Positions 1 to 39,447 of a stretch of DNA of 39,447 nt are shown here, piece after piece (position 1 is the first letter of the stretch; the number at the start of each line of letters is the position of its first letter). Origin of the DNA: a virus. Made by a program: the position numbers and the translations under genes. Location: positions 1 to 39,447 of IMG/VR virus record IMGVR_UViG_3300036828_001639; one strand, given 5' to 3'. The notes beneath the pieces are model-generated. The model saw nothing but the letters and a program-made list of their open reading frames with translations. It was not told the origin of the DNA and made no database searches.

Positions 1-53
1 CACAACCACCACGCCATTTTTATCAAGTGAAAGTAAAGTTTTAGGAGGGTCAT
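1..53 (-). CDS. Start of an unknown early-left gene, cut by the window edge
   Basis: An ATG at 53-51 on the minus strand opens a frame that runs off the window after 17 codons. A good ribosome binding site (AAGGAG, eight bases upstream) precedes it. The visible start is hydrophobic and Trp-rich (MTLLKLYFHLIKMAWW). It follows the stop of the 66-359 gene by 12 bases, so it belongs to the same leftward operon. No function can be given from 17 residues. Confidence 0.5.
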   Translation of the reverse strand, partial: MTLLKLYFHLIKMAWWL

Positions 54-65
54 GCTGCTAGCTCC

Positions 66-359
66 TTATGAATTAAACTTGGCATTGTTGTAAGCAATGC
101 GCTGATTATGTGAATAAGGTGTTCGCTGAAAACATGGTTTACTGAATAACTCAGCTTTGGCTTTACGCTTCTGAAATTTTCGCTCTCGTTCAGCTTCTTC
201 TTGAACCCAAGGCAAGGATCTAAGTTTATCACCTAAGACAACATCAAGGTTTTCAAGAGTAAGCAACCAGCGAACATAGGTGTGCTTGAGATCAACAAGG
301 GCAGTGCCTTTGAATTTTCCGAAGTTAATTACTTCTTGAGATTGAGTAGGAGTATTCAT
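66..359 (-). CDS. Small protein with an exonuclease X C-terminal-like motif
   Basis: This 97-aa protein has near its N-terminus the segment FGKFKGTALVDL followed by YVRWLL. That pattern is typical of the small domain found at the C-terminus of exodeoxyribonuclease X and as a free-standing protein in many phages and plasmids (consensus close to FGKYKG..L......YL.WLL). The rest is strongly basic (RERKFQKRKAKAE) and may bind nucleic acid. No exonuclease catalytic domain is present, so it is not itself predicted to be a nuclease. Its ATG overlaps the stop of the upstream gene by four bases (ATGA), which points to translational coupling in the PL operon. Function unknown. Confidence 0.7.
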   Translation of the reverse strand: MNTPTQSQEVINFGKFKGTALVDLKHTYVRWLLTLENLDVVLGDKLRSLPWVQEEAERERKFQKRKAKAELFSKPCFQRTPYSHNQRIAYNNAKFNS

Positions 360-727
360 TGATGAGGTTCCTTTAATAGTTTGCTTACCGCTTCAACTAC
401 TTGTTTTACTTTTTCTTCAGAATCCCACGCACCGTATTTAAATTCTGTAAATCGATTACATGTTGTAGATGCATAACCGCAGCCATGATCATCTGAAATA
501 AACCAAGCTTCATCACCTTGTTTGGGGTTAAATGGCGCTGGAATTGCCACAGCATTTAAAGGAAATACTTCTGGCTTAATACGGAATTTATTCGCCTCTA
601 CATCGAAAATATGAAGAGCCATGCCACTAGAAACTTCTATCCAGCTTTTATCGTCAATAAGGTTGATTTCTACTTTTTTACCTTGAGCCCAAGCGATTTT
701 GGCTTCTTCTCTTGAAAGCATATTCAT
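356..727 (-). CDS. Phage early-left hypothetical protein (123 aa)
   Basis: Soluble 123-aa protein. Its N-terminus (SREEAKIAWAQGKKVEIN) resembles a short domain common in phage early regions, where a predicted helix is followed by a 'WxxG..VE' segment and a Trp-containing strand. I recognise the style but not a named family or function. A second ATG lies two codons in (721) and could be the true start. The gene is coupled on both sides: its start overlaps the stop of the 724-975 gene (ATGA) and its stop overlaps the start of the 66-359 gene. Cysteines are few and there are no membrane segments. Confidence 0.65.
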   Translation of the reverse strand: MNMLSREEAKIAWAQGKKVEINLIDDKSWIEVSSGMALHIFDVEANKFRIKPEVFPLNAVAIPAPFNPKQGDEAWFISDDHGCGYASTTCNRFTEFKYGAWDSEEKVKQVVEAVSKLLKEPHQ

Positions 728-975
728 TGTTGTGGCTCCTTAGCTTCAGCATCTTTTAATGCTTCCATCAAATGCAATTTCAGCCCTTTAAGCTCAGCCT
801 CGAAATCTTTGCGAGAAAGGGAGGTGCCAAGCATATAAAGTGTTTGATTTGCCACATTTAGAAGGTAATCATTTGCAAATGTTTGATGTGCAACTGCTAA
901 GCGATCTGCTGTATGAGCAATTTGTAAGCGACTTTCTTCAACTGACTTATCTATAATTTCTTTAAAATTATTCAC
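724..975 (-). CDS. Phage early-left hypothetical protein (83 aa)
   Basis: Small acidic, mostly helical 83-aa protein starting with GTG at 975-973. The context fits a real gene: the stop of the preceding small membrane-protein gene lies three bases upstream, and its own stop overlaps the next start as ATGA. No motif, signal peptide or membrane helix is visible. It probably belongs to the many small lysogenic-phage proteins of unknown role made from the leftward early promoter. A coiled-coil tendency is suggested by the regular Leu/Ala spacing in the second half. Confidence 0.6.
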   Translation of the reverse strand: MNNFKEIIDKSVEESRLQIAHTADRLAVAHQTFANDYLLNVANQTLYMLGTSLSRKDFEAELKGLKLHLMEALKDAEAKEPQQ

Positions 976-978
976 AAC

Positions 979-1116
979 TCACCCCCTTACCAAAGCGATA
1001 TAGAACATCGCACCGATCAAAAAGATGATGATTGAGCCAAGAAATACATCCTGGATAAATGCTCGCTTAACGATTTGATCTATCGTCAGTAGACGTTGTG
1101 GTTTTTTGTGTGACAT
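979..1116 (-). CDS. Tiny single-span membrane protein, first gene of the leftward operon
   Basis: An open frame of 45 codons begins with ATG at 1116-1114 and ends with TGA at 981-979. A ribosome binding site (GAGG in GAGGTAATT) lies just upstream. The N-terminal half is basic (SHKKPQRLLT). Residues about 24-42 form one hydrophobic helix (LGSIIIFLIGAMFYIALV), so an inner-membrane protein with its N-terminus in the cytoplasm is likely. It is the first gene downstream of the putative PL promoter, about 70 bases from the predicted start of transcription. That is the position where lambda carries N, but nothing in the sequence suggests an antiterminator. Function unknown. Confidence 0.6.
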   Translation of the reverse strand: MSHKKPQRLLTIDQIVKRAFIQDVFLGSIIIFLIGAMFYIALVRG

Positions 1117-1136
1117 AATTACCTCGTACTGAGTAC

Positions 1137-1176
1137 AAGCCCACTTCTGATTTGCCGTCTAAGTGGGCTTTTGTTT
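1137..1176 (+). terminator. Strong hairpin with T-rich tail in the PL leader
   Basis: AAGCCCACTT (1137-1146) and AAGTGGGCTT (1161-1170) form a perfect 10-bp stem with a 14-base loop. On the plus strand it is followed by TTTTGTTT, as in an intrinsic terminator. On the minus strand the hairpin lies in the untranslated leader between PL and the first gene, without a U-tail. An 11-bp palindrome (GTACTGAGTAC) lies immediately beside it at 1126-1136. Confidence 0.6.
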
Positions 1177-1184
1177 GTGTATGA

Positions 1185-1260
1185 AGTTTAGTTTACCAAA
1201 GGAAACTTTCTTGTCAACAAAAAGTTTATTTAAAGAAACTTTATTTTTATTATTGGAAAC
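1185..1260 (-). promoter_or_regulatory. Leftward early promoter PL with operator cluster (OL-like)
   Basis: On the minus strand TTGACA (1217-1212) and TAAACT (1195-1190) form a promoter with 16-bp spacing. Three copies of a 16-bp partial palindrome lie here: GTTTACCAAAGGAAAC at 1191-1206, GTTTATTTAAAGAAAC at 1224-1239, and TTTTATTATTGGAAAC at 1245-1260. The last two start 21 bp apart. The same element occurs beside the repressor gene at 4096-4177. The first copy covers the -10 box, so repressor binding would block leftward transcription. This is the arrangement of lambda PL/OL. Confidence 0.75.
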
Positions 1261-1275
1261 TTTATTTTTCTATAG

Positions 1276-1303
1276 GCAAAAGAAAACCCACGCTGGGTGG
1301 GTT
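1276..1303 (-). terminator. Terminator of the repressor-linked operon (t-imm-like)
   Basis: Read on the minus strand, AACCCAC, a five-base loop and GTGGGTT are followed by TTCTTTT. This is a clear intrinsic terminator that starts about 22 bp after the stop of the 193-aa membrane-protein gene. It separates the immunity operon from the PL promoter, as t-imm does in lambda. Confidence 0.8.
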
Positions 1304-1324
1304 GGATGGCCAATCAAGAAGTGT

Positions 1325-1906
1325 TTAAGGGCGATGCATTCTATCAGCTAAGTAGTAGATTCCAAATAAAGTCACCACAATCATTTGCCAGAAGATAAAG
1401 AAGAATAAGAATGCTATTACATAGTAAACAATATTATAAAACATTGTCGGAACAGCAAAAATATTTACATCATAAACTAGACGAACAATAAATATAAAAA
1501 CAGCACTTAATATACTAATCGCAGATAGGTAGCCAAAAAGGAGGGTTAAATATCGCCGACGACTCAACTTTGACTTTCTAAAACCCCCTTCAACTTGCTC
1601 ATTCAAAAAGGGGGCAGGAAGTGACATAACATTATCCATCGGCGGATAATTGTATGATGCAATTGCTGCCAATGAGCCTATATAAAAACCAGGTAAAATT
1701 TGCACAAAAGTTGATATATTATCAAATGCTTTATGGTTGAAAATATTTACACCTGTTGCACTACTATAATCGATTAATGCAAAAATTGAGCAAAACGCAA
1801 TAGCTAATATGCATGGCAAAATATATAGCAGAGAACGCAAATTATCCCCATTATTAGGGTATTGGACTTTCAAAAAATCAAAAGCTTTTAATGCGTAACT
1901 GAACAT
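1325..1906 (-). CDS. Four-helix inner-membrane protein, RexB-like by position and topology
   Basis: This 193-aa protein has four clear membrane helices, at about residues 24-46, 67-86, 120-147 and 155-187. A positively charged loop (RKSKLSRRRY) precedes the third, which favours a cytoplasmic loop there. No family motif was recognised. It starts 11 bp after the 325-aa gene, behind an AGGTG ribosome binding site, and is followed by a terminator. Together they form the last two genes of the operon headed by the CI-like repressor. Lambda has rexA (soluble sensor) and rexB (four-helix channel) in this same order and place. An exclusion or ion-channel role is inferred from context and topology only. 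KwaA of Kiwa is also a small four-helix protein, but the gene order differs and no homology was seen. Confidence 0.8.
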   Translation of the reverse strand: MFSYALKAFDFLKVQYPNNGDNLRSLLYILPCILAIAFCSIFALIDYSSATGVNIFNHKAFDNISTFVQILPGFYIGSLAAIASYNYPPMDNVMSLPAPFLNEQVEGGFRKSKLSRRRYLTLLFGYLSAISILSAVFIFIVRLVYDVNIFAVPTMFYNIVYYVIAFLFFFIFWQMIVVTLFGIYYLADRMHRP

Positions 1907-1917
1907 AAATCACCTAT

Positions 1918-2895
1918 CTAAAATAATCTCCATACCTCATTTAAGAATATCTGATTTATTTGTGTGTTATCAGGGTGGGCGCTTCTACCCCTGGCAGGGT
2001 CGAAAGATTTTTTTAATACAAAGGCTGAATTTAAGCTATTAGTGCTATCTAGAGCAACAGTCTGATCTTGACCAGTTTCATTTTCAATAATAGCAAAAGT
2101 ACTTACATTGTTCAAATTCAGACTATTATTATTAGCTGTATTAATCAGTGAACGCAAGTAACTTTGAGGAGTATCATTTGCCTGTAAGGGGGTAACTTTG
2201 AAATCCAATGCACCTGTTAGTCGCACTAAACGCTGATTTGGGTCATTAAAATTTGATGTAACTTCACCTTTAAGTCTTATTCTATTTAGCCGTCCTGATC
2301 TGATTGCTTCTGCTAACAAATCACCCGCCATAGGGTAAAGGCTTGAAACAATATTAAATCTATGAATATCAGGAGTACCATCTGGATTGTTAGCATTATC
2401 TGGATTGGTAATTTGAAAAATACCTTCAGAATTAGGAGTAATTCTCTTAAGACCTCTTAAGTACCAATTTAGCGTTTTAACTAAAACGGAAACGGGCATG
2501 CCAACTACATGTTCTATACCAATTGATGCTAAAAGAGGCTGGTTTGGATTTAATTTTATTACACAATGACACAGATGTTTAACACTTTGATCTTTACCAC
2601 GTAATTGAACATCATCTGCACCAGTCAATCTATTTCTAAGTGTTCGATTGGGGGCTAAGCCATCATAGTAACCAAATACGATTTCAATTTTACTTGCAGT
2701 AACAACCAAGTGTTCAATGGTTGTGCTGTATTGGTTACTGTTAAAAACATATGCAGTTGCCAAGTTGCTTAGATTGTTTTTTAGTAGTGTAAAAGCATCA
2801 TGAATCTTCACATGATCTATTGGAGGTAAATTGTCTGGTTTTCCTCTGGTTTTGAAGCAAAATTCATAGTATTGAATTATAATTTTATCAGCCAT
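1918..2895 (-). CDS. Soluble 325-aa protein of the immunity region, RexA-like by position
   Basis: A cytoplasmic protein with no membrane helix, signal peptide or recognised catalytic motif. The middle (about 118-150) alternates hydrophobic strands and a helix (LLASIGIEHVVGMPVSVLVK). A second strand-rich region lies near 180-235 (SLYPMAGDLLAEAIRSGRLN), and the C-terminus is polar with many Asn residues. It is the third gene of the repressor operon, preceded by an AAGGAG site seven bases from the ATG and by a possible leader peptide. A four-helix membrane protein follows after 11 bp. The pair has the layout of rexA-rexB. RexA is 279 aa, so the length is comparable, but I cannot show sequence homology. 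Expression in the lysogen together with the repressor is inferred from the operon. Confidence 0.8.
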   Translation of the reverse strand: MADKIIIQYYEFCFKTRGKPDNLPPIDHVKIHDAFTLLKNNLSNLATAYVFNSNQYSTTIEHLVVTASKIEIVFGYYDGLAPNRTLRNRLTGADDVQLRGKDQSVKHLCHCVIKLNPNQPLLASIGIEHVVGMPVSVLVKTLNWYLRGLKRITPNSEGIFQITNPDNANNPDGTPDIHRFNIVSSLYPMAGDLLAEAIRSGRLNRIRLKGEVTSNFNDPNQRLVRLTGALDFKVTPLQANDTPQSYLRSLINTANNNSLNLNNVSTFAIIENETGQDQTVALDSTNSLNSAFVLKKSFDPARGRSAHPDNTQINQIFLNEVWRLF

Positions 2896-2899
2896 TTAG

Positions 2900-2947
2900 T
2901 TACTCCTTATTGATAATTATTTCACTTGTTGAGCTTTCTTGAGTCAT
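2900..2947 (-). other. Possible 15-codon leader peptide before the 325-aa gene
   Basis: An ATG at 2947-2945, with GGAG five bases upstream, opens a 15-codon frame (MTQESSTSEIIINKE). Its stop lies four bases before the start of the 325-aa gene and overlaps that gene's AAGGAG site. Translation of this frame could therefore control access to the downstream start. The frame is open upstream to about 3003, so a longer product is also possible. Confidence 0.35.
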
Positions 2948-2974
2948 ATTTACTCCACCCAACATGATCTCAGG

Positions 2975-2998
2975 ACTGCGTCGGGTTCGCAGTTTTTT
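2975..2998 (+). terminator. Rightward-facing intrinsic terminator inside a leftward operon
   Basis: ACTGCG (2975-2980) and CGCAGT (2988-2993) form a stem followed by six T residues on the plus strand. All neighbouring genes are on the minus strand, so this hairpin can only stop antisense transcription or act as an RNA element in the leader of the 325-aa gene. It overlaps the stop codon of the 102-aa gene. The local sequence is richer in G and C than its surroundings. Confidence 0.55.
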
Positions 2999-3305
2999 AA
3001 TCTTTTATATTTGAATACTGTTCTAAAAATTCATCTATCCAACCTTGTGCCACATCAAGATTGGTAATGTCAGTTAACTTTAGATTGGTTTCTTCTGCTT
3101 CGTTAAAGCCTTCAATAATGGCCTCAAAGATGTTTGCTTCGGTAATAACCTCACGTGCAATTTCCGCAGCGTCATAACTTTGCTTGGCTTTTTTAAGTGA
3201 GGCTATTTGTTTATCAATTCCTGCACCAATTTTAGCTAAAGCCAATTTAAATTCTTGACGATTAATTGTTAGCGCAGTTTTGTATTTATTGAGTGTTGCG
3301 ATCAT
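2997..3305 (-). CDS. Hypothetical 102-aa protein between the repressor and the Rex-like pair
   Basis: Small, mostly helical, acidic 102-aa protein with no membrane segment. It begins at ATG 3305-3303, behind a GAGAATGTT ribosome binding region, 29 bp after the repressor gene. The N-terminal 45 residues are Lys/Ala-rich and amphipathic. The C-terminal half is acidic (EGFNEAEETN). No family was recognised. The gene is placed to be made with the repressor in the lysogen, so roles in lysogenic conversion, repressor modulation or exclusion are all possible. It ends inside the stem of the plus-strand terminator at 2975-2998. Confidence 0.65.
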   Translation of the reverse strand: MIATLNKYKTALTINRQEFKLALAKIGAGIDKQIASLKKAKQSYDAAEIAREVITEANIFEAIIEGFNEAEETNLKLTDITNLDVAQGWIDEFLEQYSNIKD

Positions 3306-3333
3306 AACATTCTCTTTTATTTAAAAATTTTAA

Positions 3334-4077
3334 CTATCCAGCTCGCCAGAATTGACGCCCCATTACTTTAAAATTTAAACCGTTTAATTCACTCACTTCA
3401 CGATCTCGATATTTGGGATTGAGACTATGTAAGCTTAATTTTCCACCTTCCTCCTTGAATATCTGCTTTATCATGCCTTCACCTTCAAAATAAACAGCAT
3501 ATATTTCGCCATCTATAATATCGGTTTGAGAGATATCGATTCCCACCAGGTCACCATCATGAATAAAGTCAGACATGCTATCGCCTTTAGCCTTAATGAT
3601 TCTCATGCTTTTTGGGTCAACATATTTCTTTTGAAAGAATGATGGAGGAAAAGGAAATTTCCCATTAATAACATCAAAATGAAACTCTATAGATTCACCA
3701 GTACCGCATGAAAAGTTTGCTTCCACTACATCAATCCAAATAAATCCATTTTCAATTTCATAGTCCACAACTGTTGGCTCATGGATATCATTAACATCGA
3801 ATGAAGATTCTTCTTTTCGTGTTAACCCATGTTTATCCATAAATTCTTGCATATTAAAGTTATTTTTCTTTGGTTCATTCTCGCCAGTTAATAACCAGTC
3901 TTGTGATGTCTTAAGTACTTTTGCCAAGGATGGTAAGAATTCAGCTTTAGGAATATTTGTTCCTGCAACCCATTTAGACACAGCACCTTTTGTTGCGCCT
4001 GTGGCTTCTACTAAATCAACTTGTCGAATTTTTAGCTCTGTCATTCTTTGAATTATTCGGTCGCTGATAGTGCTCAT
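3334..4077 (-). CDS. CI-like phage repressor, HTH plus S24/LexA self-cleaving domain
   Basis: This 247-aa protein carries an N-terminal helix-turn-helix (residues about 5-60, with the recognition segment ATKGAVSKWVAGTNIPK). A C-terminal LexA/S24 peptidase fold follows. The expected self-cleavage dipeptide is Cys124-Gly125. The catalytic serine is Ser167 in GDSMSDF and the lysine is Lys204 in EGMIKQI. It should bind the 16-bp operators at 4096-4177 and 1191-1260 as a dimer, keep the prophage silent, and be inactivated by RecA-stimulated autocleavage after DNA damage. The start was set at ATG 4077, which has GAGG upstream. An in-frame extension to 4113 would run through the operator. It heads the operon ending at 1325 and is probably autoregulated through the 4096-4111 site. 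Confidence 0.95.
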   Translation of the reverse strand: MSTISDRIIQRMTELKIRQVDLVEATGATKGAVSKWVAGTNIPKAEFLPSLAKVLKTSQDWLLTGENEPKKNNFNMQEFMDKHGLTRKEESSFDVNDIHEPTVVDYEIENGFIWIDVVEANFSCGTGESIEFHFDVINGKFPFPPSFFQKKYVDPKSMRIIKAKGDSMSDFIHDGDLVGIDISQTDIIDGEIYAVYFEGEGMIKQIFKEEGGKLSLHSLNPKYRDREVSELNGLNFKVMGRQFWRAG

Positions 4078-4095
4078 AAAAACATCCTCTTTAAT

Positions 4096-4177
4096 GTTTC
4101 CTATAGTAAACAAACATATTGATTTAGAAATAAACTTATGGTTTACTAATGGAAACTAAAAGTTTATAAAGGTAAAC
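4096..4177 (+). promoter_or_regulatory. Rightward early promoter PR and operator cluster (OR-like)
   Basis: Three 16-bp palindromic sites lie between the divergent repressor and Cro genes: GTTTCCTATAGTAAAC at 4096-4111, GTTTACTAATGGAAAC at 4141-4156, and GTTTATAAAGGTAAAC at 4162-4177. A degenerate fourth may lie at 4120-4135, which would give 21-bp spacing to the next. PR reads TTGATT (4119-4124), 17 bp, TTTACT (4142-4147). The middle site covers the -10 box and the right site covers the cro ribosome binding site. The left site lies where the repressor promoter is expected. Binding by CI or Cro would therefore switch the two directions. Confidence 0.8.
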
Positions 4178-4178
4178 C

Positions 4179-4370
4179 ATGACAGTTGATGACTTAAAAA
4201 CCCACTTTAGAGTTGAAAACGATATTCAACTTACTAAAACGATTCTTGGGGTCACTAGAGGAACCATTAGCAAATGGCGTCATAGAGGTATTCCTGTAGA
4301 TACACAAGCAAGAATCCAAGTTCTAACCAAAGGCAAATTAAAAGCCAACCTACAAGCACTTTCTGCTTAG
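4179..4370 (+). CDS. cro: Cro-like repressor
   Basis: A 63-aa helix-turn-helix protein. Residues about 15-40 hold the motif (LTKTILGVTRGTISKWRHRGIP). It resembles lambda Cro and YdaS-type regulators in size and in starting directly beside the repressor operators on the divergent strand. It is expected to bind the same 16-bp sites and to shut off repressor synthesis in lytic growth. The ATG is two bases after the right operator, so that site and the ribosome binding site (AAAGG) overlap and Cro or CI can block its own initiation. The CII-like gene follows after nine bases. Confidence 0.85.
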   Translation: MTVDDLKTHFRVENDIQLTKTILGVTRGTISKWRHRGIPVDTQARIQVLTKGKLKANLQALSA

Positions 4371-4378
4371 GAACCACC

Positions 4379-4753
4379 ATGAGCAAAGTATTAAACGATC
4401 TACCTGCAAGCGCCAGAAATAGCATCACAAGGGTGTTGAGAGTTCTTGCAAGCAGCAATAACTCACAAATTGCAGAACAATTAGGACTCGATCCAAGCTC
4501 ATTTTCCAGAATGAAAAATGATAAGAAATCCAACGGCTTGACGGACATTGAAAATGTTTGCGCAATGTTGGACTCCCTTGGATTAAAGCTTGTTCCAAAG
4601 AAATACAAAATGATTAGTGAGACCAGATTAGCTGCATTGCTTGAAATGGCAAAAAGCTGGATGGACAGAATTGATTCTGTTGATGATCTATTTCAGGACG
4701 AAATTGATGAACTGGGTATTGGTCAAGAACTTGGATACAAAGAAAAAGCCTGA
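4379..4753 (+). CDS. CII-like transcriptional activator
   Basis: A 124-aa protein. Residues about 20-80 match the phage CII pattern: a helix-turn-helix with NNSQIAEQLGLDPSSFSRMK, then NVCAMLDSLGLKLVPKKY, which is the region preceding the CII oligomerisation helix. In lambda, CII activates repressor and integrase promoters and favours lysogeny. The position directly after Cro agrees. Lambda CII is 97 aa; here an extra acidic C-terminal helix (about 85-124) is present and its role is unclear. It has a good AGGA site upstream of ATG. A hairpin (4746-4770) spans its stop codon. Confidence 0.85.
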   Translation: MSKVLNDLPASARNSITRVLRVLASSNNSQIAEQLGLDPSSFSRMKNDKKSNGLTDIENVCAMLDSLGLKLVPKKYKMISETRLAALLEMAKSWMDRIDSVDDLFQDEIDELGIGQELGYKEKA

Positions 4754-4770
4754 TTTACGAGATCAGGCTT
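4746..4770 (+). other. Hairpin after the CII-like gene
   Basis: AAGCCTGA (4746-4753) and TCAGGCTT (4763-4770) form a perfect 8-bp stem with a nine-base loop, covering the CII stop codon. No T-run follows, so it is not a standard terminator. It may act as a Rho-dependent or attenuating element, or protect the upstream mRNA end. A 16-codon frame at 4788-4838 then ends seven bases into the replication gene and may couple their translation. Confidence 0.45.
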
Positions 4771-4830
4771 CATATATTCAAAACGAGATGGAAATGAATA
4801 TGAAAACAAATTTAGCACAAGAGGTGAGTA

Positions 4831-5721
4831 ATGGCTAGAGCAAGGAATATAAAACCTTCGTTCTTTACCAATGATGAACTAAGCGAACTAAACCCATTAG
4901 CGCGCCTCTTGTTTATAGGTATGTGGACAGTAGCGGATTATAAGGGATGTTTTGAGTACAAACCAAAACGCCTAAAAGTCCAGTTACTTCCTTACGACGA
5001 ATGCAATGTTGAAGAACTCACGATTAATCTAGAAAAATCTGGATTTATCGCGATCTATACCGTTCAAGGTCAACAGTATGGAAAAGTGATCAATTTTGAG
5101 AAGCATCAGAACCCTCACAAGAACGAAAGAGAGAAAGGTTCGGAACTTCCAGACATTGATCAAAAGGATGAAGAAAACCTAAAGTTTACTAAGGACTTAG
5201 GAAATATCGAGATTAATCACGATGAAAACGGAACTGATCGTGCTGATTCCCTTAACCTGATTCCTGATTCCCTCTTACTGAAACCTGAAAACTTATTACC
5301 CGAATCGGAAACAAAAACGGCTTCGCCTAAATTTAATTTTAAAACTGAATTAAAAAAATTAGGTGTTAGTGATGAATTGGCAACTGAGTTCTTGCAAGTA
5401 CGAAAAGCGAAGCAGGCAGTGAATACCAAAAATGCATTTGAAAGTTTGGTCACTGAAATCGGCAAAACAAAATTAACCATAGTTCAAGCCATTGAATACT
5501 GTTTGAAACGTCAAAAGCCGTGGGGATCGTTTAAAGCTTCTTGGTACCAAAACGAACAACAGCAAAATATCCATTTCCAACCTGGTGCTAAAACACAGCC
5601 TCAAAACTCTTGGGCTGAATACAATCAAGGCTTTGCTCAACAACTCAATCAAACACTTGAGGAGCCGATTGATATAACCCCAAAAAAGTCGGTTCTGATT
5701 GAGGAGGTGGGACATGCTTAA
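4831..5721 (+). CDS. Phage replication initiator, lambda O-like/DnaD-like
   Basis: A 296-aa replication protein. Residues about 1-105 form the winged-helix type N-domain common to phage replication organisers (ARNIKPSFFTNDELSELNPL, then LLPYDECNVEELT and INFEKHQNPHKNE). A low-complexity Asp/Glu/Ser linker (about 110-165) follows. A C-terminal helical domain near 170-235 ends in the conserved KPWGSFKASWY. It should bind the phage origin, which in lambda-type phages lies inside the O gene (the linker-coding region is the candidate), and recruit the helicase-loader product of the next gene. It overlaps that gene by eight bases (5714-5721). Confidence 0.85.
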   Translation: MARARNIKPSFFTNDELSELNPLARLLFIGMWTVADYKGCFEYKPKRLKVQLLPYDECNVEELTINLEKSGFIAIYTVQGQQYGKVINFEKHQNPHKNEREKGSELPDIDQKDEENLKFTKDLGNIEINHDENGTDRADSLNLIPDSLLLKPENLLPESETKTASPKFNFKTELKKLGVSDELATEFLQVRKAKQAVNTKNAFESLVTEIGKTKLTIVQAIEYCLKRQKPWGSFKASWYQNEQQQNIHFQPGAKTQPQNSWAEYNQGFAQQLNQTLEEPIDITPKKSVLIEEVGHA

Positions 5722-6385
5722 TGTGATCACCAAAGAGGACGAATTACTCCAAACTTTGCAAGCTTTGTTTGGCGGGCAGTTCAAGAAGCGTTACGAAAAC
5801 CTTGATGCACAAGCAATGATTATGATCGTACGTGGCGCATTGATGAACTTAAGTGATGACCAATTTAGACAGGGTATGACTCGTTTGTATTCAAGCCGTT
5901 TCTGCCCTGATATCGCAGAGTTTAGAGCTTGGTGCGTTTCAGGTTCATGGCAAACAGCTCAAGAAGCTTGGCAGCGTGCTTGTGATTATTCAAAGCAGTC
6001 AGAAGCGGAATTAATCAAATCAACTTTGAAAATTACCAAATTGGCAAAGCTTGCTTGGGATTCAGTTTATTGGATGGTTGTGCAAGGTGATATGAAATCA
6101 GCTTATCAGCAGTTCAAAACGCTTTATGAAGATTATGTTGCTAAGGCACAAACACTTGGTAAGCAGCAAGAATGGTATGTGCCACCGGTGATGATTGGCT
6201 CAAAAGAACCAGTGAAGTCTATTCCTAAAACTTATAAATCAAATCTAACGGATGAGCAGAAATCTATTGCTGATCTCACTACAAAAATTATGGCAACTGG
6301 CAAGTCTTGGAAAGATGCATTTCAAGAAGCTCAAATGGAAATTCGAGGTGTCGTGAAGCCAATGATGCAAGGGGAGCTGGTATGA
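5714..6385 (+). CDS. Helicase loader, lambda P-like replication protein
   Basis: A 223-aa protein with the pattern of lambda P relatives: a helical N-domain, then FCPDIAEFRAWC (compare FLPSPGQFVAWC in lambda P), then AWDSVYWMVVQGDM and a C-terminal segment with KEPVKSIPKTY. It is expected to bring the host DnaB helicase to the origin complex formed by the O-like protein. The ATG at 5714 was chosen because GGAGGTGGGAC lies directly upstream. An upstream TTG at 5699 would place the start inside that ribosome binding site. The adenine-methylase gene overlaps its stop as ATGA. Confidence 0.8.
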   Translation: MLNVITKEDELLQTLQALFGGQFKKRYENLDAQAMIMIVRGALMNLSDDQFRQGMTRLYSSRFCPDIAEFRAWCVSGSWQTAQEAWQRACDYSKQSEAELIKSTLKITKLAKLAWDSVYWMVVQGDMKSAYQQFKTLYEDYVAKAQTLGKQQEWYVPPVMIGSKEPVKSIPKTYKSNLTDEQKSIADLTTKIMATGKSWKDAFQEAQMEIRGVVKPMMQGELV

Positions 6386-6858
6386 ACACTATGGCGAATC
6401 AACAGTTATTTGGTCTTGCTGAAAATCGGACAGATATTTGGGCAACCCCTCAAGATTTTTTCAACAAATTAAATGCAGTTTTTAACTTTGATCTCGATGT
6501 ATGTGCTTTAGCTGAAAATGCAAAGTGTGAGCGATTCTTTAGTCCAGAGCAGAACGGTTTAAAACAAGAATGGACTGGAACATGTTGGATGAATCCACCG
6601 TATGGGCGTGAAATTATTGAATGGGTTGCCAAGGCTGCATACACAGCAGAGCAAGGACACACAGTTGTGGCTTTAGTTCCTGTGCGAACTGATGCACGTT
6701 GGTTTCAGGATTATTGTTTGGGTCGTGAAATTCACTTTATTCGGGGGCGCTTGAAGTTTGGAGGTTCCAAGTCAAATGCACCATTCGGCTGTTGTGTTGT
6801 GGTTTTTCGTCCGAGTCTAAATGATGTCGAGTGGGAAAGCGTAGGGGGTGGGGTGTGA
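6382..6858 (+). CDS. Phage DNA N6-adenine methyltransferase (Dam family)
   Basis: This 158-aa protein matches the short phage Dam-type family. The catalytic motif IV is NPPY at residues 71-74 (WMNPPYG). An acidic segment FDLDVCA near residue 36 is likely to contact S-adenosylmethionine. TPQDFF near residue 22 and KFGGSKSNAPF near 130 are also family-like. It transfers a methyl group to adenine N6 in DNA, which may protect phage DNA from restriction or affect replication timing. The ATG at 6382 overlaps the previous stop and follows GGGGAGCTGGT. Upstream in-frame codons lie in the loader gene in another frame and are rejected. Confidence 0.9.
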   Translation: MNTMANQQLFGLAENRTDIWATPQDFFNKLNAVFNFDLDVCALAENAKCERFFSPEQNGLKQEWTGTCWMNPPYGREIIEWVAKAAYTAEQGHTVVALVPVRTDARWFQDYCLGREIHFIRGRLKFGGSKSNAPFGCCVVVFRPSLNDVEWESVGGGV

Positions 6859-7163
6859 GAACAGGAACCAATAGTGAATCACTTTACATCAAAGATCGTT
6901 CAGCTTGGGATTTGTCAGAATTCCTAAGTAGTGGTGGTCAGATCGAACATGTGCCATATGGCTTTTCAAATGAAGTTAAGCATGAGTTCAATAAATCAAA
7001 TGCTCAATCACACATGAAACAGATAATGGGCGCAGCGATTACAGAGGCTAAGGCTAAGAAAGAATCAAAACCTAAGCGAACTAAAACTGAAGCTGAGATT
7101 GAAGCAAAAAGACAGAGTGATAAAGAGCGTAAACGAATCAAAGACGCTCAATCACAGGCGTGA
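6855..7163 (+). CDS. Hypothetical Lys-rich protein (102 aa)
   Basis: Starts with GTG overlapping the methylase stop (GTGA), behind GGGGGTGGGG. A GTG at 6831 would add eight residues. The first 60 residues look globular (LYIKDRSAWDLSEFLSSGGQ). The rest is a highly charged helix rich in Lys, Glu and Ala (KAKKESKPKRTKTEAEIE), probably a solvent-exposed or nucleic-acid-binding tail. No family was recognised. The position in the replication and Q cluster fits the small 'nin'-type genes of lambdoid phages. Confidence 0.65.
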   Translation: MRTGTNSESLYIKDRSAWDLSEFLSSGGQIEHVPYGFSNEVKHEFNKSNAQSHMKQIMGAAITEAKAKKESKPKRTKTEAEIEAKRQSDKERKRIKDAQSQA

Positions 7164-7210
7164 CGCTCTTTTGAGTTGTGCTGATGAGTTAGAGGTAATG
7201 AGGGCTAACA

Positions 7211-7606
7211 ATGCAAATTCCTAAAGGGTGGCAAACACAATCTAAGACTGTTGCTAGGTCAGTCCTCAAGCCTAGACAAAAACATGAACCATCGTTAGGT
7301 GAACGGCTCTTATGCCGTCACCTAGACGCTTTGAAAATTGAATAAGTGCAAGAGTTTAAGTTTCATCCTGAGCGGAAGTGGAAAGCTGATTTTCGTATCG
7401 AGGGCTATCCGATCTTGGTTGAGGTTGAGGGAGGCGTGTTCTCAGGTGGTCGTCACACAAGAGGCAAAGGTTATTCAGCAGATTGTGAGAAATACAGTGC
7501 AGCAGCAATCCTTGGTTGGGTAGTGATTCGAGGTACTACAGAACAGGTTAAGAAAGGGATTGTAGTTGGTTGGATTGAAGAAGCGATTAAGAAGTTAAAA
7601 GTTTAA
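7211..7606 (+). pseudogene. PD-(D/E)XK-like nuclease gene split by an in-frame TAA
   Basis: Two pieces lie in the same reading frame. Piece one (7211-7345) encodes 44 residues ending LLCRHLDALKIE. The stop TAA is at 7343-7345. Piece two begins directly after it at GTG 7346, with VQEFKFHPERKWKADF, then LVEVEGGVFSGGRH. Intact phage relatives run continuously across this point, typically with Tyr before VQEF/VREF, so a single TAT or TAC to TAA change explains the split. The conserved parts are E...F.F...RKWKADF and the VEVEGG strand, which carry the acidic and lysine residues of a small restriction-type nuclease fold. Re-initiation at the adjacent GTG could still make a C-terminal product. Without the N-terminal helix, activity is doubtful. 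Confidence 0.75.
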
Positions 7607-7615
7607 GGGGCAATT

Positions 7616-8095
7616 ATGAACGCAGCGGTTAATCACATTATGCAAAATGTTAATTGGAAAGAAAGAACATTAGAGGGATGGTTAAAAGCATTTGGCGCAT
7701 GGTGTGATGCTTGCCCAAATAACCGCTTAACCATTATTAAGACTACACCTGACAAGAAGCTTACGCAGGATCAACGAGAGTGGCTTCTATCTGTATACAT
7801 GAATGATGGCGAGTATGTTGGTCGACTACCTACAAGAAAGAAATCAGGGTGCTTGATCAATGACAATGAGGCGAGAGCGTTCCAGCGCCTATGGCTTGAT
7901 ATCAAAGATAATGCAAGTGAGATACTGCAAGAGTGGCTTGATCTTGTTTGGTCTCATTATGTTGAGGGATATTCATTAAGAGAGATTGCAGAACATCGAA
8001 GCATTAGCAAACATTCTGTTGATCAGGATATCCGTTGCGGTATTGCTTACATGCGAGGGCAGGCTTCATTTATTAAAAGTGAACGAGCTGGTTAA
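7616..8095 (+). CDS. Q-like late antiterminator
   Basis: A 159-aa protein whose C-terminal third carries a sigma-4-like helix-turn-helix (residues about 118-150: YSLREIAEHRSISKHSVDQ then IRCGIAYMRG). This is the layout of small phage antitermination Q proteins. The N-terminal half contains WLKAFGAWCDAC and no full zinc-finger pattern. It should bind DNA at the late promoter just downstream (8099-8138), join paused RNA polymerase, and make it resistant to the terminator at 8169-8197 and to those within the late operon. It has a strong AAGGGG site and sits last in the early-right operon, as Q does in lambda. Confidence 0.8.
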   Translation: MNAAVNHIMQNVNWKERTLEGWLKAFGAWCDACPNNRLTIIKTTPDKKLTQDQREWLLSVYMNDGEYVGRLPTRKKSGCLINDNEARAFQRLWLDIKDNASEILQEWLDLVWSHYVEGYSLREIAEHRSISKHSVDQDIRCGIAYMRGQASFIKSERAG

Positions 8096-8098
8096 GTA

Positions 8099-8138
8099 TT
8101 GACTGTCAGGACAGGAAGTGCTAAATTTCTGTTATAGT
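8099..8138 (+). promoter_or_regulatory. Late promoter (pR'-like)
   Basis: TTGACT (8099-8104), 17 bp and TAAATT (8122-8127) make a good sigma-70 promoter. An alternative extended -10, TGTTATAGT, lies at 8130-8138. It starts just after the Q-like gene and is followed within 35-75 bases by an intrinsic terminator. That is the arrangement in which Q proteins act. The Q-binding element would be expected between or beside these boxes. Confidence 0.65.
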
Positions 8139-8168
8139 GGACGAAGTTATGGTAATCCACTAGATATG

Positions 8169-8197
8169 AAGCTTACAGAAATGTGGGCTTTTTTTTT
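8169..8197 (+). terminator. Early terminator of the late transcript (tR'-like)
   Basis: AAGCTTACA (8169-8177), loop GAAA, TGTGGGCTT (8182-8190) form a 9-bp stem with two G-U pairs, followed by a run of T to 8197. It should stop late transcription unless the Q-like protein has modified the polymerase. Confidence 0.75.
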
Positions 8198-8251
8198 AAA
8201 AAGAAAATTTTGAATTAGAATTCTAAGCTGTAATTGAGCTTGGAATTAAAC

Positions 8252-8749
8252 ATGGATTTATGTGTTGTAGATTGGAAAGCTGTAGCTCCAATAATAGCTG
8301 CGTCAATTGCGGCATGTATTGCTTCGTTTACTGCGTTTAGGATATCAAATAGATGGAATAATCAAAAAGGAAGTGAAGTTATAGCAAATGAGGCTAAAGA
8401 AGCGATATATCAAATTGGTGAATTATCAAAATTTTATCAAAAAAATTTAGACAATATTAATCCTTCAGATGTTGAGGCTATGATCAGTGATTATCAACTA
8501 GTTTATAAAGATGTCATTCATAAAATTGATTTTATATTTAATTCTCCTATTAGCCAAGATGACAAAAAAATTCTTTTAGAAGTGGCATTTAATTTAGGTA
8601 CATCAAATATAATTTTCATTGAAAAGTTGGATTCAAAAAAAACTAAGGAAGAATTAAAGGAATCGCTCCAAACATCATTCAATAACTTTTCAAAGCAGAA
8701 ACAAAAATTAATCAAAATATTGATGGATTACGCTCTTTTTAAAAAATAA
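8252..8749 (+). CDS. Single-span membrane protein with helical cytoplasmic domain
   Basis: A 165-aa protein. Residues about 9-31 are hydrophobic (VAPIIAASIAACIASFTAF), then comes a basic stop-transfer segment. The remaining 130 residues are helical and Lys/Asp-rich, with coiled-coil character. ATG 8252 was chosen (GGA nine bases upstream); a TTG at 8234 is in frame. It lies alone between the late terminator and an AT-rich spacer, and it is more AT-rich than the head genes, suggesting a moron picked up separately. The architecture is similar to the 33751-34404 protein (membrane anchor plus long helix), but I recognise no family. Confidence 0.65.
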   Translation: MDLCVVDWKAVAPIIAASIAACIASFTAFRISNRWNNQKGSEVIANEAKEAIYQIGELSKFYQKNLDNINPSDVEAMISDYQLVYKDVIHKIDFIFNSPISQDDKKILLEVAFNLGTSNIIFIEKLDSKKTKEELKESLQTSFNNFSKQKQKLIKILMDYALFKK

Positions 8750-8857
8750 ATAGAATTATTATTTAAAAAAATATGTCCTATCTTATCTAATTAAATATGC
8801 TGCCTTGTTTGGGAATACTCGGATTTCTTTACAATGAAAGCGTGTAGGAGGTGAGGG

Positions 8858-8928
8858 AAGTTTAAGTTTAATATATATTGATATATAATAATATATATAA
8901 AACAGCAACATACATTAAATTTAAACTT
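8858..8928. repeat. Inverted repeat flanking an AT-only tract
   Basis: AAGTTTAAGTTTAAT (8858-8872) and ATTAAATTTAAACTT (8914-8928) are inverted copies matching at 14 of 15 positions. Between them lie 41 bases, the first half almost purely alternating A and T (8871-8900). The element lies in a 237-bp gene-free stretch between 8749 and 8987. It could form a long hairpin or serve as a protein-binding or replication-related site. No function is known. Confidence 0.6.
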
Positions 8929-8986
8929 GATATAACCATTTAATTGGTATAAATTGACTGGATATTAATTAATCAAGGTGATGGTT

Positions 8987-9208
8987 GTGGAAACTCAAAA
9001 AATTGCTGTTGGCGATATTGTTCGCCATAAATCCAAAGATGATGAAATGTTGGTGCTGTCCATAAGTAAACGATGGGTTACATGTGAATATGCTGATTCT
9101 GAGGGTGAGAGAGTTGAAAAAGTGTATGACAAAGATTTTTTGGTGTTTGTCGAAAAGAAACCAATAATGAAAATCAACCCGAATGTTTTGAATGACATTT
9201 GGAAATAA
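8987..9208 (+). CDS. YodC/DUF2158-like small protein
   Basis: A 73-aa soluble protein with the pattern KIAVGDIVRHKSKDDEMLV, then WVTCEYADSEGE, then VYDKDFLV. This resembles the DUF2158/YodC group, whose consensus runs GD.V.LKSGGP.M.V.......V.C.WF. Those are small barrel-like proteins of unknown role often found near phage or conjugative genes. GTG 8987 was chosen because AAGG lies eight bases upstream. The ATG at 8981 is only two bases from that site. A terminator follows directly (9218-9240). Confidence 0.65.
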   Translation: METQKIAVGDIVRHKSKDDEMLVLSISKRWVTCEYADSEGERVEKVYDKDFLVFVEKKPIMKINPNVLNDIWK

Positions 9209-9217
9209 AGATAAATA

Positions 9218-9240
9218 AAGCCCCTCCCGAGGGGTTTTTT
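9218..9240 (+). terminator. Intrinsic terminator in the late operon
   Basis: AAAGCCCCT, loop CCCG and AGGGG lead into a run of six T residues. It lies between the DUF2158-like gene and the next gene. Late transcription must cross it, which implies antitermination. Confidence 0.75.
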
Positions 9241-9260
9241 AATGCCTAGAGGAAAGTGGG

Positions 9261-9446
9261 ATGAATCGAGTCGAAGCACAAAAGAACCTCAAATTACTCG
9301 AAGAAGATAAAGCACGCTTACTCTCACTGAATCATCTCAATTCCACTTGGGCGTTTAAGAATCAGTGTGAGATGAGGGTGAAGCAGATTAATGGGTTTAT
9401 TAATTGCATTAAGAATAACTTGCCTATGGTGATAGGTGGAGAGTAA
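9261..9446 (+). CDS. Hypothetical helical protein (61 aa)
   Basis: Begins with ATG after GGAAAGTGGG. The 61 residues are predicted almost wholly helical (MNRVEAQKNLKLLEEDKARL), with two Cys and no membrane segment. It resembles small phage proteins that form helical hairpins. No function is recognised. A competing 22-codon frame at 9242-9310 starts at the ATG directly after the terminator and overlaps it; the longer, better initiated frame is preferred. Confidence 0.55.
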   Translation: MNRVEAQKNLKLLEEDKARLLSLNHLNSTWAFKNQCEMRVKQINGFINCIKNNLPMVIGGE

Positions 9447-9487
9447 TCTATTGAAATCTAACATTGAATTATAAAGGCTTGATTCTT

Positions 9488-9862
9488 ATGGATCCTAGAC
9501 TAAATGAAGATTTTCTAAGATATTCTTTGATAAAAACGAGTATGAATTATTTAAATGAAGAATCAAAATATATTGGTAAGTTAAATCCTGAAATATTTGC
9601 CAAAGTTATAGTTGTTTTTCATGATGAGCTCAACGAGCTAGAAAATAAATTGACTCAAATTGGTTATTTGATCGATAAAGATGGTTGTAATTTAATAACC
9701 GATATTCCTTTGGTTTATTTTAAAAATGAAAAGGGGGAATTTAAAGAACAAGGATACCAAGTAGAAGAGCTTGATTTATTAATGGAAAGAGAACTATTTT
9801 TTAAAGCTCTTCCAGAAATTATAAAAGAAATTGAAAGTACCGAAATATCTAAACCTTATTAG
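9488..9862 (+). CDS. Hypothetical soluble protein (124 aa), moron-like
   Basis: AT-rich gene encoding an acidic 124-aa protein with no signal or membrane helix. ATG 9488 has AAAGG ten bases upstream; an in-frame TTG at 9464 would add eight residues. Residues about 50-80 alternate strand and turn (QIGYLIDKDGCNLITDIPLV). The C-terminus is a charged helix. It is followed 17 bp later by a terminator of its own, and another terminator lies upstream. With its AT-rich codon use this suggests an inserted accessory unit. No family recognised. Confidence 0.6.
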   Translation: MDPRLNEDFLRYSLIKTSMNYLNEESKYIGKLNPEIFAKVIVVFHDELNELENKLTQIGYLIDKDGCNLITDIPLVYFKNEKGEFKEQGYQVEELDLLMERELFFKALPEIIKEIESTEISKPY

Positions 9863-9878
9863 AGTTTTTGTAATTTTT

Positions 9879-9900
9879 AACCTCCTTCGGGAGGTTTTTT
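9879..9900 (+). terminator. Intrinsic terminator
   Basis: AACCTCC, loop TTCG and GGAGGTT are followed by T residues to 9900. The same hairpin core recurs at 20499-20524 and, with loop TCTG, at 38999-39021. Confidence 0.85.
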
Positions 9901-9914
9901 ATTGGGTAAAGATT

Positions 9915-10094
9915 ATGACATGTCAAGGCTGTGAACAAAGACGAGAGTGGATAAGGAAGCAAAGTGAACGAGCAAAAGAACGAATGCGGAAAGTCCTGCG
10001 AGGTCTTGGTATTATTGATCCAGCAGAACAACAAACTAATCGAACAGAACAATCAACTAATTCAGATCAACAACGAACAGGCTGCACAGATTAA
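9915..10094 (+). CDS. Small basic CxxC protein overlapped by another frame
   Basis: A 59-codon frame beginning MTCQGCEQRREWIRK. It has a CxxC pair, then a very basic helix, and a Gln/Thr/Asn-rich tail. Small CxxC proteins of this type occur just upstream of HNH and terminase genes in several siphophages. A second frame (9964-10158) starts inside it and overlaps it over 131 bp, so this stretch seems to encode two proteins at once. No strong ribosome binding site was seen upstream (TAAAGATT only). Function unknown. Confidence 0.5.
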   Translation: MTCQGCEQRREWIRKQSERAKERMRKVLRGLGIIDPAEQQTNRTEQSTNSDQQRTGCTD

Positions 10095-10158
10095 TCACTT
10101 GCTTGAGCATTTAGATTTGGATAGTGAGGGTGAGAGTTCTGGGTATTTGGATGGGTGA
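9964..10158 (+). CDS. Small coiled-coil protein, overlapping frame
   Basis: A 64-codon frame starting with GTG at 9964 (GGAAGCAAA upstream). The start is Cys-containing (NECGKSC), followed by a heptad-like stretch of Leu/Ile with Asn/Gln (VLLIQQNNKLIEQNNQLIQI) that predicts a short coiled coil, and an acidic tail. Its stop lies two bases before the ATG of the HNH gene, and the end of the frame carries that gene's ribosome binding site. This tight junction supports that the frame is translated. The overlap with 9915-10094 is unusual. Confidence 0.5.
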   Translation: MNEQKNECGKSCEVLVLLIQQNNKLIEQNNQLIQINNEQAAQINHLLEHLDLDSEGESSGYLDG

Positions 10159-10160
10159 TT

Positions 10161-10505
10161 ATGAGTAGACCATGCCGTGAATGGGGTTGCCCCAACCTAA
10201 TCAAGTCACGCAGTCAGAAAGGCTATTGTGATGAGCACGCATCTAAACGTAGCAATTGGAACAAGCGACCAGAGCGAACAGGGTCAACCACAGAACGAGG
10301 CTATGGTCATGCTTGGCGTAAGTTGCGTGAGGTTGTATTAAAGCGCGATAACTATCTGTGTGTGCAGTGTAAAAAGGATGGACGTTTTGTTGAGGCTACA
10401 GATGTCGATCACATATTGAATAAGGCTAAAGGTGGCACAGATTCAATTGATAACCTTCAATCGCTGTGTGATTCATGCCATAAAATTAAAACTGCAAATG
10501 AATGA
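10161..10505 (+). CDS. HNH endonuclease associated with packaging
   Basis: A 114-aa HNH nuclease. The N-terminal half has a zinc-type CxxC near the start (CREWGC) and YCDEH. The second half carries YLCVQCKKDG, then the catalytic core DVDHILNKAKGG, then NLQSLCDSCHKIKT. Many cos-type phages with P27/HK97-like terminases have such a gene directly before the small terminase, and in studied cases the HNH protein is needed with the terminase for cos cleavage. The start ATG 10161 follows GGATGGGTGATT. The putative cos region lies in the 114 bp between it and the terminase gene. Confidence 0.9.
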   Translation: MSRPCREWGCPNLIKSRSQKGYCDEHASKRSNWNKRPERTGSTTERGYGHAWRKLREVVLKRDNYLCVQCKKDGRFVEATDVDHILNKAKGGTDSIDNLQSLCDSCHKIKTANE

Positions 10506-10515
10506 TATTAATTCT

Positions 10516-10600
10516 CAAATAAGGGAGGGGGGAGGTAAAAAGTTCAAAGCTTTTGCCGAAATGACCGCCCCCTTAACCATTTTTTTACGCGTGCGAAATT
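10516..10600. other. Putative cos (packaging) region
   Basis: The short spacer between HNH and small terminase genes contains a G-run (GGGAGGGGGGAGGT, 10523-10536) and a matching C-run (ACCGCCCCCTTAACC, 10564-10578), giving partial dyad symmetry. A T-run and ACGCGTGCG follow. In HK97-like siphophages the cos site is in this interval. The exact nicks cannot be read from sequence. The assignment rests on location and composition. Confidence 0.45.
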
Positions 10601-10619
10601 AAATATCGAGGGTCTTGAC

Positions 10620-11066
10620 ATGGGCGGGCGAAATGCGGTAGCTGGTGCAGGGCGTAAGCCAAAAATCAAAGCAACTGGTGATACTGATTTTGATGATGTT
10701 TTTGATATTGATGTGCCTTTTCACTTAGAGCAGATGGATCAAGCGGTCACAATGTGGAAGTCAATTATTCCTGAATTGCTAAAAAGAAAAATATTAAAAC
10801 TTACTGATATGCACAACGTTGAAATGTTCTGCATGGCTTATCACAACTTACGTGAAGCACAGCATGAAGTTGTTTTATATGGAATTACTATTCAAACAGA
10901 ATCAGGAAGAGTTAAAAATCCAGCTTTAACTGCTGTCAATGAAGCATCAAAGCAAATCGCTCAGTTTGGCTCTATGTTAGGTCTAGATCCTGCATCACGT
11001 ACACGCTTATTGGGTGGTGGTGGAAAGCCTAAGAACAACCCATTCGCAGAGGTAATGAACATGTAG
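10620..11066 (+). CDS. terS: Terminase small subunit, P27 family
   Basis: A 148-aa protein of the P27-type small terminase family. It starts GGRNAVAGAGRKPKIKATG, then has a helical domain (about 35-110, with FHLEQMDQAVTMWKSIIPEL) and GSMLGLDPASRTRLLG near the end. All are typical features. It recognises phage DNA and directs the large subunit to cos. The ATG is 12 bp before the large-subunit gene's spacer and follows CGAGGG. The gene order HNH, terS, terL, portal, protease, capsid is that of HK97-like siphophages. Confidence 0.9.
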   Translation: MGGRNAVAGAGRKPKIKATGDTDFDDVFDIDVPFHLEQMDQAVTMWKSIIPELLKRKILKLTDMHNVEMFCMAYHNLREAQHEVVLYGITIQTESGRVKNPALTAVNEASKQIAQFGSMLGLDPASRTRLLGGGGKPKNNPFAEVMNM

Positions 11067-11078
11067 TGAGGCCATTAA

Positions 11079-12800
11079 ATGACAGCTTTCCCGAATGTTG
11101 ATATTGCAAATAAGTGGGCTAAGCAAGTCGTTTTAAATAAAATCCCTGCATGTAAATGGGTGAAATTAGCCTGTGAACGCCACTTAAATGACTTAAAAAA
11201 TAGCAAAAATAAAGATTTTTTATATAAATTTGACCCTAAATTAGCTGAAAAAAAGATAGCTTTCATTGAATTGTTGCCCCATACAAAAGGTGAGTGGGCA
11301 ATGAAAAGAATGAAGTTAAGACTAGAGCCTTGGCAGAAATTTGGAATTGCTTGTACTTTCGGCTGGGTTCGTAAAAAGGATGGTTATCGTCGTTTCAGGG
11401 AGTCTTATTGGGAAATTCCACGTAAAAATGGTAAGTCAGCAATTGCAGCTGGTGTTGCTCTCAATATGTTTGCTAATGATGATGAATCGGGCAGCGAGGT
11501 TTACGCTGGTGCGACCACCGAAAAACAAGCATGGGAAGTATTTAAACCAGCTCGATTAATGGCAGTGCGTTCACCTGATTTTGTTGAGGCAGCTGGAATA
11601 CAGATAAATGCTGGCAGTCTTGAAATACCTGAAGATGGCTCATTATTTGAAACTATTGTAGGCGATCCGCCTGATGGACAGTCACCGCATTGTGCAATTA
11701 TTGATGAATATCACGAGCATCAAACAAATGCACAGTACGACACCATGCAAACGGGTATGGGGGCGCGTCGTCAGCCATTGATGTTTGTTATTACAACATC
11801 TGGTTTCAATATTGATGGTCCTTGTCACGACTTGCGTTTACGTATTCAAGACATGTTGCTTGGTACAGTGCCAGATGATGAGCTGTTTGGATATATCTGG
11901 ACCATTGACGATGGTGATGAGTGGACAGATCCCAAGGTATTAGCCAAGGCCAATCCTAATTATGATGTTTCTGTTTATGGCGATTACCTTGAATCACAGC
12001 AACGAAAGGCAATAAATAATCCGTCGCGTCAAAACACTTTCAAGACAAAGCATTTAAACATTTGGGTTTCTGCGCGTGAGCAGTACTTCAATATGGAAAA
12101 GTGGAATGCTTGTGCAGATAAAGCCTTAAATCTTAGCGATTTTGCAGAAGATAAATGTGTGATGCCATTAGATTTGGCATCAAAGATCGATATCTGTGCG
12201 CGAATCAATTTGTTTTGGCGAATCATAGATGGAAAGGTTCATTACTACTGTATTTCCCCAAACTTCTACTTACCACATGAAACCGTATTTGAAGGTGATG
12301 AAAAAGCACTTTTAGATCGGTACCAGAAATGGGACAACATGGGGCTTTTAGATGTTCATGAAGGTGCTGAAACCGATTTAGATTTAGTAGCATCGGATAT
12401 AATCTCTGATTCGAAAAGCCTTTCTGTTGTTGAGGTACCTTATGACAACTGGGGTGCACGTTTAATTGCTAAACAGATTAATGATAGTGGTCTTGAAGCT
12501 GTTGAAGTAGCAAAGAACACTAAAAACTTTTCACCACCTATGAAAGAACTGGTTGCTGCGATTGCTTCAGGTCGATTCCATCATGACGGAAATCCTATTC
12601 TGTCTTGGATGGTTGGCAATGTAATCAGTAAACCAGATGCAAACAACAATGATTATCCCCGTAAACAGAAAAACATCTTCAAGATTGATGGAGCTGTGTG
12701 TTTGCTTATGGGGATTAATCGAATACTCACACTGATTGGCAATCCTGCAGAGGACGATCTATCGAGTCACATTGAAAAACACGGGGTTAGAAGACTCTAA
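11079..12800 (+). CDS. terL: Terminase large subunit (ATPase and nuclease)
   Basis: A 573-aa packaging motor of the Terminase_1 family. The Walker A-like motif lies near residues 110-123 (WEIPRKNGKSAIAAG) and Walker B near 204-210 (CAIIDEYHEH, with the catalytic glutamate). The C-terminal nuclease domain shows acidic residues in MPLDLASKID (about 361) and KIDGAVCLLMG (about 535). It docks on the portal, translocates DNA into proheads using ATP, and cuts concatemers at cos. The start follows GAGG and the stop overlaps the portal start (TAATG). Confidence 0.95.
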   Translation: MTAFPNVDIANKWAKQVVLNKIPACKWVKLACERHLNDLKNSKNKDFLYKFDPKLAEKKIAFIELLPHTKGEWAMKRMKLRLEPWQKFGIACTFGWVRKKDGYRRFRESYWEIPRKNGKSAIAAGVALNMFANDDESGSEVYAGATTEKQAWEVFKPARLMAVRSPDFVEAAGIQINAGSLEIPEDGSLFETIVGDPPDGQSPHCAIIDEYHEHQTNAQYDTMQTGMGARRQPLMFVITTSGFNIDGPCHDLRLRIQDMLLGTVPDDELFGYIWTIDDGDEWTDPKVLAKANPNYDVSVYGDYLESQQRKAINNPSRQNTFKTKHLNIWVSAREQYFNMEKWNACADKALNLSDFAEDKCVMPLDLASKIDICARINLFWRIIDGKVHYYCISPNFYLPHETVFEGDEKALLDRYQKWDNMGLLDVHEGAETDLDLVASDIISDSKSLSVVEVPYDNWGARLIAKQINDSGLEAVEVAKNTKNFSPPMKELVAAIASGRFHHDGNPILSWMVGNVISKPDANNNDYPRKQKNIFKIDGAVCLLMGINRILTLIGNPAEDDLSSHIEKHGVRRL

Positions 12801-14026
12801 TGAGCATAAAATCAAAAATAGGGGAGTGGCTTGGATTCAAGTCTACTCCCCTTGTTATTTCTGGACCTGATGAATTGGCACGTATTTTTGGTGCTGAATT
12901 TGTCACAGGTACAGGACAGCCTGTTACGCCATTGAGAGCTATGCAACTTGCGATTGTATTTTCATGTGTACGAGTGCTTTCAGAATCAATGGGCATGTTG
13001 CCATGCAGATTGTATAAACAGGAAGGTAAATACAAGCATCCAGCTGTAAATCATAAACTTTATGAGCTTTTAAGCCTTGCACCTAATGACTATATGACGA
13101 CTCAAGAATTTTGGGAATTACTTATGGTTTGCTTGTGCTTGAGGGGTAACTTCTACGCCTACAAGGTTTATGCCTTGGGTGAGGTTGTTGAATTACTTCC
13201 TCTTGATCCAAGTTCTGTTACGCCAAAACTCAATGATGACTGGACTGTTGAGTATCAGGTTAATTTTAAGAATGGTGGTATCAAAACACTAAGCCAAAAT
13301 GAAATTTGGCATGTCCGTTTATTCACCTTGGATGGTTTAACTGGTCTTAATCCTGTGGCATATGCGCGTAAATGTATTGGGCTAGGTTTAGATACAGAAG
13401 AGCACGGTGCAACATTATTCAAAAATGGTGCTGTTACTTCAGGTGTTTTAGAAACTGAAGAATCACTCACTGATGTTGCTTTCAACCGTCTTAAAACTGA
13501 ATTTGAAGAAAACTACACAGGACTGGCAAATACATACAGACCCATGATTCTTGAGCAAGGTCTGAAATGGAAACCAACCGCTTTAAATCTTGAAGATTCC
13601 CAATTCCTAGAAACACGTGAATATCAAAAAAGTGAAATCTGCGGATTGTTCCGGGTACCACCTCATTTAGTGGCAGCAATGGACAAGATGACATTAAACA
13701 ATATCGAACATATGGGGATGAGCTTTGTGAATTACTCTTTGGTTCCCTATATGACTCGTATTGAATCAAGAATCAGAGTTGGATTGCTCAATGAAAAAGA
13801 TCGTAAAAATCATTATGCAAAATTCAATGCTGGTGCGCTTTTACGTGGTGACTTGAAAACACGTTATGAATCTTACGGTAAGGGTATTCAGTGGGGATGG
13901 TTAAGTCCTAATGATTGCCGAGAACTTGAAGATATGAATCCGCGTGAAGGTGGGGATATTTACTTAACCCCAATGAATATGACAACTAAACCTGAGGATG
14001 ATAGTGATGCAAAAAAAGCATCTTAA
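12800..14026 (+). CDS. Portal protein, HK97 family
   Basis: A 408-aa portal protein. Characteristic segments include LAIVFSCVRVLSESMGMLP, a stem/wing region with GNFYAYKVYALGEVVEL, LFTLDGLTGLNPV, and GLFRVPPHLVAAMDKMTLNN. The dodecamer forms the DNA entry ring in the capsid vertex and binds the terminase and connector proteins. Length and order agree with HK97 gp3 relatives. It overlaps the terminase stop by one base, and its 3' end overlaps the protease gene by 20 bp, suggesting coupled translation. Confidence 0.95.
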   Translation: MSIKSKIGEWLGFKSTPLVISGPDELARIFGAEFVTGTGQPVTPLRAMQLAIVFSCVRVLSESMGMLPCRLYKQEGKYKHPAVNHKLYELLSLAPNDYMTTQEFWELLMVCLCLRGNFYAYKVYALGEVVELLPLDPSSVTPKLNDDWTVEYQVNFKNGGIKTLSQNEIWHVRLFTLDGLTGLNPVAYARKCIGLGLDTEEHGATLFKNGAVTSGVLETEESLTDVAFNRLKTEFEENYTGLANTYRPMILEQGLKWKPTALNLEDSQFLETREYQKSEICGLFRVPPHLVAAMDKMTLNNIEHMGMSFVNYSLVPYMTRIESRIRVGLLNEKDRKNHYAKFNAGALLRGDLKTRYESYGKGIQWGWLSPNDCRELEDMNPREGGDIYLTPMNMTTKPEDDSDAKKAS

Positions 14027-14675
14027 TGTGCCTTTTGAAATCAAATCTGTATCAGCCACAGGTGAGTTTGAGGGCTACGGTTCGGTATTTGGTATTAAAG
14101 ATAGCTATGGTGATGTTGTTATGCCAGGCGCATTCAAGCGAACACTAAATGAATGGTCTCAAAAGGGACGTTTGCCCGCCATGTTGTGGCAACACAAAAC
14201 AGATGAGCCCTTGGGACCATATCTGGAGATGAAAGAAGATGAAAACGGCCTTTATGTAAAAGGCCGTTTGCTTATTGACGATGATCCACTGGCAAAACGT
14301 GCACATGGTCATTTGAAAGCAAAATCAATAGGTGGCTTATCCATTGGTTTTATTCTTCGGGATTACGAATATGACAAACAGCTTGGCGTTTACAAGCTAA
14401 CAGACATTGATTTGTGGGAAGTATCACTTGTGACTTTTCCTGCAAATGATGAAGCGCGAGTTTCAGATGTGAAATCAGCGTTGGATCGAGGGGAAACCCC
14501 ATCTGAAATGGAAGTAGAGCGAGCATTGCGAGATGCTGGTTTCACACTTCAACAAGCCAAAGCCTTTATGGCTAAAGGTTACGGAGCGATTAGTGCACAG
14601 AGAAATACTGAGCAAACTGATGACGCGCTTCAATCACTCAAAGACTTAAAATCCATTTTTACAGCAGGTAAATAA
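14007..14675 (+). CDS. Prohead maturation protease, HK97 gp4-like (U35)
   Basis: A 222-aa serine protease of the HK97 prohead type. The N-terminus shows FEIKSVSATGEFEGYGSVFG and VVMPGAFKRTL. The catalytic His is expected in LWQHKTDEPLG (near residue 62) and the Ser in KSIGGLSIGF (near 112). It cleaves the capsid N-terminal scaffold domain and itself during maturation. ATG 14007 was chosen because GAGG lies nine bases upstream; ATG 13998 abuts that site. An 11-bp perfect hairpin lies inside the gene (14243-14269). Confidence 0.93.
   Translation: MQKKHLNVPFEIKSVSATGEFEGYGSVFGIKDSYGDVVMPGAFKRTLNEWSQKGRLPAMLWQHKTDEPLGPYLEMKEDENGLYVKGRLLIDDDPLAKRAHGHLKAKSIGGLSIGFILRDYEYDKQLGVYKLTDIDLWEVSLVTFPANDEARVSDVKSALDRGETPSEMEVERALRDAGFTLQQAKAFMAKGYGAISAQRNTEQTDDALQSLKDLKSIFTAGK
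14243..14269 (+). other. Long perfect hairpin inside the protease gene
   Basis: AAACGGCCTTT and AAAGGCCGTTT form an 11-bp perfect stem with loop ATGTA. The tail is GTTTGCTT, so it is terminator-like but with a weak U-tract. It is one of four hairpins inside structural genes. Confidence 0.55.
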
Positions 14676-14678
14676 ATC

Positions 14679-15878
14679 ATGGCTATTGAAAAGAAAGATG
14701 TTGAAGAAGTTGCAAAAGATCTAAAGGGTGCGTTTGATGACTTCAAAGCCACCAATGATAAAGAACTGGAAGCAATCAAATCGGAAAAAGGTAAATTAAG
14801 TGAACAAGTTGAAAAACTTAATGAAAAATTAGGTGATATTGACAAGCTTAAAACTGAACTTGAAAAAGAGCTTAAAGCAGCAAAACGCCCAGGTGTGACT
14901 GGTGGTGAAGGTGTTGACGAGCATAAAACTGCATTTTATCAATTCCTTCGTAAAGGTGTTGATGATGGTCTTGCTGATTTAGAGCGCAAAGCTGTTCAAA
15001 CCACAACTAATCCTGATGGTGGCTTTGCGGTACCAGAAGAACTAGATCGCACATTATTGGAACTTTTGAAAGATGAAAGCCCAATGCGTAACGTTTGTTC
15101 GCAAATCACTGTTGGATCGCCTGATTATAAAAAATTAGTCAATCTTGGTGGTGCTGGTTCAGGCTGGGTGGGTGAAACAGATGCACGCCCTGCAACTGGA
15201 ACTCCAACACTTGCACAACTTCAAGCAACAATGGGGGAAATCTATGCCAATCCTCAAGCAACACAAACATCTTTAGATGACGTGTTCTTTAATGTTGAAA
15301 ACTGGATCTCGACAGAAGTTGCACGTGAATTTGCTGAAAAAGAAGGTCATGCATTCTTGCTTGGTGATGGTTCTAAAAAACCAAAAGGTATTTTAGCCAA
15401 TACGTTGACTACAGAAGCTGATAAAGACCGTGCATTTGGTTCGCTTCAGAAAATCATTTCTGGTCAGGCAGGCAACTTCAATGGTGACAATCTTATTGAT
15501 TTGATCTACTCATTGAAAAAAGGCTATCGAAATGGCGCTTTGTTCATGATGACAAATCTTACTCAAGCAAAAGTGCGTAAATTTAAAGATTCTGAAGGTA
15601 ATTACTTATGGCAACCGGGCCTGCAGCTGGGTCAACCATCAACATTGCTTGGATATGGCATTGAAGAAAATGAAGATATGCCAGAAGCTGAAGCGGATGC
15701 TAATGCAATTTTATTTGGTAACTTTAAGCGCGGTTATTTGATTGTCGATCGCATGGGAACTCGTGTATTACGTGACCCGTACACCAATAAGCCTTACGTT
15801 GGTTTTTATACCACAAAACGTACTGGTGGCATGCTTACAGATAGCAATGCAATTAAAGCACTAACGCTATCTGCTTAA
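14679..15878 (+). CDS. Major capsid protein, HK97 gp5-like
   Basis: A 399-aa capsid subunit. Residues 1 to about 85 are a charged coiled coil (KLSEQVEKLNEKLGDIDKLK) corresponding to the scaffold-like delta domain that the protease removes. The mature part should begin near 85-110, before TTTNPDGGFAVPEELD, which starts the N-arm and E-loop. The fold continues through GSGWVGETDARPATGTP and ends with LRDPYTNKPYVGFYTTKR, typical of the HK97 P-domain. It starts three bases after the protease stop. A terminator follows 14 bp after its own stop. Confidence 0.95.
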   Translation: MAIEKKDVEEVAKDLKGAFDDFKATNDKELEAIKSEKGKLSEQVEKLNEKLGDIDKLKTELEKELKAAKRPGVTGGEGVDEHKTAFYQFLRKGVDDGLADLERKAVQTTTNPDGGFAVPEELDRTLLELLKDESPMRNVCSQITVGSPDYKKLVNLGGAGSGWVGETDARPATGTPTLAQLQATMGEIYANPQATQTSLDDVFFNVENWISTEVAREFAEKEGHAFLLGDGSKKPKGILANTLTTEADKDRAFGSLQKIISGQAGNFNGDNLIDLIYSLKKGYRNGALFMMTNLTQAKVRKFKDSEGNYLWQPGLQLGQPSTLLGYGIEENEDMPEAEADANAILFGNFKRGYLIVDRMGTRVLRDPYTNKPYVGFYTTKRTGGMLTDSNAIKALTLSA

Positions 15879-15891
15879 ATCTATCATTTAG

Positions 15892-15924
15892 AATATGCCT
15901 TACTTTTTGTGAGGCATATTTTTT
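15892..15924 (+). terminator. Intrinsic terminator after the capsid gene
   Basis: AATATGCCT and AGGCATATT form a perfect 9-bp stem with an 11-base loop, followed by TTTT. A terminator directly after the capsid gene can raise relative capsid dosage unless antiterminated. Confidence 0.8.
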
Positions 15925-15933
15925 GGGGGAAAC

Positions 15934-16143
15934 ATGCCAATTATTACGGTAAAACAGACCTTTAAAATTGCTATTGAAAATGGAAATAAGGTCATAGAAA
16001 TTGGAAAAGGTGATCAAGATGTATCGGATCGCATTGCGGAAGTCGCTGTAAATCAATTGAAAGTTGCAACATTTAATGCGAAAGGAAAACAGAATGAATC
16101 AGTTTCTAACGCTGGAACAGGTAAAACTACACCTGAAAGTTGA
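15934..16143 (+). CDS. Small head-region protein (69 aa), unknown
   Basis: A 69-aa protein starting at ATG after GGGGGAAAC. The N-terminal 45 residues suggest small strands plus a helix (ITVKQTFKIAIENGNKVIEI, then DVSDRIAEVAVNQL). The tail is polar and Gly/Thr/Ser-rich. Small proteins of this size commonly sit between capsid and connector genes in HK97-like phages. Its exact role (minor head protein or connector accessory) is not known. Its last 50 bp overlap the start of the connector gene. Confidence 0.65.
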   Translation: MPIITVKQTFKIAIENGNKVIEIGKGDQDVSDRIAEVAVNQLKVATFNAKGKQNESVSNAGTGKTTPES

Positions 16144-16414
16144 TCATGATGATGAAGATTCAGATATAGAGGCGCTAATTGATGCCTCGTTTTTCGCATT
16201 CGAAGAATCAACCAATCGCAAGCTCTATGCTGAAAATGAAGCAATTCCCGAGGATATTAAAAATGGTGTTCATATCAGTGATGCAATTATTCAGGGTGCT
16301 AAATTATTAATTGGTCACTGGTATCGGAATAGAGAAACCACTGGTAATTTGCAAAACTTGCCATTTGCTACAGAGTGGCTTTGGCGTAGACATCGATTTG
16401 TGAATATGGGGTGA
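16094..16414 (+). CDS. Head-tail connector, HK97 gp6-like
   Basis: A 106-aa adaptor protein. The pattern FLTLEQVKLHLKVDHDDED, then DIEALIDASFFAFEESTNR, then IIQGAKLLIGHWYRNRE matches the gp6/YqbG-type 'DNA packaging' connectors, which form a ring under the portal. ATG 16094 was preferred (AGGA seven bases upstream) over the earlier in-frame start at 16064. It overlaps the previous gene by 50 bp in another frame. Head-closure and tail-joining genes follow in the usual order. Confidence 0.88.
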   Translation: MNQFLTLEQVKLHLKVDHDDEDSDIEALIDASFFAFEESTNRKLYAENEAIPEDIKNGVHISDAIIQGAKLLIGHWYRNRETTGNLQNLPFATEWLWRRHRFVNMG

Positions 16415-16417
16415 TTT

Positions 16418-16750
16418 ATGGGTATTCCTGCAGGCGAACTACTCCACCGAGTAACCATCCAACACAAAATCACGCCCACCGATGAATATAATAATGAACT
16501 TGAGCCGATTTGGTCTGTATACAAAAAGCTTTGGTCTAAAGTTGAGTTTCTATCTGTAAAAGATACTTTAACTGCAAAGGCTGTTGGATCAGAGACTAAT
16601 GCACGCTTAAAGATTCGCAAACGTACCGATATCACAACAGAAATGCGTGTGTTATGGAAAAATCAGACTTTTCAAATCGTTTCACCGCCAAAACCTGACA
16701 ATGAAAACGCTGAAATTTATGTAACGTTTGAGTTGAAACTATTGGGGTAG
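16418..16750 (+). CDS. Head-closure/head-tail adaptor, SPP1 gp16-like
   Basis: A 110-aa protein of the phage head-tail joining family. It begins GIPAGELLHRVTIQHKITPTD. The family's Trp-containing strand is present (WSKVEFLSVKDTLTAKAV), and it ends with an FQIVSPPKPD segment. These small beta-barrel proteins close the connector after packaging and bind the tail terminator. The start lies three bases after the gp6-like gene. Confidence 0.88.
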   Translation: MGIPAGELLHRVTIQHKITPTDEYNNELEPIWSVYKKLWSKVEFLSVKDTLTAKAVGSETNARLKIRKRTDITTEMRVLWKNQTFQIVSPPKPDNENAEIYVTFELKLLG

Positions 16751-16757
16751 ATTAGAT

Positions 16758-17234
16758 ATGGCTGATATTCAATTCGATATCCAAGGACTAGATCAACTTC
16801 AATCCAAACTTGAACGCCTCAATAATCCGCGCAAAGTAAAATCAATGGTTCGCAAGGCATTAAGACAAGCTGCGAATATTGTTCGTGATACAGCGCGTAA
16901 TAATGCCAAGTTAATTGATGATCCTGAAACACGTGAGAAGATCTGGAAAAACATTAGTGTTCAGGGTGGAAAAACAAGAAATCCAAGTGATATTAAAATT
17001 AGAGTAGGTGTGAGAGGTGGTGCAGCAATGAATCAACATTCTGATGCAGCTGCTTTATCGTCTTTATCAGGTGGTAATACAACTTACTGGCGCTATTTAG
17101 AGTTCGGAGCAGCTACAACACCTGCGACACCTTTTATGAGACCAGCTTTGGCAAACAATATCCAACCGGTCACAGATAAGTTTGTTCAAATGTTGAATGA
17201 CGAAATTGACAAAGCTTTAGCGAGTGGATCATGA
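16758..17234 (+). CDS. Tail completion/neck protein, HK97 gp10-like
   Basis: A 158-aa protein of the HK97-gp10 family, recognised by QFDIQGLDQLQSKLERL at the N-terminus, KMVRKALRQAANIVRD-like helices (here KSMVRKALRQAANIVRD), and the C-terminal WRYLEFGAATTPATPFMRPAL, the family hallmark. It links head connector and tail. The stop overlaps the next gene's start as ATGA. Confidence 0.92.
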   Translation: MADIQFDIQGLDQLQSKLERLNNPRKVKSMVRKALRQAANIVRDTARNNAKLIDDPETREKIWKNISVQGGKTRNPSDIKIRVGVRGGAAMNQHSDAAALSSLSGGNTTYWRYLEFGAATTPATPFMRPALANNIQPVTDKFVQMLNDEIDKALASGS

Positions 17235-17593
17235 ACATTTTACCAATCTTTAAAACACTACAAGCGTCATCTGAGGTCGTTGCGCTGGTTGGCAATCGAA
17301 TTTATGAAGATATTGCACCTGACAAAACACCATTTCCTTACATTGTTTGGTCAACAATCGGAGCTGAGCCTAGTCATAACCTTGACTGTCCACCTCAGAT
17401 AGATCACTTAACTTATCAGTTGGTTGTTTACGACACTCAAGCAACACGAGCTTCAAATATTCGAAAACAAATCAGTGCAGTATTAGACCCACTTTGCACA
17501 ATCACAAACCTACATCCAAACCATGTCGAACGTGTTGCCGATACCAATATTTTTGGTCGTGGATTTGATGCGAATTGGTTTATATTAAGATAA
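17231..17593 (+). CDS. Tail terminator, DUF3168/gpU-like
   Basis: A 120-aa protein with FKTLQASSEVVALVGNRIYE, then DKTPFPYIVWSTIG and YQLVVYDTQATRASNIRKQI, the usual DUF3168 pattern. Proteins of this family cap the tail tube at its head-proximal end and fix tail completion. It is the last connector gene before the first moron-like insertion. In most relatives the tail tube gene follows directly; here a 1.05-kb unit intervenes. Confidence 0.88.
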   Translation: MNILPIFKTLQASSEVVALVGNRIYEDIAPDKTPFPYIVWSTIGAEPSHNLDCPPQIDHLTYQLVVYDTQATRASNIRKQISAVLDPLCTITNLHPNHVERVADTNIFGRGFDANWFILR

Positions 17594-17596
17594 AAT

Positions 17597-18286
17597 ATGG
17601 GTTCTCTGTATTTTAAAAGTTATTTTATGGACAAAGTAAATTTTGATAATGATGGTTCAAAAAACCAGCAAATTTACAATCAAAATGAGGAAGCTGCTTT
17701 AATTGCTTGGGGGCAAGCGGTAATTGCAGAATATAAATATTCCAAAATGTACAATAATATTTCATTTTGGGTTAATATAATTAATGTAATTTCTTATTGC
17801 TTCCCGATTTTAATTACTGCTGTTCTTTTGGCAGCATCAAACCAAGATTTTCAGTATTTTTTCCAGCATAAAAGCATAATAGAACAAATAGGTGTTATTG
17901 GGTCTGCTTTAGTTTTTGTGATACCTGTTGTTTTCTTCTGGGTTTTTAAGTTTGATAGTAATTTGGAAGCCTACAAAGAAGGCATGTTAAATAATCTAAG
18001 AAATGCTAAAGATGCGAAAGAAATTTATCAAAATAAAGAGTTTGATAAGCTTAAGTGGTTTTATAATTATCTGCATGAACAAGACAAAAAGGATAAAATT
18101 TACTTAAAATCTGATGATAAAAGGGTGGAAAAAGCAGCTTATACTCATTGGCTGGAAACATCTGGTCAAAATTGTATTTTATGTAAAAAGGAATCTTATG
18201 CTTTAAGACCAAATACATTACAAAGAATATTTAAACAATATAGAATCTGCACCAAATGTGGATCTTTAGATGTTAACAAAAAGTGA
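17597..18286 (+). CDS. Two-helix membrane protein with C-terminal Cys clusters (SLATT-like?)
   Basis: An AT-rich gene for a 229-aa protein. Residues about 55-80 and 97-117 are membrane helices with a short loop. A cytoplasmic helical region follows. Near the C-terminus come CILC and about 20 residues later CTKC, a plausible zinc-binding pair. Two membrane helices followed by a helical domain is the architecture of SLATT-type proteins, which are predicted pore-forming effectors in defence systems, some with paired CxxC motifs. This is inference from layout; no hallmark sequence was confirmed. The start is uncertain (17597 or 17627). It interrupts the tail operon and is followed by a small partner gene and a terminator. 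Confidence 0.7.
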   Translation: MGSLYFKSYFMDKVNFDNDGSKNQQIYNQNEEAALIAWGQAVIAEYKYSKMYNNISFWVNIINVISYCFPILITAVLLAASNQDFQYFFQHKSIIEQIGVIGSALVFVIPVVFFWVFKFDSNLEAYKEGMLNNLRNAKDAKEIYQNKEFDKLKWFYNYLHEQDKKDKIYLKSDDKRVEKAAYTHWLETSGQNCILCKKESYALRPNTLQRIFKQYRICTKCGSLDVNKK

Positions 18287-18299
18287 AGGGGAAAATGCA

Positions 18300-18578
18300 G
18301 TGAAAACATTTATTGAGGCTCTAAACGAAGCTAAAGCAAAACTACTTTTATCAAATACTAAAACTGAAGATGATCTAAAACGGGAAAAAGAAGAGTCTAT
18401 TAAAAAGTTTGATGAATTTTATTCAAAATTGAATGAAATTGAGAAACAAACAATTGTAGATTATGTAAAAAGCATTGAGTTCACTGTTTCAACTGAAGGT
18501 GATACAAGATACGCTACATCTTTAATTAGTTCTAAAACAGTTAAATGTCCTAAATGTAAGTTTGAGTTCAAACCTTAA
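18300..18578 (+). CDS. Small helical protein with a C-terminal CxxC
   Basis: A 92-aa protein starting at GTG 18300, eight bases after AAGGGG and 14 bases after the stop of the two-helix membrane protein. An in-frame ATG at 18270 would overlap that gene. The first 60 residues are charged helices (NEAKAKLLLSNTKTEDDLKR). The end is VKCPKCKFEFKP, a half zinc knuckle that might pair with a partner's cysteines. It is probably co-expressed with 17597-18286 as a two-gene unit. A terminator follows 14 bp later. Function unknown. Confidence 0.65.
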   Translation: MKTFIEALNEAKAKLLLSNTKTEDDLKREKEESIKKFDEFYSKLNEIEKQTIVDYVKSIEFTVSTEGDTRYATSLISSKTVKCPKCKFEFKP

Positions 18579-18592
18579 TTTTAAAGAAAGTC

Positions 18593-18619
18593 AAACCCCA
18601 GCTAATGCTGGGTTTTTTT
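18593..18619 (+). terminator. Terminator of the first moron-like unit
   Basis: AAACCCCAGC, loop TAAT and GCTGGGTTT lead into a T-run. It separates the 17597-18578 unit from the tail tube gene. Confidence 0.85.
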
Positions 18620-18645
18620 ATGCCTAAAAAGAGGAGTAACTACTC

Positions 18646-19125
18646 ATGGCGAAGAAAGGGGTACTCGGAAACGGTACAGGAATTTGGATTCTGCATGGTG
18701 CAGTTCCAACATTAACAAAACTTGGATGCGTCACTGAATTTGTATTTGGTGATGATACTTTTGCTGATGTAGATAATACATGCTTGGAAGAAACTGAAGT
18801 TCGTACAAGTGAAGATGGCTTATCTACACCGGGTGATGGTAGCTTTAAAATCAATACTGATCCAACAAATGCTACACATATAATGTTATTGGATCTTGCA
18901 GATAAAAAAGAAATTATCGGCATTTACATGGGCTGGAATGATGGTGTGGGTGTACCTACATTGACTGGCTCTACAGTTGATTTGCCTGAAACGCGTACAT
19001 GGTCATGGTGTGAAGCTAAACTTCGCAAAAACTCTGTAGTTGTAGGTTTGGATGCGTTAAACAATCATACAGTGCCATTCAAACGCCAAACAAAAGTTAC
19101 AGATGAATTTAAGGTGACTCCATAA
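18646..19125 (+). CDS. Major tail (tube) protein
   Basis: A 159-aa tail tube subunit. Strand-rich sequence includes VPTLTKLGCVTEFVFGDDT, then CLEETEVRTSEDGLSTPGDG and the terminal KRQTKVTDEFKVTP, a typical tube-protein pattern of siphophages related to lambda gpV. It polymerises around the tape measure. The good GAGGAGT site precedes the ATG. The stop overlaps the start of the chaperone gene (TAATGG), so head-to-tail order resumes after the inserted unit. Confidence 0.88.
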   Translation: MAKKGVLGNGTGIWILHGAVPTLTKLGCVTEFVFGDDTFADVDNTCLEETEVRTSEDGLSTPGDGSFKINTDPTNATHIMLLDLADKKEIIGIYMGWNDGVGVPTLTGSTVDLPETRTWSWCEAKLRKNSVVVGLDALNNHTVPFKRQTKVTDEFKVTP

Positions 19126-19541
19126 TGGCTAAACTCACATTAAAGGCAGCTCAAAAGGCCATTGGTATTGGCACATTCGTTGAAAAAACAATTAAGTTCC
19201 GTGATGCTGAAGGCAAAGAGTTCTCAGGTGAAATCCTTGTTAAAATCCTATCCCATGATGAAGTTGTGGCGGCAACCGATGTATGGGGCATGAAAAACAG
19301 TGGTGAATTAACTGTTGATCAGTACCGCAAAGCCTTACTTCATCAAGTCGTTTACGAAGATGAAAAAACTCAATTCTTCCCAAAAATTGGCGATACTGGT
19401 TCAGTTTCAACTGAAGTAATTGGTGCGATGTACGATGCAGCTGATGAGGTTGTGAATTTTTCGGGAAAGAACTGGATCTCGAACCAGACAGCGAGTTCTG
19501 GTGCGAACTCGTCATCAACGGAATCGGCGGAAGAACAGTAG
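19125..19541 (+). CDS. Tail assembly chaperone, gpG-like (zero-frame product)
   Basis: A 138-aa protein with KAAQKAIGIGTFVEKTIKF, then a helical core and YDAADEVVNFSGKNW. It is the short form of the tail assembly chaperone. Near its end the message contains the slippery heptamer GGGAAAG (19463-19469), the same as in lambda gpG/gpGT. A fraction of ribosomes should slip -1 and read on to 19789, producing a longer protein that bridges chaperone and tube subunits around the tape measure. After the slip site the zero-frame tail is polar and Ser-rich. Confidence 0.9.
   Translation: MAKLTLKAAQKAIGIGTFVEKTIKFRDAEGKEFSGEILVKILSHDEVVAATDVWGMKNSGELTVDQYRKALLHQVVYEDEKTQFFPKIGDTGSVSTEVIGAMYDAADEVVNFSGKNWISNQTASSGANSSSTESAEEQ
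19463..19469 (+). promoter_or_regulatory. Programmed -1 frameshift site GGGAAAG
   Basis: The heptamer reads G GGA AAG in the gpG frame, the standard X XXY YYZ arrangement. Shifting back one base connects without a stop to the frame that ends at 19789. The calculated fusion has 115 + 106 = 221 residues. Such -1 frameshifts in tail chaperone genes are conserved across long-tailed phages. Confidence 0.85.
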
Positions 19542-19789
19542 CTGAAGCCAAGGCCAATATTTCAAATCCTGAATTGATGTTATGGAGATCCTATCGTAAA
19601 AAGTATGGATCTCTTTTTTTTGGTCGCAGATTAGAGCAATCTTTTGGCAACTGGATGGCGCATTACTCAAGATTTAAAGTGAAAGAAGGCACAGATATTG
19701 ATGTATTTGATTTCATGCCACATGAGGAAGCGCCATCAACAAGTTTTGAGCAAGAACGCATGAAAGCCATTGAGAAGAAATCTGCCTAG
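19469..19789 (+). CDS. gpT-like extension, made by -1 frameshift
   Basis: This frame continues from the slip site for 106 residues (beginning ELDLEPDSEFWCELVINGIG). Its C-terminal part is WRSYRKKYGSLFFGRRLEQS and ends with Lys/Glu-rich residues. An internal ATG at 19574 would give only 71 aa and has no convincing ribosome binding site, so the fused gpGT-like product is the likely one. In lambda the T part binds tail tube subunits. The stop is 33 bp before the next, doubtful, frame. Confidence 0.85.
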   Translation, partial: ELDLEPDSEFWCELVINGIGGRTVAEAKANISNPELMLWRSYRKKYGSLFFGRRLEQSFGNWMAHYSRFKVKEGTDIDVFDFMPHEEAPSTSFEQERMKAIEKKSA

Positions 19790-19822
19790 ATCGGTTTCTT
19801 CATTCATTTAAAAGGATTATTT

Positions 19823-20125
19823 ATGGACATTAAATCAATTGTGGTGAACCCACCTCAAAAAGGCATATATGTTGACCTTCAATGTAATTTTGATCATATA
19901 TACCTTGATATTGGCAATTGCTATTTAGAGTTTATCAAGATAAACCAAGATACGTTCCAATTAATAAAATCGCACTCGGCAGATTCTCCAAACCTTCATC
20001 CAGTAGTTTCGTGGTCAGGTGTTTTATGGCATCGGCAGGAAGCTCTCGAAGCGAATCAATCATTGACTGCTTATCTTCAGGGTCTAAATCAGACTGATTT
20101 ATCTTATTCTCTAAAATTGCCTTAA
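19823..20125 (+). CDS. Doubtful 100-codon frame, possibly a truncated gene
   Basis: The first 37 codons (MDIKSIVVNPPQKGIYVDLQ onwards) lie outside any other gene and have a good AAAGGA site before the ATG. The remainder is antisense to the well-formed 19935-20429 gene. One reading is that a rightward gene was cut by insertion of the leftward unit and now reads into antisense sequence. Another is that it is a genuine overlapping gene. The predicted product has no recognised domain. Confidence 0.35.
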   Translation: MDIKSIVVNPPQKGIYVDLQCNFDHIYLDIGNCYLEFIKINQDTFQLIKSHSADSPNLHPVVSWSGVLWHRQEALEANQSLTAYLQGLNQTDLSYSLKLP

Positions 20126-20429
20126 GTGTATCTGCTTCAAATTTAACAGTTACAACATCTAGTATAGCTGTTAGGCCACCATCATCAGCCAAAAAATCAA
20201 GGCCGCGATGAGTAATCCGTATAATCGCATAGCTGAAAATTCCATCAACAGACTCGCTGATTGGATTACTTTCAATTAGTTTGTGTTGAGCCAAATAACT
20301 AAGGTTTGCTACGATCTTTTTCTCGTCTGGATCATTAAATATTTCGTATAAGTCAGTATCAACTGCTTTTGGGTAACATGTTGAAGCAATTTGCAATATT
20401 TGATTTTGTAAAAGCCTATCAATGACCAT
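19935..20429 (-). CDS. Winged-helix-like protein, moron on the opposite strand
   Basis: A 164-aa protein, the only minus-strand gene within the late operon. Residues about 1-85 look like a winged helix: a helical start, NLSYLAQHKLIESNPISESV, then YAIIRITHRGLDFLADDGGL, the wing and final helix. The second half is helical and acidic. Start ATG 20429 has AAGGA eight bases upstream. A weak promoter can be read on the minus strand (TTGTTA, 16 bp, TAATTT). Being divergent from late genes it can be expressed in the lysogen, so a lysogenic conversion or regulatory role is plausible. Function unknown. Confidence 0.75.
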   Translation of the reverse strand: MVIDRLLQNQILQIASTCYPKAVDTDLYEIFNDPDEKKIVANLSYLAQHKLIESNPISESVDGIFSYAIIRITHRGLDFLADDGGLTAILDVVTVKFEADTLKAILENKINQSDLDPEDKQSMIDSLRELPADAIKHLTTKLLDEGLENLPSAILLIGTYLGLS

Positions 20430-20498
20430 TTTGAAATCCTTTTTAAGTTTAAGGTTGTAAATTTTTAAATTATTCGAAATTTGAATTCTAACAAAACC

Positions 20499-20524
20499 AA
20501 ACCTCCTTCGGGAGGTTTCTTTTT
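20499..20524 (+). terminator. Intrinsic terminator bounding the second moron-like unit
   Basis: AAACCTCC, loop TTCG and GGAGGTTT are followed by CTTTTT on the plus strand. It lies upstream of the leftward gene's start and before the lipoprotein gene, so it isolates both from late readthrough. Confidence 0.85.
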
Positions 20525-20572
20525 AACCCAATAATTAGTATCTTGGTCTAAATTTATATTTTAGGGTGGGGT

Positions 20573-21211
20573 ATGAAAAAGATTATTTTATTAAGTATGT
20601 TTTTGGGACTATTTGGTTGTAGTAAAAAGGTTGAAGATACAAATACTGCATCAAGTGAATCCACTTTACCAAAGCCTATTAGCGAGCATGCTTACTCTAC
20701 ATATACTAAAGATCAATTTCCAAGACTGTATGAAAAATGGGGTGATGATTGGGTTGTAAAGATTTCTGAATTAGAAAAAAAGGCTGTCCATAAAATTGCT
20801 AATGAGCATAATAGTTGTGACTCTATCGAAATAGCAGCATTATCTGAAAATAAAAGTACACCCAAAAAAGAGGCTGTATTTTTTATTGATTGTGCAAATG
20901 GTGAAAGATTTTATGTGTCTCAAAATGACTTAGATAAAAATACGGAAATTAAGTCTCAAACAGCAAAAGCTATTAGTCAATCAGAGGCATTTGATAAATG
21001 CATTCAAATGGTTAAAGAAAACACAAAATATCCGTCATCTGTAAATTTTAAAATGTTAGATAGTAATGGGTTTACTGCCAAAACAACTGGAAATGTAGCA
21101 ATAAACTTAGGGTTTGAAGCCAAAAATAGTTTTGGTGCAGAACTTCCTGCAAGAGCAAGATGTATTTTTACACCTGATGGTGTAAATGAAATCACTATCA
21201 CTGAAGGTTAG
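20573..21211 (+). CDS. Predicted lipoprotein (212 aa), moron-like
   Basis: Starts MKKIILLSMFLGLFGC, a signal peptide with a lipobox ending at Cys16 (LFGC), then a Ser/Thr-rich linker. The mature part has two further Cys pairs and helical and strand segments (SQSEAFDKCIQMVKENTKYP). It should be a lipid-anchored envelope protein. Prophage lipoproteins of this kind sometimes block superinfection (for example Cor or Llp types), but no homology to these was seen. It lies between two terminators in an AT-rich segment before the tape measure gene, with GGTGGGGT as ribosome binding region. Confidence 0.75.
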   Translation: MKKIILLSMFLGLFGCSKKVEDTNTASSESTLPKPISEHAYSTYTKDQFPRLYEKWGDDWVVKISELEKKAVHKIANEHNSCDSIEIAALSENKSTPKKEAVFFIDCANGERFYVSQNDLDKNTEIKSQTAKAISQSEAFDKCIQMVKENTKYPSSVNFKMLDSNGFTAKTTGNVAINLGFEAKNSFGAELPARARCIFTPDGVNEITITEG

Positions 21212-21250
21212 CTAATCTTCAGAATTTAAAAGTTGAGCAATTTTTCACTC

Positions 21251-21273
21251 AACCACCGCAAGGTGGTTTTTTA
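21251..21273 (+). terminator. Terminator of the lipoprotein unit
   Basis: AACCACC, loop GCAA, GGTGGTT and a T-run to 21272. It lies 40 bp after the lipoprotein stop and 19 bp before the tape measure start. Confidence 0.85.
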
Positions 21274-21291
21274 TTGCCTGAGGAAAACTAT

Positions 21292-24200
21292 ATGGCTACA
21301 AAACTGGGTTCTTTAACACTTGATTTGATATGCCGTACAGGTAATTTCACTCAGGGTATGCGGGATGCGTCTAATTCAGCTACGAGAGAAATGGGTCGTA
21401 TTGAGCAAAGCACAAATAATGTTACTAATGCTTTAAAGGGTATGGCGGTAGCTGCTATAGGTACTTTTTCATTATCACAGCTATCAGGCTATGCGGACGA
21501 ATATATAAATCTACAAAACCGCCTAAAACTAGTTACTAGTTCACAAAAAGAATTAGCTCAAGCAACAGAAGATACTTACCGAATTTCCCAAGTTACAGCT
21601 TCTTCATGGGATTCAACAGCGCAGGTTTATCAGCGCTTTGCGCAAAATGCAAAATCTCTAGGAATTAATTTAAAACAAGCAGCAAGTTTGACTGAAACTG
21701 TATCAAAAGCAATTGCGATTAGTGGTGGAACGGCTGCGAGCTCTGAAGCAGCATTGGTTCAATTTTCACAGGCACTTAGTTCAGGAATATTAAGAGGCGA
21801 AGAGTACAATTCAATTAGCGAGCAAGCAGGAGGTCTTCGAGATGCTATAGCTAAAGGATTGAATATTTCTGTAGGGGATTTAAGAAACTGGGCAAATGAA
21901 GGTAAATTAACAACAGATGTAGTAGTAAAAGCACTTACAAATGCGAAAATTTCTGTTGATGACTTATTTGGGAAAACAGATTTTACTGGTGCTCAAGGTT
22001 GGCAGCTAATTCAAGATGCAGCTATGAAAACTGTTGGTGAATTTTCGAAAGCCACTGGCGCTTCAAAAGCAATGTTTGAAAGCCTAAAATTATTATCTGA
22101 AAATATGGGTGCGGTAACCAATACATTAATGATTGGTGGCGCTTACATGGCTGGCACATATATCCCTACAATCTACAAAAGTGTTGTCGCAGCCAAAACA
22201 AGAATAGCAACCTTACTTGAAGAAATTCAAACTGAGAATGCAGCAATTATTCAAACTCAACGTAAAGCACAAGCTGAATACAATGCAAGTCAGGCTGAGT
22301 TAACAAGAGCAAGAGATGCTGTTGTTGCTGCTGAAATGCAAGTAAATGCTAATAGAGCAGTTATTGGGTCTGAAATTCAAAGAATTCAAGCCACTATTGC
22401 TGCTACAAATGCTGAAAAGGCTCAGGAAATCCAAAACCATAAAAGCCAGATTACGGATATTGGTCGAAGTCAGTCAGTAACTAGAATGGCTCAACTCCAA
22501 CAAGTTTTAGCTGCTCAAACAGCAGAATTAACAGCTCTTGAGGGTAAATTAGCTTCTACCACTCTTACTTCATCAAATGTGTATGTTGCTGCTCGAAACG
22601 CGGAAACTGCTGCAACTGGTCGCGCAACTGTTGCTACCAATCAGCTTAATATTGCAAATTCCTTAACCACTAGATCTTCTATGGGTTTGGTTGGGGCTTT
22701 AGGTGGGCCTGTTGGTCTCGGCATAATGGTTGCTTCTGTGGCTGCTGGATTTCTATTAATGAGGGATTCATCAAAAGACACACAGAGCGCTTTAGAAGAG
22801 CAGGGTTTAACAGTTGACGAGCTAAAAGTTAAATATAGTCAACTTAACGCTGAACAATTAAAGTTAAAAGCATTAGGTGCATCAGATGCAATTGAAGCTG
22901 AAAATGAAAAAATTAGAACATTATTTATTACTCTAGAAAGATACATAAGCGATTTAAATGGTCAAGGCAATACAGATCGAGCAAATGCCTTACAACAATA
23001 TCTTGAAGACTTAAAAGTTGGTGGAGATAGAGCTAAAAATGCATTTGCTAGACTTGAAAAGCAAAGGGTAGTTAATCCTGAAGACATTGCATATGCTGCC
23101 AAGATGGGTGCCGCTGTAAAAAGTTCTACCAACGAGGTTGATAAACAAAACCAAATCCTTAGCATTGCATCAAACAAACATATTGAACATGCAAAGGCAG
23201 CAAAAACTGGTGCTGAAGGTGTTGCTCAATTTGGAAGAGAAGCAGTAGGTTCTGCTGCGCAGATTAAAGGTTTAAGTGCTGAGGTTCAGAAATTCATTAG
23301 CGAAACTTTAAATACCATCTCAAGTAATAGTGAGGTTTTGGCATTAAGAGCTAAGGGTATTTCTAAGGAATATGCTGAAGGTTTTGTTAAGCTTAGACAG
23401 ATGCAAGGCTTAATTGGTAAAGATACACCTGTTGATATGGGTGCTTTTAATCTATTTTTGGCCGACTTATCAATTAAAGAAAAGATCAAGAATTTAGATG
23501 ATCAACAGGCTAAATCCGAAAAAGATAAAACTAAGGAGCTCGAAAGACAACAGAAAGTTCGAGAAAAGCATGCCGCACTTCTCGCCAGCAGTAATGAGCA
23601 AACACGTAATATGCTCAAAGTTTACCAAGCATTTCTAAATGCTGGGGTAGATGATGTTAAGGCACGGGTTTTAACTTCACAAGTTGGACGAGAGGGAGAT
23701 TTTCTAAGTAAGAACCTGTATGGAAACCATACAGATGCTGCTAACGGAAAAACTAATACTGGTTTTATCTCTTGGCAAGGTGAACGCTCAAAATCTTTAA
23801 TTGATTATTTGAGATCGCAAGGTGTATTGGATAGCAAAGGCAATATTCAGCAAACCCAAGAAGCATTAGATGCTCAGGCTAAATTCTTTATTCAAGAAGT
23901 CATGAGTCAAAAAAGATACTTGCCATCAAAGAATGCATTAGTAGGAACTAGTGACAATTACCGCGAACTTGAGCAAATTTTTGGTAAAAATGCTATTGCT
24001 TGGGACTATGCTGGAAATAGTATAGGCAAGGATAAAGCATCTAAGAATCTTGCTAGGCAAGATAGTTACTATGCAAAACTTGGTAAGCTTTTAGGTGAAA
24101 ATCCTGATAGTTTTCTTGGGTCGTTCAAAGATTTATCTAAGCAGGATGATGATGTTTATAAACTTAAAACAAGAATTGAGGATGAGAAAAAATCCTTAAT

Positions 24201-25404
24201 AGAGTTTTATGACGATTGGCAAAAGCTCGAAAACAATAACTCTGAAAAGGTTAAAGATATTCAAGAAAAATTTGCTAATGATCCAGCGGTAAGGGATCGC
24301 CTTTTAGCATTGCAATCTAAAGCTTATCAGGAAGATGTAGAAAACTATATTAAAGCTGGTGACGATCGGGTTAAAGCAGATTATCAAGCAACACAAGAGA
24401 TTATTGCTGCTCGCCAAGCTGCATTCGACAACATCAATAACCCAATTTACTCAATGAGGGATAAAGGTGTTGAGGCGCAAGCACAAGCATCTATGACTCC
24501 AGTTCAGTATCAATCTTGGCAACTGAATAAGGAGCAACAGGATGGTTATACAGGTCTTGGAAATGATTTGATAGATTCTGTTAATGCTATCAATGAAAGC
24601 CAAATTCTGTCTGAGCAAGAAAAGTATGATCAGCTTAAAAGTGCACATGAAGAGTATGTGAATTCAAAGGCTTCATTAGATCTTTTATATGACAAGCAAA
24701 CTAAAGACTTAGCACGCAGTCAGACAGTAGACCAACTCAATATGTGGGGAGGTATTCTTTCAACCGCGCAGAATACTTTTTCTCAATTAACACAGTCTGC
24801 TAAAGATGGAATGGGAGAGCAATCTTCAATGTACAGAACAATGTTTGCTCTTCAACAAGGTTTCTCGGTTGCTTCATCATTAGTTGCTGCTTGGACTGCA
24901 TATACTCAGGCATTTGCAGATCCTAGTGCAATGACACTGCCTCAGAAGTTTGCTGGTGCTGCATCTGTAATGGCCGCCTTAACACCTGCTTTGGCGACAA
25001 TTGGTTCGATAGGTTTCTCATCTGGTGGTTATACAGGGAGTGGAGGAAAATTCGATGTTGCTGGCGTGGTGCATAAAGGTGAGGGGGTATTAAATCAGGA
25101 AGAAATTGCCGCTTTGGGTGGACCATCTGGATTTTATGCATTGCGAAGCTTCATTAAAAACGGTTTTGCTGAAGGTGGATTTGTTGATGGAGGGATTAAG
25201 GTTCTTAATCCACAGCAAGGGAGTGATTCAGGGCGCTACATCTATGAATCGAGATCAAATCAAAGCTCTCAGCCATCTCAAGTGACTGTGAATCCAAATA
25301 TCATTATTACTGATGATCGTAAGTCAATCAGCGAATTTATGGCTAGTCGGGAGGGTGAGCAGATCATTTTGAAAACTTTAAAACGTAATGGTTACGCCCG
25401 ATAA
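21292..25404 (+). CDS. Tape measure protein with an internal lysozyme-like domain
   Basis: A 1370-aa tail length ruler. The N-terminal 270 residues match the tape measure domain (LDLICRTGNFTQGMRDASNS, then SSEAALVQFSQALSSGILRG). Long coiled coils follow (about 300-450 and 700-765). A hydrophobic stretch lies at about 463-490 and another near 1215-1245. Residues about 765-935 resemble a tail lysozyme/transglycosylase (LKVYQAFLNAGVDDVKARVL, SQVGREGDFLSKNL, TGFISWQGER), with Glu in GREGDF as a candidate catalytic residue. The C-terminus has the conserved GGYTGSGGKFDVAGVVHKGE. The start ATG 21292 has AGGA seven bases upstream. A TTG at 21274 overlaps the terminator. Confidence 0.93.
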   Translation: MATKLGSLTLDLICRTGNFTQGMRDASNSATREMGRIEQSTNNVTNALKGMAVAAIGTFSLSQLSGYADEYINLQNRLKLVTSSQKELAQATEDTYRISQVTASSWDSTAQVYQRFAQNAKSLGINLKQAASLTETVSKAIAISGGTAASSEAALVQFSQALSSGILRGEEYNSISEQAGGLRDAIAKGLNISVGDLRNWANEGKLTTDVVVKALTNAKISVDDLFGKTDFTGAQGWQLIQDAAMKTVGEFSKATGASKAMFESLKLLSENMGAVTNTLMIGGAYMAGTYIPTIYKSVVAAKTRIATLLEEIQTENAAIIQTQRKAQAEYNASQAELTRARDAVVAAEMQVNANRAVIGSEIQRIQATIAATNAEKAQEIQNHKSQITDIGRSQSVTRMAQLQQVLAAQTAELTALEGKLASTTLTSSNVYVAARNAETAATGRATVATNQLNIANSLTTRSSMGLVGALGGPVGLGIMVASVAAGFLLMRDSSKDTQSALEEQGLTVDELKVKYSQLNAEQLKLKALGASDAIEAENEKIRTLFITLERYISDLNGQGNTDRANALQQYLEDLKVGGDRAKNAFARLEKQRVVNPEDIAYAAKMGAAVKSSTNEVDKQNQILSIASNKHIEHAKAAKTGAEGVAQFGREAVGSAAQIKGLSAEVQKFISETLNTISSNSEVLALRAKGISKEYAEGFVKLRQMQGLIGKDTPVDMGAFNLFLADLSIKEKIKNLDDQQAKSEKDKTKELERQQKVREKHAALLASSNEQTRNMLKVYQAFLNAGVDDVKARVLTSQVGREGDFLSKNLYGNHTDAANGKTNTGFISWQGERSKSLIDYLRSQGVLDSKGNIQQTQEALDAQAKFFIQEVMSQKRYLPSKNALVGTSDNYRELEQIFGKNAIAWDYAGNSIGKDKASKNLARQDSYYAKLGKLLGENPDSFLGSFKDLSKQDDDVYKLKTRIEDEKKSLIEFYDDWQKLENNNSEKVKDIQEKFANDPAVRDRLLALQSKAYQEDVENYIKAGDDRVKADYQATQEIIAARQAAFDNINNPIYSMRDKGVEAQAQASMTPVQYQSWQLNKEQQDGYTGLGNDLIDSVNAINESQILSEQEKYDQLKSAHEEYVNSKASLDLLYDKQTKDLARSQTVDQLNMWGGILSTAQNTFSQLTQSAKDGMGEQSSMYRTMFALQQGFSVASSLVAAWTAYTQAFADPSAMTLPQKFAGAASVMAALTPALATIGSIGFSSGGYTGSGGKFDVAGVVHKGEGVLNQEEIAALGGPSGFYALRSFIKNGFAEGGFVDGGIKVLNPQQGSDSGRYIYESRSNQSSQPSQVTVNPNIIITDDRKSISEFMASREGEQIILKTLKRNGYAR

Positions 25405-25429
25405 GCCTCAGTAGAGGCTTTAATTTTTT
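25403..25429 (+). terminator. Intrinsic terminator after the tape measure gene
   Basis: AAGCCTC, loop AGTA, GAGGCTT, then TAATTTTTT. It overlaps the tape measure stop codon. Confidence 0.75.
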
Positions 25430-25438
25430 GGAGAATGT

Positions 25439-25618
25439 ATGAAAAATTTATTATGGTTTGGTGCTGGTTGCTTGATTGGTCTGTCGATAAAGAAACCTAG
25501 TAAACCAAATTTTGTTTTTAATACCTCTAATGATGGTAGATCAATAGGGTCCATGTTGAAAACAAAAGAAGCCGAAAAAGTGATTTTAGAAACTCTAAAA
25601 AGACATAGCTTTCGATAG
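25439..25618 (+). CDS. Small protein resembling the tape measure C-terminus
   Basis: A 59-codon frame starting after GGAG with a hydrophobic segment (LLWFGAGCLIGLSI). Its last 35 residues (NDGRSIGSMLKTKEAEKVIL then ETLKRHSFR) closely follow the end of the tape measure protein (DDRKSISEFMASREGEQIIL then KTLKRNGYAR). The likeness suggests a duplicated and shortened tape measure tail, now expressed separately with its own ribosome binding site. The N-terminal helix could anchor it in a membrane. It lies between terminator and next tail gene. I know of no named family for this, and a role at the tail tip is inference. Confidence 0.65.
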   Translation: MKNLLWFGAGCLIGLSIKKPSKPNFVFNTSNDGRSIGSMLKTKEAEKVILETLKRHSFR

Positions 25619-25636
25619 ATAAAGCAAGAGGACACA

Positions 25637-26848
25637 ATGAAAATACAAATCCAATTCGGCACAGTGAATGTATTAACAAACTGTCCTTTGCTTGATTCAA
25701 CTGAATTTTTAGAGTTTAAAACGGAAGTTCATGAGAGCTATGACGGTTCAGAAGATCGCTTAAATTTACGTGATCAACCGCGCCAAGAGTTACGCTTTAA
25801 ATATGTGACATTCAGAAAAGCTCTAGGTGATATGTTCCACATGCTCTATGCGAATCAGCGTGGCTTGTGGGGCATCCCAATGAAGCAGATTAAACTGAAA
25901 ATTCCTGACTTGGATTCAGACTTTCTACCTTTTGGTACCGAATTAACAAGAGCCGACTTCCGAGTCGGTTTTATTTTGCTTGAAAGTTCTGAAGGAGTGA
26001 AAGTTGCTGAGATTACAGAAATAGGCCGATATGTCGTAACACAGCAAGAAATTCGAGCTCCTGAAACAAATGAGATCATCCAGGAGGAGATTATCGAATT
26101 TCAAGATGGATTTAGATTTTCAAAAAAAATTACGGCAACAAATGCCTATATGTCGCCACTACGGATTTGCATCATGGATGGTGATGTAAGTATTGCTGCT
26201 TCAGGGTTTTATGCCAAGCAAGACATCACTTTTAAAGTGCTTGATGAGGATTGCCCGGATGATGAGGGTGTGGAACCTGAACAGTACAAAAGTGAGGATA
26301 TTTACTTCAAGCCATTGGTATTGGAAGGTGATTCATTATCAATGGCACTCACTCAACATCAGGTCATTGTAGATGGTGAAATAGGCGGTTTCCAAGACTT
26401 TACGAATTGGGATAAGCCAAGATACACCAAGCCTTTTAAATCCATCCTGAAGTCAAAAGAAGAGTATTCACAGTATAAGAATTTCTTATTCAGACGACTT
26501 GGTAAATACAAAGCCTTTTGGATGCCACTCTATGAAAAGCATCTTAGTGTGACGAGTACTGGTCTTAATTGGATTGAAGTGGACAATGACTATGTTATCG
26601 AAGCCGATCGCAAAAACTTGGCTGTCAAAATCAATGGTCTTTGGTCAGCACACTCGATCACTGCAATCAATAAGAATGGCAGCAAAACAAGACTGACTGT
26701 TTCACCCGGTCTTGATGTGTTGCAGTCTCAAATTCAATCGATTTGTTATTTAGGCCTGTATCGTTTGGCTGCGGATAGTGTCGAGTTCTCATTTCTGGGC
26801 AATTCAATTACTCAAGTCAATGTGCCAATTGTGGAGCTTCATTCATGA
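25637..26848 (+). CDS. Tail tip protein, distal-tail-like (403 aa)
   Basis: A soluble 403-aa protein following the tape measure. This is the position of the distal tail/minor tail protein (lambda gpM or the DUF2460-like hub proteins). It is strand-rich throughout (VLTNCPLLDSTEFLEFKTEV, then GFRFSKKITATNAYMSPLRI). Its C-terminal part (FRRLGKYKAFWMPLYEKHLS) resembles a segment shared by such tail proteins, in which a short 'FW.P' motif is common. The start follows AAGAGGACACA. It overlaps the next gene's start as ATGA. The exact family could not be fixed. An intrinsic-terminator-like hairpin lies within it. Confidence 0.75.
   Translation: MKIQIQFGTVNVLTNCPLLDSTEFLEFKTEVHESYDGSEDRLNLRDQPRQELRFKYVTFRKALGDMFHMLYANQRGLWGIPMKQIKLKIPDLDSDFLPFGTELTRADFRVGFILLESSEGVKVAEITEIGRYVVTQQEIRAPETNEIIQEEIIEFQDGFRFSKKITATNAYMSPLRICIMDGDVSIAASGFYAKQDITFKVLDEDCPDDEGVEPEQYKSEDIYFKPLVLEGDSLSMALTQHQVIVDGEIGGFQDFTNWDKPRYTKPFKSILKSKEEYSQYKNFLFRRLGKYKAFWMPLYEKHLSVTSTGLNWIEVDNDYVIEADRKNLAVKINGLWSAHSITAINKNGSKTRLTVSPGLDVLQSQIQSICYLGLYRLAADSVEFSFLGNSITQVNVPIVELHS
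25951..25976 (+). other. Terminator-like hairpin inside a tail gene
   Basis: CCGACT, loop TCCG, AGTCGG followed by TTTTATTTT. It encodes part of the tail protein (ADFRVGFILL) yet has the form of a full intrinsic terminator. Confidence 0.6.
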
Positions 26849-27822
26849 TCTTTAAAAGTCGTAAAGAGCTTTACCAATTTAAACATGGTGCCAAAGCTTG
26901 GTATTTTACGAGTGCTTCAAAACCTGTAGTACATAATGAAATCACATATCAGACAATACGCGGTATGAGTCGCACCGATATTGAAGATGCAGGCATTGAT
27001 AAAGCGGATGTGAATATTACTTTTCCACAGATTCCACTTCTAGATGCAAATGGTGAAGATCTGCAGCAGTTGTTCATTAATAAGATTTTCTATGATGCTG
27101 TGACAGTAACTATATTGGAGTTGTATAAAGGCGAGTCACTAGTCCTATTCAAAGGTCGTGTCACTGTGCCAAAGTTTGATGAAGATGCTAAAACAATGAC
27201 CTTGGTTGCATCAACCAATGAGACTTATCAAAACCGAAACATCTTAACGCGTAAGTTTCAGAAACCATGTCCTAATAAAATTTATGATCGATTTTGTGGC
27301 TTGAATTTCGAGACATGGTCCTCTAAAGCTAAAGTTTTATCGATTACTGGCTTGAAAGTAGTGGTTCAGTTTGCGCCTACCGTTACTGTTGTTGAATCTG
27401 TAGATGGCAATGAGAATCCAGTTGTAAGAACAACAACGATTCAAAGTTCATTAATCACAGCCAATGGAAAAGAAACAGTCACCAAAAATAAAACTGTAGT
27501 GACTAAAACAACAGATAAAGTTACTGGCCAAGTATCCATAGTCACAACGACAGAAGTCATTTTTACTCGTGAAGCCCAAAATGTATTTGCACGTGGATTA
27601 ATTTATAAGGATAGCGTTTATGTCTTTATTGCCAATGCAACGAGTCTAAGTCTTTCAATGTATCGACGGTTTCCGTATCTCAAAGTTGGTGATGAGGTGT
27701 TCATTGCCATGGGCTGTGATCAATCACAAGAATCTTGTAAGACATTTGGGAATAATCTTCGTTTTATGGGCTTCCCATTCATGCCGAACTCAAACCCAGT
27801 GAATGATGAAATTATTAAATAG
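26845..27822 (+). CDS. Tail tip protein, DUF2163/BR0599-like (gpL analogue)
   Basis: A 325-aa protein. The middle has CPNKIYDRFCGLNFETW and the C-terminal region GCDQSQESCKTFGNNLRFMG then FPFMPNSNP. This is the hallmark layout of DUF2163 and its phage BR0599-type C-domain, which corresponds to lambda gpL. The four cysteines in CxxxxxxxxC and CxxxxxxC are spaced as in proteins reported to bind an iron-sulfur cluster. A Thr/Val-rich insertion (about 190-245) is found between the two halves. It should form part of the tail tip between distal tail ring and the J-like protein. Confidence 0.85.
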   Translation: MIFKSRKELYQFKHGAKAWYFTSASKPVVHNEITYQTIRGMSRTDIEDAGIDKADVNITFPQIPLLDANGEDLQQLFINKIFYDAVTVTILELYKGESLVLFKGRVTVPKFDEDAKTMTLVASTNETYQNRNILTRKFQKPCPNKIYDRFCGLNFETWSSKAKVLSITGLKVVVQFAPTVTVVESVDGNENPVVRTTTIQSSLITANGKETVTKNKTVVTKTTDKVTGQVSIVTTTEVIFTREAQNVFARGLIYKDSVYVFIANATSLSLSMYRRFPYLKVGDEVFIAMGCDQSQESCKTFGNNLRFMGFPFMPNSNPVNDEIIK

Positions 27823-27830
27823 GTGTTGAT

Positions 27831-28079
27831 ATGGTCATAGCTCCTTGGGTGCTTTGGGCGATGTTCGCCATAACATTAGCATCTGCTGTATATAGTTACT
27901 ATTCATTAAAAAAAGCACAAAAACAAAATAGACCTGAACCCAATCAAAACAATGGAACCATTGCAGATGAGGGAGTTTCATTTTCTGATCTTGCAGGTTC
28001 ACCGCATGTTTATACAAACATTACTTGGGAAGGGAATCAATCAACCGAACCTATCAAGTCAAAAGGCGGTAAGAAATGA
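27831..28079 (+). CDS. Small tail-tip protein with N-terminal hydrophobic helix (82 aa)
   Basis: An 82-aa protein. Residues about 3-24 are hydrophobic (APWVLWAMFAITLASAVYSY). Then comes a basic and Pro/Gln/Asn-rich linker and a small polar domain with GVSFSDLAGSPHVYTNITW. Proteins of this type (hydrophobic helix followed by a 'P.A..G....P...GT....W' domain) occur before the small and J-like tip proteins in this class of phages. They are thought to act in tip assembly or DNA ejection, which is inference. The stop overlaps the next start. Confidence 0.7.
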   Translation: MVIAPWVLWAMFAITLASAVYSYYSLKKAQKQNRPEPNQNNGTIADEGVSFSDLAGSPHVYTNITWEGNQSTEPIKSKGGKK

Positions 28080-28261
28080 AAATCTATATGTCAGATATTC
28101 GGAATGCAAAAATGTGTGCTCGCGGAACGCGGGCATTTTTTATGCTGCATGGTTTGGATTTTCAGGACTTCCTTAAAAACGGTATTGATGCAGAAATTAT
28201 CCTAAGCACCCAAGATACTATGGCAATTCAAGTTGTGGAGTTGAAAAATGGGCGGAAGTAA
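28076..28261 (+). CDS. Small tail-tip assembly protein (61 aa)
   Basis: A 61-aa protein. The sequence MCARGTRAFFMLHGLDFQDF, then NGIDAEIILSTQDTMAIQVV is characteristic of short proteins encoded just before the J-like tip protein. The residues RxCxxGxRxFF-like at the start are conserved among such relatives, as far as I recall. The overlap with the preceding stop (ATGA) and 14-bp overlap with the J-like gene show strict coupling. A terminator-like hairpin lies inside (28112-28141). Confidence 0.75.
   Translation: MKIYMSDIRNAKMCARGTRAFFMLHGLDFQDFLKNGIDAEIILSTQDTMAIQVVELKNGRK
28112..28141 (+). other. Terminator-like hairpin inside the small tail-tip gene
   Basis: GTGCTCGCG, loop GAA and CGCGGGCAT are followed by a T-run to 28141. 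It lies wholly within a coding region. Confidence 0.55.
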
Positions 28262-31007
28262 ATCACAGACAGTCGGTTATACCTACTTTAAAGGTTTTAT
28301 GGCGGTCATAGGTAATCGCATTGAGCAGCTGCTAGATATCAATCCAGATAAAAAAGGCTGGATTATGACAGCAGATCAAAAAGAAATTCTGAAAGCTGGA
28401 CAAGCATCAGTTGGTATTAACTTACCCAATTTATTTGGTGGTGATAAAAAGGAAGGGGGGTGGGTTGGGGCAATTGATGTTTATGTGGGGAGAGATGAAC
28501 AGTCACAAAACGCTTATTTAGCAAATCAAATTGATGAAGATGTTTCTGCATATCCAAATTTGTCTTATTTAGTATTTCGTGGTCAAGACAGCTTAGATAA
28601 AGGCTTTCAATTAGTTTCTATGTCTGGAATGATGAAGGAATTCATGCTTTGGGTTAAGCGGACGAGAGTCAAAAATGATGGGAGTAGACAGTGGTATGAG
28701 ATTCGACCAAGAGATCAAGCTGTAGTCTGTGAAATAGAAGCGTATGAACACAATGATTGTAAGTTTATTAAAGCAGACTATAGAGATTATTCGGTGAGAT
28801 GGAATCGTATTAGTAATGATGATCGATTCTTAACTTATAGTAGTGGTTTTAGATTGTCAGATGCATTTGCAAGAAACCGCGGGGATTGCTGGGTAAAATT
28901 CTTATTTAAAGCTGCAACAGGCGCACCTGTTAATTTATCAATTCCTCAATTTTTGGTTTCTTCAGGAACAACAGTTGGGGTAAGCGTCTCTCCATTTCTT
29001 AAAGTTGCAGAGTTAGATCATAAATCAAATAGTATTGAAGAATTCTGGGATCAAGAAATTGCTCTAGATGTAACTTTAAATCCGTGTGAATTAACAGAAC
29101 ATTGGGTTAAATTTTCATGGACTTTTATTAACACTGTTAATACTGGTTATCCAGGCGGAAAGCCCTCTGATTTTTATTTCGATTACACAGCACCAGTTCC
29201 TGTGTCAGATACTGCTTGTGATAATTTAAGTGGGTATGACATAAATCCTATACATAAAATTAGGGAAATACTGACAGACTACACAGCAATGAGTAAGCCT
29301 GAGTCAGATATTAATGATGAGAATTTTAGATTCATGGCTGATCGTATTTATGATGAAGGTCTTGGTATATCTTGGTGTATTCAACAAAAATCATGCAAGG
29401 AAGCGCTGGAAGAACTTGAATATCACATTGAGGGCGGGGTGCGAATCAATCGTCAAACTGGGCTTTATGAAGTTATTCTATTCAGAGATGATTTACTTAA
29501 TTTAGCTGATGCTTTGCATTTTGATGAGACTAATATTAAGTCATTTCAGCCTGATATTGTGAATGCAGAAGATCAGATTAATGCAGTGAATGTATCGTTT
29601 TATGATCGAATGAATATTAAAGAATCTGCATTTTCACTCAGTGATTTGGGTTCTTTTCATACGATAGATCATGAAAATGCTGAGGATGTTAAATTTCCAT
29701 ATTTTATGACGCGCAGAAATGCGGAAATGGTTGCTAACTGGAAGTTAAAACAGTTTTCAACAATGGCATGGAAAGGCACTTTTACGACTGGTCGTTATGA
29801 AGCTCGTAAGCTGAATAAATATGATGTTGTACTGCTTTCATGGAAAAGTAAAAACATCGTCAATTTACCTGTTCGAATAATCAATATTAATCTTGGTAAT
29901 GGGCGTGACAACACAGTCACTTTAGATTTTGTTGAAGTTGTTCCATATTCAAGCATTAGCTATTCAAATATCAATGTAGATCCGAATCCTAATCCAATTC
30001 TACCACCGCAGCCTAACTCAAGTATTGTGTTTGAAATGCCATATTTTGAAGCTGTGCAAAGAATGGGGCAAACTTCGGTAGATACAGAGTTAACCAATAA
30101 TCCAGAAATTGGCTATTTGATGGCAGCAACAATCAAGCCTCAAAATAACTCATTGAGTGCTTTGCTGTACTCAGATAGCGGCTCAAATTCATCAAATTTT
30201 GAAGAAGTCGGTGTAGTTGATTATTGTGCGGGTTGTATCTTGGATCAAGATATCTCATTTATTGATACATCTTTTGCGGTCAAAAATGTTCAGGATTTAT
30301 CTCGTGTAAAATTTGGCACTCTAGTTCAAATTGATCAAGAGCTTCTTGTTTATCAAAGCTATGATACTGAAACAAAGGTGCTCACAGTCAAGCGAGGGGC
30401 ACTAGATACGCTACCAAGACCGCATTCGAAAGATGCGGTTTTTTACTTTTGGGATGACTCAAGCGGTCTAGATCAGACGGTTTATGTTGATGGTGAGACT
30501 GTTCAGGCGAAAGTATTAACAACTACACCTAGCGGAGTTGAGAGTCTAGAAACAAGTGCTGTTCGAATTCTCAATATTAAAGGTCGTGCAAACAGGCCAT
30601 ACCCACCAGCAAATGTCAAAATTAATGATGAATATTGGCCTGTAGAAATTGAAAATGATCTCGTCTTAACTTGGGTTGATCGAAACCGAATTCAACAAAC
30701 TGGTGGTGAAATACTAGGTTTTTTTGAGTCAGGTATAACGCTTGAAAGTGGGGTCACTTATCAATTAATCCTTGTTGAGCAAGATGAGAACGATGTTGTA
30801 TTGAGAACTCAGAATTTAAGTTTGGGCTCACTTAATACTTATACTTTTGCCACATCATCAATGGATGCAAATACATTCTCTATTGAAATTACTTTGAAAT
30901 CATTGAGAGATGGCTTTGAGTCTTATCAATCATTTAATCACACTGTAGAACTGAGTAAGTTTTTTAGTGCGCCTTATGATATTCAATATACAGTGAGTGA
31001 ATCATGA
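28248..31007 (+). CDS. Tail tip/host-specificity protein, gpJ-like (919 aa)
   Basis: A large central tip protein. The N-terminal half contains GGSKSQTVGYTYFKGFMAVI and ILKAGQASVGINLPNLFGG. The middle holds CDNLSGYDINPIHKIREILT, RIYDEGLGISWCIQQKSCKE and GGVRINRQTGLYEVILFRDD, all typical of the baseplate-hub-like part shared by lambda gpJ and gene-transfer-agent tail proteins. A Pro-rich joint (about 580-590) precedes a C-terminal region with fibronectin-like strands (PPANVKINDEYWPVEIENDL). The C-terminus is expected to meet the receptor or the following SPRY-like protein. It overlaps the next gene as ATGA. Length fits the family. Confidence 0.9.
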   Translation: MGGSKSQTVGYTYFKGFMAVIGNRIEQLLDINPDKKGWIMTADQKEILKAGQASVGINLPNLFGGDKKEGGWVGAIDVYVGRDEQSQNAYLANQIDEDVSAYPNLSYLVFRGQDSLDKGFQLVSMSGMMKEFMLWVKRTRVKNDGSRQWYEIRPRDQAVVCEIEAYEHNDCKFIKADYRDYSVRWNRISNDDRFLTYSSGFRLSDAFARNRGDCWVKFLFKAATGAPVNLSIPQFLVSSGTTVGVSVSPFLKVAELDHKSNSIEEFWDQEIALDVTLNPCELTEHWVKFSWTFINTVNTGYPGGKPSDFYFDYTAPVPVSDTACDNLSGYDINPIHKIREILTDYTAMSKPESDINDENFRFMADRIYDEGLGISWCIQQKSCKEALEELEYHIEGGVRINRQTGLYEVILFRDDLLNLADALHFDETNIKSFQPDIVNAEDQINAVNVSFYDRMNIKESAFSLSDLGSFHTIDHENAEDVKFPYFMTRRNAEMVANWKLKQFSTMAWKGTFTTGRYEARKLNKYDVVLLSWKSKNIVNLPVRIININLGNGRDNTVTLDFVEVVPYSSISYSNINVDPNPNPILPPQPNSSIVFEMPYFEAVQRMGQTSVDTELTNNPEIGYLMAATIKPQNNSLSALLYSDSGSNSSNFEEVGVVDYCAGCILDQDISFIDTSFAVKNVQDLSRVKFGTLVQIDQELLVYQSYDTETKVLTVKRGALDTLPRPHSKDAVFYFWDDSSGLDQTVYVDGETVQAKVLTTTPSGVESLETSAVRILNIKGRANRPYPPANVKINDEYWPVEIENDLVLTWVDRNRIQQTGGEILGFFESGITLESGVTYQLILVEQDENDVVLRTQNLSLGSLNTYTFATSSMDANTFSIEITLKSLRDGFESYQSFNHTVELSKFFSAPYDIQYTVSES
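30418..30445 (+). other. Terminator-like hairpin inside the gpJ-like gene
   Basis: ACCGCAT, loop TCGAAAG, ATGCGGT, then six T residues: a full intrinsic terminator by form, inside the J-like coding sequence (RPHSKDAVFYFW). Together with the hairpins at 14243, 25951 and 28112 it suggests that late mRNA synthesis depends on antitermination. Confidence 0.65.
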
Positions 31008-31789
31008 AGATAGATTATCAATTTAAGGTTGATGGTTTTTATCATAGTGTTAAATACTATCGCTCTGAAACACCGATGAATCCTGAATCTATGCCGTTAC
31101 CCACAGCTGAAAATATCACTTTAACAGAGTTTGCAGATACAACTGCATTGGCAAACAAGAAATACTATGTTCGATTTTCTTCAGTCCAAAATGCGGTTGA
31201 AAAGACCAGTGAAGAAATTGAAGTTGATACACATACGTTCAAACAAACAGTGGTTTTCTCTAAATGGAATGGTGTTTCTCAAATCGTTTTATCTAATTCA
31301 AATAAAACGATTACATATCAATCGGGTCTGTGGCAACAATGGTTTCATGATGGCGTTAGTGTGGGGCGCACAGTTGGTGATAAAGCCAAATATATTGAAT
31401 TTACTATTGATACTTTTGCAGCTATTGCAACTAACTCGCTTGCAATTGGCCTTTCAACTTCAATGAGTTCAAGCGGTAATGCTGGGAATGATGGAAGAAT
31501 TCAATATTTTGGTGATGGACGGAAAAGGGAAAATGGGACTTATTCTAATTATGGGCCAACATTTACAGCTGGAGATAAAATCGGGATTAAATTGGAAAAG
31601 TCTGGTTCAAACACATCTATATCCTTTTATAAAAATGGGGTTAATCTAGGTGTTGCATTTACTCGAACTGGCTTAACAACAACTTTCTATCCAGCTATTT
31701 CATTCTATGCAAACGCAACAGCGGATAATGCAAAGTTAACGATTAATCAATACATAGTCACTGATCCAACGGGGCTAGTAGCTTGGTAG
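31004..31789 (+). CDS. Tail fibre-like protein with C-terminal SPRY-type domain
   Basis: A 261-aa protein. Residues 1 to about 80 are strand-rich and fibronectin-like (YHSVKYYRSETPMNPESMPL). Residues about 85-255 look like a SPRY/B30.2 beta-sandwich: KTITYQSGLWQQWF, then YFGDGRKRENGTYSNYGPTF, TAGDKIGIKLEKSGSNTSIS, FYKNGVNLGVAFTRTGL and TFYPAISFYANATADNAKL. The 'FYKNG..LG.AF' turn is typical. SPRY domains bind proteins or glycans, so this is a candidate receptor-binding module. It follows directly after the gpJ-like gene (ATGA overlap) and ends in a terminator. Confidence 0.75.
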   Translation: MKIDYQFKVDGFYHSVKYYRSETPMNPESMPLPTAENITLTEFADTTALANKKYYVRFSSVQNAVEKTSEEIEVDTHTFKQTVVFSKWNGVSQIVLSNSNKTITYQSGLWQQWFHDGVSVGRTVGDKAKYIEFTIDTFAAIATNSLAIGLSTSMSSSGNAGNDGRIQYFGDGRKRENGTYSNYGPTFTAGDKIGIKLEKSGSNTSISFYKNGVNLGVAFTRTGLTTTFYPAISFYANATADNAKLTINQYIVTDPTGLVAW

Positions 31790-31808
31790 CACCTTCGGGT
31801 GCTTTTTT
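31788..31808 (+). terminator. Terminator between tail and lysis genes
   Basis: AGCACC, loop TTCG, GGTGCT and six T residues. It starts at the stop codon of the SPRY-like gene. Confidence 0.85.
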
Positions 31809-31830
31809 ATTGCCAAAAATAGGGGGTTGT

Positions 31831-32166
31831 GTGGATAAAGAAACATTAAAAGAGATCGTTACTGGTCTTATTACTTACGGCTGGATGATTGCTTTAGCAA
31901 TGCTTGGAGGCTTGGTTGCCTTTATCCGCAGACTAAATCAATCAAAAGAACCTAAGCCGTTGAAGGAGATATTTATGCGACTTTTCGGTGAGTTAATTAT
32001 CTCTGCATTTGCAGGGATTATCACAGTTCTATTGTGTATTTACTGGGATATGCCATTGGTACTTATTGGTGTACTTGCAGGCATGGCAGGGCATTTAGGT
32101 GGTAAAGCCATCGATACCTTTGTGCTGATTTGGAAAGCAGTAGTTTCGGGAGGTAAGTTGCCATGA
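31831..32166 (+). CDS. Holin, LydA-like
   Basis: A 111-aa membrane protein starting at GTG 31831 behind AGGGGG. It has three hydrophobic segments, at about residues 12-34 (YGWMIALAMLGGLVAF), 53-72 (LIISAFAGIITVLLCIYW) and 76-104. It fits LydA-type phage holins with a cytoplasmic basic loop (RRLNQSKEPKPLKEIFMR). It opens the inner membrane at the programmed time so that the endolysin, which has no signal, can reach the wall. It overlaps the endolysin start (ATGA). In-frame codons upstream to 31783 lie in the terminator and are not used. Confidence 0.85.
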   Translation: MDKETLKEIVTGLITYGWMIALAMLGGLVAFIRRLNQSKEPKPLKEIFMRLFGELIISAFAGIITVLLCIYWDMPLVLIGVLAGMAGHLGGKAIDTFVLIWKAVVSGGKLP

Positions 32167-32603
32167 AAACAAGTAACCCAGGAGTGGACTTAATCAAAGG
32201 TTTCGAAGGTAAACGTTTGAAAGCCTATGATGATGGTGTGGGCGTATGGACCATTGGATTTGGCACAATCAAATATCCTAATGGTGTGCGAGTCAAAAAA
32301 GGTGATGTATGCACTGAATCTCAAGCCGAGGAATATCTTCGCAATGACTTAGTCGTATTTGAACACACCATCAATCGATTGGTGAAAGTTCCGCTTAATC
32401 AAAACCAATTCGATGCTTTGGCTTCATTCTCTTACAACCTTGGCGAAGGCAATCTTAGCAAATCAACTCTGCTGAAAAAGCTTAATGTAAAAGACTACAA
32501 TGGTGCAGCTGCTGAATTTCCAAAGTGGAATAAGGCGGGAGGTCGTGTCTTGGCTGGACTTGTGAAACGTCGAAAAGCTGAAATGGAGTTATTCTTAAAA
32601 TGA
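32163..32603 (+). CDS. Endolysin, T4-type lysozyme (GH24)
   Basis: A 146-aa muramidase of glycoside hydrolase family 24. The catalytic triad is spaced correctly: Glu15 (KGFEGKRL), Asp24 (AYDDGVG) and Thr30 (VWTIGFGT). NQNQFDALASFSYNLGEGNL and the C-terminal AGLVKRRKAEMELFL complete the family pattern. It cuts the glycan strands of peptidoglycan. No signal peptide or SAR helix is present, so release depends on the holin. The stop overlaps the start of the broken spanin gene (AATGA). Confidence 0.95.
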   Translation: MKTSNPGVDLIKGFEGKRLKAYDDGVGVWTIGFGTIKYPNGVRVKKGDVCTESQAEEYLRNDLVVFEHTINRLVKVPLNQNQFDALASFSYNLGEGNLSKSTLLKKLNVKDYNGAAAEFPKWNKAGGRVLAGLVKRRKAEMELFLK

Positions 32604-32806
32604 CGCTATTCCTACTCATCTCAAAATGGCGAGAAATCTTAATTGGACTTCTCGCTTTTTTGTAGATTGTTTGTCTTGCCTTACTGAACCACAAAGTAGG
32701 GCAGATCCAGAAATACAAACAGACTGAAATTATTATTCAAACTGAGAATGCGAAAGCCAGAGCTGTCTTGCTGTTTTTGAGACATTTCCTTTGTTTTCTT
32801 CAATGA
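32600..32806 (+). pseudogene. Broken inner-membrane spanin (Rz-like)
   Basis: ATG 32600 overlaps the endolysin stop, the usual Rz position. The frame reads a basic start and membrane helix (LISKWREILIGLLAFL) and meets TAG at 32663-32665 after 21 codons. The same frame then continues with IVCLALLNHKVGQIQKYKQT and EIIIQTENAKARAV, the expected rest of the helix and the start of the periplasmic coiled coil, before becoming unrelated and stopping at 32806. So the gene has both a nonsense change in the helix and a lost C-terminal half. A likely outer-spanin remnant lies 0.8 kb to the right (33616-33747). Confidence 0.65.
32629..32661 (+). terminator. Terminator at the end of the lysis genes
   Basis: GCGAGAA (32629-32635) and TTCTCGC (32649-32655) form a perfect 7-bp stem with a 13-base loop, followed by six T residues. 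It lies within the broken spanin gene just before its TAG and is the last rightward terminator of the late operon. Confidence 0.65.
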
Positions 32807-32869
32807 CTTTTATCTTTTAAGCTTTAAATTCTGCTGTGTTTTCATCAGCACTCATCAAACTCAAAATAT

Positions 32870-33364
32870 TCATTCCCAATATTTCTGTCCCTCATTAATT
32901 GCAAAATTCACTATAAAATTACGAAAATTTCTTTCTACTTTTTTCCACTCTTCTCTGCTATCCATTCGGTTTGCTACTATTATAGAGCCATAATCCTCTT
33001 TAGTTTCATCTAACCTTAATAGCAATAAATCATTATCTCCCAAAAACTCACCAATAATATAATCCCCAAAGATGAAATCATCTCTATAATCATGCATAAA
33101 TTCTTGTGTTTTTACTTCTATGAAATATAAATCTAATAATATTAACCCCCACTGTCCATATATAACATCTTCAAACAAATATGCACCATTAGAAATTCTA
33201 TAGAATTCTATAAAATCTTCAGAAAAGGGTATATCATTAAATTCATTTATTCCATGTAAGAACCTACATCTAAATAACATATCTATGGAAATATTATTTA
33301 TTGCTTTAGGTTTCGTCCAACTATTTTTTAATAAATCTACATTGACTTCAAAACTATAATTCAT
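32870..33364 (-). CDS. SMI1/KNR4 (SUKH)-type immunity protein
   Basis: A 164-aa protein from ATG 33364. The second half shows the SUKH pattern: FSEDFIEFYRISNGAYLFED, then an aromatic-rich strand region, FIFGDYIIGEFLGDNDLLLL, and KEDYGSIIVANRMDSREEW. SUKH proteins neutralise nuclease and deaminase toxins of contact-dependent and polymorphic systems and are usually encoded directly after the toxin. Here the frame is open upstream into an HNH toxin fragment (33365-33511). ATG 33364 was chosen because AGG lies seven bases upstream and because the family starts near there. The gene is very AT-rich, unlike the phage genes. Confidence 0.8.
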   Translation of the reverse strand: MNYSFEVNVDLLKNSWTKPKAINNISIDMLFRCRFLHGINEFNDIPFSEDFIEFYRISNGAYLFEDVIYGQWGLILLDLYFIEVKTQEFMHDYRDDFIFGDYIIGEFLGDNDLLLLRLDETKEDYGSIIVANRMDSREEWKKVERNFRNFIVNFAINEGQKYWE

Positions 33365-33511
33365 ACTAGTACCTATTCCAAAACTGAGAATATTCCCTTT
33401 AATGCATTTTCTTTGAAAAGGCACTAAATTATTAAAATTATTAGTACCTCCAAATATTAGAGGCTTAATATGATGAATATCATTTTCACTCCAACCACCT
33501 ACTGGTGACTT
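33365..33511 (-). pseudogene. Remnant of a polymorphic HNH toxin C-terminus
   Basis: Upstream of and in frame with the SUKH gene the minus strand encodes KSPVGGWSENDIHHIKPLIF then GGTNNFNNLVPFQRK. The W..NDIHHI.PL..GGTN...NLVP pattern is the core of an HNH/WHH-type nuclease toxin. A stop (33514-33512) cuts it off upstream, so the delivery part and the toxin's N-terminal portion are missing. After FQRK a one-base shift would give a frame ending at TAG 33375-33373, eight bases before the immunity start. That suggests the original stop was lost by a small indel. It is not expected to encode a working toxin. Confidence 0.7.
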
Positions 33512-33615
33512 TTAACCACCGTCAAACCACTATTTAATATATCCATCACCTTTTAGATTCACTAAAAATAACATAAAAGAGCTTATGTAAAAACTTTGAT
33601 AAGTTCTCATGTAAA

Positions 33616-33747
33616 ATGCTACCGTGTCCTAAACTACTAAAGCTTGAGTCAGGGCAGGGTAAAGAAATCACACTTTGGATCATCGATACAGTTGCAAAAT
33701 ACAATGAGTGTAGTGCTTTGAATGATGCGAAGAATGATACCTTATAA
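33616..33747 (+). pseudogene. Probable outer-membrane spanin (Rz1-like) remnant
   Basis: A plus-strand frame beginning MLPCPKLLKLESGQGKEITL and continuing WIIDTVAKYNECSALNDAKN. The pattern Cys-Pro-x-Leu, a polar stretch, then W-I-x-D-T-x-x-x-Y-x-x-C resembles the mature end of Rz1-type lysis proteins, which start at a lipidated Cys. No signal sequence with proper lipobox precedes it; the upstream frame (from 33577) is polar. It is therefore read as the 3' end of a gene whose 5' part was lost when the toxin/immunity cassette was inserted. The alternative is a small unrelated gene. Confidence 0.45.
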
Positions 33748-33750
33748 AGG

Positions 33751-34404
33751 CTAAATTTGATTTCGAGTTTGAAGCTTTATATCAATCCTAGTGTTCAAAC
33801 TATTAATAAATACTTGAACATTTTTAATATTGTCATTATTAATGCCATGCTCATGAGCAATTTGCTGAACAAAAGATTTAATTTCCATTAATATATTAAA
33901 GACAAAGCTTAATTCATCATCATTATTAGTAATAGATTTTGAATAATCTAAAGCGATTTTGACACCAATATTGTGAGTCAATTCCTGAACATCAATTACC
34001 ACATCCATTACATGATTACTAAAAGCTATCTCAATCTCATTTGCTTGTGCTTTTGTTAAGGTTTCCTCATTGAAACGTAGCCTATTAATCTCAATTTGAC
34101 CTAGAATACTATTGAGTTTTTTAGTGGTTTTTAATAATACCTCAACAGCTTCATCATGAAGATCCTTTGTGCGATTGTATATTTCCTGCACCCTCCAATC
34201 ATTAAATAATTTAGATGCAATAAACGCAGCCCCTAACGTTGCCAGAACAGAAAGAAAATAAATACTCGCAACCCAAGCCTCTTTAAGTGCGTCATTTACA
34301 TCATTATGAATAAACATAATTAAAGTAACAAAAAAGAAAATTACTATTAGGTAAGAAATTGTTCCAAGGGTATTTACAAAAATTGATTTTATTTCTTCGT
34401 TCAT
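33751..34404 (-). CDS. Two-helix membrane protein with long cytoplasmic helix (217 aa)
   Basis: Membrane helices lie at about residues 16-34 (SYLIVIFFFVTLIMFIHN) and 45-67 (VASIYFLSVLATLGAAFIAS). They are followed by about 150 residues of mostly helical, charged sequence with coiled-coil character (LHDEAVEVLLKTTKKLNSIL). The stop is three bases from the end of the spanin remnant on the other strand. The gene is AT-rich and lies 32 bp after umuC on the same strand, so it may be co-transcribed with it under SOS control. No family is recognised. The architecture is like that of several prophage and defence-island membrane proteins. Confidence 0.7.
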   Translation of the reverse strand: MNEEIKSIFVNTLGTISYLIVIFFFVTLIMFIHNDVNDALKEAWVASIYFLSVLATLGAAFIASKLFNDWRVQEIYNRTKDLHDEAVEVLLKTTKKLNSILGQIEINRLRFNEETLTKAQANEIEIAFSNHVMDVVIDVQELTHNIGVKIALDYSKSITNNDDELSFVFNILMEIKSFVQQIAHEHGINNDNIKNVQVFINSLNTRIDIKLQTRNQI

Positions 34405-34436
34405 AACTATTTTAACATATAGATTTAATAGGTATT

Positions 34437-35723
34437 TTACCCATTAATTTGCAATAAACCATCCCAACTAAAATAATTCTGCGTCAATTTTCCCCGACTC
34501 ATACTCCATTTTCTGTCTTTTAATAAACAAGGTCCAATTGCCAGCTTCTTACTAAACTTCTCATTCACTTGTTCTAACGCGGTTTGAAGATTGTCATTCC
34601 TTTGAATAGCATCATAATCTGCAAGAAGATCAGGAACATATCTTGACTTAGATTCAATGCAAGTGAGAATCACACCACACTTCTTAAAATCTACACCTTC
34701 TTTATAAACCTTATCTATTTGCCTAAGGATGTGTTTAATGATTACCGCTGCGCTATCAGTTGGCTCAGGAAATGAAACACTCACACTTGCTTTGTAGAAT
34801 GGTTTTTTAGTGTCGAATGGGTTTGAATGTGCAAAGGCGATTACGCACCCAGTTAAGCCGTTCTGCCGTCTCAATTTTTTAACAGCAGCTTGAATATAGC
34901 AACTCATTGCTTCTGAAAGGCCATCTTGATCCAAGACACGTTGCCCAAATGAGCGCGATGAAACAATCTGTTTCTTATCTGGTGCGACTTCCTCAAGTTC
35001 AATACATGCGGTGCCTTGTAGCTCTAAAACAGTTCGCTTGATCACAACTGAAAATTGACTTTGGATAAAAGCTGGATCTGAAACAGCAAGATCAAATACT
35101 GTTTTAATATTTAGTGAATGAAGTTTTTTACAATGTTTGCGACCGACACCCCAAATCTCGCCAACATCTATATTCTGGAATAATCCCTCTTTTGAACACG
35201 GATCCATTTCAACAAGATTACAAATACCGTTGAAGTGCTTATTCTTCTTAGCAATATGATTTGCCATTTTGGCTTCGGTTTTACTGAGACCAATACCGAT
35301 GCATACTGGCAACCCCAGCCACATCAAAAGGGCATCTTTGATCTTTCCTACAAGAACGTTTAAATCTTGATTTGCATAGCTTGTAAGCTCAACAAATGTT
35401 TCATCAATAGAATAAACTTCAACATCTTTTTCACTGACAAATGATTTTATTGTCGCGGTGAATCTATGTGACATTTCCTCATAAACTGCATAGTTGCTTG
35501 ATAGAACAACTACATTGTGCTTTTCGACTATATCTTTAATTTGAAAAAGAGGCACGCCCATCTTGATACCCAAGTCTTTAGCTTCTTGGGAACGTGCAAC
35601 AGCACAGCCATCATTGTTGGATAGTACAATGACTGGTTTTCCATTCAATTTTGGCTGAAACAAGCGCTCACACGACACATAACAATTATTAATGTCGATG
35701 AGCGCGATAATCCTTTCTTTCAT
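34437..35723 (-). CDS. umuC: UmuC-type Y-family DNA polymerase
   Basis: A 428-aa error-prone polymerase subunit. The palm carboxylates are present: Asp10 in IALIDINNCYVSC, and Asp107-Glu108 in VYSIDETFVELT. GVGRKHCKKL is the helix-hairpin-helix, and the C-terminus ends with WSMSRGKLTQNYFSW, close to the UmuC ending. With UmuD' it forms Pol V and copies damaged DNA. No umuD gene precedes it here, so it would need a host or other prophage UmuD. An SOS-like operator and promoter lie immediately upstream (35727-35780). The neighbour on the same strand is a SRAP protein, also tied to damaged DNA. Confidence 0.95.
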   Translation of the reverse strand: MKERIIALIDINNCYVSCERLFQPKLNGKPVIVLSNNDGCAVARSQEAKDLGIKMGVPLFQIKDIVEKHNVVVLSSNYAVYEEMSHRFTATIKSFVSEKDVEVYSIDETFVELTSYANQDLNVLVGKIKDALLMWLGLPVCIGIGLSKTEAKMANHIAKKNKHFNGICNLVEMDPCSKEGLFQNIDVGEIWGVGRKHCKKLHSLNIKTVFDLAVSDPAFIQSQFSVVIKRTVLELQGTACIELEEVAPDKKQIVSSRSFGQRVLDQDGLSEAMSCYIQAAVKKLRRQNGLTGCVIAFAHSNPFDTKKPFYKASVSVSFPEPTDSAAVIIKHILRQIDKVYKEGVDFKKCGVILTCIESKSRYVPDLLADYDAIQRNDNLQTALEQVNEKFSKKLAIGPCLLKDRKWSMSRGKLTQNYFSWDGLLQING

Positions 35724-35726
35724 AAC

Positions 35727-35780
35727 TTGATATCGTTACATAATCAAGATAATGATAAAATTCCCTTGGGATGAATTCAA
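35727..35780 (-). promoter_or_regulatory. umuC promoter with UmuDAb-like SOS operator
   Basis: On the minus strand TTGAAT (35780-35775), 17 bp and TATCAT (35757-35752) form a promoter. Just downstream lies the imperfect palindrome TTGATTATGTAACGATATCA with a final A (35747-35727). It matches 16 of 21 positions of the Acinetobacter UmuDAb box as I remember it (TTGAAAATGTAACTTTTTCA plus A), including the whole ATGTAAC centre and both TTGA/TCAA ends. Binding there would block transcription until DNA damage triggers UmuDAb cleavage. Confidence 0.65.
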
Positions 35781-35810
35781 ATTTATAAACTGTGGATAAA
35801 CAAGGGTACG

Positions 35811-36443
35811 TCAGAATAAGACGTTTTGTTTTTCTTCATCACGCGGAAAAGTGACAAACTCATCACGCATTTCAAAGAAATATTCATGTGCATTTTCTTT
35901 ATCAACATTCAACCAGTCTTTTCTATATTCTTCCGGTATGACAATGATTGAGCGTTTTTCATCATCGGGTGCGTGAAATTGCTTCATGAACCGATGTTTG
36001 TCTGAATTGATCGTAAGCATCGAAAACGATCTGACTTTTGAGTCTTTGATTACAGCGTCATCATAAATCGCTGCAACTGTAAACGGTTGACCATCTTCAC
36101 GCTTGATTGTGTACCAATGTGGTTTGCCATCAATGTATTTTGGTTCATAGAATTCTTGAACTGGTACAAGGCAAAATTTACTGTATTTCCATGCATGACG
36201 AAAACTTGGTTTCTCTGCAACAGTTTCAGTCCGCGCATTGTAAGTATAATTACTAAACTTAAAATCCTTTGCCCATGTGGGTAAAAGTCCAAATTTGCCA
36301 AAATCTAAATCAAAACCTTTCATGATGATTGGCGCATGGTAACCAGGATAAATATGTGGTTTCAGATCAAGTTCTAGCTGATCAACTTCGACATCAAGTA
36401 AGGTGAGGGCATCTTTGGTGGGAATTTCATAGTTTGAGCACAT
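35811..36443 (-). CDS. SRAP-family protein (YedK/HMCES-like)
   Basis: A 210-aa SOS-response-associated peptidase family protein. Catalytic Cys2 follows the initiator Met (MCSNYE). Asn69 and Arg71 lie in the NARTET motif, Glu100 in EFYEP and His157 in QFHAPDDEKRS. Proteins of this family form a covalent thiazolidine link with abasic sites in single-stranded DNA and so shield them from cleavage. The gene precedes umuC by 87 bp on the same strand. Pairs of SRAP and Y-family polymerase genes are common on mobile elements. A possible -10 (TATAAT) lies upstream near 36503. Confidence 0.93.
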   Translation of the reverse strand: MCSNYEIPTKDALTLLDVEVDQLELDLKPHIYPGYHAPIIMKGFDLDFGKFGLLPTWAKDFKFSNYTYNARTETVAEKPSFRHAWKYSKFCLVPVQEFYEPKYIDGKPHWYTIKREDGQPFTVAAIYDDAVIKDSKVRSFSMLTINSDKHRFMKQFHAPDDEKRSIIVIPEEYRKDWLNVDKENAHEYFFEMRDEFVTFPRDEEKQNVLF

Positions 36444-36569
36444 TTCTTATTCTCGACATGAAAAACTGAATGCTGTGTATAAATACCATATCCATTATAT
36501 TTATAGAATTCAGTGCCGATTTGTAGCGTTTGCTTAATGTAGAAGTAGAGCCAGTTTTTCATTTTAAAT

Positions 36570-37781
36570 TTACCAGCTATCAACAATATTCGCCCAGTCT
36601 TGAATCATTTTTCTTCTTTCATCCAAATTTTGAGCATGATTGTAAGTACCACGTACAATATTTTTATCAACATGGGCAAGTTGCATTTCAATCCATTCTG
36701 AACTGTAATTTTTTTCATGCAAAATAGTGGATGCTGTGGCGCGGAAGTCGTGAGCTGTGCAATTCAAGCCCATTGTTTTTAAGGCCTGATTAATTGTACT
36801 TTTGTTCATTACTTTAGACTTATTAAAAACCGAACAAAACACATATTCATCGTTAGATTGGATTTTTTGGTTTTTAAGAATCTCAATCATCTGTCTACTT
36901 AAGGGAACCAAGTGCTGACGGTTCATTTTAATATTCCGCTCACCTACAAGAAGTTGATCTCTAGATGCCGGTGGGATAACTATTAATTCCTTTTCAAAAT
37001 CTACCCAATCCCATCTTAAACGACATATTTCAATAGATCTCAACATCGAGTACATGAGTAATCGAATTGAGTTTTTAACCATCTCTGTGCTTTTTGATTT
37101 AGATAATGCAGCATTAAACTTTGCACGATCTTCCATAGATAAAGGCTGGGCAGTTTGTTTAGGTGGCTTTTCGACTGTTTGCCCAAGAGATATAGCTGGA
37201 TTATCTTCACACCTTAAATTAGCGATGGCGTAATTAAATATAGAGTTCACATACTGTCTATTTCTAATTGCAGTTGTTTCACCAGTGCCATGATTCATCT
37301 GTTTGCTTATACGCGCGATAGTATCCTTTTGCATTTTCAGAACATCATAAGGTGTAATGGATCGAATGCTTTTATGTCCAAAAGCAGGAAATAGATCCCT
37401 TTCAAAAGCTTTTTCTACATCGCGTCTAAATGACTCTGATCGCTTACTTTCCTTGGTGCTATACCACTCTAGTGCAATTTCTTTAAAGGTGGACTCAGCA
37501 GCAAGTTTAGCCCTTTCTTTTTCTTCTAATTTATACTTTGAGGGATCAATATTTTTATCAAGCAAAGCTTTTTGTTCATTTACTTTTTGTCTAGCTTGAG
37601 CAAGAGTTACAACAGGGTATTCCCCTAAACTCAACATTGAAGCCTTGCCAAGAAATCGAAATCTATAACGCCACAATTTAGAGCCATTAGTACGCACTTC
37701 CAAGCACAAACCTGAATGATCTGCGACTCTATACATTTTATCTTTGGCTTTTAATTGCTTGATTTTAGTATCACTTAACAT
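36570..37781 (-). CDS. int: Tyrosine integrase, P4 type (DUF4102 N-domain)
   Basis: A 403-aa site-specific recombinase. Residues 1-90 form the DUF4102 arm-binding domain (KIKQLKAKDKMYRVADHSGL, LGEYPVVTLAQARQKV). About 95-200 is the core-binding SAM-like domain, and the rest is catalytic: Arg248 (LRSIEICRLRW), His344 and Arg347 (AHDFRATA), His370 (LAHVDKN) and the nucleophile Tyr380 (GTYNHA). It inserts and excises the prophage at att. Integrases of this type start next to att, so attP/attR is expected in the gene-free region upstream (37782-38070), where repeats occur. It points toward the prophage interior. Confidence 0.95.
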   Translation of the reverse strand: MLSDTKIKQLKAKDKMYRVADHSGLCLEVRTNGSKLWRYRFRFLGKASMLSLGEYPVVTLAQARQKVNEQKALLDKNIDPSKYKLEEKERAKLAAESTFKEIALEWYSTKESKRSESFRRDVEKAFERDLFPAFGHKSIRSITPYDVLKMQKDTIARISKQMNHGTGETTAIRNRQYVNSIFNYAIANLRCEDNPAISLGQTVEKPPKQTAQPLSMEDRAKFNAALSKSKSTEMVKNSIRLLMYSMLRSIEICRLRWDWVDFEKELIVIPPASRDQLLVGERNIKMNRQHLVPLSRQMIEILKNQKIQSNDEYVFCSVFNKSKVMNKSTINQALKTMGLNCTAHDFRATASTILHEKNYSSEWIEMQLAHVDKNIVRGTYNHAQNLDERRKMIQDWANIVDSW

Positions 37782-37785
37782 GCTT

Positions 37786-37830
37786 GTGAGTAACTTTATT
37801 AAAATAGCTGTTACTCACTATCTTACTCAC
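37786..37830. promoter_or_regulatory. Inverted repeats directly upstream of the integrase gene
   Basis: GTGAGTAAC (37786-37794) and GTTACTCAC (37810-37818) are perfect inverted copies, and TTACTCAC returns at 37823-37830. They start five bases before the integrase start codon. They may be an operator for the integrase or an excisionase, or arm-type binding sites. Confidence 0.5.
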
Positions 37831-37854
37831 AAACCCTATTAATGTCACTTAGAC

Positions 37855-37936
37855 CTATTTAATGCTATTTTATAGGATGGTGTTCTTTAAGATTTTGATT
37901 AAATTGTCGTTTTTATTCTATTTAATAGTATTTTAT
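37855..37936. repeat. Two 19-bp direct repeats, candidate integrase arm sites
   Basis: CTATTTAATGCTATTTTAT (37855-37873) and CTATTTAATAGTATTTTAT (37918-37936) match at 17 of 19 positions and start 63 bp apart, close to six helical turns. The location upstream of a P4-type integrase suggests arm or core sites of the attachment region. No tRNA gene was seen between 37782 and 38490, so the host target is not visible here. Confidence 0.5.
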
Positions 37937-38070
37937 GAAATTGCTTCTTTTCGATCATTAGAAGCATATTGATATTAACCTATAGAAATTTATCAATTTA
38001 TTTTGTTTGGTGGTTTTGGATACCCGTTAGGTTCCCCGTTTTGAAAAAAGTACCTAGTTACAGCACAAAA

Positions 38071-38097
38071 TAAAAAAAGCCTGCTAGGTGCAGGCTA
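38071..38097 (-). terminator. Leftward terminator in the right flank
   Basis: AGCCTGC (38078-38084), loop TAGGT, GCAGGCT (38090-38096). On the minus strand it is followed by seven T residues. It lies 40 bp after the stop of the small leftward frame at 38137-38268 and suits its 3' end. The 37937-38070 stretch before it holds no gene that I can see. Confidence 0.75.
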
Positions 38098-38136
38098 TGA
38101 TATCAGATTCTTGTTTAAATTCTTCCACTTTTTGCT

Positions 38137-38268
38137 TTACATAGGACTCATACTAGAACACATCTTTTTCTGAAATTCGATTCGGTTGTTTGATATTTCC
38201 TTTCTTAATGTCAGAGTAAAATTTTTTCTGACCATATCCGCCCAGTCTTCAATATATTGACCATACAT
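38137..38268 (-). pseudogene. Fragment of a leftward gene, unknown
   Basis: A 43-codon frame on the minus strand (MYGQYIEDWADMVRKNFTLT onwards, ending MCSSMSPM) with a proper terminator downstream. The frame is open for eight further codons upstream (TNCKSLEK) before a stop. A gene with its own terminator but such a short, interrupted frame is most likely the 3' end of a decayed gene. The segment QYIEDWADMV resembles the end of the integrase here (KMIQDWANIV), which might mean an old integrase remnant, but the match is short. Otherwise unidentified. Confidence 0.35.
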
Positions 38269-38355
38269 TTTTTCAAGTGATTTACAGTTAGTTCAGTTAA
38301 GAATCATTGGCTTTTGCATTGCTTAGACAAGCCACAGCATATCGGGTGTACTTAA

Positions 38356-38460
38356 TTGCTGCAGATTAAATGGGGGCAGATTAACTCTAATATTAATAAG
38401 CAACGGCAGTTGACTTTAGATGTTGAACCTTACAAATGGCAAACTGCGAAGGATGATTAA
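38356..38460 (+). pseudogene. C-terminal fragment of a rightward gene
   Basis: A 34-codon stretch without a start (LLQIKWGQINSNINKQRQLT, then LDVEPYKWQTAKDD) between two in-frame stops. The even hydrophilic composition looks coding, but there is no initiation site. It is read as a gene remnant in the flanking DNA. No family was recognised. Confidence 0.25.
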
Positions 38461-38541
38461 ATTAAGCAAGTCTTGATTTAATATCAAAGTTTGCTTTATA
38501 AACAGATTTACATATTTTGGGTTAGGGAGGCTATTTATTGG

Positions 38542-38805
38542 ATGAAATATATATTTTTCTTAGCAATAATAGTGTCACTACTCATAATTATCTATAAACC
38601 TAGTATTCCCTCAGAAAATAAAGAAAGCAAAGAATTTCATAGACTAGGGACAGTACTAACGGAATGTCAGGGCATAGCTCCACCCAAAGAGCTGGATAAG
38701 AGAAAGTATTACGATTATTGTAAATGCTTTAAGAATCCTGTTGATGCACGTAACAAGGAAGAAAAAGAGAAGAGTTGTATTGAAGATTTAAGAAGCCCGA
38801 ATTAA
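38542..38805 (+). CDS. Small membrane-anchored or secreted Cys-rich protein (87 aa)
   Basis: ATG 38542 follows GGAGG by 11 bases. Residues 1-19 are a hydrophobic signal or anchor (KYIFFLAIIVSLLIIIYK). The rest is polar and charged with four Cys (LTECQGIA, YDYCKCFKN, KSCIEDL), which suggests a periplasmic domain with disulphides. Earlier in-frame starts to 38491 would add hydrophobic residues before the ribosome binding site and are less likely. It stands alone in the right flank and is probably a chromosomal gene or a remnant-island gene. Function unknown. Confidence 0.55.
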   Translation: MKYIFFLAIIVSLLIIIYKPSIPSENKESKEFHRLGTVLTECQGIAPPKELDKRKYYDYCKCFKNPVDARNKEEKEKSCIEDLRSPN

Positions 38806-38998
38806 TTGTTTTTTTGTTTTATTTTCTGATTTTTTATAATACTCGGGTCATAAGAATGATGAGCGTAGAGTAAAAAGCATCCTCATTACAAGATTATAAA
38901 GCTACAGGATATGAGGGGTGTTCGATCCAAATTTTTCATCAGGATCAAATTATATTAATTTTGACTTGAACAATAATTTTACTCATTTTATTAAATTC
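38806..38998. other. Gene-free AT-rich spacer
   Basis: I see no open frame with a ribosome binding site here. The sequence is about three-quarters A and T. It ends at a plus-strand terminator that may belong to the 38542-38805 gene. Confidence 0.4.
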
Positions 38999-39021
38999 AA
39001 ACCTCCTCTGGGAGGTTTTTT
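38999..39021 (+). terminator. Intrinsic terminator
   Basis: AAACCTCC, loop TCTG, GGAGGTTT and a T-run to 39021. The stem is identical to that at 20499-20518. Confidence 0.8.
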
Positions 39022-39164
39022 GATTGAGTGTTATTTATGGAAATTAAGCAATACACCAGCTTTACCCAAAATAAGCTAAACTAGATAAAAATACTGAACA
39101 ACTTTAAGTTTCAATTTTTGAGAATATTTAACCATAGAAAAACACACTTAAAGTTAGACTAAGT

Positions 39165-39206
39165 AGTGCCTAGCTTTGGTAGTGCAATTCACTAGGGCAC
39201 TTTTTA
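39165..39206 (+). terminator. Bulged hairpin with T-tail, possible end of a small RNA
   Basis: AGTGCCTAG (39165-39173) pairs with CTAGGGCACT (39192-39201) with one bulged base, followed by TTTTT. A smaller hairpin (TAGTG/CACTA) sits in the loop. The 143 bp between the terminator at 39021 and this one hold no open frame with a start, so a short untranslated RNA is possible but not shown. Confidence 0.45.
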
Positions 39207-39240
39207 AAATCAATGAAAATACAATGTATTGAGTGAAAAA

Positions 39241-39447
39241 CTATCTCAAACTTTTTTGATACTTTAACATCTGCAATTCTAACTTTGCAGCATCTTTTTT
39301 TATCTGTTCATTTAGTTCTTGATATTGCTTAAGCGCCACTTGTTTTTCTTGATTTGGGTTTTGCTGTGTATCTTCATATTTTGGATTAAACATTAGATCT
39401 TTAGTGAGATCAAGATATTGTAATTGTAGTTGAATGAGGTCATGCAT
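39241..39447 (-). CDS. Helical Lys/Gln-rich protein, start at or beyond the window edge
   Basis: A minus-strand frame of 68 codons. Its first visible ATG is the last three bases of the window, so it may begin there or further right. The product is a charged helix with heptad-like spacing (ALKQYQELNEQIKKDAAKLE) and Gln-rich segments. No membrane or signal region is visible. Probably a chromosomal gene beyond the prophage end. No family recognised. Confidence 0.5.
   Translation of the reverse strand: MHDLIQLQLQYLDLTKDLMFNPKYEDTQQNPNQEKQVALKQYQELNEQIKKDAAKLELQMLKYQKSLR

Follow-up and report, generated by a model that had tools for sequence, protein, structure and literature searches.

A diverged PDC-M53/RexABpp gene pair, probably an abortive-infection cassette, in the rexAB position of a phage immunity region

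Two adjacent genes, A and B, in a viral DNA stretch of 39,447 nucleotides (IMG/VR record IMGVR_UViG_3300036828_001639, positions 1 to 39,447; hereafter the window) lie behind a phage repressor and, judged by sequence, constitute a diverged Moraxellaceae member of the PDC-M53/RexABpp family. By analogy with an experimentally tested relative, and with a probability that we put at roughly 0.8, the pair is a prophage cassette for abortive infection (superinfection exclusion) in which A would sense infection and activate the membrane effector B. New here are the recognition that PDC-M53 is RexABpp and the range of elements found to carry the pair.

An immunity region on the lambda plan

The block that contains the pair follows the plan of the lambda immunity region. 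Reading leftward on the minus strand, it comprises a CI-type repressor with an S24 peptidase domain (3334..4113; Peptidase_S24, 3.9e-22; PHROG 4, 1.3e-49), listed from a TTG start with an alternative ATG start at 4077; a 102-aa gene between the repressor and A (2997..3305; PHROG 15679, 4e-58); gene A (1918..2895; 325 aa; PDC-M53A/RexApp family), predicted to encode a DNA-binding sensor of RexA/RdgC fold; and gene B (1325..1906; 193 aa; PDC-M53B/RexBpp family), the product of which is a predicted effector with four helices in the inner membrane. Gene A lies directly upstream of B, and 11 bp separate its stop from the B start. Just 3' of B, in the t-imm position, is an intrinsic terminator-like hairpin with a T-tract (1303-1285, minus strand), followed by a PL-like promoter on the same strand (1217-1190; TTGACA-16-TAAACT, with TG before the -10). 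Across the 39.4 kb of the window there are six copies of the palindrome GTTTnYnnnnRnAAAC against 0.46 expected, a count reached by none of 100 shuffles, and five of the six copies fall in the two intergenic regions bordering the block. Two are at PL (GTTTACCAAAGGAAAC, 1191-1206, overlapping the promoter; GTTTATTTAAAGAAAC, 1224-1239) and three precede the repressor (GTTTCCTATAGTAAAC, 4096-4111; GTTTACTAATGGAAAC, 4141-4156; GTTTATAAAGGTAAAC, 4162-4177), thus marking candidate OL and OR operators. The sixth perfect operator-like palindrome, GTTTATCAAGATAAAC, is found at 19930-19945, far from the immunity region.

The initial annotation had described these parts, from repressor to PL/OL and all leftward, and had located them correctly. 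Its argument that the pair sits in the lambda rexAB position also holds, since the gene order is that of lambda cI-rexA-rexB and the candidate operators and terminator are placed as in lambda. Lambda RexAB likewise lies between cI and t-imm/PL and joins a soluble protein to a four-helix membrane protein, although the window proteins, at 325 and 193 aa, are longer than lambda RexA and RexB (279 and 144 aa).

Neither a promoter-like match nor a terminator-like site was found on the minus strand between the repressor and the start of A, from which we infer that A and B are co-transcribed with the repressor. In the gap separating the 102-aa gene from A, a hairpin at 2972-2996 carries a plus-strand T-tract, although that strand has no obvious gene end at this place. 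A possible 15-codon leader ORF just 5' of A was dropped, being absent from the nearest relative of the pair. The leftmost ORF of the window (66-359; 97 aa) matches Pfam QSregVF_b with an E of 3e-4, just under the curated cut-off.

The resident bacterium of the phage is probably Acinetobacter. The nearest relative, L089, comes from Candidatus Acinetobacter avistercoris and encodes a B protein 87% identical to window B; there a different repressor precedes A and B, with a homologue of the 102-aa gene (100 aa) in between. The A-B pair also stands beside a repressor in L002, which with L089 makes up the nearest relatives. A second A-B pair, different from that of L089, is present in the same Candidatus A. 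avistercoris genome bin on another contig (L112). The 102-aa gene is outside the defence family. PHROG 15679 is a kept repressor neighbour in L089 and in Acinetobacter phages YMC11/11/R3177 and AM106, where the protein is 84% identical, and around these homologues both the repressor and the downstream cargo vary. In R3177 and AM106, other small genes take the place of A-B behind the repressor and the 102-aa homologue, which suggests that cargo can be exchanged at this site.

The pair belongs to PDC-M53

Both window proteins match models of PDC-M53, a two-gene 'phage defence candidate' in PADLOC-DB v2.0.0 that is listed apart from the PADLOC RexA and RexB models. Window A matches PDC-M53A at 1.1e-10 over residues 6-298 and window B matches PDC-M53B at 2.5e-36 over residues 8-193, and their gene order is the one usual throughout the family. 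Window A is an outlying member, matched by one of the five M53A models. Across 75 sampled family pairs, every B protein matches M53B and all but one of the A proteins (74 of 75) match that same M53A model. The window pair also matches PHROGs 8257 and 35178, the first of which is the B family (1.6e-30 for window B). Hence the earlier view that no known family fits either protein is not supported. Pfam and NCBIfam searches gave no family for A or B, and no meaningful match to either came from a profile search against PDB sequences. A single weak NCBIfam match of A to TreZ, far below the cut-off, was set aside, and scanning the 75 A relatives against Pfam returned scattered single matches only. 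Comparison with SLATT, proposed at the outset, yielded no Pfam match for B or A.

PDC-M53 and RexABpp are one family

One of the family loci, L084, lies in IMG/VR record 637000222_000004; the taxon number 637000222 is presumably that of KT2440, and the identification that follows is independent of this. In sequence, L084 encodes CI, a 137-aa protein, a 78-aa protein, A (330 aa) and B (188 aa). This is the order PP_3896-3897-3898-5643-5644 published for prophage P1 of Pseudomonas putida, in which hicAB2 is PP_3900-3899 (PMC12894663). In L084, too, a HicAB pair (5163-5752; HicA confirmed) lies directly behind A-B on the opposite strand. Moreover, six of the seven published RexBpp mutation positions carry the expected residue in L084 B (W25, F35, L55, S145, G153 and Y181); the seventh, T103, is off by one (T102), which we read as a probable numbering slip. 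Among approximately 500 ORFs of similar size, L084 B alone scored six in this residue fingerprint. On these sequence grounds the L084 pair is PP_5643/PP_5644. Since the same L084 proteins match the PADLOC models at 8e-157 (M53A) and 3e-72 (M53B), PDC-M53 and RexABpp are a single family. The paper describing RexABpp does not mention PADLOC (PMC12894663), and in the literature searched we found no other paper that links the two names and none that uses the name PDC-M53.

This identity brings experimental evidence to the family. PP_5643/PP_5644 is the pair that a paper of January 2026 described as a phage-defence system and named RexABpp; both genes are required for defence (PMC12894663). The A protein binds DNA and, when overproduced, arrests growth only if B is present; suppressor mutations map to B. 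Depolarisation was not observed, contact between A and B was not seen by two-hybrid assay, and the activity of the repressor promoter was unaltered (PMC12894663). The initial suggestion that the pair may be undescribed therefore fails, as the family includes an experimentally tested member, whereas its Rex-like exclusion reading gains support from the requirement for both RexABpp genes and from the predicted RexA/RdgC-type fold of A.

In both the window and RexABpp, A precedes B with a short gap, behind a CI repressor with small gene(s) between, and the two pairs share the fold class of A, the four membrane helices of B and the matching PADLOC models. They differ in sequence, with identities in the family alignment of approximately 13% for A and 27% for B, and in the number of small genes between repressor and A, which is one in the window (the 102-aa gene) and two in RexABpp. 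Window B also branches apart from RexBpp in the B tree, alongside other pairs of Moraxellaceae type. Its distant relationship to the pair that makes P. putida resistant to other phages makes the same function very probable for the window pair.

Protein A resembles lambda RexA in predicted fold

AlphaFold2 models of A and B were built with the 75 family sequences. Protein A (pI 8.9) was modelled with a pLDDT of 90.8 and a pTM of 0.88; one hydrophobic window barely exceeds the usual threshold, yet the model is alpha/beta. When 1000 PDB chains ranked by Foldseek were passed to a structural aligner (VIA), lambda RexA (8twq) came first, with a Z of 6.8 over 193 residues and an rmsd of 15. It was followed by Iml3, CENP-N/Chl4 and RdgC, and all ten listed entries with Z of at least 5 belong to these four. 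The crystal-structure paper on RexA groups the protein with RdgC, Iml3 and Chl4 (PMC11077077). RexA was crystallised in a closed form (PMC11077077), which fits the large rmsd. With a Z below 8, the alignment is moderate evidence that A has a RexA/RdgC-type fold, strengthened by its agreement with the published DALI result for P. putida A, in which RexA has a Z of 8.8 (PMC12894663). Foldseek alone against the PDB was weak for A, with Iml3 best (E 1e-3). In a viral structure library, A and B had matches in one and the same phage, Siphoviridae sp. ctylc9, strong for A (E 5e-10) and weak for B (E 0.23).

Comparison by sequence does not establish homology to lambda RexA or RexB. Neither window protein matched Pfam PF15969/PF15968 or the PADLOC RexA and RexB models, which lambda RexA and RexB themselves match strongly. 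Profile-profile comparison, which had been proposed along with structure prediction, gave no significant match of A to RexA, for which the profile was a shallow one of five sequences, and a weak, partial match of B to RexB. For P. putida A, the published HHpred value is 98% (PMC12894663). Structure prediction did return lambda RexA as the best match for A. Of the original description of the pair as an unrelated or strongly diverged exclusion system, 'unrelated' is probably wrong for A, which has a predicted fold in common with RexA.

The fold also bears on a Kiwa-type assignment. KwaA and KwaB are a four-helix membrane protein and a soluble partner of approximately 315-325 aa, and in sizes and topology they are similar to the window pair. 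Neither window protein, however, matched a PADLOC KwaA or KwaB model even at E 10, whereas the M53 models were matched; the gene order in the window is soluble, then membrane; and the best folds for A are those of the RexA/RdgC group. We consider a Kiwa-type system highly improbable.

Protein B is a predicted four-helix membrane protein

The B model (pLDDT 93.0) has four long helices, in line with four hydrophobic segments in the sequence. The N-terminal side and the loop joining helices 2 and 3 carry basic residues, a placement that predicts a cytoplasmic location for this loop and for both ends of the protein. Invariant or near-invariant positions are P31, the LPGFYIxxLAA stretch at 71-81, D91, R116-R117 and Y185. 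The last of these corresponds to suppressor site Y181 in L084/RexBpp numbering, the most constrained of the suppressor positions, which is occupied by Y in 69 of the 75 B proteins and by F in the other six.

The constraint at this site in B weighs against a reversal of roles, in which soluble A would be the toxic effector and membrane-bound B would restrain it, as in the Butters gp30/gp31 type of mycobacteriophage system. That type has the same two-gene layout, and such a reversal has been described for one Rex-like pair (see the discussion in PMC12894663). In the tested RexABpp, though, overproduction of A does no harm unless B is present, and the suppressors hit B (PMC12894663); the most constrained of their positions never departs from Y or F among the 75 B proteins examined and is retained as Y185 in the window. 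We therefore think such a reversal quite unlikely and retain B as the predicted effector. Other two-gene prophage defences of Rex type, as the window pair would be, are Sbash gp30/gp31 and CarolAnn gp44/gp43. Sbash gp30/gp31 showed no sequence match to the M53 models and profiles; a 165-aa Sbash protein, of the length of gp31, ranked fifth for B in the viral structure library, with a weak E of 0.65. The PDB structure list for B consisted of generic helical bundles (NINJ1, Z 8.6) and was left uninterpreted.

The partial hhalign match of B to RexB (44%, E 2e-4, spanning 59 columns; no reversed or shuffled control exceeded 1.3%) is no more than suggestive of sequence homology. Lambda Rex is known to depolarise the membrane, whereas depolarisation was not seen with RexABpp (PMC12894663). 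It is conceivable, though we would sooner bet against it, that the B family is an effector distinct from RexB, with a cytoplasmic beta-hairpin loop, a conserved Arg pair and a conserved GFYIxxLAA helix, coupled to a DNA clamp of RexA/RdgC fold and causing growth arrest of a non-depolarising kind; the same joint proposal holds that it forms a free-standing cassette that has spread in Pseudomonadota through tailed prophages, Tectiliviricetes phages and plasmids.

The pair is kept together across diverse elements

Direct searches of viral contigs found one relative with window A and none with window B, so an alignment-based search was needed. Conducted with B, it returned 121 viral and 90 genome contigs, 80 of each of which were taken for analysis, and approximately 200 loci of the family were found. 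An A profile recognised an upstream A for 156 of 167 B genes, and several of the remainder run into a contig end. Across approximately 150 loci the same two genes occur in the same order, mostly with a gap of -14 to +16 bp (about 7 bp), a pairing beyond chance. Distance matrices of A and B from 75 non-redundant pairs are correlated (Mantel r = 0.77), with none of 5000 permutations as high and the best at 0.16.

Where rows carry genome titles, nearly all are Pseudomonadota (alpha, beta and gamma), along with one Desulfobulbaceae bin. The pair also occurs in Moraxella phage Mcat23 and in the late regions of Shigella phage SfII and Salmonella phage F1055. The SfII version is present in nine of 5426 complete Escherichia coli genomes, each time under a hypothetical-protein annotation. 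Two Vibrio phages of only 13-15 kb, assigned to Tectiliviricetes, carry the pair near the genome end (L003:2821-4387 and L006:2836-4381), where its approximately 1.5 kb take up a large share of the genome. On the mobilizable Acinetobacter lwoffii plasmid pNL2 (L188:4975-6627), the pair stands beside mobilisation genes with no evident prophage context.

A repressor was recognised within 2.5 kb upstream in at least 51 of 167 loci, a lower bound given the limited sensitivity of the home-made CI profile used; repressor linkage is common without being universal. In 86 of the 167 loci, which have enough upstream DNA, no repressor was recognised, which indicates that repressor-linked expression is not a family rule. 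These settings bear on the proposal that the pair mainly tunes the lysis-lysogeny switch of its own prophage, with A binding operator DNA near the repressor, as is reported for lambda RexA, and B as an accessory. In the window, the pair does lie beside CI, between OL and OR, and in lambda the action of RexA on the switch does not require RexB (PMC11077077). Against this, the pair is found with no switch nearby in the SfII and F1055 late regions, in the Tectiliviricetes Vibrio phages and on the Acinetobacter plasmid, and RexABpp did not alter the activity of the repressor promoter (PMC12894663). We regard a principal role in switch tuning as unlikely and favour exclusion of incoming phages.

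A model for superinfection exclusion

Under the exclusion reading, the pair, placed behind the repressor, would probably be expressed from the repressor transcript in the lysogen. The four-helix inner-membrane protein B would be silent in an uninfected lysogen. Soluble, basic and predicted to have a RexA/RdgC fold, A probably binds DNA and may sense phage DNA, a replication intermediate, a protein-DNA complex or some other product of the incoming phage. Activated A would then trigger B via the cytoplasmic side of the latter, and B would damage membrane function and halt growth before the incoming phage finishes.

With PDC-M53 identified as RexABpp and A assigned a predicted RexA/RdgC fold, approximately 200 pairs, many of them annotated as hypothetical, gain a function that can be tested. 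They include those of SfII, nine E. coli genomes, a Moraxella phage, Acinetobacter, the Tectiliviricetes Vibrio phages and a mobilizable plasmid. Together they provide natural variants enough to explore what Rex-type sensors respond to and by what action their membrane partners work, a question that dates from Benzer's rII work.
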